Shown piece after piece: positions 1-64,000 of a DNA stretch of 64,000 bases. The position numbers and the translations under genes were made by a program. The DNA lies in the NCBI GenBank assembly GCA_025716855.1, contig JAIXMQ010000025.1:62001-126000 (forward strand). The letters are read 5' to 3'. This DNA is from Pilaira anomala (lineage: Eukaryota > Mucoromycota > Mucoromycetes > Mucorales > Mucoraceae). Numbering within the stretch: position 1 is the stretch's first letter; the number at the start of each line of letters is the position of its first letter. The notes under the pieces were generated by a model. It had not been told where the DNA came from and did no database searches. It saw only the letters and a program-made list of their open reading frames with translations.

Positions 1-98
1 TGGGTTTGATACTTAATAACCTTTTTCAGCTAGTTTTTATTGCCTTTAAAGCTGACCACTTTTGCTAGAACTACTGGATAAAGTTAGTTAGCAGTGCG

Positions 99-99
<1 letters not shown>

Positions 100-147
<48 letters not shown>
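100..147. repeat. Uninterrupted T48 homopolymer
   Basis: Forty-eight consecutive T on the plus strand. It is the longest homopolymer in the window. Such long runs are also common sites of assembly length error. Confidence 0.9.
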
Positions 148-150
<3 letters not shown>

Positions 151-318
151 TATAGAAAGCGCTAGAAAGCGAGTTATCCGAGAGTAAATTATTAATCCTC
201 TTACTACTAAGCAGTAGCAGGAAAAGTAGGAAGATAGCTAGCGATTACACGAGGAATGACAAGCTCTCTTCAGGCATCATTATGATTTTTGCCCCATGTA
301 ACACGAAGACCTAATTGC

Positions 319-645
319 CTAAAAGCATGTTTCCATAACTGTTTGTATAATTCCAGTGGCCAACCTGAGTTAAGTCTCGGCAGTCATATTTTGCAATATG
401 GTCACAAACGTCATCCAATTAACTCTCTAGTTCCCGCCACAGGATTGTTGTCCAAATCGATGACTAAATACCAAAAGTGTTATTATTAATTGAACAGTAT
501 GCCTAATTTTAAGTTGACTTACTATCACTAAGCTTTTCCAGAGTATTCATCGTCAATCTTCCTCGACCTTGGTGGTCTTGGCCATCTGGGACGGCGTTGT
601 AGGCGTCTTTGACGTCTTTGACGTCTTTGGCATCTTTGGTGTCTT
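319..645 (-). CDS. 3' part of an unidentified three-exon (or longer) gene
   Basis: Read on the minus strand, three exons fit in phase: 523-645, 424-463 and 319-364 (stop TAG at 319-321). They are separated by two 59-nt GT-AG introns (464-522 and 365-423). The first visible exon encodes a charged repeat (KDAKDVKDVKDAYNAVPDG), then RLTMNTLEKLSD. The next exons give IDLDNNPVAGTRE and LATGIIQTVMETCF. The first exon is GC-richer in third positions than its surroundings. No start codon or 5' exon could be found above 645, so the gene is incomplete or decayed. In another frame of the last exon, about 30 codons (ELYKQLWKHAFRQLG and onward) also stay open, so the last acceptor is not certain. I do not recognise the family. 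Confidence 0.42.
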
Positions 646-803
646 CTTAAAGTCACATTGAAAATAAACGATAAAGAAAAAAAATAAAATGAAAAAAACT
701 CAAGATTTTAATTTTATTTTTTTCATTAATCTACAACAAATAAATGATGGATTTCAAAATGTTTTATGTCCTATTGATTAATATCTTCCAGCTATGGCTT
801 CTT

Positions 804-839
<36 letters not shown>

Positions 840-1984
840 TAAAGTTTGTAACTTCGATAGTATATCCGAATTTTACTCAAAGAAAAATTTGATTTTGAAT
901 TGCATTGGTAGATCGTATCTATCTTAATATACGTTTTTAATAGATGCTCTATGAGCATATAGAGACTCAGTGGGCCGGAACCACTAAATGTCATCCACCC
1001 ACTTTCCTATAGTTGTAAATAATGAGACACTTTTCAATAATACAACACGAAGCTCCGTGATGCATTTGACATCATAATTAAACCACTATAGAGGTGATCA
1101 TTTGATTTTATCTTGGTTATCTCTACGCGATATTGACTTTGAAACTCAAGCATTCAATAGTAATATAAACAAAAAAAATTTTTTTTTTTTCTTTTTAAAA
1201 TACTAACGTAAAGTAAATAAATTTATTAATCGAAAACAAAATAGTATGATGTCTACATATTTTTTTTTAAGCTTACGTGCATATTCAAATTGGGAACATT
1301 AGGGTCTGGACACCATTTAATATATTTCTGTTTGTGAAACAGAAGCAAAATAGACAGTTATGTGTGTATACATACCACATATATATTAATTCATGTACAA
1401 AATTCTTTAATAAAAAGGTTGCCATGTTCAGAGAGTACGGGTCAAGACGGTGTTATAAAATATAGCGATAGGGAGGGGGTAGTGTAGTAATATTCAATAT
1501 TGTATATAAGCATAAGATAGTGATGGTATTTTTTATAGTTATCTTTAGTAAACAAGAAAGGAGCTAAACCAAAAAACAAATTCATATCCTTTATTTATTT
1601 TTTTTTAGTTACATGTTATTGGTTCGCTTTTTTCTTTATACATAGAATAAAGTTAAGTAAACATTGTCTCTCAGAGTTCTTGAGAAAAAAAAAATTTTTT
1701 TTTATTGACATGTGTTACAGAACCACAATATTCTAACCAATTCATGCATTTTTTTTATGTAATACATCAACTTCATATGCTATATTTTTTTTTACTTATA
1801 CATTGAATAAAGCTAAATATACATTGCCTCTTAGAGTTCTTGATAAGAAAAAAATTTTTTTTTGTTGATATGTGTTACAAAACATCCATGTTCTAGCCGC
1901 CTCATGGATTTTATTATAAATACATTGTTTTTTTTTTCATGTATTTTTTTTTTTCTCTTTTCCTCATACATAACAGCTTTTAAA
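646..1984. other. Intergenic AT-rich stretch, no gene seen
   Basis: About 1.3 kb of AT-rich sequence with several poly-A/poly-T runs (a long A run at about 805-837). There are two related short segments at about 1640-1740 and 1795-1895, with the shared words taaagtta/taaagcta, acattg and agagttcttga. No convincing exon was found. The short open frames here are low-complexity. Confidence 0.5.
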
Positions 1985-2678
1985 ATGGTTATCTTACCAA
2001 TAATTTGCTATTTAATCACTGCGGTTACATTTATGTTTCGTAAGTACTATACGTGTTAATGTAATATTTTTGCTTATATTAATTTTTTTTTATTTATATG
2101 TAGCTCCCCTCGCCCCACTCTTCCAAGAGTATAAGGACACTTATTGTGTTCCCTTAATCTCCTCTGTTCCTGCCTGGGACGTAAAAAAAGCTTCTTCTTC
2201 TCCTGCTGAAGTTTGTAAATCTGCCACCATCATGGCAGATTTGTTCCAAAAAGCATCCCCCGTGGATGTTTGTTATCCTATCACGGAAAAAGGTCTCGTT
2301 GTTGTCTCTCCTCTTGCTCTCCCTGTGTGTTCTGCTGTGGTTGGCGGTTGTAAACCCGATTTTACATCGGGTTTGTTTAGATTACAAGTTTGTCCCTCCC
2401 TTCCCTTTCCTTCTTTCCCGGTCCCGTCTCCTTCTGAAACCCTTTCTTCTCTTTTTTCGCCTGTTGGGTACTATCCCTTCAACCCTTTCTTCTCTCTCTG
2501 GACCGGCCCTAAATCTTTTACTTCAACAGTAAAAGATTTGTTTCAAGAAATGATTGTCATGTTAAGAAGAAACCCTTTCATGACAATCATTGTCACAATT
2601 GAAGCCGTTTACCTCCTTCGAAGGAGTAAACAAGGATGGCGAAGAAAAGACCATCCTTGTTCTCTTTGTTCAAAATAA
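1985..2678 (+). CDS. Small membrane/secreted protein gene whose second exon is a string of hairpins
   Basis: Two exons, 1985-2039 and 2104-2678, joined by a 64-nt intron with a strong donor (gtaagt) and a pyrimidine-rich acceptor ending in tag. Together they give 209 codons in phase. Exon 1 encodes a hydrophobic N-terminus (MVILPIICYLITAVTFMF) that could be a signal peptide or anchor. Exon 2 is Pro/Ser/Val-rich. Near the C-terminus a second hydrophobic patch (NPFMTIIVTIEAVYLL) is followed by a basic tail and a CSLC motif. The exon is much less AT-rich than its flanks and contains about ten inverted repeats, several perfect (see findings). I do not recognise the family. Because the hairpins could themselves be the functional unit, whether the protein is made is uncertain. 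Confidence 0.5.
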
Positions 2679-2835
2679 ACTATATATTTTGTCATAAATT
2701 TTTTTTTTTCTCATTTGTGTATAAATAAGTCTTTCTAATTTTTTTAATGCTTTGAACTAATATTAGTCAAGAATAATCTTTTTTAAATAACAGTTTCATA
2801 TCCTGTTTTATTTTTTAAAATAAGTATGGCTAAAG

Positions 2836-3080
2836 CTTTTTCGAACTTACACCTAAAGCAATAAAAGATCTTAACGGATTTGAAAGTGAAATCGAACTTA
2901 TGAAATTAGGAGCCATTTATTATTTGCAGGAGATTCGGATTCACACAAGTAGCCACTAGCACCATCGTTAATAAAATGTGATCTACAGTCCAAAATACTG
3001 TTGAAAGAGTGGCTAAAACTAATACTTTAGTAAAGAGAACGAGTTCTGGAAGTGTGGATAATTCTGTAGTTTTTTTTTTT
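2836..3080 (+). pseudogene. Possible decayed exon(s)
   Basis: Two adjacent frames on the plus strand look coding but do not join. One (2836-2959) reads LTPKAIKDLNGFESEIELMK and onward to a TAG. The other (about 2935-3080) reads VATSTIVNKM, an in-frame TGA, then VQNTVERVAKTNTLVKRTSS. An acceptor-like ag lies before each. Either this is a gene with an unresolved intron, or the remains of one broken by a frame change and a stop. No homology is recognised. Confidence 0.25.
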
Positions 3081-3185
3081 ATGTGAGATATTGTGGGAAA
3101 AAAAAAAAAGTTAAATTTTATTAAATAAGCTTTTTTTTTCAAAAATTGATAACTAATATTGATTTATAATATTTCTTTTTCACAT

Positions 3186-3680
3186 CTAATAGAACAACCG
3201 AGAATATGAAGTTTTGGATAAGACAAGAACAGCTTCCATCAGAAAAAGTACAATACGGATACATGAAGCAAGCAAAAAGAATCTTGCAGCATTTTCAATA
3301 TTATAATCGCTAGGTGATCCAAGTCGATACCCATATAAAGTAACTTCAGTACCTTTAACATCATTCATGAGAGACTGAACATCACTTGAAAACATATCCA
3401 GTTGAAGAACGACATATTCACCTGCATCTTTCAAGGCTTCTTTTATTTCTGGCATATCTAACCCACTGACAGAATTCTTATAATCTTTTAAGCCATTACT
3501 GACCCGATCCTTGACTAAATTATTTAATAATTCATACGTTGTAGGTTCTTTTGATGGTCTAAAAAAATCTTCAAGCACTTGAGTAAATGTCAGTTTACCA
3601 ATAGCTTCATTATTTTCTAAACATTGTGCTGTGCCCAAAAAGAGTAGCACTGTAATAAAGAAAGCTTTAAGAAACAACAT
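3186..3680 (-). CDS. Secreted or membrane-anchored hypothetical protein, 164 aa
   Basis: A single-exon frame with a clear signal peptide (MLFLKAFFITVLLFLGTAQC). The mature region is charged and mostly helical (residues about 22-125, including LTFTQVLEDFF and VVLQLDMFSSDVQSLMNDV). A hydrophobic segment near the C-terminus (about 132-152, FFLLASCIRIVLFLMEAVL) is followed by a short tail. The layout fits a type I membrane protein or, less well, a GPI-anchored protein. A poly-A run directly upstream of the ATG on the plus strand is a pyrimidine tract on the coding strand, as for most genes here. The family is not recognised. It sits among other small surface-type genes at 2-7.5 kb. Confidence 0.6.
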   Translation of the reverse strand: MLFLKAFFITVLLFLGTAQCLENNEAIGKLTFTQVLEDFFRPSKEPTTYELLNNLVKDRVSNGLKDYKNSVSGLDMPEIKEALKDAGEYVVLQLDMFSSDVQSLMNDVKGTEVTLYGYRLGSPSDYNIENAARFFLLASCIRIVLFLMEAVLVLSKTSYSRLFY

Positions 3681-4531
3681 TAAAAAAAAAAAGTATGTAA
3701 AAAAAAAAAAAATAAAAAAAAGGATATATTATTTTTTTAGTTAAAAAAGAAAAAGAGTGCTTTTATATTATATAGATTTTATTGTCCAAAAAGTAGACAC
3801 ATAACGGATCAATGGACCAACAAAAAAAAAAAAAAAAAAAGATATTTTTAGTCAAGTGATAATTTCATTGTTGTCTCGCAAAAAGAAAAAAAGAAAAGGT
3901 GATGGCTTTTATTTTTAAAGATTACCCTGTTTGGATCAAAATTATTCAAAATACTTCAACTAACTCAATTGTTTAGTTATTTTTTTTTTTTTAAAAAAAA
4001 AACTCGCTTGAATTTTTAGTCTAGAGGAAGTTATAGTTACTTGAAGTTGTATGTGAACGTACTTACAGATACACTTAGATATATAAAAAGTTGTCGAAGC
4101 AAATTTTAACTATAACCAACGCTCTTAATATGCCTAGTAACTGTGTATAGATGCTCATACACATCAATTGAACATGTAATTATTTAACACTTTTATCAAG
4201 TTGATGGTTTAATTTAGTTTCATTATTCTATTTTTAAATGTTGCAAAAGTTTTTTTTTTTATAACAATAAGCATATACTCTATATAGCCTCTCAAGCACA
4301 TGCTTTATTGTTCTTTAGTGACCATCATTTCAAAAAGAAAAAAAAAAGGCCCATTATTATTTATATCAGAGTAGTTATTTTTCAAGAAGACCAAAAAAAA
4401 TGTTCGACCCATTGCTGATAACTATATGTATACTGACACACATTCATGATAATGAGAGCATTTGAAAAATTTAGTCATCTATTTAAATAAATACAATATT
4501 TATATATATTTTTGGAGGTCTTTTAAATCTT
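3681..4531. other. Intergenic, divergent promoter region
   Basis: 850 bp between two divergent small genes. It is AT-rich with several A and T runs. No exon or structured element is apparent. Confidence 0.5.
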
Positions 4532-5590
4532 ATGAATTTTTTAATTAACCTATCCAAGTGTTATTTCAACGATACACAAGACGGCTGCTTTAAAAGCACT
4601 ATAATACACGCTGCCGAATCACATTCTTCACATTCAACCACTACTAGAGAAAGCTCGAGTTTGGTACCGATTTCTGATTATAATACATACGATAAAGCAT
4701 CATCACCAAGCTACATCACACAAGAAATTACAGTCGATACCAATTCATCTCGCAGGTTTGGATTTGATACTACAAAGACACCGAAATCACACGAAGACTT
4801 CACTGCTTCTTCCTCTAATCCAGCTGTAGTAATAATACAAAATAATGTAGCTCATAAAGAATCCTATATCAATCTGGTGGACATAATTTTCTTTTTTTTC
4901 CTTCAGAAAAGATAACTAAATGTGTCATCTCCGTCACATCTCCTGACAAACAGCAAAGGTTGATTAATTTCTCAGACCGAGTAAAAAACGAATGGATCAC
5001 GACTAATAAATTACTTGAATCAAGTGGTGAAATCAAATGTATTCAAATCAGTACAGGAGAAAGAGATTATATTAATTTCTTATGTACGTATATATAGGAG
5101 CAGTTAATTTTTATTGCATTTACTTATCTTTCCTATATTATTTACTTTAGTTTCTTTTATTATTATATCACTTTTTCTTCATGTTGCTTATGGTATGTAT
5201 CAACGACGCAAGTATAGGAAATCACAAACAAATGCGGTATCAGGATCAACTGATAATGATGAAGACAACAACGACTCCAGACCAAGTGGTGGTGGTGGTA
5301 ATGGAGGTGATAATGAATCCGGATCAAGTGGTAACGATGAAGACATTGAATACAGACCAAGTGGTGGTAGTGATGAAGACATTGTACCTAATCCAAGAGA
5401 TACTAATTTAGGCCTCGCAATGTTTCATCTGATTCGCATACAAACTAATCAAGTAAACATTATGCCAAAACCAGAAGACAATCTAGCTCCTTTTGATAGC
5501 ACAAAAGAAATACAGAGAAAAAATCGAGGTGATGTTTCAACCCGCCAAGATAGTGGTTCAAATGATAGTTCATCATCAAGTTTGGAATAA
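4532..5590 (+). CDS. Single-pass membrane protein with acidic Gly-rich tail
   Basis: Three exons fit in phase: 4532-4846, 4912-5083 and 5151-5590 (308 aa). The second intron (67 nt, gtacgt...tttag) is convincing. The first is less so: donor gtag at 4847, acceptor aaaag ending at 4911, with alternative donors nearby. Residues 1-160 are Ser/Thr-rich and polar. A transmembrane segment lies at the start of exon 3 (SFIIISLFLHVAYGMY), followed by a basic stop-transfer patch (QRRKYRK). A low-complexity tail then repeats NDED/SGG(G) units (DNDEDNN, SGNDEDIEYRPSGG) and ends in Ser. No obvious N-terminal signal peptide is seen, so an upstream exon may be missing. The family is not recognised. Confidence 0.5.
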
Positions 5591-5772
5591 CAACCAGCTC
5601 CGCATAATATTGTTTCTTTTTGTACGTACAATATACTTTTTTTTTTTTAAAAAAAAAAAAAAATAAAATAAATATATTATTTCATTCTAAAAAAAAAAAA
5701 AAAAAAAAATACGAATACTAGTTACATTTATTTTGTCCATCCATATTTTCTGATGACAAAGATGCTGTATAA

Positions 5773-6003
5773 CTAATGTATTAGGTGGAAAGTATCATCC
5801 ACAAATGAGTTACCTTGACGTCTTTCTTTACAAGCGTCGATCAAAGATACGGGTTCAGTTAGAGCGCCGGTTCTAAGTGCAGGGAAGAAGAAGACTACAA
5901 ATTAAAATTTTATGCGTATATACTTGAAACATTATTTGAACATAACTAAAAAGTATGGTTTTGTTCGAGTGGTGGTAAGAAAGTCTAATAGAGTATACAT
6001 TCT
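5773..6003 (-). CDS. 3' end of an unidentified gene
   Basis: On the minus strand an exon at 5773-5894 encodes FFFPALRTGALTEPVSLIDA, CKERRQGNSFVDDTFHLIH and a TAG at 5773-5775. It connects in phase, through a 52-nt intron (5895-5946, gttatg...tttgtag), to an upstream exon at 5947 to about 6003 reading ENVYSIRLSYHHSNKTILF. The coding character is good and codon phase agrees, but no 5' exons were resolved. Upstream sequence (6010-6200) has only broken frames (LYVIRLFFISFI). This may be a truncated gene. The family is not recognised. Confidence 0.38.
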
Positions 6004-7029
6004 CTTGTATCGTTCCATATTGATCCAGTATTTATCTCTATTTAAAAAAAAAGGGGAGATTTAATGACTGATCCTTGTCAATCGAAGCGTGTGTATTGTT
6101 GCTTTAAATGAAGCTGATGAAGAAGAGGCGAATAACGTACAACTTTGATGATTGTGAAGAAGATATATATTTTTTTTTTTTGCATATTATGATTAAGTTA
6201 TAAAAAAAAAAAATGCCACGTTTAAGGAATACACATTGAGTTGGGCAATCTAATTTACTTTGTGTTTCTGTACATGTATAAATAGTATTTTTTTTTTTTC
6301 CCTAGAGAATTAATTGGATTGACATGAGATAACAGATCGATTTTTTCATTTTTCTGGCATAAAAAATAAAATAAAAGAAAGGTACCTTTCAATGAAAATA
6401 TATATATATATATATATATATTTTTTTGTTAAAAAAAAGAGGAAAATTTAAGCAAACTGCTGAGAATAATTAAGGAAGTTGCTTCTCTTGAAATTGCATT
6501 GCATGTTACACAATCAAGCATCCATACCCCGTGTTACCAGCTCTAAATTAACCTTTTCCTTAATTACTTTTTTGGAAAAAAAAAAGAGAGCTAAGATGAT
6601 CATCTTAAGAGTTTTGAATCAATGGATTCATATTACACGATTGAAGAGTAATGAATTTAATAGAGAGGGACTTATGTCATCTGTTTTCAAAAGCTAGTTA
6701 CTAATGTATATTTTTTTTTTATTGGGACCCGACTAAGGATAAACATATGTCTTGCTTTTTACAAGCGATATAGCATTCATAAATAAAAGTAGTTTTATAT
6801 ACCTCTTATTAGTGCTCTTCTACTGTATGTACCCGATGATTTAGACGCTCAAAAGGAAAATAAAACGACTTTATCATATTGATTGGGTTTGATTTAGAGC
6901 CTTCTCTCACGGTGTAACAAAAAAAAAAAAACCATTTTTTTTTTAACCCTATTTATAAAACCTAATTTTTAATAAAAAAGTAAATACAAAATTACCTCTC
7001 TTTTCTTCTTCTTTCTTTTTTTATATAAA
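6004..7029. other. Intergenic, no clear gene
   Basis: About 1 kb, AT-rich, with an (AT)n run at about 6400-6423. A 72-codon open frame at 6479-6697 has no supporting features and I do not call it. A pyrimidine-rich stretch at 6990-7022 leads into the next gene. Confidence 0.5.
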
Positions 7030-7506
7030 ATGATCAAGACTTATTTTTTATTACTGATTGTATTTTTATCTACGTTAATTTATGCAGAAGAAGCAACGAT
7101 CACTAGTAAAATAATTCCTACAGTGAGTGGAGGTAGTCCACCTTCAGGTGTTGTTTGTGCTATGACGATTTGCCCTAGTGCATCCTTATTGATGAAAAGA
7201 GAGCTTACATGTCCATCCAATTGTGAAAACAATTGTAGATTTATTGATGATATTTGTTGTCCTGGTACTCAAAAGGCAGTATGTAATAATGTTGTTTCTG
7301 GAAGTACTGTTGTGGTTACCGATGTACCCACAAGTGCACCAACACCTAAACCAACACAATCTGCTGTTGTTACTACGAGTGCCAATGATGTACCTGTACC
7401 CTCTAATACAATCACAAGTGGTGCTTCTTCTTCTGCTGCTTCTTTGATTGCAGTTATATCTACTTGTATCTTGTTTTCTTTCTTAACGATTGGTATCATA
7501 CAATAG
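7030..7506 (+). CDS. Cys-rich GPI-anchored surface protein, 158 aa
   Basis: Single exon. The N-terminal signal peptide (MIKTYFLLLIVFLSTLIYA) is followed by a compact Cys-rich region at about residues 42-87 (CAMTICPS, CPSNCENNC, DICCPGTQKAVC) with about ten cysteines. A Ser/Thr/Pro linker (TDVPTSAPTPKPTQ) follows. The C-terminal small-residue stretch (SGASSSAA) and terminal hydrophobic tail (LIAVISTCILFSFLTIGIIQ) have the layout of a GPI-attachment signal. It resembles small fungal cell-wall/plasma-membrane proteins in design; no named family is assigned. A CT-rich tract (about 6995-7018) precedes the ATG. Confidence 0.7.
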   Translation: MIKTYFLLLIVFLSTLIYAEEATITSKIIPTVSGGSPPSGVVCAMTICPSASLLMKRELTCPSNCENNCRFIDDICCPGTQKAVCNNVVSGSTVVVTDVPTSAPTPKPTQSAVVTTSANDVPVPSNTITSGASSSAASLIAVISTCILFSFLTIGIIQ

Positions 7507-7628
7507 GCGGAGTTACGTTTTTTTTTTATATACATATATGTATATCACATCATTTATTATTTAAATAAAAATAAGAGCCTTTTTAATTTTTTTTTTTTGT
7601 TCTTTCTTCTCTTTTTCCTTGAGACTTT

Positions 7629-10178
7629 ATGCTTATGTTTAATAATATCTTTTTCAATGATATTAAGCAAACAAGCATTGTCTTGATACTGCTGGGCATA
7701 TGGATAAATAGTTGTTTTGCCATGACAGAAAAAAGACGGTTAGAGTTAAAGTAAGAAAACAGACACAGTCTTTTTAAAATATTACAAAAAAAAAAAAAAG
7801 GTTGACCCATCTTCATACACCCTTTTTTTTTTTTAAAAATATAGAGACCTGACAAAAGTAAATACAATGAAAATATTCAATTGAATGACGATATTAAATT
7901 ATTATTTTTTTTTTTTATAAAAAAAACCAGGAAATGTTTGATCATGGTTGGAATAACTATTATGAACATGCTTTTCCAGAGGATGAGGTATATAGTAAAA
8001 AGTCTCACTTTTATAGCTTTTTGTCTTATTCTTTTTTTTTTCTATTCTCTTAGCTCAATCCTTTTGAATGTAACGGTAGAGGAAGTGATAAAGCCAACCC
8101 GTACGTAAAAAACTTTTATGTATGTACTTTTGTTTTAAGGTTATTAAACTTTAATTTTTTATAGCTCCAATATTAACATTAACGATGTATTGGGAGATTA
8201 CTCTTTAACACTTGTGGATACATTGGATACGCTTGCAGTACGTTTAAATAAATAAGAAAAAAAAAGGGGGAGGGGGGAGAGAGGGGAGAGAGAACACATA
8301 CTTATACACATCCTTTATTTGTGTATAGATTATGGGAACACAAGAACAATTTGAAGAAGCAGTAGATCGTGTAATTAAAACGGTATCATTTAATCAAGAT
8401 AATAAAGTTCAAGTATTTGAAGTGAATATTCGAGCACTTGGTGGATTAGTGAGTACTTGTAAAAAAAAACAAACAAAAAAACAAACTAAAAACGATATTT
8501 TTATAGCTTTCTGCTCATATGCTTGCTACTGATTCAACATTTAATCGTACGATTCAAGGATATAATGGGCAGTTGTTAGATATGGCTGTTAATTTAGCGG
8601 ATCGTCTTATGCCTGCGTTTAAATCAACACGAACAGGCATTCCATTTCCCAGAGTAAAACAATTTTTTGGAGCAATTTCTTTGTTTTTTGAGCAAGTAAC
8701 TAAAACGATTCTATTCATATAGGTTAATTTACGTAAAAGAGTTCCATCTACAGAGACAACGGAAACATGTACAGCCGGCGCAGGTAGTTTAATTTTAGAA
8801 TTTGGTGTATTGAGTAGATTAACAGGCGACCCAAGTTATGAAAATGCAGCGAAACGAGCATTGAAATCGGTCTGGTCACGTCGATCGAATATTAATTTAC
8901 TAGGGAATGTGATTGATATCCAAACGGGTAACTGGATCCATACGGCGTCATCTACCGGAGCAGGGATTGATTCTGTATTTGAATACATGTTGAAAGCCTA
9001 CGTATTATTTGGAGAAGAAGAATATAAAGAGATGTTTGATCAAGCTTACAAAGGGTTATTACTTTATGTTCGAGATACATCTGGTTACCTCTACCGAAAC
9101 GTGCATATGAGTACTGGATCCCTCATGTCGTATTGGATCGATAGTTTAAGTGCGTTCTTTCCAGGACTTCAAGTACTTCATGGAGATATTGATGCAGCGA
9201 TTAAAGGACATTTAGTGTATTATAATATTTGGAGAAAGTATCATGCGATTCCTGAACGATTTGATTTTTATCATAAGGGAGTGGATTTAGCTTATTATCC
9301 GTTACGGCCTGAATTTATTGAATCTACTTATCATCTGTATCAGGCTACAAAGGATCCGTTTTATCTTCAGGTGGGTGAAATGGTGGTGGAGGATTTGAAT
9401 AATCGGACGCGCGTGCCATGTGGGTTTGCTTCGATTGGAGATGTACAGACGGGTCGACTGGAGGATCGAATGGAAAGTTTCATGTTGAGTGAAACATTAA
9501 AATATCTTTACTTGTTGTTTGATACTGGTGAGTTCGTTTTTTTTTTACTTGGGATTTTTGTATATCGATGTATATATAACATTGCTTTTTATAGATAATT
9601 CGATTCACAAGTTGGATTCCAATTTCATATTTACAACGGAAGGACATATCTTACCATTACCTTCTAAATACTTGAAAAGCGCTCAACCTAAAGCAACACG
9701 AAATCGAGGCGGCGGCGGCGGCGGCGGCGGCGTAGTCTCAATTCAATCGGTTGCACCTGGTACGTGTCAAAAATACAATCCAAGTGGTTTGAAATCGATT
9801 TGGATACCTGGATCATTAGATATGTCCTCCATACCCTATCAACCTCAAACGGATTATGCAATGGACATTGTTGGATATACAGCGACCGAATTAACACCAC
9901 TTTCTTCAAACGGGTATTGTGAATCACCTATTACCGCCTCTAAATCGTTTAGTTTATCGTTTGGGTATACAGATTATAATGGGATCTTGAATAGCAAACA
10001 ACGATACAAGTCAAATAATCTTATTGATTTGGTGGGTGGGTATTTAGCTAAATCATTATCTGGATTAAGGTTAGAGATTATAAGTGGTAGTGGTGGTGGT
10101 AGTGGTAGAAAAAATGATGGTTATATTGTAAAAGGAGGTTAGTTTTTTATTTTTGTTATCTTCCTTATGTACTTCATT

Positions 10179-10212
<34 letters not shown>

Positions 10213-10284
10213 TATTTCATTTATACCTTTTTTTTTCACACAAACACATACACACACATATTTATACACACACACACACACACA

Positions 10285-10315
<31 letters not shown>

Positions 10316-11194
10316 ATACGCATACGCACGTTTTTTTTTATTATCAATTGTATATAAAATTAAAGATAGACCTTTTTTTTTCTCATATTATATATTTTCT
10401 TTTACATAGTCTATTATTCCAATTCTAGGTAAACAAAAGTGTTGTTGTATTTTTTTTTTTTTTTTTTTGTTTACATGTCTTTGTTAATTTATTATATTAA
10501 AAAAAAAAAAAAAAGGAAGAAAAAAAGTTTAAAGAAAGAAGAAAAATTGACAATCTCTATGAGGGCAATTCATCCATACTTTAAAAGTAATTCAGATATA
10601 TTTCAATTACAAGTGAAACAAAGGCAAGTGACAAGTCGAATTCGAAATTATGATGAAGCACGATATGAAGTGAGTATCAAGACTACGGGAGAGGAACAAT
10701 GCTTTGAATATTTAGGTTTAAGGTCAGAAGGTATTATCCTCATGAAAGAGATAAGGAATCAAGAAATATACATGTTAAATAATGAACAAAATTTATTTGG
10801 ATGTAAACCTTATTCGAAAAAAGAAATGATGTCAATTCGAGGTAAAATGTTGTTGGTAAATCGTGGACAATGTCAGTTTATAGATAAAGTCAAGTATGCT
10901 CAAGAAGCAGGTGCAAAATCCGTATTGTTTCTTAATCATCAACAAGGATCTAGAAGATTTGGTGCGAGTAGTCGTAGTAGTAGTGATGATGATGATGATG
11001 ATAGAGTGATTGGTACAATACCGAGTTTCATGATAAGTTATGAGGATGCCATCTCTTTATTAAACTCAAATCGTAAACAACCCATTCAATTAGATATCAG
11101 TCAATTACCTTCAGTTGATAATGATTTAAATGCAATCATCTCGTTACTTTATCGTGGTGAACGTATAAAAAATATTGTCATCATCAATGTTTAA
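7629..11194 (+). CDS. EDEM-type GH47 alpha-mannosidase-like protein with PA domain (ERAD)
   Basis: Ten exons fit in phase, giving 860 aa: 7629-7750, 7845-7857 (13-nt microexon), 7931-7987, 8054-8100, 8165-8237, 8329-8448, 8507-8653, 8723-9527, 9595-10137 and 10539-11194. The N-terminal hydrophobic stretch ([15 protein letters not shown]) is an ER signal. The GH47/EDEM core reads [86 protein letters not shown] and FTTEGH. The C-terminal part has a protease-associated domain ([20 protein letters not shown]). The family trims mannose from misfolded glycoproteins in the ER lumen to mark them for degradation; a PA domain is typical of EDEM3-like members. Oddities: a (GGC)n-encoded Gly8 run near 9710, and a 401-nt intron (10138-10538) full of CT/CA repeats whose acceptor is tentative. 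Confidence 0.9.
10178..10325. repeat. (CT)n-(CA)n-(CT)n microsatellite cluster in an intron
   Basis: Successive CT, CA and CT dinucleotide tracts inside the longest intron of the mannosidase-like gene. Simple-sequence expansion probably explains the intron's unusual length. Confidence 0.85.
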
Positions 11195-11358
11195 TAAACT
11201 TAATTACACGGACATTCAATTTTTACCTCGCTCTACTTTGTTTGTTTCGTGGTCGTCACATGCCAAAATGGAAAAAAAAGTATATTTATTTATTTCTCTC
11301 TTTTTCTTTTTCTTTTTCTTTTTTTTTTATAGTATACATACACAGTAACAAATAAAAA

Positions 11359-14300
11359 ATGGAATATGTTGGGAAACTAGGAAGTTTATTTACTTCGGTT
11401 CATAATTTTTATAACGAGATTAACCCAGCTACGTTATCTGGAGCTATTGACATTGTTGTTGTCGAACAACAAGATGGTGAATTAGCTTGTTCTCCCTTTC
11501 ATGTACGATTTGGTAAATTATCAGTATTAATGCCACAAGAAAAAAGGGTAAAAAAAAAGAAGAAGCATACATATATATCTATATTATATATAAAAAAAAA
11601 AAAAAACTAAAATTCATTATCTATAAAGGTTCAAATCAAAGTGAATGGTGAAGTAGTACCTTATGTGATGAAAGTAGGTGAAGCAGGTGAAGCATTCTTT
11701 GTGTTCGAAACTGAACATGAAGTGCCAGAAGAGTTTCAAACTTCGCCTATTATGGAAGCAGTTTCTGAAAAGAGTGAAGAAGTAAGTTTATTTTAAAAAA
11801 AAAATTGAAATTGAAATTAAAAAAAAGTGTGAAGATTATAAATGGATATTAAATTATTATTATTTTTAGGATCCTCCATATCTTGATATTGGTGAATCAA
11901 AAGATACTACAAAAGGTAAAAAAAAATAATAACATGTGTGTGTGTGTGTGTGTACATCTTTTTTTTTTATTAAATATTTGTTTATACAGATGGAGAACCA
12001 ACAGATAGTTTTGAAGATGAACCCAAACACAATCATACAACACTTTCTTCTTTTCCTGCCGAACTTCAATCACCTAAAATGATCATTGAAGAACAAATGG
12101 ATAAAGTGGTGACTAAAATGGACCCTTATCAACCCGAACAACAAGAAGAAAAAGAACAAGAACCTAAACCAATGCCTAAAAATGATTTATATCCATTAGA
12201 TGATGGATCCAGTTTAATTGAACGTGTCATTCCTGAAGCCATCACAACCACCACCGTCGCCAAAGAACGATTTATTGTCCGACCTGCTCTAGGAGACATT
12301 TATAGTACCTGGATGGATGTCACACACACATCTGTGCACAATTCCGATGACTCTCATCCTCTTGATGCCACCACGACAGACCATCATAGCACGAATGAAA
12401 CAGGACATGGTAAAGGTGATGAATCGATCGTATTGGATATTGCTGGTTATAAAACAGGGCGCCCTGAAGATGAAGAGGAAGAGGAAGAGAGTTGGTCACA
12501 TGAAAAGGAAGAGGCCGCTAAGCTTGTGAAGAAAGAAATTGTGGATAATTTGTTTTTAAATAATAAATCAAAGGATCTTTCTTCTAAGTCTAGTCCGTTG
12601 ATTCCTGAGGATATTGCAAAGGAAACTCTGAAAGAAGCAGTTGTGCCTACAAAAGAAGAGGATGTACCTGAACAAGATGTATCTAATGAAGTTGAAACAA
12701 AAGAAGATGGATCTAAACAAGATGTATCTAATGAAGTTGAAACAAAAGAAGATGGATCTAATGAAGATGTGTCTAAAGAAGACGTGTCGAATGAAGTTGA
12801 AACAAAAGATGAAACACATCAAGTTGATCCTGTTACTATTGCTGAAAATGAGGGGTCAGATGCAAAAGAGGCTTTGAAAGATAAAACGGTACCTGAAAAA
12901 CAAGATCAAGCAGCAGCATCCGTGATGACACCACCCAAACGAAGCTTATGGGGATGGGGCAGTGCACGTCGTCAAGCCACAAATGAATCACTTGAACCTG
13001 CTACACCACCCGTAGCACCAGACAAAGAAGTTTCAGCTGTAAGCACCGAAGAACCTAATAATAAAAGTTTTGAAAATATGCCAGGTACAAGCTATCGTAT
13101 TGAAATGAGTCTCTGTGGCGACTCAGTCTTTGGTAAAGACGAAGAAGAAAATGCGCGAGTATTTAATGAACATATCACGACGTACGATAATTTCACGCAT
13201 AATCCAAATATGCTGAACGATAAGCGACTTGTGTTTCGATATGAAGGAAGATACTTTGCAGCGGGTCATACGGGACCTTTATTTACCTCGTTGTTTTTAT
13301 TCAAGAAGCCAATTGAGGAAAAGGATGTGAAGCAAGATGTATCTGATAGTAGAGAATCGTATCAGTTTGGTAAAGGGTGGAGACAATGGTTAAGTAGATC
13401 TTCTGTTGCTGCACCGAATACAGAAACAACAACAGCAACAACGACCACCAACCAGGATAGTGCAGCAGCAGCAGCAACAGCAGCAGCAGATAAACAACCT
13501 ACGACAGAAAAAGAAAGAGTAGATACACCCGGTCAGAGTGAAGCGAGTTCACAACAAGTGGGTCAAGATATTACGACGTTTACAACCACTACGACTACGA
13601 CCTCTGTAGGTTGGTCAGCAGATCATGTTCATCCTGGTCAAGAACAAGAAGACGCCTTTCCTCGTGCTCCACGCAAAGTGTATGCTAAAACACTTCGATT
13701 GACTTCGGACCAATTAAAAAGCTTGAATTTAAATAAAGGAGCCAACACGATTTCCTTTTCAGTTTCATCCGCATACCAAGGTACAGCTACGTGTGCAGCT
13801 AAAATTTTTTATTGGAATTATGGATACTCTGTAGTGATTTCAGATATTGATGGTACGATTACCAAGTCAGATGCTTTGGGTCATGTATTCACGATGATTG
13901 GTAAAGATTGGACGCATATGGGGGTTGCTAAACTCTATACGGACATTGCAAATAACGGGTATCATTTCTTATACCTGACCAGTCGAGCGATTGGACAAGC
14001 GGATTATACACGGGATTATTTGAAAAAGGTAGCGCAAGATAAATATCAATTACCGGATGGACCAGTGATTATGTCGCCTGATCGACTGTTTACGTCGTTT
14101 CATCGAGAAGTGATTATTCGAAAGCCTGAGGTGTTCAAGATGGCATGTTTAAGAGATGTACAGCGATTGTTTGGTGGACGAGACCCATTTTATGCAGGAT
14201 TTGGTAACCGAATTACGGATGCTAGATCGTACCGTAGTGTGAACGTACCTACCTCACGTATCTTTACGATTGATCCCTATGGGGACCTTAAGCTTGAACT

Positions 14301-15057
14301 ATTGATGGGATTTAAATCGTCCTATATTCATTTAAATGATTTAGTCGATCAAATCTTTCCACCTATTAATCGAGTGATTGATGAAGAATTCACGGATTGG
14401 AATTATTGGAAATCGCCTTTCCCCGAAATCGAGATTCCTGAACTTGATATTCCTTTAGAACCTACCTCACCTAAACCGAAACCGATTCGACCTGATCCTT
14501 CTGTACTTCCTTCAAGTTCGGTCGTAGCCTCTACCTCCAATCAACGTGGTTTACTTCGTAGTTTCACTTCAAGATCGGATTCAAGTCAGAGTAAACCTCA
14601 ATCGAGTTCAAGTATGACCACGACGACTGTGTTTAAGAGTCCTAAATTCACAAGTGTAGATAGCTCTTCTTCTTCTTCAACAACAAATAAAAAGGAAGTA
14701 GCAAATGAAAATGAAGTGACTGGAGATCAAAAGGCTTCTGCAGCCATTACGAATACAGAGAAAGATGATGTATCGATTGTGAGTACAAGTCCTACGGATT
14801 CAGTAGGTGGGTCGTTGATGAATAAAGTATCAAGTGGGTTTGGTGGAGTTCGATCTACGTTATCGCGTACATTCTTATCTTCAAGTGAAAGTGGTACATC
14901 TACACCTACTACACCTACTGCAACAGAAGAGAAAGTAGTAGCTATAAAGAAACAAGAAGAAGAAGAAGACGAGGAAGATGAAGATATCAAGAATAATATA
15001 CAAGATGTTGATTCTTTATTAGATGATATTGATATGGATGAGATTCCATTTATTTAA
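11359..15057 (+). CDS. PAH1: Lipin-family phosphatidate phosphatase
   Basis: Four exons fit in phase: 11359-11547, 11629-11781, 11870-11915 and 11990-15057 (1151 aa). The N-LIP domain starts at the first residue ([41 protein letters not shown]). A long acidic/low-complexity linker follows, including a near-perfect tandem repeat of [13 protein letters not shown] units at about 12660-12810. The C-terminal LNS2/HAD catalytic region carries the DxDxT motif as DIDGT (about residue 748), then [18 protein letters not shown] and the conserved GFGNRITD. The enzyme dephosphorylates phosphatidate to diacylglycerol at the ER/nuclear membrane. It supports lipid storage and, in yeast, restrains phospholipid gene expression. 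The acidic C-terminus ([20 protein letters not shown]) fits the Nem1-Spo7 contact region of yeast Pah1 by position only. A CT-rich tract lies just upstream of the ATG. Confidence 0.93.
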
Positions 15058-15262
15058 AATATAAAACATTTTCATTGTATCTTTAGATAGCACGTGTGGT
15101 TTATGATTGGTAATTTTTTTGTTTTTTTTTTTTTATGCGTGTATTCTACATTTACAATAAAGAAAAAAAAACCCCCCAAAACAAACAAAAAAAAAAAAAA
15201 AAAAAGCGTGAGATAATAAGAAAAGAGGGGAAGGAGGAGAGGGAAGGGGGTTTTTATTATTA

Positions 15263-15577
15263 TTATTCATCAAAAATACTATTAAAAGTTGGACCAAAAG
15301 TTGAATGATGATCATCAGAAGAAAGAGAACGATAGGTTTGACCAGGATTTAAATGGGTTTCATGAATGGATTGGTTTTCATTATTATAGAGAGCATGAAA
15401 TGAATTATAGTTATCTACTTCTACTTCTGTGGTGATGGTGGTGGTGACAGCACCACCAGGCACCACCACATTGGTAGTAGGTTCTGAAGGCATGGATGGA
15501 ATGATTGTATAAGTACGTACGAAAGGACGCGCGATAAGACCAGTAGCAACAACACGACGGTTCAAAATTGATAACAT
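15263..15577 (-). CDS. Small protein with mitochondrial-type presequence, 104 aa
   Basis: Single exon. The N-terminus is basic, Arg-rich and amphipathic without acidic residues (MLSILNRRVVATGLIARPFV), as expected for a mitochondrial targeting peptide. A Thr/Val-rich stretch (VVVPGGAVTTTITTEVEVD) and a polar, His/Asn-rich C-terminus follow. A long pyrimidine tract precedes the start on the coding strand. It is convergent with the lipin gene. No family is recognised; the function is unknown. Confidence 0.6.
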   Translation of the reverse strand: MLSILNRRVVATGLIARPFVRTYTIIPSMPSEPTTNVVVPGGAVTTTITTEVEVDNYNSFHALYNNENQSIHETHLNPGQTYRSLSSDDHHSTFGPTFNSIFDE

Positions 15578-15787
15578 GTGTTAGAATAAAATAAAAAAAA
15601 AAAAGGTAAAAAAAAAAAAAAAAAGAAAAAAAAATCTTCTTTTTTTTTATATGAAAAAATGCATGAAAAATTTTGGGGGGAAAGCAGGGTGCTTTTTTTT
15701 TTTTTTGGGCGTTTTTAATTTAGATAAAGCGATACTATACTAAATAATGCAACATGTTGGGGGAGAAAAAGAGAGAAAAAATATTTG

Positions 15788-16168
15788 TTATTTATTTGCG
15801 TTTTGACTTTTCCAGTGTAAATAACGAAGCGAATGAACAGGTTCCTTTTCTGGTACCACGTTCAATGGAGGACCTGCAAACCAAAGAATAGGTCCGTCAT
15901 TCTGACGTTTAAATGATGCATCTAATCGAACAATAAAGTTAGAGTTCTTTCTCTCTCTCTCTCTCTCTTACTGATATATATTTATATTACCTATTGACAT
16001 TTCGTTTATATTTCCCATGTGTCCAGCCATGGGAGATGGAATGTAATTAGGTTGTTGTTGTTGTTGTTGTGGCATAGGTGGAACAGGTGACGGTGCCATA
16101 TTCATGTTATTGTTATAAGCGTAATTAGGATATTGTCCTTGTGGTTGTGGTTGTTGTTGTGGCCACAT
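15788..16168 (-). CDS. Q/P-rich protein with a short conserved C-terminal module
   Basis: Exon 1 (15991-16168) encodes a Q/P/N-rich N-terminus (MWPQQQPQPQGQYPNYAYNN, PMPQQQQQQPNYIPSPMAGH) and ends in a good donor (gtaata). Exon 2 (upper end about 15954; stop TAA 15788-15790) encodes NSNFIVRLDASFKRQNDGPI, LWFAGPPLNVVPEKEPVHSL and RYLHWKSQNANK, which looks conserved and folded. The acceptor lies in a (GA)n/(CT)n run; only certain repeat units restore the phase, and they leave a short intron of about 36 nt. The start is shared with a CT-rich divergent promoter facing the EIF1AD-like gene. The design resembles small fungal nuclear/chromatin-complex subunits, but I cannot name it. Confidence 0.55.
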
Positions 16169-16329
16169 TGTAATATAGAGATTAGGAAAGAAGAAGAAAG
16201 AGAGAGAGAGAGAGAGAAAGAGAGAAATTTTATTTTGATTTTATTTTGAAAGCCAGTTATGTTTAATAAGAAAAAAAAATATTTTTCATTTTCTTAAACT
16301 TGTTGTTTATTATAAACTTTTTTTTAAGA

Positions 16330-16886
16330 ATGGGAAAAAAACAAACTTCTAGAAATCAACTTGACGATGACTTTGAAATTGAAGGAAATCAAACTTATGC
16401 TCGTGCTTTAGGACCTAGAGGAAACCATCAACATGAAGTTGAATTTATTGACGGATCTAAAAAGTTAGTGACACTTCCACCTAAATATCGTAATGTCGTT
16501 TGGCTTAAGCGAGGTAAAGTAGGGTTGATTTAAAATGATAAAAAGATATTCTAAAGACATATATATCTATAGGTCATTATGTGATTGTGGATCCTAGCGT
16601 AGGTGTTACTGAAAAGGTAGCTGGAGAAATTGTCTATGTACTTTTTCCTAAAAATATCAAAGATCTTAAAGCTGCTGGCAAATGGTAAAAGAAAAGAAAA
16701 AAAAAAAAAGTCTTAAACAAAAAAATTAATTATAAATTTATAAGGCCTTCCGAATTCTCTGAACCAGCACCAGCTGTGGAAAAGATAGAGAAAGAGGATG
16801 ATAGTGATGATGATTTATTTGTAAATAATAATAGACCCATTATGTCAGATACTGAATCAGAATCAAGTGAAGAAGAAGACGCATAA
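16330..16886 (+). CDS. EIF1AD-like S1/eIF1A-fold protein
   Basis: Three exons fit in phase: 16330-16513, 16573-16684 and 16745-16886 (145 aa). The S1/eIF1A-like OB-fold runs from about residue 20 to 95 (YARALGPRGNHQHEVEFIDG, LVTLPPKYRNVVWLKRG, HYVIVDPSV, AGEIVYVLFP). A short acidic C-terminus (DDSDDDLF, DTESESSEEEDA) follows. Size and sequence order match eukaryotic EIF1AD, an RNA-binding eIF1A relative that is mainly nuclear in animals. eIF1A itself is a less likely alternative because the N-terminus and core differ. It is divergent from the Q/P-rich gene across about 160 bp with a GA/CT tract, and convergent with the next gene with only 23 bp between stops. Confidence 0.82.
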
Positions 16887-16909
16887 ATACCCCCCACCCA
16901 AAAAAAAAA

Positions 16910-17416
16910 TTAAAATAATAGAAATTGAATAAAGTATAAACTTGGAGGTAGTCTCCAACTTGGATCTTCGTTATTTGGATTATCATTACTCTCTTCTAGT
17001 CCCAAAATAGTGAAGATGATTGTTACAAATATCAATAAAATAATAGAGATAACAGACATCCATATATTTAATTTACGCCAAGCCTTTTCATACTTGTCTG
17101 GACTATTCCAACAACACCAACCTATAAACCAAAGTGGAGGGAAAAAACTATATTTGTTTATGAGTATTTTAAACAAGATCTGTCTATATATATATATTTA
17201 CAATAGTCCTAGTAAAAATAAAGCGGCATTGACAGGGAAGTGATGGCCATCTGTATTTCTCTTTCGAATTGAATCACGATAGACATATTCTGTATACTGT
17301 GGTATCGGTATGACAATAGTTTGTATTTGGTTTGGTGTTGGAATCAGTGGTGCACTTGGTTCTGAAGAACTCTGGTTAGAATTTACGTCGGTTGGATACA
17401 CTGTCTTGTAGTCCAT
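16910..17416 (-). CDS. Conserved-looking two-TM membrane protein, 150 aa
   Basis: Two exons, 17202-17416 and 16910-17147, separated by a 54-nt intron; the phase is consistent. The N-terminal 50 residues are polar, Ser/Pro-rich and cytosol-like (NQIQTIVIPIPQYTEYVYRD). A first membrane segment spans the junction (NAALFLLGL then FFFPPLWFIGWCCW). A basic/aromatic loop (NSPDKYEKAWRKLN) is followed by a second segment (WMSVISIILLIFVTIIFTIL). The FFPPLWFIGWCC stretch looks like a family signature, but I cannot tie it to a named family. Confidence 0.62.
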
Positions 17417-17876
17417 TTTTTTTTTTTTTTAAAAAATAAAAAAAAAGTGAGTAAAAATAAATAAATCAATCAAAATGACCTTGGTCCTTTTGTAAAAGGT
17501 CTCATGCCCTATCTCTTGTACCAGGTCACAGCGAAACAGGTACTGTATAAGCCATGCTAACGATTACACAAGCTTAATAATTTTAACATGCATTATATAA
17601 TTACTATGTAAATTTTGAAACGGTTTGTGATGATATATGTATAGAGAAGTCTTACGTGAATGTGTTTTTTTTTTTTTTTTTTTTTTTTGCAGTTTATTTA
17701 TCTATTTGTACATGTCTTTATTTGTACTTTGTACAAATGATATTAGTTGAAAATAATTATGTATATGTATTGGGAGAAGGGTAAAAAGTAACACTTGATA
17801 TGAACAAATTGAAGGCGTTCAGTAGGATATATATGTGTACCTTTTTTTTTTTTTTTACTTGAGTACTTTTCTTTAA
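17417..17876. other. Intergenic between two minus-strand genes
   Basis: About 460 bp: the 5' side of the two-TM gene and the 3' side of the DHHC gene. It holds T runs at about 17665-17689 and 17840-17854. No gene is seen. Confidence 0.5.
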
Positions 17877-19138
17877 TCAATCACTCACATCGTCAGCGCC
17901 TAAAGTATCATAGGCATAAGCATTGATAGGAAATGAAGAACCATCACCTAGACTTTAATAATAATAAAAAATAAGCATGAGATGTACATTCAATACATTA
18001 GATGTATATAAAGAAACTTTACGTTTTACCAACGGGTATAAACATTTTAAACAAGTCTTTACCAAGTACTTGTTCAATGTTCTTTCGTGTACCCAAATCC
18101 CAAGGGTTAAAATATTTACTTCGCATGACATCTACTCTTGTGTTACTACTGCCTAATCGATAATTTGATTTTTCATAGAATTCAATCGTTGTTCTATTTT
18201 TGCATAATTGTCTTGTATGAAATAAAGTGAATGGTACAAGGAATAAAGTAAAAATACAAGATATAAATACAAGTAATGCACAATTTAAATTCAATCCTAG
18301 TACACTCATCGGTCCACTCATTTGAATGATCGTAGGTGGTAATGCGGTTGCAAGTACATAGACGCAATACAGTGATGCATATAACAAGAATAAATAAAAT
18401 GATTTGTAATTATTAAATCCAACGCAATTGTTAATCCACGGGCAATGACTGTAGTAGTATATATTATAATCTCTTTCCAAACAAAAAAAAAATAATAATA
18501 ACTTACTGGTCCATTTTTAATACGCATCGATTGCATTGTCTGCAATGATGTGTTCGATCAAATTTCTCGATTTTACACTTTTGACAATATCTTCTTGCTC
18601 CATCCCTTTTCACTGTGATAGGAAGTGGACTATGTTGTAAATCCTGGTCTTCTTCCTCGATATTCAAAACTGCAATATTCGTCATTTTATCTTGTGGATT
18701 ATCAAAATTGTTTGCCAATAAACCAACGTCTTCTTCGTCTCTCTTTTTATACATCTATTTTTTATTATTATTTTAATAAAACTATAATATATGTATATAT
18801 GTATATATAAACTTACGTCAAGTGTATAACCCGGAGAGGTTCTACATACTGTCCAGTAACTCCACATACACAGTATAAAAATTGGATGGTAAAATAATAT
18901 ATATAACGATCCTATTTTTGGATAGAGTTAATCCCTTTTTTTCTTCATTCACTACCACCTGCTTTTTTTTTTTTTTCTAACCTTGGATTCCGTGCCCTTC
19001 TGAGATAAGACCGTAAGATAAACTTACGTTATAAGCCCAATAACTCCAACTGAATATAAGCAATAGTAATACGATAGGTGAGGCGTTCACTATTGCCATG
19101 ATGGTGTTTTTTATTGTTGACCATGAGGGACATTTCAT
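17877..19138 (-). CDS. DHHC-type protein S-palmitoyltransferase
   Basis: Exons on the minus strand: 19028-19138, 18817-18911, 18507-18754, 18023-18448 and 17877-17952, about 318 aa. Two N-terminal membrane segments (PIVLLLLIFSWSYWAY; SLYILFYHPIFILCMWSYW) precede the TSPG motif. The Cys-rich domain reads RYCQKCKIEKFDRTHHCRQC, NRCVLKMD, and across an intron H-HCPWINNCVGFNNYKSF, so the catalytic DHHC is complete after splicing. Two more membrane segments and a C-terminal tail follow. The enzyme attaches palmitate to cysteines of membrane-associated proteins; size and layout are near the Pfa3/Pfa4-type enzymes. All junctions agree in phase except exon 1 to exon 2 (phase 0 into a 2-nt overhang), so a tiny exon or other N-terminal model error remains. 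Confidence 0.85.
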
Positions 19139-19194
19139 TATTATATATTAAAGGTTGAAGATTAAACAAAACAAAAAAAAAACAAAAAAAAAAA

Positions 19195-19680
19195 CTAAAG
19201 CTCCCCCTTTTTTTTTTTCTTGCAATGATTCTCTAGTATCTGTGTTTAAAGATTTGGACCTTCTTTTTTCGGTGAATACAATGTAATAAAAGCCTCGGTG
19301 AAAAAGGAAATGGTTACTTAGCAGAGAAGTAAGCAGACATGAAAGTTATTATCTTTCTAATAAGTTTTTACAAAAAAAAAAAAAAAAAGAAATTAAATAC
19401 GTTCTTAGAGTGAATGCCTCACAGGGCATAAGGGATTTTCTTTATACCTATAAACTCTATATATCCTATTTAATGGCAAATAATAGCTTCTATGTATAGC
19501 TTTCGTGTAGTCCAACTTTTTTATAAATGATAAAAATCACCTTTATTTCCTTAATACTGCAAACTTCATCATCTACCCACTCCCCCCCCCCCCAAGTCGT
19601 CCCGTTTTTTTGTTTTTAAATAAGGGCAGCAAAGACCCTACACTACGCTATGTATTTATTGACCTGAACTACGTTTTTTT
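19195..19680 (+). repeat. Dispersed repeat block W, copy 1
   Basis: This block recurs in direct orientation at about 23788-24245. Shared words include gatttggaccttctttttt, gaatgcctcacagggcataa, catcatctacccact and gggcagc...gaccctacactacgc. A C12 tract is present only in this copy. No coding frame is conserved. Confidence 0.75.
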
Positions 19681-21389
19681 TTTTGGAATAAAAGAGCTAA
19701 CTTGCGTTTAATTGAAAATGCAAGAAAAGAAAAAGGGTGATATTAATACACAAAGGATTAAAGGATTAGATTACATGATATTTTTTTTTTTTATAAATAA
19801 ACAAGTTCTACTTACATTAAATGCATCTTGTTGGGGAGAGATCAGTGATCTAACTGTTCGGGAAGGTTTATCGTTATTGTTACTGTTATTGCTGTTGAAC
19901 AGCGATAGACTTAACAAAGCCGATTGTTAGGGAAGAGCAAATGCCATGAAGTTTGTTTTTTTTTGTTGTAGCGAAAAAAAACTTTGAGCCAATCAAATCA
20001 TCGGAAAAGGGGGGAAAAGTATACTTTTAGGCAAAAATCAGCAGGTCCCGACCTTTGATTTTTTTCGAAAATTAGAAATATGTATACATCTTTACATTAA
20101 AAAGGTTTTAAAGCTTAGCTTTTTAACAATACATGTAGAATTTGACGCTCTTTTTAATGATGCAAAATACAAAGTAAAATAGTAACAAATATTTATAGGT
20201 ATTATGAAAAAACGATATACAGTTTTTGTTAGGGCAAGTATATTTTCTACATAAAACATAATAATTCTAAATCAATAGAAAGATGCGCCTTTAAATTACG
20301 CATCGATTGTATATTATATAGTAAAATAGAATAGGTGAAATGAAAGCCTTTAATTTGAAAAGAAAGAAATTTGGACCCAAATCTCAATTTTTAGGTCCAA
20401 AAACAGGGAAAAAAACCAAATCAGGATACAGACATATTTTGTTAGACAATGTTATATTCCAAAGATGTAGAATTTAAAAACTAAGATTTCCATGCATTTA
20501 GATTTATTATCTTGTATATAAAAAATATACATGCCCTAATAGAATCTGTGCTTTCTCGCAATGACTATTAAACTTTATAATTACACTACTTTGATTTTTA
20601 CATCATTCGAAAGAGCGTCAAATTCTACCTTAGACATCAATAAAAAGCTAAACTTTAAAACCATTTAAATACAAAGATATATCTCCATTTCTAATTTTTA
20701 TTTTTTTTTAAGCTGTGAAAAAAATTCCATTTTTTAGAAAAATTTGCTAGTCCCCCCCTATGGATTTTTTCAACATTCAGAAATGTGGATATATCTTGGT
20801 ATCGAAAAGGTTTTAAAGCTTGGCTTTTTAACAATATATGTAGAATTTGACGCTCTTTTTAATGATGTAAGAATAAAAGTAAAATAATTACAAATATTAA
20901 TGGTTATTGTGATAAAACGGTTTACAGTTTTTGTTAGGGCAAGAATATTTTCTGTTTCCAATAATATAACTCAAATTATATAGAAAGATGCACCTTCAAA
21001 TTCTGCACTTTCTGTGTATCATATTGTTTAATGAAATAGTTGATTTAGAGGGACATTACTTTGACAAGAAGGTATTTTTTGTCAAAATTTTGATTTCTGG
21101 GACTGAAAAACGAGGTGTATGTAGAACATGCTACATGCACTCTCCATTTGTAGTGCATGTAAGGAAAACAGTTTTTGTTAGAAAAAGTATATTTTTTACA
21201 TATAAAAAAGTACATCTTTATATACAGTCATCTGCCCATATAAATTTAGGATTTTCTGGATATAGTATTGTATAATAAAATAGTTAATATTGAAGGACTT
21301 TACTTTGACATGAAAGGTTTTCTGGGCTTAAATATGTGGTGTGCGTAGTTTATACGATGCGCGCTTATTTTTGCCTAAAAATATATATT
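19681..21389 (+). repeat. Composite repeat element, copy A (with upstream block U)
   Basis: Upstream block U (19690-19950, gcgtttaattgaaaatgcaa and a (GTTATT)-like tract) precedes a left terminus at about 19955 (gttgtagcgaaaaaaa, tttgagccaatcaaatc, then aggcaaaaatcagcaggtcc). The body is built from a module of about 200-230 bp that occurs plus (about 20050-20330), minus (about 20460-20700) and plus again (about 20760-21090). Recurrent words are gtagaatttgacgctcttt and ttttgttagggcaagtatat. No transposase, reverse transcriptase or other enzyme frame is present, so it is non-autonomous. Confidence 0.75.
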
Positions 21390-21795
21390 TTTTCCCCCTT
21401 TTCCGATGATTTGATTGGCTCAAAGTTTTTTTCGCTACAACAAAAAAATCATACCTATAATACCTCGTTTTTCATTATCAAAAATACTAATTAAGGCCAG
21501 TAAACACAGGTAGTGTAGCGCAGGGCTTTACTGTTGTCATAGAGTGGTAGTATCAAAAGGTCTGTTCCTTTAAAAAAAAAATTTCACCATAAATTAAAAG
21601 TGAAAGAGGCAGATTTAATTATATCAAGAATTATATTACCTTGGCATATGGACCACCAAAAGTTTTAATGCAATTGTATTTTAGTTAAACTGATATGGAT
21701 GCTTTATTTTTACTTAAGCAAAATGGCTTGTCCTCAAGGATAAAGAAAATTAACAGTTATAGCAATGTACATAACTAGTGAATGATATTGAAAGA
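21390..21795 (-). repeat. Inverted left terminus plus block V, minus orientation
   Basis: From about 21368 to 21449 the sequence is the reverse complement of the copy A left terminus (19955-20037), nearly identical over about 80 bp. From 21450 to 21795 it is the reverse complement of block V at 29112-29617, but lacks the 174-bp insertion found there. The right end of copy A and the start of V are therefore joined here. Confidence 0.7.
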
Positions 21796-21824
21796 TTTAT
21801 ATGTATAATATGTATATATATACA

Positions 21825-23787
21825 TATATATTCCAAATAAACTCGAGAAACACTCTGAAATAAAATGGAAAAATGTGGTTCATTGTACACTTTTATTAGG
21901 AATTAATGGCAACTAACTATATTGGAGGAAAATTCCGTTCAAAGACAAAACAAATGATTTATGATTATACACAGAATAAAAAAATGAAAACTAGTAACAA
22001 AAATAGTTTGAATAAAAGAACCAACTTGCGTTTAATTGAAAATACAAGAAAAAAAAAAGAGTGATATTAATACACAAAGGATTAGATTAACAATTTTTTA
22101 TAAATAAACAAGTTATGCTGTAGTATAGCCTAAACACTCCCTGTCGGGGGAAGAAATCAGTGATAACTGTTCGGGAAGGCTTATTGTTATTGTTATTGTT
22201 ACTGCTACTGCTGTTGAACAGCAATAGACTTAACAGAGCCAATTGTTAGGGAAGAGCGGATGTCATGAGAGCTAAAGCCTTGTAAACTTTCAATCAATCC
22301 CAAAAAAAAAAAGAAAAAAAAAAGGTTTTTTTCTTTGTTACAGCGAAAAAAAAATAAGCCAATCAAATCCTTGGAAAAGGGAGAAAAAGTGTATTTTTAG
22401 GCAAAAATCAGCAGGTCCCGACCTTTGGAATTTTTCAAGATTCAGAAATATCCATACATCTATACATTAAAAAGGTTTTAAAGCTTAGCTTTTTAAGGAT
22501 ATATGTAGAATTCGACGCTCTTTTTAATGATGCAAAAAGCAAAGTAAAATGGTAACAAATATTTATAGGTATTATGAAAAAACGCTATACAGTTTTTGTT
22601 AGGGCAAGTATATTTTTTATATCTAAAATAATAATTCTAAATCAATAGAAAGATGCGCCTTCAAATTCTGCATCGATTGTATATTATATAGTAAAATAGA
22701 ATAGGTGAAATGAAAGCCTTTAATTTGAAAAGAAAGAAATTTGGACCCAAATCTCAGTTTTTAGGTCCAAAAACAGGAAAAAAACCAAATCAGGATACAG
22801 ACATATTTTGTTAGACAATGTTATATTCCAAATATGTAGAATTTAAAGACTAAGATTTCTATGCATTTAGATTTATTATCTTGTATATAGAAAATATACA
22901 TGCCCTAATAGAATCTGTTCTTTCTCGCAATGACTATTAAACTTTATAATTATGTTACTTTGATTTTTACATCATTCGAAAGAGCGTCAAATTCTACCTT
23001 AGACATCAATAAAAAGATAAACTTTAAAACCATTTAAATACAAAGATATATCTCCATTTCTAATTTTTATTTTTTTTTAAGCTGTGAAAAAAATTCCATT
23101 TTTTAGAAAAATTTGCTAGTCCCCCCCTATGGATTTTTTCAAAAATCAGAAAGATGTATATATCTTTACATTAAAATTTTTTTAAAGCTTGGATTTTTAA
23201 CAATATATGTAGAATTTTGCGCTCTTTCTAATGATGTAAAAATCAAAACTAAATAATTATAATAATTTATGTTTATTGTCAGAAAACGAAATAAAGTTTT
23301 TATTAGGGCAAGTATATTTTCTGTTTCTAATGATATAAATTGAATTATTTAGAAAGATGCGCCTTTAAATTCTACACTTTCTATATATCATATTGTTTAA
23401 TAAAATAGTTGATTTAGAGGAACCTTACTTTGACAAGAAGGTATTTTTTGTCAAAATTTTGATTTCTGGGACCGAAAAACGAGGTGTATGTAGACCATGC
23501 TACATGCACTCTCCATTTGTAGTGCATGTAAGGAAAACAGTTTTTGTTAGAAAAAGTATATTTTTTACATATAAAAAAATACATATTTATATACAATCAT
23601 CTGCCCATATAAATTTAGAATTTTCCGGATATAGTATTGTATAATAGAATAGTTAATATTGAAGGACTTTACTTTGACAAGAAAGGTTTCCTGGGCTTAA
23701 ATATGTGGTGTGTGTAGATACTCAAGTAGTGTGTGTAGTTTATATGAGGCGCGCTTATTAGTCACTCTAAATTAGCTAAACACAGCA
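21825..23787 (+). repeat. Composite repeat element, copy B (with block U)
   Basis: Block U (21830-22320, starting near ataaactcgagaaacactct) leads to a left terminus at about 22325 and the same plus/minus/plus module body, ending at about 23787 (gcgcgcttattagtcactc, ttagctaaacacagc). It is a direct copy of 26850-28735 with scattered substitutions. Block W copy 2 follows immediately. Confidence 0.75.
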
Positions 23788-24245
23788 ATGATTCTATCCG
23801 TGTTTAAAGATTTGGACCTTCTTTTTTCGGTGAATACAATGTATAAAAGCCTCAGTGAAAAAGGAAAACAATAAAGGAAATGGTACTTAACAGAGAAGTG
23901 AGCAAACATGAACAATGATGAAAAAGGCTTATTATCTTTCTAATAAGTTTTACAAAAAAAAGAAATTAAATAAGTTCTTAGAGTGAATGCCTCACAGGGC
24001 ATAAGGGATTTGATTTTCTTTATACATACCTAAACTCTATATATCCTATTTATCGGCAAATAATAGTCTCTATATAGCTTTCGTGCAGTCCAACTTTTTT
24101 ATAAATGATAAAAATCACCTTGATTTCCTTAATACTGCAAATTTCATCATCTACCCACTCTCTCAAGTCGCCCAGTTTTTTGTTTTTAATTAAGGGCAGC
24201 AGCGACCCTACACTACGCTATGTATTTATTGACCTGAACTACTGT
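23788..24245 (+). repeat. Dispersed repeat block W, copy 2
   Basis: Direct repeat of 19195-19680, slightly shorter, ending at the shared gacctgaactac. No coding frame. Confidence 0.72.
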
Positions 24246-24255
24246 ATTTCCGCCG

Positions 24256-24319
24256 TCAATTGGTCACTTATTAAGCTTCAATTGATCACTTGTTTAAGCC
24301 TCAATTGGTCGCTTTTTGG
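24256..24319 (+). repeat. Three-unit degenerate tandem repeat, 22-23 bp
   Basis: Units start at 24256, 24278 and 24301 with tcaattggtcacttatt, tcaattgatcacttgttt and tcaattggtcgcttttt. The sequence on both sides is unique within the window. Confidence 0.7.
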
Positions 24320-25378
24320 TCATCCTGTACTCGTACAATAATTAAGTTGATGGGTCAGCGCAGTTTAATTGTAAGAGTTATTCCAAAAGATTTGAATTGT
24401 AAAGATACTCATATGTATGTCTATCAAAAATAAGTGAGAAAAGAGGTGTTAAATGAAGAGCACCTTCAATCGACGGCCTTAATTATATAATTAAATAATC
24501 CTACATTTGGGCGGTTTTAAAAGGTCATTGATGAAATGATAGTTGGTGAATAAAATAAGTACTACAAGCTGTGGGTCCCTAATTGAATGAAGGTCGGCTT
24601 TTAGCCCCTCTGCTTCGCTTCGTGTAAAAGCTACCGGAATTCCGGGGGGTATCCACAGCTTTTAGGTAGTAATGATACAATAATCGATAAAAATAATAAT
24701 AGTAGAGGTAAATTGACGGCTTTCGACCTACGAAAGTGGAGATAAGAAACAAAAGTGCACCCTTTGTTGATCCAGTGCAAAACCGAAGTCGGGGAAAAGA
24801 GTAGTAAAAAAAAAGGTAGTAAAATCACGGATGACTTTTGTCCGGATTTATAAAAAGTATAACCAGGCGCATCGTCACGTGAATAAGGTTTTTTATAACT
24901 TTTTGCATGAAATACACCATTACATCAATTTTTTTTCACATGGCATACAGGCAGGTTTTTTTTCTCATACGTCAGACAAACAAGGGGGGGTTTTTTTTTT
25001 TTTCATTATAAATCATCTTTTTTTTATTTTGTTCTTTTCTTTCACTTTCTTCTTTTTACATATATTCCAAAATGAATCTTCCTTACCGCTCCATTTTTAA
25101 TCTCTTCTTTTGCCACACTCCTTATCTAGAGAAGAGATTGTTCCAAGAAAAAAAGACCTGTATAAAACTACGTATTGTTATCAACAGTAAGTCTAATAAT
25201 TTTATCAAAAAACAAATGATTCATTTTGTCTAATAAATCTCAAATAGAAAATGATCCTTTTTTCTTTTTTGTCCAAATTACTAGTAAAAAAAGAACAAGT
25301 TACCTGGTTTTTTGTTAAAAAAAACAAGAATTATACCAGTCTTTTCTTTAAAAAAAACTGTAATTAAAGCGGTAACAG
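24320..25378. other. Unique AT-rich spacer in the repeat island
   Basis: No convincing gene. It contains an inverted repeat aagctgtgg (24566-24574) / ccacagctt (24653-24661), about 96 bp end to end, enclosing cggcttttagc...gtaaaagctaccg. This may be a hairpin or an old element end. The region just before 25378 may hold undetected 5' exons of the next gene. Confidence 0.4.
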
Positions 25379-26530
25379 AATAGCAAAGAAGACTGGCTTG
25401 TAAAAATCAAATTATTCCGAAACTACAACAGCGAAGATGATTTAATCGCCAGAAGAGATTTGATGGCTTCCATTTTCAATATATTGTAAGTTACATTAAC
25501 ATTCAAGTGTTCGTTATATAAGAAAATAACCATTTCTATAGCTCTGATCTTTACGATGGTGCATCAGAAACCTTATCGTCATCAGAAAGCTGCCTAAGAT
25601 ACTACATAATTGACCCATTGTTACAGGCATGCAACAAGTACCTAAAGGACCGTAACAACAATGTAACTTTTTATCCCGGAGAAATTGAACTAAAAGCTAT
25701 GACAGTTCAATTAAAAGACCAAGGGATCACAGATAAACGTCTTAAATACAATGCAGACGGAACAATTCTGTTCAACAGAATCTCCACTGAAATATTACTA
25801 TCTGAAGTATCTTCAGCATTTGCTGAAAATAACAAGGCTAAAACTTCTTTTGACCATTACAAAGCTATGTTTGGCCTCCTGATGATGCTAAAAAAGATTG
25901 CTAGAAAGTTCAAATATGCCAGCTTTAATACTTTCAAAGGATTGAAGGTTCACTTTATCCACACACATAGTAAGTAAAATTGACAAGGTCATTACATGTT
26001 TCCTAAAAATCCTACGTAAATAGACCAAGCAAAACGCCATTGGACAATGTTCACACCTTTCCTTGGTTTGTTTTTAATGAACAAAGAACAAAAGGTGGAC
26101 ATAATGGAAAATTTCAAAGAAAAATCAGAAGGTACCTTACCCGCTCTATTTAAGGCCGTTCGATATAAGGCCGCAATTCTCTGCAAAATTTGAAACTTTT
26201 TTCAGCCTTAAATATAGCGGGCACTGTATTATACCTTTTATGAACTTCTCTATTACTTTGGGGTATGTATACACCTTTATCTTTTATTGGAAAGGGCGTT
26301 GAAGAAAACGACTAACTTGAAAATCACACCAGGTATCGTTGGAGGAGACTTTGCATACCATTCCTATGCTGAGTAGAGAGCACGAACAAGTGTTGAGGGA
26401 GGGTAGTACCAATGAGAACACCTCTCCTGCTTCTCTTCTTGACTTGGTCAATCCTATCCTTGTTCGTTTAAATGAGAACAAGCACAAGGATGAAGCGGCT
26501 GAAGATGGCCCACAAAGCCCCAGTTCTTAA
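25379..26530 (+). pseudogene. Unidentified gene interrupted by a MITE-like insertion
   Basis: Exons 25379-25485, 25542-25969 and 26024-26132 connect in phase. They encode EDWLVKIKLFRNYNSEDDLI, DLYDGASETLSSSESCLRYY, KYNADGTILFNRISTEILLS, EVSSAF and FKGLKVHFIHTH, then HWTMFTPFLGLFLMNKEQKV. At 26135 a 92-bp element flanked by TA interrupts the frame; read through it, the frame stops within about 22 codons. Beyond the insert, coding-like sequence resumes, including a C-terminal stretch REHEQVLREGSTNENTSPAS to a stop at 26528-26530, but not in one clean frame. The ADG...EILLSEVSS spacing is only loosely like PD-(D/E)XK folds, so I do not assign a function. It is probably a lineage-specific gene family. 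Confidence 0.5.
26135..26226. mobile_element. 92-bp TA-flanked MITE-like insertion inside a gene
   Basis: Imperfect terminal inverted repeats: the left end is ccttacccgctctatttaag, the right end reads agcgggcactg, whose complement is cagtgcccgct. Both flanks are TA (26133-26134 and 26227-26228), as expected for Tc1/mariner-pogo type integration. It is the short relative of the 174-bp element at 29254. It carries ggcc(t)ta-type subterminal motifs and encodes nothing. Confidence 0.72.
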
Positions 26531-26840
26531 ATGTGTATATGAACCACGTATACCGACTATTACTGATACGCTTATGTAATATAAAGTGCAATAAATTTCA
26601 GTGTTCATACCGATATAAAAAGGATTTAACAATGTTGCTAAAATTCATACCATGTGCTTTTGTAAAATAGGTTTTTCACACTTATTAGCTTTTCATTTTG
26701 AAGACATAAAAAGGAGGATTGTACGATATGTTTTGAGATATTTAGCATGTATGTTATGAGTTCGTCAATTTTATTTTTAACGGGCATTGGATAAAATGAA
26801 CCTTCAAGTGTTTGAATGAATTGATTTATATGTATACGTA
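26531..26840. other. Spacer between broken gene and repeat copy C
   Basis: About 310 bp, AT-rich, unique within the window. An (AT)n stretch at about 26838-26855 marks the start of repeat block U. No gene seen. Confidence 0.5.
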
Positions 26841-26844
26841 TATA

Positions 26845-28735
26845 TATATATATATTTTACAAATAAACTCGAGAAACACTCTGAAATAAAATGGCAAAAT
26901 GTGATTCATTGTACACTTTTATTAGGAATTAATGGCAACTAACTATATTGGAGGAAAATTCCGTTCAAAGACAAAAAACAAATGATTTATGATTATATAC
27001 TCAGAATAAAAATACAGAATAAAAAAAATGAAAACTAGTAACAAAAATAGTTTGAATAAAAGAACTAACTTGTGTTTAATTGAAAATACAAGAAAAGAAA
27101 AATGGTGATATTAATACACAAAGGATTAGATTAACAATTTTTTTTATAAATAAACAAGTTATACTTACACTCTAAATGCACCTTGTTGGGGGAGATCTGT
27201 GATAACTGTTCGGGAAGGTTTATTGTTACTGTTATTGTTATTGTTATTGCTGTTGAACAGCGATAGACTTGACAGAGCCAACTACTAGGGAAGAGCAAAT
27301 GTCATGAGAGCTAAAGCCTTGTAAACTTTCAATTAATCCCAAAAAAAAAGGGTTTTTTTCTTTGTTACATCGAAAAAACATTGAGCCAATCATATCATCG
27401 GAAATAGGGGGAAAAGTATATTTTTAGGCAAAAATCAGCAGGTCCCGACCTTTGGATTTTTTCAAGATTCAGAAATATCCATACATCTTTATATTAAAAA
27501 GGTTTTAAAGCTTGGCTTTTTAAGGATATATGTAGAATTTGATGCTCTTTTTAATGATGCAAAAAGCAAAGTAAAATGGTAACAAATATTTATAGGTATT
27601 ATGAAAAAACGCTATACAGTTTTTGTTAGGGCAAGTATATTTTCTACATAAAACATAATAATTCTAAATCAATAGAAAGATGCGCCTTCAAATTCTGCAT
27701 TGATTGTATATTATATTGTATAATATAATAGGTGAAATAAAAGACTTTAATTTGAAAAGAAAGAAATTTGGACCCAAATCTCAATTTTTAGGTCCAAAAA
27801 CAGGAAAAAAACCAAATCAGGATACAGACGTATTTTGTTAGGCAATGTTATATTCCAAAGATGTAGAACTTAAAAACTAAGATTTCTGCTCATTTAGATT
27901 TATTATCTTGTATATAAAAAATATACATGTCCTAATAGAAGCTGTTCTTTCTCGCAATGGCTATTAAACTTTATAAATATGTTACTTTGATTTTTACATC
28001 ATTCGAAAGAGCGTCAAATTCTACCTTAGACATCAATAAAAAGCTAAACTTTAAAACCATTTAAATACAAAGATATATCTCCATTTCTAATTTTTATTTT
28101 TTTTTAAGCTGTGAAAAAAATTCCATTTTTTAGAAAAATTTGCTAGTCCCCCCCTATGGATTTTTTCAAAATTCAGAAATGTAGATATATCTTGGTATCG
28201 AAAAGGTTTTAAAGCTTGGCTTTCTAACAATATATGTAGAATTTGACGCTTTTTTCAATGATGTAAAAATCAAAACTAAATAATTATAATAATTTATGTT
28301 TATTGTGAGAAAACAGAATAAAGTTTTTGTTAGGGCAAGTATATTTTCTGCTTCCAATAATACAAATAAAATCATATAGAAAGATGCGCCTTCAAATTCT
28401 GCACTTTCTGTATATCATATTGTTTATTGAAATAGCTGATTTAGAGGGACGTTACTTTGACAAGAAGGTATTTTTTGTCAAAATTTTGATTTCTGGGACC
28501 GAAAAACGAGGTGTATGTAGACCATGCTACATGCACTCTCCATTTGTAGTGCATGTAAGGAAAACAGTTTTTGTTAGAAAAAGTATATTTTTTACATATT
28601 AAAAAATATATCTTTATATACAATCATCTGCCCATATAAATTTAGAATTTTCTGGATATAGTACTGTATAATAAAATAGTTAATATTGAAGGACTTTACT
28701 TTGACATAAAAGATTTCCAGGGCTTAAATTTGGAG
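26845..28735 (+). repeat. Composite repeat element, copy C (with block U)
   Basis: A direct copy of 21825-23700: block U, left terminus at about 27350 (tttgttacatcgaaaa), plus/minus/plus modules. It ends near 28735 and lacks the ttagctaaacacagc end found in copies B and D. Confidence 0.75.
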
Positions 28736-28789
28736 TGTGTGTAGTCCATTATTGGGGTGTTTATAGAGTATGAACTTTTTTACCATTCT

Positions 28790-29110
28790 TTTTTTTTTTT
28801 TTTGTGAGAATGACCATACTTGAGATCTTAATACATACTTTTCGATTTTAAATCAATTATTTTAATATACAATATGATATACAGTCGATACAGAATTTAA
28901 AGACACATTTTACCATATATTTGGATTTATAAGTTTAGATATGAAAAATATACTTGCCCTAATAAAAACCGTAATTTCACTTTCTCACAATCATCATTAA
29001 TATTTATAATTACTCTACTTTGATTTTTACACCATTCAATAGAGTTTCAAATTCTATATTAGAAACTATTCAATAGTTTTGCTCTAAAAGTTTTATAATC
29101 CCAAGATTCA
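28790..29110 (-). repeat. Diverged isolated module, minus orientation
   Basis: One copy of the roughly 230-bp module in reverse orientation, more diverged than those inside copies A-D. Recognisable words are aaaatatacttgccctaat, tactctactttgatttttac and gagtttcaaattctatatta. Confidence 0.6.
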
Positions 29111-29111
29111 C

Positions 29112-29617
29112 TAGTTATGCACATTGCTATTATTGTTAATTTTCTTTATCCTTGAGGACATGCCATTTTGCTTAAGCGGAAATAAAGTATCCATATCAGT
29201 TTAAGTAACTATACAATTGCATTAAAACTTTTGGTGGTCAATATGCCAAGGTACAGTACCCGCTATATATAAGGCTGTAAAAAATTTCAGACTTTTGCGG
29301 CCTTAAATCGTGTCATGGCCTTATTTATGCCTTGAAAAAAAGTTAAAATAGGCAAAATATCCAGGAAATTGCGGCCTTAAATCGGAAATGGCCTTAAATC
29401 GAACGGCCTTAAATAGAGCGGGCACGGTAATATAATTCTTGATATAGTTAAATCTGACTCTTTCACTTTTAATTTATGGTGAAAAAAAAAATTTTAAAGG
29501 AAGAGACCTTTTGATATTACCATTCTATTACGACAGTAAATTCCTAAGCTACAATAACTTTGTTTACTGGCCTTAAGCAGTCTTTTTGATAAAGAAAAAC
29601 GAGGTATTGTAGACATG
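29112..29617 (+). repeat. Repeat block V, plus orientation, carrying a MITE insertion
   Basis: Reverse complement of 21450-21795 across nearly its whole length (ctttatccttgaggaca, ccaaaagttttaatgcaat on the other strand). A 174-bp insertion at 29254-29427 is present here and absent from the other copy. Repeat copy D follows directly. Confidence 0.7.
29254..29427. mobile_element. 174-bp TA-flanked MITE (Tc1/mariner-pogo-like ends)
   Basis: The ends are cagtacccgctatatataag on the left and, complemented, ccgtgcccgctctatttaag on the right. They are flanked by TA at 29252-29253 and 29428-29429. The subterminal motif ggccttaaat recurs about five times. The uninserted sequence exists in the window at about 21640-21660 (complement ccaaggtaatataattc), with a single TA. 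This defines the insertion boundaries and the 2-bp target duplication. No coding capacity; a transposase would have to act in trans. Confidence 0.82.
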
Positions 29618-29618
29618 A

Positions 29619-31075
29619 TTTTTTTGTTGTAGCGAAAAACAATTTGAGCCAATCGAATCATCGGAAAAGGGAGGGAAAAAATATATTTTTAGGTAAAAAT
29701 CAGCAGGTCCCGACCTTTGGATTTTTTCGAAAATTAGAAATATGTATACATCTTTACATTAAAAAGGTTTTAAAGCTTGGCTTTTTAAGGATATATGTAG
29801 AATTTGACGCTCTTTTCAATGATGCAAAAAGCAAAGTAAAATGGTAACAAATATTTATAGGTATTATGAAAAAACGCTATACAGTTTTTGTTAGGGCAAG
29901 TATATTTTCTACATAAAACATAATAATTCTAAATCAATAGAAAGATGCGCCTTCAAATTCTGCATTGATTGTATATTATATTGTATAATAGAATAGGTGA
30001 AATAAAAGCCTTTAATTTGAAAAGAAAGAAATTTGGACCCAAATCTCAATTTTTAGGTCCAAAAACAGGAAAAAAACCAAATCAGGATACAGACGTATTT
30101 TGTTAGGCAATGTTATATTCCAAAGATGTAGAATTTAAAAACTAAGATTTCTATGCATTTAGATTTATTATCTTGTATATAAAAAATATACATGTCCTAA
30201 TAGAAGCTGTGCTTTCTCGCAATGACTATTAAACTTTATAATTATGTTACTTTGATTTTTACACCATTCGAAAGAGCGTCAAATTTTACCTTAGACATCA
30301 ATAAAAAGCTAAACTTTAAAACCATTTAAATACAAAGATCTATCTCCATTTCTAATTTTTATTTTTTTTTAAGCTGTGAAAAAAATTCCATTTTTTAGAA
30401 AAATTTGCTAGTCCCCCCCTATGGATTTTTTCAAAATTCAGAAATGTAGATATATCTTGGTATCGAAAAGGTTTTAAAGCTTGGCTTTTTAACAATATAT
30501 GTAGAATTTGACGCTCTTTTCAATGATGTAAAAATCAAAACTAAATAATTATAATAATTTATGTTTATTGTGAGAAAACAAAATAAAGTTTTTGTTAGGG
30601 CAAGTATATTTTCTGCTTCCAATAATACAAATCAAATTATATAGAAAGATGCACCTTCAAATTCTGCACTTTCTGTATAGCATATTGTTTAATGAAATAG
30701 TTGATTTAGAGGGACGTTACTTTGACAAGAAGGTATTTTTTGTCAAAATTTTGATTTCTGGGACCGAAAAACGAGGTGTATGTAGACCATGCTACATGCA
30801 CTCTCCATTTGTAGTGCATGTAAGGAAAACAGTTTTTGTTAGAGAAAGTATATTTTTTACATATAAAAAAATATATCTTTGTATGCAATCATCTGCCCAT
30901 CAAAATTTGGAATTTTCTGGATATAGCATTGTATAATAAAATAGTTAATATTGAAGGACTTTACTTTGACAAGAAAGGTTTTCTGGGCTTAAATATGTAG
31001 TGTGTGTAGATACTAAAGTAGTGTGTGTAGTTTATATGAGGCGCGCTTATTAGTCACTCTACATTAGCTAAACAC
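29619..31075 (+). repeat. Composite repeat element, copy D
   Basis: Left terminus at about 29619 (gttgtagcgaaaaac, aggtaaaaatcagcaggtcc), plus/minus/plus module body, and a right end at about 31075 shared with copy B (gcgcgcttattagtcactc, ttagctaaacacagc). Upstream of D lies block V, whereas B and C have block U. Confidence 0.75.
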
Positions 31076-31084
31076 AGCCTAAAT

Positions 31085-31410
31085 TTTAAGCCCTAGAAAT
31101 CTTTCATGTCAAAGTAAAGTCTCTCTAAATCAACTATTTCATTAATTAATATGATATACAGATAGTTCAGAATTTAAAGGCTCATCTTTCTATGTGATTT
31201 GATTTATATTACTAGAACCAGAAAATATACTTGCCGTAACAAAAGCTGTAATTCAACTTTCTTACAATAGACATTAATCTTTATAATTACTTTACTTTGA
31301 TTTTTACATCATTCGAAATAGTGTCAAATTCTATATTAGAAACAGTTAAAAAGCTAAACTTTTACACCTTTGTAATGCCAAGATATATCAACATTTATGA
31401 TTTTTTTATG
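31085..31410 (-). repeat. Isolated module, minus orientation
   Basis: A diverged reverse-orientation module next to copy D (aaaatatacttgccgtaac, tactttgatttttacatcat, gtgtcaaattctatatta). It closes the right side of the repeat island. Confidence 0.6.
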
Positions 31411-32025
31411 GGATCGGTTATTTTTTTCTTGCTATAAGATTAAAATTTTGATCACAGTATTATGTCCTTTTTCTTTATCAAAAAATTAATTAAGATCAAT
31501 AAATACGTAGCTTAATGTAAGAGCTTTGTTACTGTGATGCAATGGTAGTCTCAAAAGTACTCGCTTTTCTTTAAAAAAATGGATGATTGGGGGGGGGGGG
31601 GGTTTAACGGCTATCCTATACTTCAAACTGGGTTTTCTTTTACAGTTCTTCTTCTCTTGTCATATCCAAAAAAAAAAAGGGTAAATAAAATATACACATC
31701 AGATTTATTTTTGAGGCAAATATGTATTTTTGTTAAAAGTTTAAACGATGTAACTTGATGGTGTACATCTACTTAATAGAAAGTGCGTATGCCATTTTGG
31801 CACTTTAACACTACATCTGACACTATTTAATAGACAAGCTAATAATGCAAACAAACACTTTCCAAAAAAAAAAAAAAGGATATCATTTTTTGTTACACGC
31901 TTTATTCCATTTGCAATTTCAACCAAAAGCAAATTCAGTATGACATATATTTTTTTATTATGATATTCTTGATTGTATTGCTACAACAAGAAACATTATC
32001 ACTTACGAAAAAAAAATAATTATAT
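31411..32025. other. Repeat-island edge, no gene
   Basis: AT-rich, with a G14 tract near 31589-31602 and a poly-A run at about 31864-31877. A 63-codon minus-strand frame at 31741-31932 has no supporting features. Confidence 0.45.
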
Positions 32026-33102
32026 TTAAATTTGAGTGGAAGAGTCATCATTTAAAACCAATTTTTCACTAATTACCAAATGCTCTAAAGTTGTATCGTT
32101 AGTCTTCTGTTTAATTATTATGGATAGCTTTTTTTTTTTTGACTCACCAACTGCTTTTTCCGTGTTTTTCTCAAGCTCTTTTTCCATATCAATTGAATAA
32201 GTAGAATTGCAGGAGCCTTCTGTATCGTTAGCAGCATAATCGATATTGGATTCTACTATAAAAAGATTACAGAGGATATTTAAAGCATTGACGATGTCAT
32301 TCGTGTCATTATCAATTACAGAGCCATGAATAACAGATTCCTTGATAAGAAAATTAACAGAGTTTTTTTCAACATCATTATTAGCTTCATTGGAGGTATC
32401 AGTAGGAATCTTTTTTTTAATATTTGAATTATCTGTAGTGATTTCATCTTCACCGGAATCTCTGTTCTCAACATTTGCTTCAATCTTTATATCATCTTTG
32501 TTAGGTTCATTGAAAGTAGTAGCATGAATTTTAATATCGTCAGCTGCTTTTTTATCACCCTTCTTATTTTTTCCATCGTCATACAATTTTAACCACTCCT
32601 GTTTTTCCTTAAGCCTTTGAGCTTTTTTGTCAACAGATTTTCTTCGTCCAGGTGTCTCTTGATTACTGTTTGTAACTTGTTCAGGCTTTTTTTGGCTTTT
32701 CTTTGACTTGAGAGGGGCTTTTTCAGTGATACGAATATAGTTTGATAAATTGGTGTGTTCCAACGTAACTTCATCACCTTCGATATTATTGACCACAATA
32801 CCACCTTTGTCTTCATCCTCATTTACACCAAGTTCCATACATGAAAAACCTAAACGAATACATTTACCACAGAGCTCAGTATTATGAGCAACAAAGGTTT
32901 CAGGATTTTGATTGCCTTTTTTGTTTGGAGCTTGCCATTTGTAGGTGCCGGGATAACATTTTTGTAAACAGTTTTTACAGAGTTGATAATCACTTAACGA
33001 ACCGTTCGCGCTCTGCCACTTTCTAAAGCAGCGTTCACACCGATAGCTAACTATTCGAACTTGGTACGGCGCTTTTTTGTAATTAATGTATCCAGTAGAC
33101 AT
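32026..33102 (-). CDS. 3CxxC-type zinc-finger protein
   Basis: Single exon. I start at the ATG at 33100-33102 (MSTGYINYKKAPYQVRIVSY), not an in-frame ATG 57 bp upstream, because the intervening codons are translated pyrimidine tract (FFSSSFFFFKK). This gives 358 aa. Residues about 18-90 carry a zf-3CxxC pattern: RCERCFRKWQSANGS, CKNCLQKCYPGTYKW, then HNTELCGKCIRLGFSC. The remaining three quarters is charged, low-complexity, Lys/Glu/Asn-rich, with likely nuclear-type basic patches (KSKKSQKKPE, GRRKSVDKKAQRLKEKQEWL). The biological role of fungal 3CxxC proteins is poorly known; nucleic-acid or protein binding is inference. Confidence 0.75.
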   Translation of the reverse strand: MSTGYINYKKAPYQVRIVSYRCERCFRKWQSANGSLSDYQLCKNCLQKCYPGTYKWQAPNKKGNQNPETFVAHNTELCGKCIRLGFSCMELGVNEDEDKGGIVVNNIEGDEVTLEHTNLSNYIRITEKAPLKSKKSQKKPEQVTNSNQETPGRRKSVDKKAQRLKEKQEWLKLYDDGKNKKGDKKAADDIKIHATTFNEPNKDDIKIEANVENRDSGEDEITTDNSNIKKKIPTDTSNEANNDVEKNSVNFLIKESVIHGSVIDNDTNDIVNALNILCNLFIVESNIDYAANDTEGSCNSTYSIDMEKELEKNTEKAVGESKKKKLSIIIKQKTNDTTLEHLVISEKLVLNDDSSTQI

Positions 33103-33423
33103 TTTGATTTTTTTAAAAAAAAAAAAGGAAGAAGAAAAGAAAAGAAAAGAAAAAGACAAAATAATCTAATCCCGAAATTAAGTAATATATCAAGTCAACA
33201 ATAGTAATATGGGCGTTATTTCTAATTAAGAGGAGAGCGCCCTTTGGTAAATATGTATGTCATATGACTTGAACAACAAAAACAAAAACTTTAAAAAATG
33301 CTTATTTGAAAATTATGCATGTGTTTGACAGTTGAAAGAAAAAAAAATTATACATATATAAAAAAAAAAATGAGTATAATGTTTTTATTATGTTTCTAAA
33401 GATGTATTTAAGAAAGATTTTTA

Positions 33424-33454
<31 letters not shown>

Positions 33455-33460
33455 ACAAAA
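33103..33460. other. Intergenic
   Basis: About 360 bp between the 5' end of the zinc-finger gene and the 3' end of the sulfite reductase gene. It includes a purine run at 33124-33150 (a CT tract on the coding strand) and a (GA)n run at 33432-33454 directly after the sulfite reductase stop. Confidence 0.6.
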
Positions 33461-36400
33461 TTAATAGACTTCAAGGATATAAGATTCTTTTTCCTTCCAT
33501 TCTTCAATAAGTTCAGAAGCTCTAGCAGTAGTGATACCACTGTATTTGGTAAGACCATGAACGACAGCATCCTTGACATCCGGTACAGGCCAAGTAGGAC
33601 CACACAAGTAGAAATGACCATTTTGATTCATCAAGTATTCATTCAACATTTCAGCGTCTTCCATCATCTTGTGTTGAATATAGACCTTTTCCTTTTGATC
33701 ACGAGAGAAAGCAAGACCCATATGAGACAAGACACCATCAGCATGATAAGCTTCTAATTCTTCACCATAAAGGTATTCCATCGATCGATTACGAGAACCA
33801 AAGTAAAGCACCACAGGACCGACCTTCTTACCAGCTGCCTTAGCCAAATAACGTTCTTGAATGAAAGCACGGAAAGGAGCCATACCAGTACCGAGACCAG
33901 CCATGATCACAGGTTGAGAATCAAGAGGAGGTAACTTCATGACGGAAGGCTTGATCGAGACAGTAATGTTATCACCCACCTTCAAGTTTGTCAAGTAACG
34001 AGTACATTGACCGAATCGGTTCTTACCAGCCGCATTCTTCCATTCAACCGCCACAATCAATAAATGAACCGAGTTATTAAACATCTTTTGAGAAGAGGCA
34101 ATCGAGTAATGACGAGGCTTGATGGGAGAAATGATGTGAGCAAGGGCTTCAACAGATGGCTTGGCAGAAGTGAATTCACGCAAGAGTTCTTCATAAGTGA
34201 CCGTATCATCTACACGCTTCTTAAAGTCTTCTTTACCTTCAGGAGAGATCAAGTATAACAATTGTTCCTTTTCCTTAGGATCCGTAGCAAAAGAAGCAAG
34301 ACTTTCATAGAATTTCTTGGAGGGACGACCAAAGATATCCAAGGTTTGAGAAAAGTATTGGAACACAGTACGGTTTTCTTGAATAACTGAATCACCGTTC
34401 TTGACAGAGATGATGTCCTTACCATTTAATCCATACCAATCCAAAAAGTCTTGAACGTCTTGATAATCGTTGTGACCATGTACACCAAGAGCATCACCCA
34501 ATTCGTACTTGAGGTTAGAGTTGGTGGTATCGAATTCGATATGGAATACGTTACGATCATATGTATCAGGAGTTAAACGTCTGTTTTCACCTACACGGAT
34601 AACAAATGTGGATTCATGTAAATCAGGACGAATTGCTTCTTCGGTCTTGTAAGCTTCTTTAAACATGAGTTGCCAAGCTGCCTTATGCCATTTACCAGAT
34701 TCAACACCATTTCCTCCTTCTTCTTCTTCTTCTGCAGTGACTTGAGCCACCTCTTCTTCTAATTCCTCTTCACCCACCACACGATCCAAAGGTAAAGCAG
34801 GTAAAGCAACATCACTTACTTCAAGAATAGTCCAAGGAGGTAACAATTCAACAGGAGTTAATTCCTTAGTAACAGCATCCACAATGGTCTTGGTTAAAGA
34901 GGCCAAAGTATATTGAACCTCAGTTTCCTTTGAGATTTGTAATTCTTGATAAAGTTTAGCAAGATGTTGATCAGGATGAGATACCTTTTTAGCCAAGATC
35001 AAGAAGACGGCTTCCCAGATAAGATGAGTGGATTTGATGTTCAAACCTAATTCTTGAGCAATACGAGCAGCATCAATTGTATAGAGCTTAGCGTTAATTT
35101 CTGTTAAACCAAACTTGAATTCACTCGATAAGACACCTTCAATTTCATCACCGTGTTTCCAAGGACCATGAAGAACCACAGTAGCATTCTTTGAAGCATG
35201 AGATAAAGTATTGTATTCAGAAATAACCGATACATTATGAACAGCAATAAAAGAATGAGGAGCGGTCGTTGTAGGACCCGTAGTTAAATGAGTATGAGTG
35301 ACAGCGCCACCTACACGATAAGCATCACGAGTCAAACGAGCACAGACATTGGTTTGAGGATCAGCCGATTGAATGAGATGAGCATCATGAATAGCAGCAG
35401 TAGTCGTTCCATCTTGATCGACATCCCAAAAGATAGCACTCCAAGCAGCATCACTCTTTTCAAGCAAGATAGTTTCATCGGAAACAGATACACTGAAAGG
35501 TTCAGCAACAAGGTTAATGAAGGATTCAGTTTCAGATTCTTTCAAAAGAGAAGGAATATGAGTAGCATGGATATGGTTGAAATCAGTCGCTTGAGCACTC
35601 ACTAAACGAGGACGTTGATCACGAGCAAGAGGACCAAATCGAATCGAGGCAGCAATATCTAAATAAAGAGGACCATTGAATGCATATAACCCAGCACCTT
35701 CTTCCAATACAATCAAACGACGAGTAGATTTAGGTAAAGCCTCAATGAAATCAGAAGTAGACCAAGGACGGAATACACGCACACTTAATAAACCTACACT
35801 TGCACCCAAGAAAGAAGCAGCACGAGAAACAGCTTGTTGAATACCATGTTGAGAAGCACTTAAAGTCACCAAGACAGTTTCGGGGTTAGAAGCACCCGTA
35901 TATTCAAAAGGCTTGTAGTTGAGTTGACCAAGTACCTTCTTGGTGATTTGATAAGACTCAGTTAAATGAGTAAGAGCAGAAGGAACTGAACTAGATAATT
36001 TAGCAAGTTGAGAGAAGCTGGTCAAGTTCACCTTTTCAATTTCCTTGGAAGCATTGACACCATGGAAGAAATGGATGACGGGTAAACCAATGGAACGGGA
36101 TAATACATGAGCCACAATAGACATATCATGCGCTTCTTGAGCATTAGCAGAAGATAATAAGATGGCACCGGTGTTACGAGCAGCAAGTACAGCATCTACA
36201 TTAGCTGAAGCAATTAAATCTTGATCAACGGATTGAGCGGCGATATGGAATACAACAGGTTGACGTTCCGCAACTAAAGAATGTAAGTTTGGAATCATGG
36301 ATAATAAAGCTTGAGAAGTAGCTAAAACGGAGAGATGCTTGTTTTGAGCATTATCAAGGGCACCTTGAACAGCTTGAAGAGCACCAGCACGGGTTTCCAT

Positions 36401-36841
36401 CTCTACTACCTTGACAAGATCTTGGTTTGCGTTACGAACATGATGTTTTGACCAAGAAGATAATTCATGACCGAGATAAGTAGAAAGACCTGAACCAGGA
36501 TAGACAAAGACGATATCGGAAAGACCATAGGCAACATAATCTACTGCATGATTAGCATCAATTAATCTAACTTGAGAATCTTGAGAAGGACAAGTGAAAA
36601 GGTATTCAAGAGCATTCTTTACTCTTGATTCTAATAAGATAGATCCATCTTCATCTACAATGGTGGTTTGACTTCCTGCTGTAGAGACTGCATCAATTTC
36701 TTTTTTTAATTCAGCTGTCACGGCTTTTACAAGATCAGGGGAAACAACATTGATTTTTCTTTCCTTTTGTTGAATGGTATCGTTGACTGGAAAAGCCTTT
36801 GATTTAACAAGAGATGCAACGAGTGCTGCTGATGCAAACAT
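33461..36841 (-). CDS. MET10: Sulfite reductase (NADPH) flavoprotein subunit
   Basis: A single uninterrupted exon of 1126 codons, unusual among intron-rich neighbours. The N-terminal two thirds resemble the pyruvate:ferredoxin oxidoreductase-like region of fungal Met10 (VDYVAYGLSDIVFVYPGSGL, VVEMETRAGALQAVQGALDN). The C-terminal third is an FNR-type FAD/NADPH module: FAD contacts in KPRHYSIASSQKMFNNSVHL, the NADPH-site GLGTGMAPFRAFIQERYLA, VLYFGSRNRSMEYLYGEELE and the terminal HFYLCGPTWPVPDVKDAVVH. It passes electrons from NADPH to the haem subunit that reduces sulfite to sulfide for methionine and cysteine synthesis. Length is close to yeast Met10 (about 1035 aa), with an extra acidic linker (VAQVTAEEEEEGGNG). 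(GA)n tracts lie just outside both ends. Confidence 0.93.
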   Translation of the reverse strand: MFASAALVASLVKSKAFPVNDTIQQKERKINVVSPDLVKAVTAELKKEIDAVSTAGSQTTIVDEDGSILLESRVKNALEYLFTCPSQDSQVRLIDANHAVDYVAYGLSDIVFVYPGSGLSTYLGHELSSWSKHHVRNANQDLVKVVEMETRAGALQAVQGALDNAQNKHLSVLATSQALLSMIPNLHSLVAERQPVVFHIAAQSVDQDLIASANVDAVLAARNTGAILLSSANAQEAHDMSIVAHVLSRSIGLPVIHFFHGVNASKEIEKVNLTSFSQLAKLSSSVPSALTHLTESYQITKKVLGQLNYKPFEYTGASNPETVLVTLSASQHGIQQAVSRAASFLGASVGLLSVRVFRPWSTSDFIEALPKSTRRLIVLEEGAGLYAFNGPLYLDIAASIRFGPLARDQRPRLVSAQATDFNHIHATHIPSLLKESETESFINLVAEPFSVSVSDETILLEKSDAAWSAIFWDVDQDGTTTAAIHDAHLIQSADPQTNVCARLTRDAYRVGGAVTHTHLTTGPTTTAPHSFIAVHNVSVISEYNTLSHASKNATVVLHGPWKHGDEIEGVLSSEFKFGLTEINAKLYTIDAARIAQELGLNIKSTHLIWEAVFLILAKKVSHPDQHLAKLYQELQISKETEVQYTLASLTKTIVDAVTKELTPVELLPPWTILEVSDVALPALPLDRVVGEEELEEEVAQVTAEEEEEGGNGVESGKWHKAAWQLMFKEAYKTEEAIRPDLHESTFVIRVGENRRLTPDTYDRNVFHIEFDTTNSNLKYELGDALGVHGHNDYQDVQDFLDWYGLNGKDIISVKNGDSVIQENRTVFQYFSQTLDIFGRPSKKFYESLASFATDPKEKEQLLYLISPEGKEDFKKRVDDTVTYEELLREFTSAKPSVEALAHIISPIKPRHYSIASSQKMFNNSVHLLIVAVEWKNAAGKNRFGQCTRYLTNLKVGDNITVSIKPSVMKLPPLDSQPVIMAGLGTGMAPFRAFIQERYLAKAAGKKVGPVVLYFGSRNRSMEYLYGEELEAYHADGVLSHMGLAFSRDQKEKVYIQHKMMEDAEMLNEYLMNQNGHFYLCGPTWPVPDVKDAVVHGLTKYSGITTARASELIEEWKEKESYILEVY

Positions 36842-37107
36842 AATTTACTTTTTAAAAAAAAAAAAAAAAAAATAAAAAAGAGAGAGAGAGAGTTATCGAA
36901 AAAATAGAAAAAAATAAATATATATATTAATTATATATATATTATTCATGGGCACGCCATAACGGAAAAACACCCACTAAAAAAAGAAAAAAATTGCGCC
37001 ATTGTTTCTCCGTCGTTGCTAATTTTCAATTTTTAAAGCGTAATTAGATGCATCCTTTTCATTGGTCGTATTTTTCTTTTTGCTTTTAATAAAAAAAAAT
37101 AAGCAGA

Positions 37108-37138
<31 letters not shown>

Positions 37139-38640
37139 ATCATTATTTCTAATACTGAAGAGATCAAGATATCAGATCAAAATTACATCTACTGTCAAAA
37201 AAAAAAAAAAAAACTTGCTGATCTTTAGAACAAATTTATCACCAGTAGTTATAACCACCTCCAAATCATCGGTAACAGCACGGTATCTTTTTCAAGCGAA
37301 CGTTTTCAGATCACTAAATCCACCAGCTGTGACGAAGTCTTGCTTTCTGGTGAGGGATCAATAGCAACATAAGAGGTCCCGAGAATCAAACTTTTTGTCA
37401 CTTTCAATCTTTTTTTTTTTACAGACTTGTATATAGCGACGAGGTTTCACGTTTCTTTCTTCTACTACTGCCTTTGTTTCAGCGTGAAACGCCCTGACCA
37501 TAAAATCTCCGTCATAAACAGTTTTTTTTAAGAAATACAGAGATGTTGCGATAGCATCAAAAAAAATGAAGCTTTAATTCTTCATAGAAAGGCTTTCGTA
37601 TTCCCCCCCCCCCTTTTACGAGCTTCAAGCCACTAAGGAATTCAGGCTATCTTTCTAAGTTTAGATCCCTTCTTATTTGGTTCTATATCATCGTTTATTT
37701 GTAATTGACTGTGAGATAAAAATACCTCATCACATTCAATTAAGGTAGCAATTGTTTCTTGTCAAAGTAAAGAAATTGAAGACCGTCTGAGTGGAGTCAG
37801 ATTCAGAGCTTGGGTCATTTGATCGACTTTTAACTTCTTGTTATCAACAGCTTCAGAACAGCCTTCGTTGAAAGTGAGCCTAGCCTTTTTTTTTCAACTT
37901 GCTGGTAGACAGGGTGGTGCTTTATTTTGAAATGTTTTTGTCTAGGCTTCCAAAAGCTTTGTGCTTTGACCCATTGAAGGTACAGGCTGTGATTTAAAAT
38001 GAAAAAAGAAAGGAAGAGAAAAAAAAAATAACTGTTTGCAATTAATCATGTGGCGTGTGAATATATATAAAAAAAAAAAGTAGTCATACGCATAAACCAT
38101 ATGACATTATAAGTATTACTGCAGTGAGTTTAGAACAGACTAATTAGCGCATGAAGATACTACTGGAACAAGCAAAGAAATTTTCTTACGTCTAAAAGAT
38201 GAATAAACCTTATTTATGCATGATGTGTGTGTATATATTCTAAAATGAATGAATTGAAAAAAAGAGATAGACCTTAACTAATAAGGTGGGTGATTGATGA
38301 TAAGAAGAAGAAACAAAAATGATAAAAGTATTGCCTCTTAATTATGACACTCACTAGATTGATGTCTTTTGGCCAAATGAGAGTAAAGATCAAAGATGCA
38401 AGATGGGTACACAGACACACAACAGTAATGAGGGGGTAAACATTTACGTTTTTTTTTCTTGAGACGACTGTGCAACATGTCAACTTTTTATTATTATTTT
38501 ACCGAAATTGGGAAGTTAAAAAAAAAAAAAAAAAAAAACCTCCCCCTTCTATGAGAGATGATGATATTACAAAACGAAAAGAAAAAAAAAAGGAATATTA
38601 AAATATATATAATACAATCAAAGTTTTTAAAAAAAGAAAA
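36842..38640. other. Intergenic with scraps of coding-like sequence
   Basis: 1.8 kb between two minus-strand genes. It has GA runs near 36880 and 37105-37133. On the minus strand, about 37190-37372 reads GTSYVAIDPSPESKTSSQLV, then after a frame change AVTDDLEVVITTGDKFVLKI, interrupted by stops, so it is probably a decayed gene. A further minus-strand segment at about 38358-38450 (YPLITVVCLCTHLASLIFTL) ends at a donor-like gtgagt and could be an orphan exon. An 8-bp inverted repeat gtttcacg/cgtgaaac lies at about 37444-37488. Confidence 0.35.
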
Positions 38641-39752
38641 CTAATTAAAATGTTTGCTATAAATCTTTTTCAATTGTTCCATAAAGACAAACATAAGAGT
38701 AGTATGTGGACTAAAAATAAGGTTTAGATGAGTATAACGTTGCAATTAAATAAATGAAAAAAAAAAAATAGTTTACCCAATACGAAGATAATGAGCCAAG
38801 AAACCTTTATAGAGACCACGCACGCCTTCAATCTTGGTAATCTTTACAAAACAATCCACAGAATTCTTATACAAAAGACCTTTACCGTTTGCATCTACAC
38901 CTTGATTATACATACGAGTTGAAACGACATCAAATGGATTCATAGCTAAACAAACCAAGACACCTGTGAACATGGAAGTAGCGAAATGAGTACTGAATGT
39001 ATCTGGGAAACCAAATCTCTTTAACAAGATATCTTTTCCAATCATATAAGTAGGCATCTGTACAGCTGAGCCTACACCAGCTCTTGCCATTGCAGCGTCT
39101 GCACCACGATAAAGACCACGTAAGCCTTCATTTCGATAGATTTGAGATAATGCACTCATAGCAGACTTCATTTCATGTTGATGACCAATGTTTTTAAATA
39201 CGGGAGAAAACGATTGTCTACGAGTCTTGATCAAATAGAGTGGAGAACCCAAGACGGCACCTACAACACCTGCAAAGGCACCAGAGAATACACCAGCGGC
39301 TAAAATACTAGAGTCCGATTTCAAATTGAATGCATGGATCAGGTTTTTATGTACGGGTTCATATAATCCTAAACGACTACCGTTCAAACAGATTTGATAA
39401 AAATAGGCCACACTCAATCCTCTTTGAGCTCCTCGAATACCCTCGTGTTGAAATACTACCTTTAATGCTTGAAAACTATTATGATACGGTCTATCTGCCT
39501 TTGAAAGTGTACCGGCTCTTACTAACTCTCCTTGTAACTGAAGACGAGTCTTGACGACCTATTGGTTTTTTATACTTTCAATATCTTTATAGTACTTTCT
39601 CGATATATATATATTTTTTTTTTCTTTACCTCCCAGGGGTTTGTAAAAGTAACAGCACCACAAGCTGCAAGTCCACCAATCACAAAACCTACAGCTGTAT
39701 CCTTGACTTTGTTATTTACTTTAGGTTGTTCTTGTATAGCTAATGTGGACAT
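38641..39752 (-). CDS. OAC1: Mitochondrial carrier, oxaloacetate-carrier (OAC1/SLC25A35) type
   Basis: Three exons fit in phase: 39630-39752, 38777-39558 and 38641-38710 (324 aa, the length of yeast Oac1). Three carrier repeats each have the signature Px(D/E)xx(K/R)-like motif: TNPWE/VVKTRLQLQGE across the first intron, GSPLYLIKTRRQSF and MNPFDVVSTRMYNQ. The RIG/PHTTLMFVFMEQLKKIY C-terminus, also split by an intron, matches this subfamily. It sits in the inner mitochondrial membrane; yeast Oac1 transports oxaloacetate, sulfate and related anions. The second repeat has LYL instead of an acidic residue after the Pro, as in this subfamily. It is divergent from the BCAS3-like gene across 550 bp. 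Confidence 0.87.
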
Positions 39753-40305
39753 GATGAAGAAGTAATAATAAAAAAAAAAAAAGAAAAAGAAAAGGTAAAA
39801 AAAGGGTAATTAAATAAAAGTGTTTAATAGGGAAAAATTAAGCCAGTTTAAAGATTTGTACTTTATTACTCATTGTGTAATAATTGGATCTTGGCTCTTG
39901 CTGAGTGGGATTTTCCCCAAGTGATTGGTCATTTTGCAGTGAAGTGTGATAATGACAGGTGATTGGTCAATCGAAGCACAACAACTACAATGCAAAAATA
40001 GTATATTATTTTATTCTCCCTTTTTCTTCTTCTTTAAGACAACAAAAACTTAATCTCAATTACTTTTTTTTTTTTTTGGTTGTTGTTATTATTATTACCA
40101 CTTTGATCATTAAACTAGAAGCTTGCTTTTTTTTTTCTTCTATTCAACAAAAAAAAAAGAGAGAACGTTATATATAAATACTTTTTTAAAAAAAAACATT
40201 AACATACAGGAACAAAAAAAACAAAAAATAAGGTAAGTAAACTGTGTTTTAATAGTTGAAGAAGTGTTTATTGATTCAAAATAGAAAAAAAAAAAAGAAA
40301 CCAAA
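39753..40305. promoter_or_regulatory. Divergent promoter region with a 5'-UTR intron
   Basis: 553 bp between the carrier gene (minus) and the BCAS3-like gene (plus). It has pyrimidine tracts on both coding strands near the starts, and a candidate 52-nt intron in the BCAS3-like leader (40233-40284, gtaagt...atag) just 21 nt before its ATG. Two copies of gtgattggtca occur at about 39920-39968. Confidence 0.5.
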
Positions 40306-40548
40306 ATGAATACAAACGCTTATACTGGAGTTCGAGCAGAACCAAAGTTCTTGAGGTTAGATTTTGATAAGAGTTTCTATCAAAAAAAAAAAAAAAATTA
40401 ACTGTTTTATAAAAAAAAAAGGGATCCAACATCACTTGAATCAATTTCTTCAGGTATATCAAGAATATCGTCTTATGTTGCATCGAATTTACCTAAAAGA
40501 AAATCAAGTATGACGTCTCCATTTGATCCACAATTCCAACAATATCAA

Positions 40549-40595
<47 letters not shown>

Positions 40596-43353
40596 ACAAC
40601 AACAAAAACAACAAAAGAGAGAAGAAGAGGAAGAAGAATTCAATGATATGGAAGGATATGATACAATTACGTATGCTTCATTTGATAAATTAGAGTATAG
40701 AGATACGAATCTATCTTGTTTATTACTTGGTTATCATGATGGATTTCAATTATGGGATATTACCAATCCAGATAATGTACATGAATTATGTTCTATTAGA
40801 GATAAAGAATCATTTGGGACAGTGTCATATATTCATTTAATCAAATCAACAGATGATGGACCGTTATTAGCTATCATGTAAATTATAATTTAATTTTTCT
40901 CACACACTATTTTTTTACTGGTTTTATTTATTTATTTATTATTATTATTATTTTTTTTTTTTTGATAGATCTGAAACGGTTGTCAAAGATACTACTAGTA
41001 CTATGAAAGATGGATCAATGAAACATCATCGAACAGAATCAAATAATTCAAGTATAAATTGTTCAACTAGTATTATCTTTTATGCCTTAATGTCACAATC
41101 TATCATCAAGACAATAAATAATTTTAATGATGAAGAGGATGATACGATAGTAGTCACATGCATAAAAAGTAACCACAAGGTCATTGCACTGGTAAAAAAA
41201 AAAAAAAAAAAAAAAAAAAATAATGAATATATACATCATCATCTCTTACTAACTTAAATTTTTTTAAGGGCTGCTTATCACGTCATAAATCTTCAATTCA
41301 TATCTTATCCACACGAGATTTTAAACCATTTTCAAGTCCTTTAACAGATATTTATCATGATCCAAATACCGGACCTATCTTTACTTTAGGCACTCGATTC
41401 ATAGCCTATGCAACTCATACTGCGGTACTGAATTCTGACCCGATCATGACATCATTAACCAATAAGAGTATCAGTTATACAGGATTTGGTGTACTTCAAG
41501 GTGAAAAAGATGTGAAAGGTGCTGCTAAAGACATTGCAAAAGAAGTCGTGAGTGGTATGAAGACCTTGGGAGAATTTGGTTATAATACCTTTACCAATTA
41601 TTTTGGAAATAATAATAATAATAATAACAACAGTATTACTACCAATCCATCTACGCCACAAAACAACGTTGAAAAAATGATGTACAGTTCAAACAGTCCC
41701 AGAAGTCATACTAGTTCACAAGATTTAAATGCTTCTACTGGCACTGGCACTGGCACCACAACAACAACAATGAAGAAAATGATACCATCTGGAATGATTA
41801 TGATACGAGATATACTAAAGTTACCAACAACGCCTACACGAAACTTATCCTTATCTACCATTGCTCATTTTCGACCTCATACACACCCTGTTACCTGTTT
41901 AAATTTTAATCAGGCAGGTACATTACTTTTATCTGCATCAAAACAAGGACATACGTTTCATATCTTTTCAATCTTGACAAATACCACGACCATTGGAAAT
42001 GCATCCCATTTATATAGTCTATCAAGAGGTATTACCGATGCTCAAGTAGAAGATTGTCAATTCTCTATGGACTCTACATGGTGTGCCATCAGTACAGCAA
42101 GAGGTACAACGCATGTCTATGCGATTAATCCGTACGGTGGAAAACCCGAGATCTCAGGCCATGTTCATGGAAAAGTCAATAATCCTACATTCCATCCATT
42201 CATGAACAAGTCTAAATCAAAAGCAACCACATTAAGTTCTGTCGTTCGTATAAAACAACGTAGAAAAATGCCAGGTAATTTAAGTGCATCTCAAGACGAT
42301 CTTGGCAAATTTTCTTCTGCCTCCGCAGCAGCAGCTGCAGCAGCAGCATCTGGAAATAACAATGGATTTGGATATTATGGTCCGACACCACCTCATTATA
42401 TACCCACCAATACAATTCAACCTATCCTCTTATCCTCCTCTCGTGCAGTCAACAAAGAACGTCGAGCCAAGATTACGTCTATGTTTGTTACTGCAAGTAA
42501 ATCACCTTATCTTGTAAATAATAGTAGTATCTATCATAAATCCAGTACGGACTCGAGTACGCATATCAGTGCATCCAGTGCATCCTCTGCTCCACATCAT
42601 GCACCACTTGTAGGGACGATTAAACAACAAGCCAGTAGTATGTTATCTTCATTTGGATCAAGTATGAGTCATCTTTCTTATTTACCTAACGCACCTCAAG
42701 CGTCACAAAAGACGACGACGACGACGACTACAAAATGGAACGATAAAAGCGATACACTCATGTTTGGATTTGATGAAGAGTACGATGATTCATCCAAGAT
42801 GATGAATGATGAAGTTGGGTACCAAGACCTTTACTCGTTTCATCCCGACGGTATCTTGACTTTACATCGGTGTTGGGTTGTCAAGACCGTAGTGAAGAAA
42901 AGAGAGAATGGACGTAATTTAGAGAAATTCGATCTTTCTTTAAGAGAAGAAGATGTAGCTGAATGGCGTGTCGCTAGAAATGCGGATTGGGATCAAGTCA
43001 AGTTACCACTTACACAGTCCATGAGTAGTCCTACAGAACCCAAGACAAGAAAGACAAAAAGTAGTACAAAGAAACTTTGGTTGTCAAATGCAGAGATTAC
43101 GACTTATGCTAATTTAGCAGATGATACTGCGTTATGGACACAACATCAGTTCAAGTTTCAAACGTTTAAAGAAACCAAGGATTTACAAAGGGTGTTGAAT
43201 GCTGGGATTATACCGGCGACGGATACCATGGTTATGTTGAAAGGTATGCCTGAACCTGTTTCGAGTCGTATTGATCGTGTTCGAAAGACAACCACTCGTA
43301 TTGCAAATGATAGTGTGGAAGAGAATATGGAAGATGCTTTAGCTGAATTAGAA

Positions 43354-43390
<37 letters not shown>

Positions 43391-43941
43391 AACGGGTAAA
43401 CTAATATCATCTATATATAGATAATATATCAAAAGCAATGCAAAGTTCATTCTCTCCTTCATCCAATTCAATCAATACAAGCCCAGCCGCAACCAGTTTA
43501 AAATGGTTATCCTCTAGTGCGAATGCAGCCATGAACGGAGGTGTACCCTCACCTTCACCTTCCTCAGTGAACAATAAATCGTTTTTAGATAGAAATTCAT
43601 CGATTTCATTTGAAGATGCGTATTTGATTCATATGGGAAGTGGACCTAGTCCAGAACCTTCGATGCATCATCATCATCATCAACAACAACAGAATTTACA
43701 GCATAGTTCATTAATTCAGTTTGAAGAAGAAGAGATGATGGAAGATATTATACGGTTGGAAGAAGAGGAGGAGGATGATGATGATAGTGATATGAGTGTA
43801 CAGAAAGAAGTGTATTCACCTGATGGAGATAATGAGGTAGCTCATCCTTCTGAGTCTATCTTTGTGGATATTCGTGACAGAAGAAGAAGAAGAGGAGGAG
43901 GAGGAGGAAAAGAAAGTGATACGGATTCGAATAGTTGGTAA
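40306..43941 (+). CDS. BCAS3-like WD40 protein (autophagy-related)
   Basis: Five exons fit in phase: 40306-40372, 40454-40877, 40969-41191, 41269-43354 and 43421-43941 (1106 aa). The N-terminus ISRISSYVASNLPKRKS is followed by a polyQ run of about 25 residues, then WD40-type blades (SCLLLGYHDGFQLWDITNPD; HPVTCLNFNQAGTLLLSASK; GHTFHIFSI; CQFSMDSTWCAISTARGTTH). The stretch SYTGFGVLQGEKDVKGAAKD followed by GMKTLGEFGYNTFTNYFG, and later DLYSFHPDGILTLHRCWVV, fits the BCAS3 family. Animal BCAS3 acts with PHAF1 on phosphoinositide-containing pre-autophagosomal membranes; that role is transferred by homology. Low-complexity N, S, A, T, Q and acidic runs are frequent. The last intron begins right in an (AT)n tract, and the C-terminal exon is mostly disordered. 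Confidence 0.83.
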
Positions 43942-44297
43942 AATAAACTATTTATGTTGCTGTTTTGTAAATAAATTATCTATTTTTTTTTTTTTTTTTT
44001 TAAAAAAGAAACCCCACCAGTGTCTTTTTTCTCACAAAAGATGTATTTGTAATAAAGTTAATTTTTTTTTTTTTTTTACTTCATCCTCGAAGCTTTATAA
44101 AGAAACTGTAATCTACTAGCATCCACAAAGTGTTTAAAAAAGTCAAATATATATATATATACGAGATGACATATAAAAAAACTACTACTATTTCCCGTAT
44201 ATTTATCTGTTTTGGGGGGTAAAAAAAAAAAAAAAAGGTACGGTAAAAGTCGGGTTTATGTGTGTACAAAGAAGAAAGTAAATAATTTATTTTTTTT
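43942..44297. other. Convergent intergenic region
   Basis: 356 bp between convergent 3' ends, holding three long T/A runs (about 43983-44004, 44060-44078, 44221-44236). No gene. Confidence 0.55.
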
Positions 44298-44907
44298 TTA
44301 TGCCTTTTGTTCTAATAATTGCTTTTGCTTGTATTCATCAGATTGACGATACCTATTAAAAAGGATTTTTTTTTTTTTTTTTTTAGTTTTCCGTATCCAA
44401 ACTATTTCTATATTAACTTACTTCCAGATACGACCACATTGAATTGAACTGGTACCGAGAATAAACAAGTTTACAGCTAATAAAGAATAATTCTTGGGAA
44501 TGATTACCATGGAATAACGAGACCAGATAAGACCGGTCATCATCAAAGCTATATATATATATATACATTAAATCAGTTTTCCTTTTTCTTTCTCGGGAAA
44601 GCTTTCTTTTTTTTTAAAAAAAAAAAAACTACTACTACTACTTACAAACATTTTGACTAACACTCAACTTTTCGGCAGGACGTTGCATATCTCCAATACC
44701 AGCAAATACCAAACACTTTTTAGTTTATTTATTTTATTTTTTAGTCACGAAAGTATCATATTTTTAGTATTCTTTTTTTTTTTTTTTTTTTTTTTTTACC
44801 CATTTCATGGCAGGTGCCCAAAAGTGAATGGTCTTAGGACCTGCTGGTGAGTCAATGAATTTACGAAGGACACCTTTGGTTACTGCAGATTGGGCTGGTG
44901 CAGACAT
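44298..44907 (-). CDS. MPC2: Mitochondrial pyruvate carrier subunit MPC2
   Basis: Four exons fit in phase: 44800-44907, 44646-44715, 44422-44548 and 44298-44352 (119 aa, the usual size). The sequence follows the family order: PAGPKTIHFWAPAMKW, LVFAGIGDMQRPAEKLSVSQ, LMMTGLIWSRYSMVIIPKNY and SLLAVNLFVLGTSSIQCGRI. It forms a heterodimer with MPC1 in the inner mitochondrial membrane and imports pyruvate. MPC1 is not in the window. A CT/GA tract lies 25-40 bp upstream of the ATG. Confidence 0.94.
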
Positions 44908-45163
44908 GACTTTAAATATAAATGAAGAAAAGAGAGAGAGAGAGAGATAAAAGAAAAAATTTCGCACTTATTTTGTGGAAAAAAAAAAGTCATTGTGTGT
45001 AATGTGATGAGGTACCTTGATTGGATAAAACTCAGTCTAATAAAAAAAAAAAAAAGTTGATGGGAGGGAGGGTATTATTAATATTTTTATAGTTATTAAA
45101 AAAAAAAAAAAAGAAGTAGAATATATGTATGTACAGGTAAAAAAAAAAAGCAAAATAAATAAA

Positions 45164-46165
45164 TTAATCATGTATTTCAAGTATATTTGAAATCATCTTT
45201 TGTTTTTGTAAACTTAATAAGGCTATTGAACATTCTTGTTTGACATGATCCGCTTTTGGCGTATTGAATACTCCATATTGATCGAATTGTCTGGCATAAA
45301 ATACACATTGTTCTATACGATACTTTTTTGACATCTCAATTTGATTTCTCTTTTGCTAGAAAAAAAAATATATATATGTCAGATATAAAATATATATTAT
45401 TGACATGATACATACCTGTAATGTCTCTAAAGTATTAGCAGGTTCTTGTCCAGTTCGAATAGCATAATCATTCGGAAGTACCCATAATTTAGCACCAGCA
45501 AGATACTTTGAATAAATACAAGTAGGTACATGATCTTCAAACCTTTCTTCACACCAAGGATGATTTAATCTTGTCGAGATAAAGATAGGACCATAATTAA
45601 AATCATAAGTTGGTACTAGATAAGGTTCTTTCGCATCTTTCCAAGTGACATAAGAACTAGGACCATTATTTAATTCATAATTATAATCTAATAAACCCAA
45701 TTGACCTTCTTCTACCCATTCTACAATCGATTGTTTATCGGTTGGCCATAAATCAGTTTCTACACCTTGGTAATTTGGAAATCCAAAGGTAGGTAAAATC
45801 AATAAATCGCCTCTTCTCAAGATCTGAAGGTGTTTCTTGACTGTTTCCATAATATCTGTCATCCATAGTGTAGTAACGGGTACGAGAGCAACGAATTCTG
45901 TACGACTGAAGAGTCGAGCCAAATTACGTGATTCTTGATAACTACCTGTTGCTATGATCTGTCCGTCCTCAGTTAATCCACCTGGTTGAAGAATCAGATG
46001 AATATCTACATATCTTCTTAATGCAACCGTTGTTTCATAATCGTTTCGAATATCCGTTAATTGTTGAATAGCTAATTCTGTATGAACATTTTCTGTTGAA
46101 GGCATGAGTAAAGCAGCAGAAATTGGACCTATGGAGAAGAATGAATAAATTAATATATATAATAT

Positions 46166-46204
<39 letters not shown>

Positions 46205-46817
46205 CCTTCGTATAGCTCTGCTAATTGAATTAAACAATCCCAATCTTTTAAAGTTAATACGGTATTTAAGGTTAGAGCATCTTTACTTGGTTTGATTGAA
46301 GCAGTAAACCAATAAGGACGAATGAAATCATTACTTGCAGTTGATTTACTAAACATTTTTGAAGACCTCATTTCTGGAGAGATCTCTTCCAACATGGACC
46401 AAGCTTGATGTTTTTCTAATATGATTTTATCCCAATCTATTTTTGTACCTCTCACTTTTAACAAATTTAGTATGCAATTAAAAAAAAAAGTTTTTTTTTT
46501 TTTTTTTTAAGCTTTTTACCTGCGTTTGGATCGAGTAAAGAAAAAGAACTTATGAGATGAATGGTAGAAAGAAAGAAACAGATTACGACATAAACCCAAC
46601 CAACGAGTTGTATAAATGGTAAATCGAATAATTTGGTTAACCAGATAGTTTTATAAGTATTGTTTCTTATTGTGATATATTGACTACTGTTTCTTCTCTT
46701 TTCTGCTCGCGTGTCTGGAGGTGGACAGATAGTTGTTAAAGAAGGTTTACGTTGATGAAATAATCCAGTTCTTTTACTTTCTGTTGATAGTGAACTTGGT
46801 AAAATAGTAGTACTCAT
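45164..46817 (-). CDS. GT49 (LARGE/B4GAT1-type) glycosyltransferase-like membrane protein
   Basis: Four exons fit in phase: 46520-46817, 46206-46454, 45416-46128 and 45164-45355 (483 aa). It is a type II layout: a basic, cytosolic N-terminus (about 75 residues), then a membrane anchor (LVGWVYVVICFFLSTIHLIS) and a lumenal domain. The domain begins WFTASIKPSKDALTLNTVLT, LKDWDCLIQLAELYEGPISA, continues YQESRNLARLFSRTEFVALV, and carries YLVPTYDFNYGPIFISTRLN, HPWCEERFEDHVPTC. These fit Glyco_transf_49. The place where a DxD metal-binding motif might be expected reads FVALVPVTTLWMTDI, without an obvious DxD. Intron 2 starts directly with an (AC)n microsatellite at its donor. Substrate unknown; Golgi location inferred. 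Confidence 0.78.
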
Positions 46818-47031
46818 AGTATGTGTAATAAAGAAGAGAGAAAAACAAAAAAAAAACCTAAAATTCATGTAATCCCAAACTTTCTCTTCTTTTCTCACTC
46901 TATTGTTGTACAATCTTTCTTATTTACACGTGTAAAAATTACCTTTTTCTTGGTGATATTCGCTTTTTTTTTTAAAGTTATTTTCCCGACCCAAACCAAG
47001 TAGTATACCCTGGTTGAGCTTAATTTTATTT

Positions 47032-47064
<33 letters not shown>

Positions 47065-47079
47065 CTTTATAAAAAAAAA
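46818..47079. promoter_or_regulatory. Divergent promoter region with CT tract
   Basis: About 260 bp between the GT49-like gene (minus) and the next gene (plus). A (CT)n run at 47033-47058 ends about 22 bp before the plus-strand ATG. An upstream in-frame extension of the minus-strand gene (to 46913) exists but translates as low-complexity FFFCFSLFF, so I did not use it. Confidence 0.5.
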
Positions 47080-47840
47080 ATGTATAATATATTGAAACGA
47101 ACAAGTCATGTATTAAAATATCAAGGATATTGTCAAACAAGAAATAAAATTACACTTTCTAAATTAAATGCATCAGAAACTTCAACCGTCAAAAGACCAA
47201 CACCTATTCTTTTATTAAGGACAGATATCACAAAGTAATTTTTATATAAATATATACATAGATTCAATCCTATCCTGATATATAATAGAGAAGATAGTGA
47301 ATGGGCTATCTCAATGCAAAAACAATTTAGTCAATTGGGATATTTCAGTGTGGATGCAAGTATTAGTTTACCCGAGAAAAAGGAAAAAGAATTATTACTT
47401 TCCACTTGTTACCAAGGTAACAATAAATAAATAAATAGTGTTATATATGTACATGTACAAAATATTCTAAAATCACAAATATATATATATATATATTTTT
47501 AGAATTAAGTAAAGCTACATCGGATTTATCATTTTTTCCACCTTTATTAATAAGTCATGGAGAGATTGCATCACGTATATCACAAAAGTTCGTTTCTAAT
47601 AAACCAGCATCTGGATTAATCATGATTGAAGATTCTACTACTACTACTACTACTACTAACGATGGTAAATTAAATGAACAAGAATTTCCTATCAGTGAAT
47701 TTGAACCACGTTTTCCAATCTTGATGATCTCAAATCATTCAGCACCTAAATTCTTGGACGGTTGGATCGATCAAGTTGAATTAAAGCAAGGTAATGAATT
47801 TAAGGATATTTTACAATGGATGGACGAATTAGGCATGTAA
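47080..47840 (+). CDS. Mitochondrial alpha/beta-hydrolase-like small protein
   Basis: Three exons fit in phase: 47080-47234, 47262-47416 and 47503-47840 (215 aa). The N-terminus is basic and presequence-like (MYNILKRTSHVLKYQGYCQT). The body shows an alternating pattern like a minimal alpha/beta-hydrolase fold: ILIYNREDSEWAISMQKQF, LGYFSVDASISL, FFPPLLISHGEIASRISQKF, SGLIMIED, RFPILMISNHSAP. The usual nucleophile elbow GxSxG is absent; SHGEIAS sits at that position, so catalysis is doubtful. A run of Thr codons (ACT)n interrupts the middle. The first intron is only 27 nt (47235-47261), so that junction is questionable. The mitochondrial location and fold are inferred. Confidence 0.6.
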
Positions 47841-48429
47841 AATGATAATAATAATAATAAAAAAACCCCAACCCCCCACCAAAATTTATTTATTATCCTA
47901 TCTTTACGATACATTGATTACTAGTCTAAATATTTAATGGGGAGAGTGAGAGAGAGAGAAGGGGTTAGAGAGGAGAGAAAACTAGTAGTATACATAATTG
48001 TTAGAAAAAAGGCAGAAATTTCGGCGGATTTTTTTTATAGAAAATATTTCGAGGGTGATATAAAAAAAAAAAAAAAAAAAAAGTTGTGATTGTATATACA
48101 CCATTTGTTATATTTTAATTTGAATGGTTGATATAATGACATTGGCTTAGATATATGGTGACTATTAAAATTTTCTTAAAATATATTACATATACACCCA
48201 CACACACACACACAAAAAAAAAAAAAAACTTAATACCCAAAAAAATATATATATATATGTGTGTGTGTAGTATGAAGTAAGTATGCATAATTACAGAAAT
48301 CTTTTTTTTTTGGGGGGGGGGGAGGGACTTTGAGTGTAAAAGTATATATGTATATATATATGTAAAGTATCCAATGATACGGTAAAGTGCTCACGTTTTC
48401 AGTTAAAAATAAAAAAAAAAATTGAGTCA

Positions 48430-48463
<34 letters not shown>

Positions 48464-50489
48464 GCATGATACACCACTGATATGCAACTAGTCAAGAAAT
48501 AAAGGTTCTACATAATTCTTTCGACATCGCAAAACCACATATGTAATAGATTTACAATGCAATCTTAATTGTGACCACCCAGAAAAAACCGAAATTAATG
48601 CTTTTATACAGTTGAAGAAAATTCCATATTTTTCGTCTTTCTCTCTTTACGTGTGTATAAAAAAAAAAAAAAAAATACTGAACCGATGAATTTATATAGA
48701 TCTCTTTATATAAATATAGGATTTTATTTAAATATATAAAAAATATAACTTTTTTTTTTTTTTATATATACTTCGATCTAAAAAAAATATAATATTCCAT
48801 CATTTTATTATTTATGTCAATTAGACTTTTTTTTTTTTTTTTGTTTACATAATAAAAGGGTTCGTTACTCACTTTTTTTTGTGTGTGTGTGTGTGTGTGT
48901 GTAAAGAGCACTTGATTCATTTTTCAAATCAACGATCGAAACTACATATTATGATTCACATTTTCTTATATGTATCACGCAAGAGCTCATTTCTGTATAT
49001 GAAAGGGGAGGGGGTTGAACCAAAAAATTTCTTCTTGAAAAAATATAATTTTTTATTGATCATATTTTTTTTTTTTTTTTTTTCAGGGTCACGACAAGGA
49101 AAGTGATAGAACAATTTTTTTTTTTTTTTCAGATGCGTGGTGATTCAATCATAAAATGGCCTATCGTCTTCCAGCCACCCAAAACTATTACGGAGAGATC
49201 AAAATTTCTGCATATTATATCTATTACTTCACCCTTTTTTTTTTTTTTAAGTGAATTTTCGTTTGTCATTCTTATAATATATAACCCTTGATTTCCCTTG
49301 TTCCCGCGCGCGCGTGCGCTCGCGCTTGCTCTTTCTTTTACGATCAACTATTTCATTTGAACAAAGGAGAAACGTTCATGCAAGATCTTTAACAAAGAGA
49401 GAGAGAGAGAGAGAAAGAATGAGATCCGTTGTATATGAAAAAAAAAAAAGCTTGGATTTATAAAGTTGAGTAATGCATTATCTCTATTACGCTTTAAGAC
49501 AACGTTTATCACGTTGTCTAAGGGGAAAATGATAAATTTCAATCAATATATTTGTTTTGATATTGAGTAACGTCAACTCTATTATTGATATCATGTTAAA
49601 CAGCAGACTTTGAAACAAGTGGGGGAGAAAAAGATGTTATAATTTTTTTTTTTAAGCATTTTTTTTTTTACTGTATGTCTAAAATAAAAAAGGAATTCAA
49701 AATAACAAACAATCTCTGGTTTTCTAAGTGATAAATATCTTTGGACTAGTGAAAAATTGTACTAACCACAAATTACAAAATCGGTTTATTTAGTTCCCAT
49801 CGATTCAAATTTATGTACTGATCTTTAAATATGTGCCTAGGCCTTTAGTTTATATATGCATATTAGTAAAGTACTATCATACTATTATTATTATTTTTTT
49901 TTTTTTTTTTTTTTTAGGTGGCATGTATATAGTATGTTATAGGTTCGATTTTTTATTAATATATATATGTGACTAATAAAATCCACTCCTTTTATAACAT
50001 ATTTATAAAAATATATAATCAGTGTGTCTAGTATACACTTAGTCTGCATTATTTTTCATAGCACATAGAAAGAGAGAGAGAGAGAGAGATCATGAGGGTT
50101 GATCTCGTTTATACCATATGTAAGTGTGTATATAGAAAGAAGACAGAAATTAAATGTGTTTTAAATATGATACGTCTTAATAGGAAATCCATAAAACAGA
50201 TTGACCGCTTCAACATAAACCCCTACATTGGAAACTTTAATCAATTCTTAATTTGGACAAATGCGTGTTTGCATAATTTATCTCAGTAGTAGTAGTAGTA
50301 ATTTTTGTTTATGAGACAGAAAATCATTTAAATAGCTCCCATATTTTTTCAATTTTCCTTTTTTTTTTTTTTTTTTTTTCTCTCTTTCATTTTACTTATT
50401 AAAAAAAAACCCTTTTTTTTTATTATTATTATATATATAAATTTTTACTTTCCTTTTTTATTATAACACGTATAAATTATAAATCAAGT
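47841..50489. other. 2.6-kb intergenic stretch rich in simple repeats
   Basis: No convincing gene on either strand. It holds many A/T runs, GT and AC repeats (48193-48214, 48885-48902), GA runs (49397-49415, 50073-50089), a G11 tract near 48311, and a short alternating CG tract (49305-49325). Several open frames of 60-85 codons are translations of these repeats and are not called. The last 150 bp before 50490 is T/C-rich leader of the next gene. Confidence 0.55.
49305..49325. repeat. Alternating CG/purine-pyrimidine tract
   Basis: A 21-bp run of nearly pure alternating pyrimidine-purine dominated by CG steps (cgcgcgcgcgtgcgct...), inside otherwise strongly AT-rich intergenic DNA. Confidence 0.85.
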
Positions 50490-51305
50490 ATGGAATCTTT
50501 CATTGGATATATTAAGACGCCACAAGACGCACTTCTCATTTTTGAAGCATGTAGAAGAGGTACCTTAAACAGAGTACAAAGAAGATTAACATCCAAAGAA
50601 CGTATGGAAATAAAATCAGGATCTGTATTTGCATGGGATGAAAGAGAAGCAGGTATGAGACGTTGGACAGATGGCCGTACCTGGTCACCCAGTCGAGTCT
50701 TGGGTAGTTTCCTGACCTATCGAGAGTTAGATACCAAACGTCGACCCAGAAGACCCTCAGTGATGTTACCTGGAGTCAAACAAGTCTCATTTTCTTATAA
50801 ACACAATGGACTGATCAAACAAAGTTTTTCTATCTGCACGGCATCAAATCAAAAAATTCATCTAATATCATACTATGCTAAATCTGATGTCATGTCCGGT
50901 AGATTGCAAAGACCTACCAATGACCCAAACTTAAATACGATCGAGATTCCTAAAGGACTGTATCCTGAATTAAATCCACTTGATATTGGAGGAGGTCATT
51001 CGGCATCGATGCATTCAATCAGTGCACAAATGGGTCGACATCATTCATTTGAATCCACCACCACTACTAGTTCTCAAGCATCAAATACATCTTCTCCTCC
51101 ACCTTTATCTTCATCTTCACCTCAGACGTCAGAAGATGATTATCAAGATAATAATTTACTGTCTCCTCTTTCCAGTTGGAGTCCACGACCTACCATTCAT
51201 TTATTAACGGATTCTTTACCTATACAAGATATTCCTTGGGAAAGATTACCTTCTTCTGAAGATAAACGACAATTAAACGCTCTTCGGAATCAAGTTAGAA
51301 TCTAA
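50490..51305 (+). CDS. Gti1/Pac2-family (WOPR) transcription regulator
   Basis: Single exon, 271 aa. The N-terminal half is the WOPR DNA-binding module: MESFIGYIKTPQDALLIFEA, CRRGTLNRVQRRLTSKER, SGSVFAWDEREAGMRRWTDG, RTWSPSRVLGSFLTYRELD, then after a short insert LIKQSFSICTASNQKIHLIS and YYAKSDVMSGRLQRPT. The second half is Ser/Thr-rich and disordered (SPPPLSSSSPQTSEDDYQDN). The family includes S. pombe Gti1 and Pac2, Candida Wor1 and Histoplasma Ryp1, which are developmental switch regulators. The protein is short for the family because the C-terminal disordered tail is small. A long T/C-rich leader precedes the ATG. It is flanked on both sides by gene-poor DNA, as is common for master regulators (inference). 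Confidence 0.93.
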   Translation: MESFIGYIKTPQDALLIFEACRRGTLNRVQRRLTSKERMEIKSGSVFAWDEREAGMRRWTDGRTWSPSRVLGSFLTYRELDTKRRPRRPSVMLPGVKQVSFSYKHNGLIKQSFSICTASNQKIHLISYYAKSDVMSGRLQRPTNDPNLNTIEIPKGLYPELNPLDIGGGHSASMHSISAQMGRHHSFESTTTTSSQASNTSSPPPLSSSSPQTSEDDYQDNNLLSPLSSWSPRPTIHLLTDSLPIQDIPWERLPSSEDKRQLNALRNQVRI

Positions 51306-54300
51306 CCGAGACATTATACTTGTAAAACAAAGACATAACAACAAAAAACCAAAAAAAAAAAAAACCAAAAAAAAGAGAGTCATCAAAAAAAAAAAAAAAA
51401 AAAAATTTTTTTGAACTCTTATAATTCCTAACCTTAAAAAAAAAAAAAAAGCATCTTCATATTTGTAGTATTTATTTGTATGTTCTTCTCTTATGCTGTT
51501 TAATTAATATAACCTTTTTTTTTTTCCCTTTTTTTATTTATTGCGATTACTATTTTACGCTTTATTGCCATCATGCATCTTTTTTTTTTTTCTTTTACAC
51601 AAACCCCATATACATACTCACTATACGCTTAACAAACCTAATATATAATAAAAACTTATCTTAGAATAAGCTTTTTTTTTTTTTTTTTTTATTTGATCCA
51701 GATGAGATTGAAACCTTTTTTTTTTTTTTTGTCGTACACACATTTACAACACCCTTGGGGGGAAAAAAAAAAAAGGAGCAAAGAAATCTTGCGTTAACCA
51801 GGACTTTTTATGGGTCTTCGGGTATTTTAAAATGAACACTCGTTACTGCATCATCGGAAACCCATTGTTTATATTCTATTACGAATTTCCCTTTTATAGG
51901 ATGCCTCTGTATGTCCCGAAAGCATAAAAAAAAAAAAAAAAAAAAAAAGTCAGGTTGACAGATTGTTATAGATCAAAAAAAAAAAAAAAACGTTTTTTTT
52001 TTTTTTTTGTTGAGTTCAATATAATGAGATCATTTTTTGGGGGAAAGAGAGAGTTTTAGGTTACTTTAGTTTTTTTAAAACATCAAGTCAGTTATATTTT
52101 AACAAGTGATTCTTTTGATTAGGAGAGAGAGTGAGAGAGAGAAGGAATATGTAATTATGTCGTAATTTTATTGAATGATAACATTTATTCAAGTTGTTGT
52201 GCATCAATTAACAGCAGCAGCAGCAGCAGCAGATACGACGATGCCTCTCATACGTTTTTAATTTTATCCTTTTTATGTTTTTTTTTTTATTTGCGCCATT
52301 CAGGAACTGATCATAATTTTTGAGCGCTAATAAAACTAACTCCCTCATTTTCTCTCTCTCACACACACACACACATTTTGTTTTTAGTGAATATCGAAAT
52401 TTAATTCAATTATCAATACAAGTGGTATCTACACCATTTTTTTTTTAAAAAAAAAAATCTATAATATTCTATACATTCTAATAAGACGAAAAAATTTAAA
52501 AAGAATCTTATTATAATGTCGCCTCGAATAACAATTTCATCCAAGAAGAAAATAAAATATAAAAAGCCTGATCTAAATATAGTTCCATTCTTTTTTTTTT
52601 TTTTTTTTTTTTACATCTTGTGAAGTGATACTATATTATTGATTTTAAAATAAAGTTGACGATTATAAAGTTAGTTTGAACGTCAATGGTTACTTGTTTT
52701 TTTTTATATCTAGAGGACCCGGAATTACGATAGAAGCTTTTGGTGTCGTAAAACTTTAAAAAAATGATTCATATAGGCAAATGTTGTACAATAGATTTGT
52801 CAGCGCATTAAATATAGTATTATTATGACTTGTTGGATAAGATGTTTAGATACGGTATACATAGATTCCTATTTTTTTTATAACACTGTTAATGAATCAT
52901 TGAAACCAAAAAGTCAATTTTTGTTTTTTTTTCATTTAGTGTTCAATTATCAAAAGTTGAATTGACATGTATAGTATCATACTTTTTTTTGTTGGCCTGA
53001 AGGTACTCAATAAGACCTTATAGTAGCTTATACGCTTTTACTTTGTAATGAGCTCTATGTATTTTCCTTGACGAAATATAACTATTATATAATTATTATT
53101 TATTCTTCTTGAATATAGCAACATATAGCTTCTTCTTTTTAGGAGGCTATAAAATACCGACCAATTAAGCTCTTTCTTCACTGTTGTTGGTGAGATGTTC
53201 TAAAGTTTTCTAAACGTTTTGAAGTAGATGACTATATTCGTTTTTTTTTCGTTATTCCGCGAGCTTAAACTATTCTATATGTATTTGTCCTACGTGTTAC
53301 CATAAAAAAGGAACGTCAATCCCGGTTTTGTTTGGCGTATTAAAAAAAAGAAACTTTCTGTGGTACAATATCCCGATGAAATGGTAACTGAGCGTTATTA
53401 TGGTATAAACAAATAATGTATACTTGCATCAATGCAAACCATTACATGTACAATATGAATTGTTTATTGGTCCCCTATCTTGAAAGTTTTTTTTTTTCTT
53501 TTTTTTTTTTAAAAAAAGGGTAATTAACGGATTAAAACAGATCAAAGAATCAAGCAATAATTATACACATATATATACAGAAAAACAAAAAAAAACTTGT
53601 TTATAACATGTCAAAGTTTACTGAAAAAGAAACTTGTTTACAGTTTTTCCTAATCTCGATAAACAGTAAAATGCTATTTGGTATTAAATCAAAAAAAAAA
53701 AAAGGGCAATAATGGTGTGGGAATTTACCATAAGTACTAACGTGATGATGAGGTATGTATGCATTGATTTCATTTATTCTTAATAAAAGCGTAACTAAAA
53801 TTTTAAGGACAGATACAATCACTTAAGAGGAAGTATTTCCTTCTGGAAAATTAAGAAACAACGTTCTTTAGCACTTTCAAATCGATACACTATTTTTCAT
53901 ATTGAAAATGATGACTTACAACAAGATAACTAAAAAAAAAAGTTATATTATTGCGTCTGTTATTTATATACAATGACTAACCTATACTCAGATCAAAGTA
54001 TGAAGTAAATTATAAAAATACAAAAGAGGGGGAGGAGGGGAATATCACAAAAAAAAAACAAGAGAGGATACTTTAGTATCGTAAACTCTTTTTTTTTTTT
54101 TTTTCAAGCTATAAAAAGCAAAAACTATCAAATGTGGCACTTTCATATCGTGATAGCGTTACTATTTTTTCGATCTACAAAATTGAACGGGAAGTACATT
54201 AGATAAATAAGGGATGACAACCAATCGATCGAAATCAACAGTTTTTTTTTTTTTATCAGTCTGTAGGACAAAAATAGCAATCCAAAAATATCAAATGTCA

Positions 54301-54700
54301 TTTGTCAAATTTAGATGATTATAAATGATTTTAAATCAAATTTCAGTCTGTATATAATTAACGTAGTTCGATAGGTCTCATATTTATTAGGTATACGGAA
54401 ATCCGGCTGGTGGATATTTTTATCGGCTGTAAAGGGAATAACTCGTTGATTCTAGGGATAATTTTTGGGTAAAAAAGGTATTATTATGAAATTGTGAACA
54501 CATTGCTTTATACTCCTACCCAAGGGCAAATTTTTTTTTTTTTATACATCTCTATTTAATTACATGGGATTTTAAGCAAGTACAAATTATTTTTCTAAAA
54601 GTTTTTTGCAATCTTCTGAAAATGTACTAAAATAAAATTGATTCTATATTATTATTTGAAAGCACCTCAGTAGTTAAAATAAAAAAGTTGAATGAGAAAC

Positions 54701-54732
<32 letters not shown>

Positions 54733-55112
54733 TAGTGTAAGTATTAGAGTACACATTAGCTACTCGCTGTAAATATTAGGATGAGGAAGTGGGACTTTTA
54801 CAAGTTCCAAATCCTTTCACGGTCTTTCATCCATTGCCTTTTAGAAGCGAATCTAAAATTTGATCCTGTATATTTATGTCAGATTTTTAGCGGTATACAA
54901 AGATATTGTATTATAAGTATTTATGTTATTTATACCTCTGGCTGGAGCCTTCTGCTTGCGTTATTTTACTTGTATTTACAAACACTGAAACAGATCTCAG
55001 GCTTCTCTCACTGAAGATTACCCTCATCATTATTAATGGGAGGAGGAGAGAGGGTAGAGGTGGAATTCATGCGGAATATCTTCTATACATCCAATACATG
55101 ATGTTACAGAAA

Positions 55113-55149
<37 letters not shown>

Positions 55150-55830
55150 AATGAGATTTATTAGAAAGTAAACTAATTTGTAACAGAATTAATAGAGCAT
55201 TGACAACATGCGTTACACACGTTTCCCTTTTTCTTGATACATTCTCTTGTCATCAAATAAAAAGATTTAAATTGATAACTAGCGGTCAAAGAAGAAGATT
55301 CATGTTTTACTGCCTTTAGGCATTTCAATATTAAAATTTAAATACTTGTTCTGTACGAGAGTCTCTCGTAGTTACATTGAGAAACTTAACATCATCTTCT
55401 TTATAATCCAAAGTATAAACAGCTATATATATATATATATATATATCACTCTTTAATAACTGAAGCAATCATGTATACTACGCAATTGAATTGCAGATAA
55501 CAAATTAAATCAAGAGAGACTACTATAGCCCAGGCTTTTTTTTTTTTTTATGAGGAAGGGGGGAGAGGATGGAGAGTTCCCGGTAATAGGGAAATTCTAC
55601 TGAGGGCGATAAATGTTTTTAAATGGCTTTCTTCTTCTTTTAAACACTTTTATATATATATATTATGACAAATAAACTTTTTTATTTTATTTAATTTGTG
55701 TTATTAAGATGCATTATTTTATGATATATATATATGCCTGTACATATGAAGGGATTTTAGATACGTGAGGAACTTTTTTTTTTTTGTCGTGTCTAAGAGA
55801 TATAAAGCTTTGGGGAAAAAAAAAAGGAAT
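51306..55830. other. 4.5-kb gene desert
   Basis: No gene could be supported. It contains many A/T homopolymers (20-30 nt), a (CAG)n-like run at 52212-52231, GA runs near 52125-52143, a CA run near 52362-52375, and scattered TATA-like words. Open frames at 53601-53822 (minus) and 54781-55014 (plus) lack features of coding exons. Non-coding transcripts or long UTRs cannot be excluded. Confidence 0.5.
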
Positions 55831-57708
55831 TTAAAGCTTGGGACCAGCGTTGATGGTAGCAGGTGTACTTTCAGCCTTATAGGTTTGGAAGTTCTCGTTG
55901 AACATCTTGGCGACGTTACGAAGAGAGGAATCGAATTCAGCAGGAGTACCGTTCCAAGCGGTCTTGGGGTTCAAGAGTTCAGAGGGGACACCAGTGACGG
56001 TCTTGGGGATACTCAAGTTGAAGACTTCAAGTTGGTTGTAGTTGGCCTTAGCTAATTCACCGTTGTGAATAGCATCAAGGATAGCACGCGTGTACTTGAG
56101 AGGACAACGCTTCGAGGTAGCAGCAGAACCACCGATCCAACCGGTGTTAATCAACCAAGCATCTGCCTTGTGCTTAGACATCTTGTCAGCCAACATGGTA
56201 GCATAACGTTGAGGGTGAAGGACAAGGAAAGGAGCACCGAAACAGGCCGAGAAAGTAGCTTGAGGTTCAACAATGCCGTCTTCAGTACCGGGTACCTTCG
56301 TAGTGTAACCAGAGATGAAATGGTACATGGCTTGTTCAGGAGTCAACTTGGAGACAGGAGGTAAGACACCAAAGGCATCACAAGTCAACAAGATGATGTT
56401 CTTGGGGTGACCACCCATACAAGGAAGCTTAGCGTTAGGAATATGGTAGATAGGGTAAGCACAACGCGTGTTTTCAGTTAAGAAATCATCCGAGTAATCT
56501 ACTTCACGGGTCTCTTCATCAAGAACTACGTTTTCAAGAATAGCACCGAATTTAATAGCGTTGAAAATATCAGGTTCCTTTTCACCGGATAAATCAATAC
56601 ATTTGGCGTAACAACCACCTTCAATGTTGAAGACACCTTCATCAGACCAACAGTGCTCATCGTCACCGATCAACATACGCTTAGGATCTGCAGAAAGGGT
56701 GGTCTTACCGGTACCGGAAAGACCAAAGAAAAGAGAAACATCACCGTCAGGACCTTCGTTAGCAGAAGAGTGAAGAGATAAGACACCAGCCTTAGGCATA
56801 AGGTAATGCATAACAGTAAAGATCTAAAATTCTATATTTAGTAATCCAATTTTTTTTTTTTTTTTCACACAAAATACTTACACCCTTCTTCATTTCACCA
56901 GCATATTCAGAACCGAGAATAACCATCTCGTTACGCTTGAAGTTAACAGAAACAGAGGTAGTGGAAGTCATACCGGTAGTATAACGGTTAGCAGGGAACT
57001 CACCCGCGTTAAAGATAGTGAAATCGGGAGTACCAAAGTTCTCAAGTTCTTCCTCTGTGGGACGAATCAACATGTTACGCATGAACAAGAGATGGTAAGC
57101 ACGAGAAGCGACCACACGCACCTTGATACGGTACTTGGGATCCCAACCAGCATAACCGTCAAAGACGAAAAGACGAGGACGGGTGTTGAGGTAATCGATA
57201 GCACGTTCACGGTTAATTAAGAAAACCTTTTCACTAATGGGTGTGTTGACAGGACCCCACTAATCATAAAAAAAAAAAAATCATGTAAATATATATATAT
57301 ATATATATAAAATTCCTCATTGAAAAACTTACCCAGATATCTTTCTTAGAGGTTTCTTCTTCAACAATACGTTTGTCCTTGGGAGAACGACCGGTCTTCT
57401 TACCAGAGTAAGCACAAAGAGCACCAGCAGAAGAAATGACAGTACCTTGCTCATAAGTTAAAGCTTGTTCGTAAAGAACAGCAACAGAAGGGTTACGCAT
57501 AATGGTGACCTATAGATTGAAATCAAGTCGAGTTAGTTAGTTAGTTTTTTTTTTTTTTTTATGCTATACTATTCATATATATATATTTTACCTTGTCATA
57601 GTCAATACCAGCAAATTCAAAAAGATCTTCTTCGAGCTTAGTGATGACAGAGTTGGCAGAGGCAGGTCTACCGCCAGTATAAGGAGATCCGGGTCTTGAG
57701 GCAACCAT
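55831..57708 (-). CDS. PCK1: ATP-dependent phosphoenolpyruvate carboxykinase
   Basis: Four exons fit in phase: 57592-57708, 57333-57509, 56882-57259 and 55831-56823 (554 aa, the usual length). Motifs of the ATP-type enzyme are present: [15 protein letters not shown], the substrate/metal region [19 protein letters not shown], the P-loop kinase-1 motif [18 protein letters not shown], kinase-2 [20 protein letters not shown], and [15 protein letters not shown]. It converts oxaloacetate to phosphoenolpyruvate, the committed cytosolic step of gluconeogenesis, normally induced when glucose is absent. Exon 4 has GC-richer, more biased codons than most genes here, suggesting high expression. The 1.85-kb upstream region is free of other genes and may hold the carbon-source control sites; none was identified. 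A CT tract lies 30 bp before the ATG. Confidence 0.96.
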
Positions 57709-59514
57709 TGTTAACTTTAGAGTAATATATACTTGAAATAAAAGATATTAACAAAAAAAAAAAAAGAAGAAGATTTCGAATTCTCGTTCCCCTTTATATA
57801 TAACTTCTTCGGAAGAGCCGGAGTTTTTGGCATGATTTTTTTCTCTTATAATTCAGTATTTCGTCCAATACCGGAAAACGTTTACGTTGTAAAGGAAAGA
57901 AGAAAAAGCAAATTATTGACTTATTTCGATGTCCGTAGCATGTGCAGTTAAACTTGAGGCGGGATATGACGGAACTGTTGAAGGTCCGAGTTGCTCCTAA
58001 AAATTAGGACACAAAGAGAAGACTGAGCACCATTTTTCTTTTGTCATATACATTATATATATATATATAAATAAATAGTTCAATTGAGCTTTTAGATAAG
58101 ATAACTTGAGGTATAATAATACTCTGTGAATAGTAGGGGTTTTTTTTTTTTGATGCAAGTAAAAGATTCAATTTCAGTCATTGTTGAATTTATTATAAGA
58201 GATTCTCCCTCCCCCCCCCCCTTTTTTTCCCCACATTTTTTGTTTTAAGCCAATTAAACAATTGAGGGACAAGAATAGAAAAGCCGTGGGAATTATATTG
58301 AAAGTACGCTTCACTGTTTTTCCTGAACAATGGGTATGGGGCACGCAAGTTATTTATACTGTAGGACGGCACAGACTCTTTAAATTATATTATATATAAT
58401 CTCTCTATTTAGAAATCTGATCATTTTTTTTTTAAAAAGGAATTACATAGGGGGGGGGGTCTAGATTGTTTATATAAAAAAAAAAAGTATGATTATTAGT
58501 TTTCAAAGAGCCATAAAGATGATGTTTTCAGGGGAGGAACGAGAACCCTTTTTTTTTTAGTAGTAGTTACCGTAACAAAAGGTAATATCATCCCTGACAC
58601 CATAAAAAGTCGGGGGAGTTTTTTTTTTAAGCTTTCACATGAACTGGTTTTTTTTTTTTAAAAAAAAAATGGGTTTTATGTGTATAGCGTAACACTAAAA
58701 TTTATAAACACCATCAAGCTATACTTTGGTAGTTATACGTCCTAATATTAAAAATATACCAAAGCGTATAAAATGCGTAAATTATATAATATATACAGCT
58801 TGACATACTAATCGGGATACTTTTTGTTAAAAAAATTTGAAGCGGCCTTTTTTTTTTTTTTTTAATGATGACTCTTTAGAGGATGACTAAACTATGAAAT
58901 TATTCGTTGCATTTATTTTTTCAATTGATGAGAAGAGCAAAAAAGACTTTTGTAAAATTCAAATTCATATTACAAAATAAAAAAAAAAGTATTATATTTC
59001 ACACACTCTCGTAAAAAAAAAAAAAAAAAAAAAAAAATAAGCTTCTTCTTCTCTGTATAGTACGGTTGTGAGAAAGATATAGCGTGTGCTCTTTTTTGTT
59101 TTCAAACAGTTATAATAAACAGCTTTATCTGGTATCACGGTTTTAAATAATCTAATTGTAAAAAAAGCTCAATCGCATAATTGAGCCGGAAAAGTCATCA
59201 TATAAATCATGCAAAAAAAAAAAAATCTTTCCGAAATTTATAATACAAAAAAGAATTTTGGTAGTACCGTATTAAAAATTAGAAGTGAGTACACAATAAG
59301 GATTGTTTTAAAGATTTGCTTGAAATCTCTCTACTGTAATAACTCGAGGGATGAGAGTAGTTCTGATATCCTATTTGATATATTTTACATAATGACTTGT
59401 AAATAAAAAATATTTATTTGTAAGTCATTCTTTTAAAAGAAATAAGGTTACGTAACAAACCGACGTAATAACCCGAATCTACGCCAAATCGACGTAATCC
59501 AGCCATTTTTTTTT

Positions 59515-59545
<31 letters not shown>

Positions 59546-59564
59546 CTTCCTATTTATCTTAAGA
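57709..59564. other. Divergent upstream region of PCK1 and the BAG-domain gene
   Basis: 1.86 kb with no supported gene. It includes a C11 run (about 58212-58222), G9 runs (58451-58459), many A/T runs, and a T-rich tract (59507-59545) leading into the BAG-domain gene. An open frame at 59209-59406 has no supporting evidence. Confidence 0.5.
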
Positions 59565-61865
59565 ATGTCTCAAGTCAACGGTAAGACTCTAACGCTTGAC
59601 GACTTTGTTCAGCTACAAGCGTTGCTTAGTTATGAGCAAGCTGAACGCGATCGACATATTCAGGATTGTCAAAGTAATAAAGAACCCGTATTTTATGTTC
59701 AGCCTACTACTACTCCATCTCAGCCTACGCGTCATGTACAGTTTCGTCGTGATATTAACCCACAAGCCAGTTTACAGTCCGGACTTGAAAGTGCGCGTTT
59801 AGCTGAAGCGTCCATGAAACTAAAGTGGTTAAAGGACCAATACAGACGTCAACGTGCTCTCGAAGTTCAGTTGTATCTAGAACATTATCGTCGACAAGCA
59901 TTGATTCGTAGTGTATTAGAAGAAGCAGAAGAAATGTATTATCGACAATGTATTGCGGCTGCACTTGAAAAGGCCCGAATTCAATTATGTCTACAACAGT
60001 TTCTAGATACTAAGAGACTCAATCTTGAAGAACAACCAGAAGAAGAAATGTATAAAGTGCAACAAGAGGAGGATTTGGACGGGTATACAGAATATCATAC
60101 TCAGCAATTGGAAAATTTATTGGAGTATATTTTTGATCAACGGAATCTTGAAGAGGTTGGAAATCAACATCTAGAAGTACTATCTGAAGAAGACCAGGCT
60201 AAGAATATTGCCCAAGTATGGAAATTTTTATCTGACCAGCAAGAGAGTGAGTATACTCCTCGTACTGAATACTTGTCTTCGGATGACGACGAAGAAGAAG
60301 AAGAAGATACAGATGTTGACATGGAGGAAGAAGAAGAAGAAGAATATACAGGTGATGAAGAAGAAGAAGAGGATATTGATTTTATTCCGTTATTGGTTGA
60401 GCAAATAAAGCTTCAACAACAGCAACTTCAACAGCAACAGCTTCAGCAACAGCAGCTTCAACAACTCCAACAACAGAAGCAACAGGAATTGTTGGATCAG
60501 CAAGTGCAACCACATCATGAGCAAGAGTCTCGTGAGCTTTATCAACAGGAGAAGAATCAAATTGAGGCCATACTCCAGAAAAGACAGCAAATTCAACAGT
60601 TGCAAGAACAGCTTTATCAAAAGCAAAATAATCCAATGCAGGAACAACAAGAACAACAGCAGCAAGAAGAAGGTAATTTGCAGCAGCAGCTTCATCATCA
60701 TCAGCATGAATTGAGACAAAAGCAAGAAGAGCAAGAGAAAATCTACTACTCACCAGTAGTAGAGCAGATGCAAGAAGATGATCAAGAAGAAGAAAAGCAA
60801 GGTCAACAAGAACAAGAGCAGCATGAACAACAGGAAGAACACCCTGTTGAAAAGATGGATGAGCAACAAGAGCAAAAAAAGGTTGATCAGAAAACTTTGG
60901 AGGCTCAAAAAGAAGAAGAAGCGGGACAAAATCATGCATCAAAAGCACGTAAAAAGCATAAGAAAAAGAAGAATAAGAATAAAAAGAAGCATTCTAGGCG
61001 TAAATCCGCACATCAACAACAACAGCAACAACAACAACCTCAATCACCTACAAGAAGAAAAGATACAGATTTTCCTCCTGTTCAAGATCATATTGTACCA
61101 TTACAGAAACTAATTCATAAATTAGCATCAGAACCTGTATTGATTGGAGAACAAAGAACTCAATATAGTGATGAACCTAAACCATCTGGTATTTGGGCCA
61201 AGAACATGACGACGACGACGACAACGACTAAAAACAATAAACCAAATACTAAATCACCTCCTTTAGCACCTCTTTCAACCACTACTACTGAAGTTGGTGG
61301 TGTTGATCATGAACAAACGAAAGCACCATTTTTACCTCAACATATCTTTACAGAGGCCGAACCTACCCCTACGATGGAAAATATGCCAAATACACCATTA
61401 GGAACCCAAGCAGAAGTAGAAGAAGAAGTACAACAAGGGTTAGAACATTTTGTGAATACGGTGGCTGCAGAGCAGAAAAATGAGGTTGTACCACCGGATC
61501 CAAGAAAGACAAAGACATTTGAAGAATTGGAAGCGGTGTCACATTTGTTATCAGATGCAGATAGTGATATTGTGAAGAGATGGAAAACGGTCTTAAAAGG
61601 AGGAAAAGATGGAAAGCAAAAGTTAGAATTTAAAAAGGAAAATGAAGGTACTTTATTGTTAACAGCGACTACACCATTTAATCGACAATTCTTGGGCTCT
61701 GAAGACGAATTGTTGAGGATGATGATAAGATTAGATGCGGTTGAAAGTTTTGCAGATCCATCTATTCGTGCTAAAAGAAAGAAATTGGTTAAAACGTGTG
61801 AATCCATGTTGGATGAATTGGATAAATACAAGCAATCGCAATGGGAGAAAGCAATGATGAAATAA
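59565..61865 (+). CDS. Q/E-rich coiled-coil protein with C-terminal BAG-like domain
   Basis: Single exon, 766 aa. The N-terminal 150 residues are helical (TLDDFVQLQALLSYEQAERD; MKLKWLKDQYRRQRALEVQL). An acidic run (SSDDDEEEEEDTDVDMEEEE) and a very long Q/E-rich region (about 280-450) follow, then a Lys-rich patch (KARKKHKKKKNKNKKKHSRR). Residues about 655-766 form a BAG-like three-helix domain: FEELEAVSHLLSDADSDIVK, then EDELLRMMIRLDAVESFADP and IRAKRKKLVKTCESMLDELD. BAG domains bind the Hsp70 nucleotide-binding domain and release ADP; several fungi have Q-rich BAG proteins, so a chaperone-linked cofactor is likely. The upstream leader is almost pure T/C. The missing introns are in keeping with low-complexity expansion. 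Confidence 0.78.
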   Translation: MSQVNGKTLTLDDFVQLQALLSYEQAERDRHIQDCQSNKEPVFYVQPTTTPSQPTRHVQFRRDINPQASLQSGLESARLAEASMKLKWLKDQYRRQRALEVQLYLEHYRRQALIRSVLEEAEEMYYRQCIAAALEKARIQLCLQQFLDTKRLNLEEQPEEEMYKVQQEEDLDGYTEYHTQQLENLLEYIFDQRNLEEVGNQHLEVLSEEDQAKNIAQVWKFLSDQQESEYTPRTEYLSSDDDEEEEEDTDVDMEEEEEEEYTGDEEEEEDIDFIPLLVEQIKLQQQQLQQQQLQQQQLQQLQQQKQQELLDQQVQPHHEQESRELYQQEKNQIEAILQKRQQIQQLQEQLYQKQNNPMQEQQEQQQQEEGNLQQQLHHHQHELRQKQEEQEKIYYSPVVEQMQEDDQEEEKQGQQEQEQHEQQEEHPVEKMDEQQEQKKVDQKTLEAQKEEEAGQNHASKARKKHKKKKNKNKKKHSRRKSAHQQQQQQQQPQSPTRRKDTDFPPVQDHIVPLQKLIHKLASEPVLIGEQRTQYSDEPKPSGIWAKNMTTTTTTTKNNKPNTKSPPLAPLSTTTTEVGGVDHEQTKAPFLPQHIFTEAEPTPTMENMPNTPLGTQAEVEEEVQQGLEHFVNTVAAEQKNEVVPPDPRKTKTFEELEAVSHLLSDADSDIVKRWKTVLKGGKDGKQKLEFKKENEGTLLLTATTPFNRQFLGSEDELLRMMIRLDAVESFADPSIRAKRKKLVKTCESMLDELDKYKQSQWEKAMMK

Positions 61866-61944
61866 AAAATAAATAAAAAGCAAATAAAAAACTCCGTTTT
61901 TTTTTTTTTTTTTTTTCTTTTTTTTTCTTATTATTTTTAAAAAA

Positions 61945-63110
61945 ATGACCAGGTTATTAAAAAAGCTACCATATTCTATATCTCATTTTCTCGGTTATCG
62001 TAAGCCAAATTATACACCGAAAAAGATACCTCAATGGAGAATATACTTTTGGTCTTTTTTAGCTGCCTGGATTGGTATAGCTTTATTAGAAATTATATTT
62101 ACATATTCTTTTACTTTCCAATCTCATCAAGCACCCATGATTATCGCTTCATTTGTAAGTCATAAAAAAAAAAAAAAAAAAAATTGGCAGAAATATAAAC
62201 AAAAAATTACTTGATTTGGAAAATATAACAACAGGGCGCTAGTGCAGTATTAATTTATGGTGTAGTCGATTCACCATTAGCTCAACCTCGTAATGTCGTT
62301 TGTGGTCAACTGGTTGGGTCTATCGTAGGAGTCATTATAGCACAGTTGTTTCTTACTATTCCACCTAACTGGTGGACCTCCTCCTCCTCCTCAACCGGAC
62401 AAAGAATTGTAGCAGAATGGATCGGTGGTGCTACAGCTATGGCACTTGCTTTAACCATCATGCAGATAACCAAAACAGTTCATCCACCGGGTGGAGCCAC
62501 TGCATTGATAGCTGTGATCACACCAGATATTGTCAATATCTCATGGTTTTATATCGCCATCATTGTACTTTCTTCCGTTATGCAGGTCGTAATTGGATGC
62601 TTAGTTAATAACGTAGAACGTAGATATCCTCACTATTGGTGGACACCGCCTCATGCTGCAGCGCCTATCCAATTTGATCGTGCTATTCTATCTACACGGA
62701 TGATGTCTAATAATACAGACGCTGATGAAGAAGTAGTTGAAAACAATTTATTAACAGCAACAGCAGCAGCAGAAGAAGAAGAAGAAGAAGGGACCTTATT
62801 TAAGGATGATAAGAAGGCGATCATAGTACCTGCTGCTACAGCTGCAGCAGTAGATCAATCATTATTTAAAACAAGTACTGCTTCATCTTCATCTTCTACT
62901 TTGGAAACAACTAGTGCAATAGAACATGCACTCTATATTCTACAGAAGCATGTAAATGATTCTCGAATTCCGTATCTTGTCATCTCTGATGGGCTCCCCC
63001 CCTTGACAACGACTTGGGATTTATCATTACTGGATGATACGGATAAAGCATGTTTGGAACGTTTATCACAAAAAATCAGTTCTTCTGTCTATAACATGGA
63101 GAAATATTAA
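61945..63110 (+). CDS. HPP-family integral membrane protein, tandem copy 1
   Basis: Two exons, 61945-62154 and 62235-63110 (361 aa). HPP-type core: an N-terminal GYRKPNYTPKKIPQWRIYFW, then membrane segments (SFLAAWIGIALLEIIFTYSF; GASAVLIYGVVDSPLAQPRN; VCGQLVGSIVGVIIAQLFLT; EWIGGATAMALALTIMQITK). The eponymous motif is KTVHPPGGATALIAVI, then ISWFYIAIIVLSSVMQVVIG and a terminal cytosolic region with Ala/Glu/Ser low complexity. Plant and bacterial HPP proteins have been linked to nitrite transport; the fungal substrate is not known. Its start lies only 80 bp after the BAG-gene stop. The intron falls after ...PMIIASF, exactly as in the next gene. Confidence 0.88.
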
Positions 63111-63597
63111 CTCCTTAAAATGTAATAAGTATTTACTGACTACTAAATATAAATAAAAAAAAAGATTAGTAGTTACTCAAAAAAATATCTATTACTCATA
63201 CTTTTTAAAAATAGAAATGGTATTATTTTACCCTTTTTGTGTACAAGAAAATACAGCAACGTGTTTTCTTATGTTTTAGGGTTTGAATGAATTGTTCAAT
63301 TCTTCTTGTCTTGTCAAAAAAAAATGTACGCAGAAAAAATAAAATCGATTCACCTGACATTGAAACCAAAAAAAAAAAGGGCTGACTGAAATAAGCTTTT
63401 ATATAAATATTTTTTATGATAATGGCAAATGGGAAAAATCAAGTTAAACAATGACCAATCAATTACAGTTTTTGTAATATATAAAAAAAAAAAAAATTAA
63501 TTTCACTGTTTCATTTTTTTTTTTTTTTTCTCTCTTTCTTTCTTTCTTTCGTTTATATATCTAAATCTTTTTTTTTTTTTTTTTCTGCTAAAACTGA
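63111..63597. other. Spacer between the two HPP genes
   Basis: About 490 bp, AT-rich, with a CT/(CTTT)n tract at about 63529-63551 and a T run at 63569-63584 directly before the second start codon. Nothing else seen. Confidence 0.6.
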
Positions 63598-64000
63598 ATG
63601 ACTCGGTTAGAAAGATTACCGTATCGCGTATCATATTTTTTAGGCTATCGTAAACCAAACTATACTATAAAGACCTTACCGTCCTGGAGAATCTATTTTT
63701 GGTCATTTCTGGCATCATGGATCGGTATTGCCCTACTTGAACTCATTTTTACTTATTCCGAATCATTTAAAGCTCATAAGACACCTATGATTGTGGCTTC
63801 ATTTGTAAATATTTTAGTTCCTATTTCTTTTTTTTTTTTATTTATTTATTTTACCTGAATTCATCATTACTAATTTTTTTTTTATTGTTGTTGTTGTTGT
63901 TGTGGTTACTGTTGATTACTATAGGGTGCTACAGCTGTTTTAGTTTACGGTGTAATAGAATCACCGTTAGCCCAACCTAGAAATGTGATTGGCGGTCACG
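63598..64000 (+). CDS. HPP-family integral membrane protein, tandem copy 2 (partial)
   Basis: Exon 1 is 63598-63804 and exon 2 starts at 63925, running off the window end. The first exon (MTRLERLPYRVSYFLGYRKP, NYTIKTLPSWRIYFWSFLAS, WIGIALLELIFTYS) and the start of exon 2 (GATAVLVYGVIESPLAQPRN) align residue by residue with copy 1, with the intron at the same codon. Copy 2 lacks one Lys/Leu at the N-terminus. Tandem duplication is the simple explanation. The rest of the gene lies outside the window. Confidence 0.9.

Follow-up and report, generated by a model that had tools for sequence, protein, structure and literature searches.

A Pilaira anomala gene family carries rows of hairpins inside a coding exon that are probably maintained in the sense mRNA

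The window analyzed here, a 64,000-nucleotide stretch of the genome of Pilaira anomala (Mucorales), contains a two-exon gene at positions 1985-2678 of its plus strand, and a row of hairpins lies inside the protein-coding second exon. The gene is organized as follows:

1985..2039, plus strand: exon 1, with the start codon and a hydrophobic signal-like peptide (MVILPIICYLITAVTFMF); short hydrophobic N-termini are similar across the family
2040..2103, plus strand: phase-1 intron of 64 nt, GTAAGT...TAG; GTAAGT precedes exon 2 in family members
2104..2678, plus strand: exon 2, with the rest of the 209-residue protein, a TAA stop at 2676-2678 and the hairpin array, supported by the open frame and the family alignment

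The exon 1 product is a putative signal peptide, judged by its hydrophobicity. The protein has this hydrophobic N-terminus and a second hydrophobic stretch near a basic, cysteine-bearing C-terminus. An earlier note on this DNA had described one long open exon, downstream of a good intron and less AT-rich than its flanks. This description holds: the same two-exon splice in six paralogues (C170a, C57, C207a, C170c, C193 and C199) gives exactly six database proteins (P0002-P0007), and the G+C content is 0.42 in the spliced coding sequence versus 0.32 in the window. On the minus strand, positions 3186-3680 hold a short ORF, hydrophobic at its N-terminus and in a C-terminal stretch, and by eye unrelated to the hairpin gene family. 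The DNA at 2820-3060, 3′ of the window copy, resembles that 3′ of another copy, C15 (L002 2305-3270), and the DNA downstream of C15 leads into an ORF which by eye is transposase-like.

The ten inverted repeats listed in the earlier note are all present where it had placed them, five of them with perfect stems of 9-13 bp (H2, H3, H4, H5 and H7 below), but those at 2117-2130 and 2463-2483 are weaker than claimed:

2117..2130, plus strand: inverted repeat with a 2-nt loop which folds as 5 bp; mean pair probability 0.05 in the whole-exon ensemble
2132..2156, plus strand: hairpin at the H1 position, bulged here, with a 6-nt gap in this copy; pair probability 0.64
2217..2242, plus strand: H2, perfect 10-bp stem, 6-nt loop, followed by GTT; probability 0.97
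2251..2271, plus strand: H2b, 8-bp stem including one G.U pair, 5-nt loop, followed by GTT
2352..2374, plus strand: H3, perfect 9-bp stem, 5-nt loop, followed by GTT
2463..2483, plus strand: weak bulged hairpin of 4 pairs
2511..2539, plus strand: H4, perfect 12-bp stem, 5-nt loop TCAAC, followed by GTT
2549..2591, plus strand: H5, perfect 13-bp stem, 17-nt loop
2607..2631, plus strand: hairpin with a 14-bp palindrome, an alternative to H7 (3-nt overlap); probability 0.92
2629..2661, plus strand: H7, perfect 11-bp stem; probability 0.02 in the whole-exon fold

In the whole-exon ensemble, the mean pair probability of seven of the ten exceeds 0.9. The low value for H7 is explained by its competition with the overlapping hairpin at 2607-2631. 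The H1 place, bulged in this copy, is occupied by perfect 8-11 bp stems in many paralogues.

The number of stems is above random chance: the exon has five of at least 9 bp (loop 3-20 nt), versus means of 0.07 in dinucleotide, 0.24 in synonymous-codon and 0.04 in codon-order shuffles, and none of the 300 shuffles of each type reached five. As a background we used 103,150 bp, comprising the rest of the window and 40 kb from four other contigs, with stem arms required to contain at least two G/C and three letters. This background had 10 stems of at least 9 bp, and none of its 185 blocks of 552 bp had more than one. Folded as RNA, the exon reaches -155.2 kcal/mol; shuffled versions average -115.3 (z -6.7), and none of 100 is as low. 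The antisense strand folds nearly as well (z -6.1). The earlier assertion that the stems are far beyond chance is thus borne out, both by the fold-energy control proposed with it and by the shuffled codons, whose equal pairing would have spoken against a selected or inserted array and which do not match the observed pairing.

At least 27 loci make up the family to which this gene belongs. Searches of the 34.25-Mb, 225-contig genome at the DNA and protein level returned 25 of them, and C143 and C159 were added from weak and pattern matches; the count is a lower bound. Eighteen loci have an intact exon 2, defined as at least 170 codons, and nine are broken or truncated in this reading (C148, C182, C2d, C217, C150b, C207c, C10b, C143 and C159); the codon alignment leaves out the seven shorter of 25 family exons. 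Searched with the single sequence, the protein database returned one relative, and with the alignment 12 (E up to 10; the candidates share short exact words). All 12 listed are hypothetical proteins of P. anomala, and the window copy itself is absent from the listed matches. The six besides P0002-P0007 deviate from our two-exon readings, with different introns or ends: the models taken to be C182, C2d and C143 splice round apparent frameshifts. The P0001 and P0009 models omit the H4 region. Searches returned no Pfam family for two members (E up to 1), no Rfam covariance-model match at E up to 1 in window positions 1800-3000, and 67 pattern matches in viral contigs, none of them confirmed by tblastn. 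An AlphaFold model of P0002 made with 8 sequences was uninformative (mean pLDDT 41, pTM 0.19). A search of the open-licence literature, mostly of result listings, found no account of the family or of such hairpin arrays in Mucorales. The family has so far been found in P. anomala alone, and it probably encodes a fast-changing, signal-peptide-like, membrane-anchored protein.

Several copies have features of their own. The C148 copy (L003, about 1-1440) has no exon 1 in place, its homology beginning at the GTAAGT donor. Immediately upstream of it sits an antisense transposase-like ORF, which by eye we take to be Tc1/mariner-like. Two family copies with identical exon sequence lie in inverted orientation about 2 kb apart (G000:C2:557877-560816), and C207 likewise contains an inverted pair. 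C159 (L074 694-716, reverse strand) is a decayed copy with stops which retains a perfect 9-bp H3 stem. C217 (L006, about 1620) is truncated, its homology ceasing where the H2 loop ends, which is position 127 in the C15 exon. This suggested hairpin-guided deletion, which we rejected: the four other broken copies compared break at no consistent hairpin point.

Paralogues with about 40% amino-acid identity retain hairpins at homologous places: H1, H2, H2b, Hx, H3 and H4 are common stem positions, along with others near the 3′ end. Comparison of these paralogues, in place of the orthologues suggested in the earlier note, largely favors maintenance of the stems, with the exception that H3 is lacking in 4 of the 18 intact members. 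The 3′-end stems vary (11 bp in the window copy, 13 bp in C150a and 8 bp in C199), and the 3′ arm of H5 pairs with different 5′ stretches depending on the subfamily. Members have about 3-8 stem-loops, depending on the member and the threshold, and the longest uninterrupted stem outside an AT repeat is 15 bp. When each of 25 family exons was compared with 500 of its synonymous shuffles, the stem count was reached by no shuffle in 10 exons and by 1-5 in seven; the excess is weak in C193, C181, C2a and C2b (13-34 of 500), and four fragments are stemless. The minimum free energy of the spliced coding sequence has a z of -3.4 to -8.8 versus synonymous shuffles in all 12 members computed. All 18 control ORFs (first 600 nt) fall between -2.3 and +1.9, with at most one stem each. 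Folding in the family exceeds codon-preserving chance, as for a conserved structural RNA element within coding sequence, and the stems exceed codon-level chance in most intact members and sit at homologous places. Among nine close pairs of copies, 28 of 773 stem sites differ, versus 252 of 4390 sites elsewhere, a comparison limited by the branches common to several pairs and by the choice of stems for their pairing.

Base pairing in these helices is kept by changes on both sides. The codon alignment for the tree test comprised 17 sequences, the 18 intact exons less C2b, a duplicate of C2a that was also dropped from the covariation scan, the tree simulation, the G.U event count and the off-stem rates. 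We observed 17 compensatory pairs, compared with a mean of 1.07 and a maximum of 7 in 100 simulations which redistributed the inferred substitutions along the tree while preserving residue and codon position. H3 contributes six pairs, H1 five and H4 three, and the remaining three are in unnamed helices. Two or more compensatory pairs occur in four helices (simulated mean 0.26, maximum 2), while six helices, the total observed, also occurred in simulation (maximum 6). Compensatory base changes are thus above the phylogenetic null.

The individual helices illustrate this. In H3, 63 of 63 cells are paired in 7 distinct rows and both sides have changed in 6 of 9 pairs, compared with 0-1 pairs when the partner is slid as a control. 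H1 occurs in the variants GAGTAC/GTACTC, GGTTGC/GCAACC and AGTTAC/GTAACT. In H2, GCCA/TGGC is compensated to GTCA/TGAC in the C199 type, and the C2 copies have GTCA/TGGC. An A-U pair of H5 in the window copy is G-C in C15 and C148, by way of two amino-acid changes (M/V and M/T). Amino acids co-vary as pairing demands, S with D and P with G: for H3 this holds in all 14 intact members that possess the stem, and for H4 in 16 of 18, with mismatches in C199 and C2c. A generic all-pairs covariation scan, which with 17 sequences has little power, ranked an H1 pair first (E about 0.02) and gave an H4 pair E of about 0.1; two pairs outside the proposed helices had scores of the same strength. One alignment, A4, was rejected as covariation evidence: it combines two hairpin positions, H1 and H2b, and its high covariation partly reflects the difference between them, so we relied on A5 (H3 only) and the tree test. 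Another, A3, was set aside for misaligned stems. Model R1, built from A4, matched at E <0.05 in the window just H2b, its source hairpin, followed by three matches at E 0.09-3.3.

We wondered whether the imperfect pairs distinguish selection on RNA from events in DNA, as G.U should be better tolerated than A.C under selection on the sense RNA, and not so if one DNA arm is copied onto the other. Counted over eight helices, after removal of 4 rows with gaps, the distinct rows contain 409 Watson-Crick, 32 G.U, 12 A.C and 28 other cells, and 33 of the 50 rows have at least one non-Watson-Crick pair. Parsimony on the tree gives about 17 single-step losses to G.U versus 8.5 to A.C, or about 25 events. 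Measured against the G.U share of about 0.41 expected from off-stem transition rates, this excess has p 0.005-0.025, and against one half p 0.05-0.15. The excess modestly favors the sense RNA, and not decisively: the events are few, they are counted by parsimony, and the antisense strand also folds well.

The hairpins also have a common edge. H1, H2, H2b, Hx, H3, H4 of the window type and the C150a tail stem open with AA or AAA and close with TT or TTT, and GTT or GT comes next. These stem edges, TTT-GTT (UUU-GUU in RNA), fall in three codon phases. The edge sequence is lacking in H4 of the other subfamily, H5, H6A and the tail stems of the window copy and C199. Linkers between stems are pyrimidine-rich: C+U is 60-66% in 15 members, and 40-53% in eight control ORFs taken whole. 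When just fourfold sites are considered, the C+U ranges overlap (0.69-0.81 in the linkers, 0.42-0.77 in the controls), and the bias may therefore stem from the amino acids.

Could the stems be a product of DNA metabolism? Replication template switching or hairpin repair could copy arm onto arm in quasi-palindromes, and perfect stems would then persist without an RNA function. We consider this unlikely, and it is the most serious of the alternatives: it fits the perfect stems, the both-arm changes that alter amino acids (in H5 of C144 compared with C15) and the good folding of both strands. It also has a close precedent in the coding palindromes of nematomorph mitochondrial genes, for which conversion of arms has been proposed (PMC6649704). 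These are the nearest published phenomenon we found, and they share with the Pilaira stems perfect inverted repeats in coding sequence, two coding arms and a tolerated conflict between protein and stem. The nematomorph palindromes lie in conserved mitochondrial enzymes, reach 284 bp, and arise and disappear, and imperfect ones are not in excess (PMC6649704). The Pilaira family is instead a nuclear, spliced multigene family with stems of mostly 8-15 bp at homologous places, a G.U excess and a common edge. Its stems are not simply perfect or absent: two-thirds of the rows counted above are imperfect, positions are conserved, and outright absence is seen for H3 in the four members noted. Imperfect stems this common, G.U in excess of A.C and stem places that stay constant over deep divergence all count against conversion, and the common TTT-GTT edge is not expected from it. 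As the 18 control ORFs and the 103-kb background show no such excess of stems, the process would moreover have to favor this family. Template-switch conversion, one of the explanations in the earlier note, is therefore unlikely as the sole cause given the G.U excess, the many imperfect stems and their positional conservation, and stands as a rival.

Less probable still is that the hairpins are a source or substrate of RNA interference, with Dicer cutting them or with the hairpins marking the mRNA for a non-canonical pathway. Mucorales do have a non-canonical R3B2/RdRP pathway, and R3B2 is described as binding single- and double-stranded RNA and as specifically cutting single-stranded RNA, two nucleotides downstream of uracil (PMC11943222, PMC4395119). 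The Pilaira family is multicopy, and several of its stems are followed by GUU. Direct targets of this pathway in Mucor lusitanicus carry CAG repeats thought to form hairpins (PMC11943222, PMC4395119), and NCRIP/R3B2 targets thus resemble our family in being Mucorales transcripts with hairpin-forming sequence, there proposed as recognition marks (PMC11943222). Those targets are CAG repeats mostly in transposons (PMC11943222), whereas the Pilaira stems are non-repeated, compensated and part of an orphan gene family. A casual look at the window copy noticed no CAG-repeat run. Mucor Dicer products are described as predominantly 23-24 nt (PMC4395119), and perfect stems of at most 15 bp are short for duplexes of that length. 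The anatomy hence lends no support to the dsRNA source of small RNAs suggested earlier, and keeping a self-destruction mark under selection would require a reason.

Repeated, frame-keeping insertion of palindromic mini-elements, also raised in the earlier note, would explain why several hairpins of one gene have AAA...TTTGTT ends in common, but is very improbable: the stem interiors differ between the hairpins of one gene, and three pattern searches of the genome found stems of at least 9 bp at family loci only, with no near-identical copies at unrelated loci. One of these, with TAAAYCY-N(6-20)-RGRTTTGTT, returned 35 matches versus 9 for the reversed pattern. Twenty-two are at family loci with stems of 9-12 bp (two reach 10 bp only with G.U), and the other 13 have stems of at most 8 bp, a length reached at C1:45318 and C174:81221. 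Elsewhere in the window, at 19200-31400, blocks of about 1.4-1.9 kb occur in several copies with 87-94% identity, and within them the hairpin TACATGCACT...AGTGCATGTA is found at 21132, 23501, 28528 and 30793. Finally, that amino-acid motifs merely happen to have palindromic DNA is hardly credible, even with K...DLF-like motifs that recur and members that share ancestry: the synonymous shuffles refute it for the window copy, the codon-order shuffles also fall short, and the edge motif occurs in three codon phases.

We favor the explanation that exon 2 carries two messages, the protein and a series of selected stem-loops in the sense mRNA which would form a binding platform for a candidate factor, and give it a probability of roughly 0.6. 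It draws on one genome, its paralogues and parsimony on few events, and some gene models are uncertain. Matched base changes hold several hairpins paired while the protein diverges, which suggests that the message may have a job besides coding. The structured RNA envisaged in the earlier note is thereby supported, through homologous stems, compensatory changes in paralogues and folding above synonymous shuffles. Selection would act on the RNA stem-loops, separated by pyrimidine-rich linkers. The recurrent, frame-independent layout of AAA-stem ... UUU-GUU could present the stem base and its 3′ flank to a stem-loop-binding factor, and the resemblance of several stems, down to a shared base and 3′ flank, suggests a multivalent platform. 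Several sites per mRNA may then allow multivalent binding and, with it, coordinated localization, translation or decay of the family's mRNAs. Candidate readers are the R3B2/RdRP branch of Mucorales RNAi or an RNA-binding protein of the secretory route.

Structured elements within coding regions have precedents, typically one or a few to a gene, and the best-studied cases are viral. The zipcodes of ASH1 mRNA are stem-loop localization elements within coding sequence which are read by She2/She3, and like the Pilaira array they place several stem-loops, a possible multivalent platform, in one fungal coding sequence. The Pilaira messages differ in having more stems each and in forming a whole paralogue family, and we do not imply that the reader resembles She2. 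The byp elements of Magnusiomyces mitochondria are likewise hairpins inside coding sequence, but they are skipped by the ribosome, whereas the Pilaira stems stay in the open frame. Vigilin (HDLBP) is described as binding the CU-rich coding sequence of mRNAs targeted to the ER (PMC9117268), and the Pilaira mRNAs share with such targets a signal-peptide-like product and pyrimidine-rich linkers. What HDLBP recognizes, in human cells, are linear CU motifs (PMC9117268), unlike the stem-loops seen here.

A bolder version of the two-message explanation, which we offer tentatively, is that, of the two products, the hairpin array is the better conserved and sets constraints on the protein: pairs of amino acids would then co-vary because their codons base-pair, and the family would carry a multivalent RNA code in lineage-specific membrane proteins, perhaps with a reader from Mucorales-specific RNA silencing or RNA transport. 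For P. anomala, the analysis describes a nuclear family of at least 27 loci which maintains a series of stems as its protein drops to about 40% identity, and in which base pairing appears to drive part of the amino-acid covariation. This also advises caution, as covariation between amino acids can arise from RNA pairing and not from protein contact. If confirmed, the family would be a natural set of paralogues in which to measure the tug-of-war between RNA structure and protein, would allow RNA selection to be tested against DNA arm conversion, and may provide a lead to an RNA reader in early-diverging fungi.
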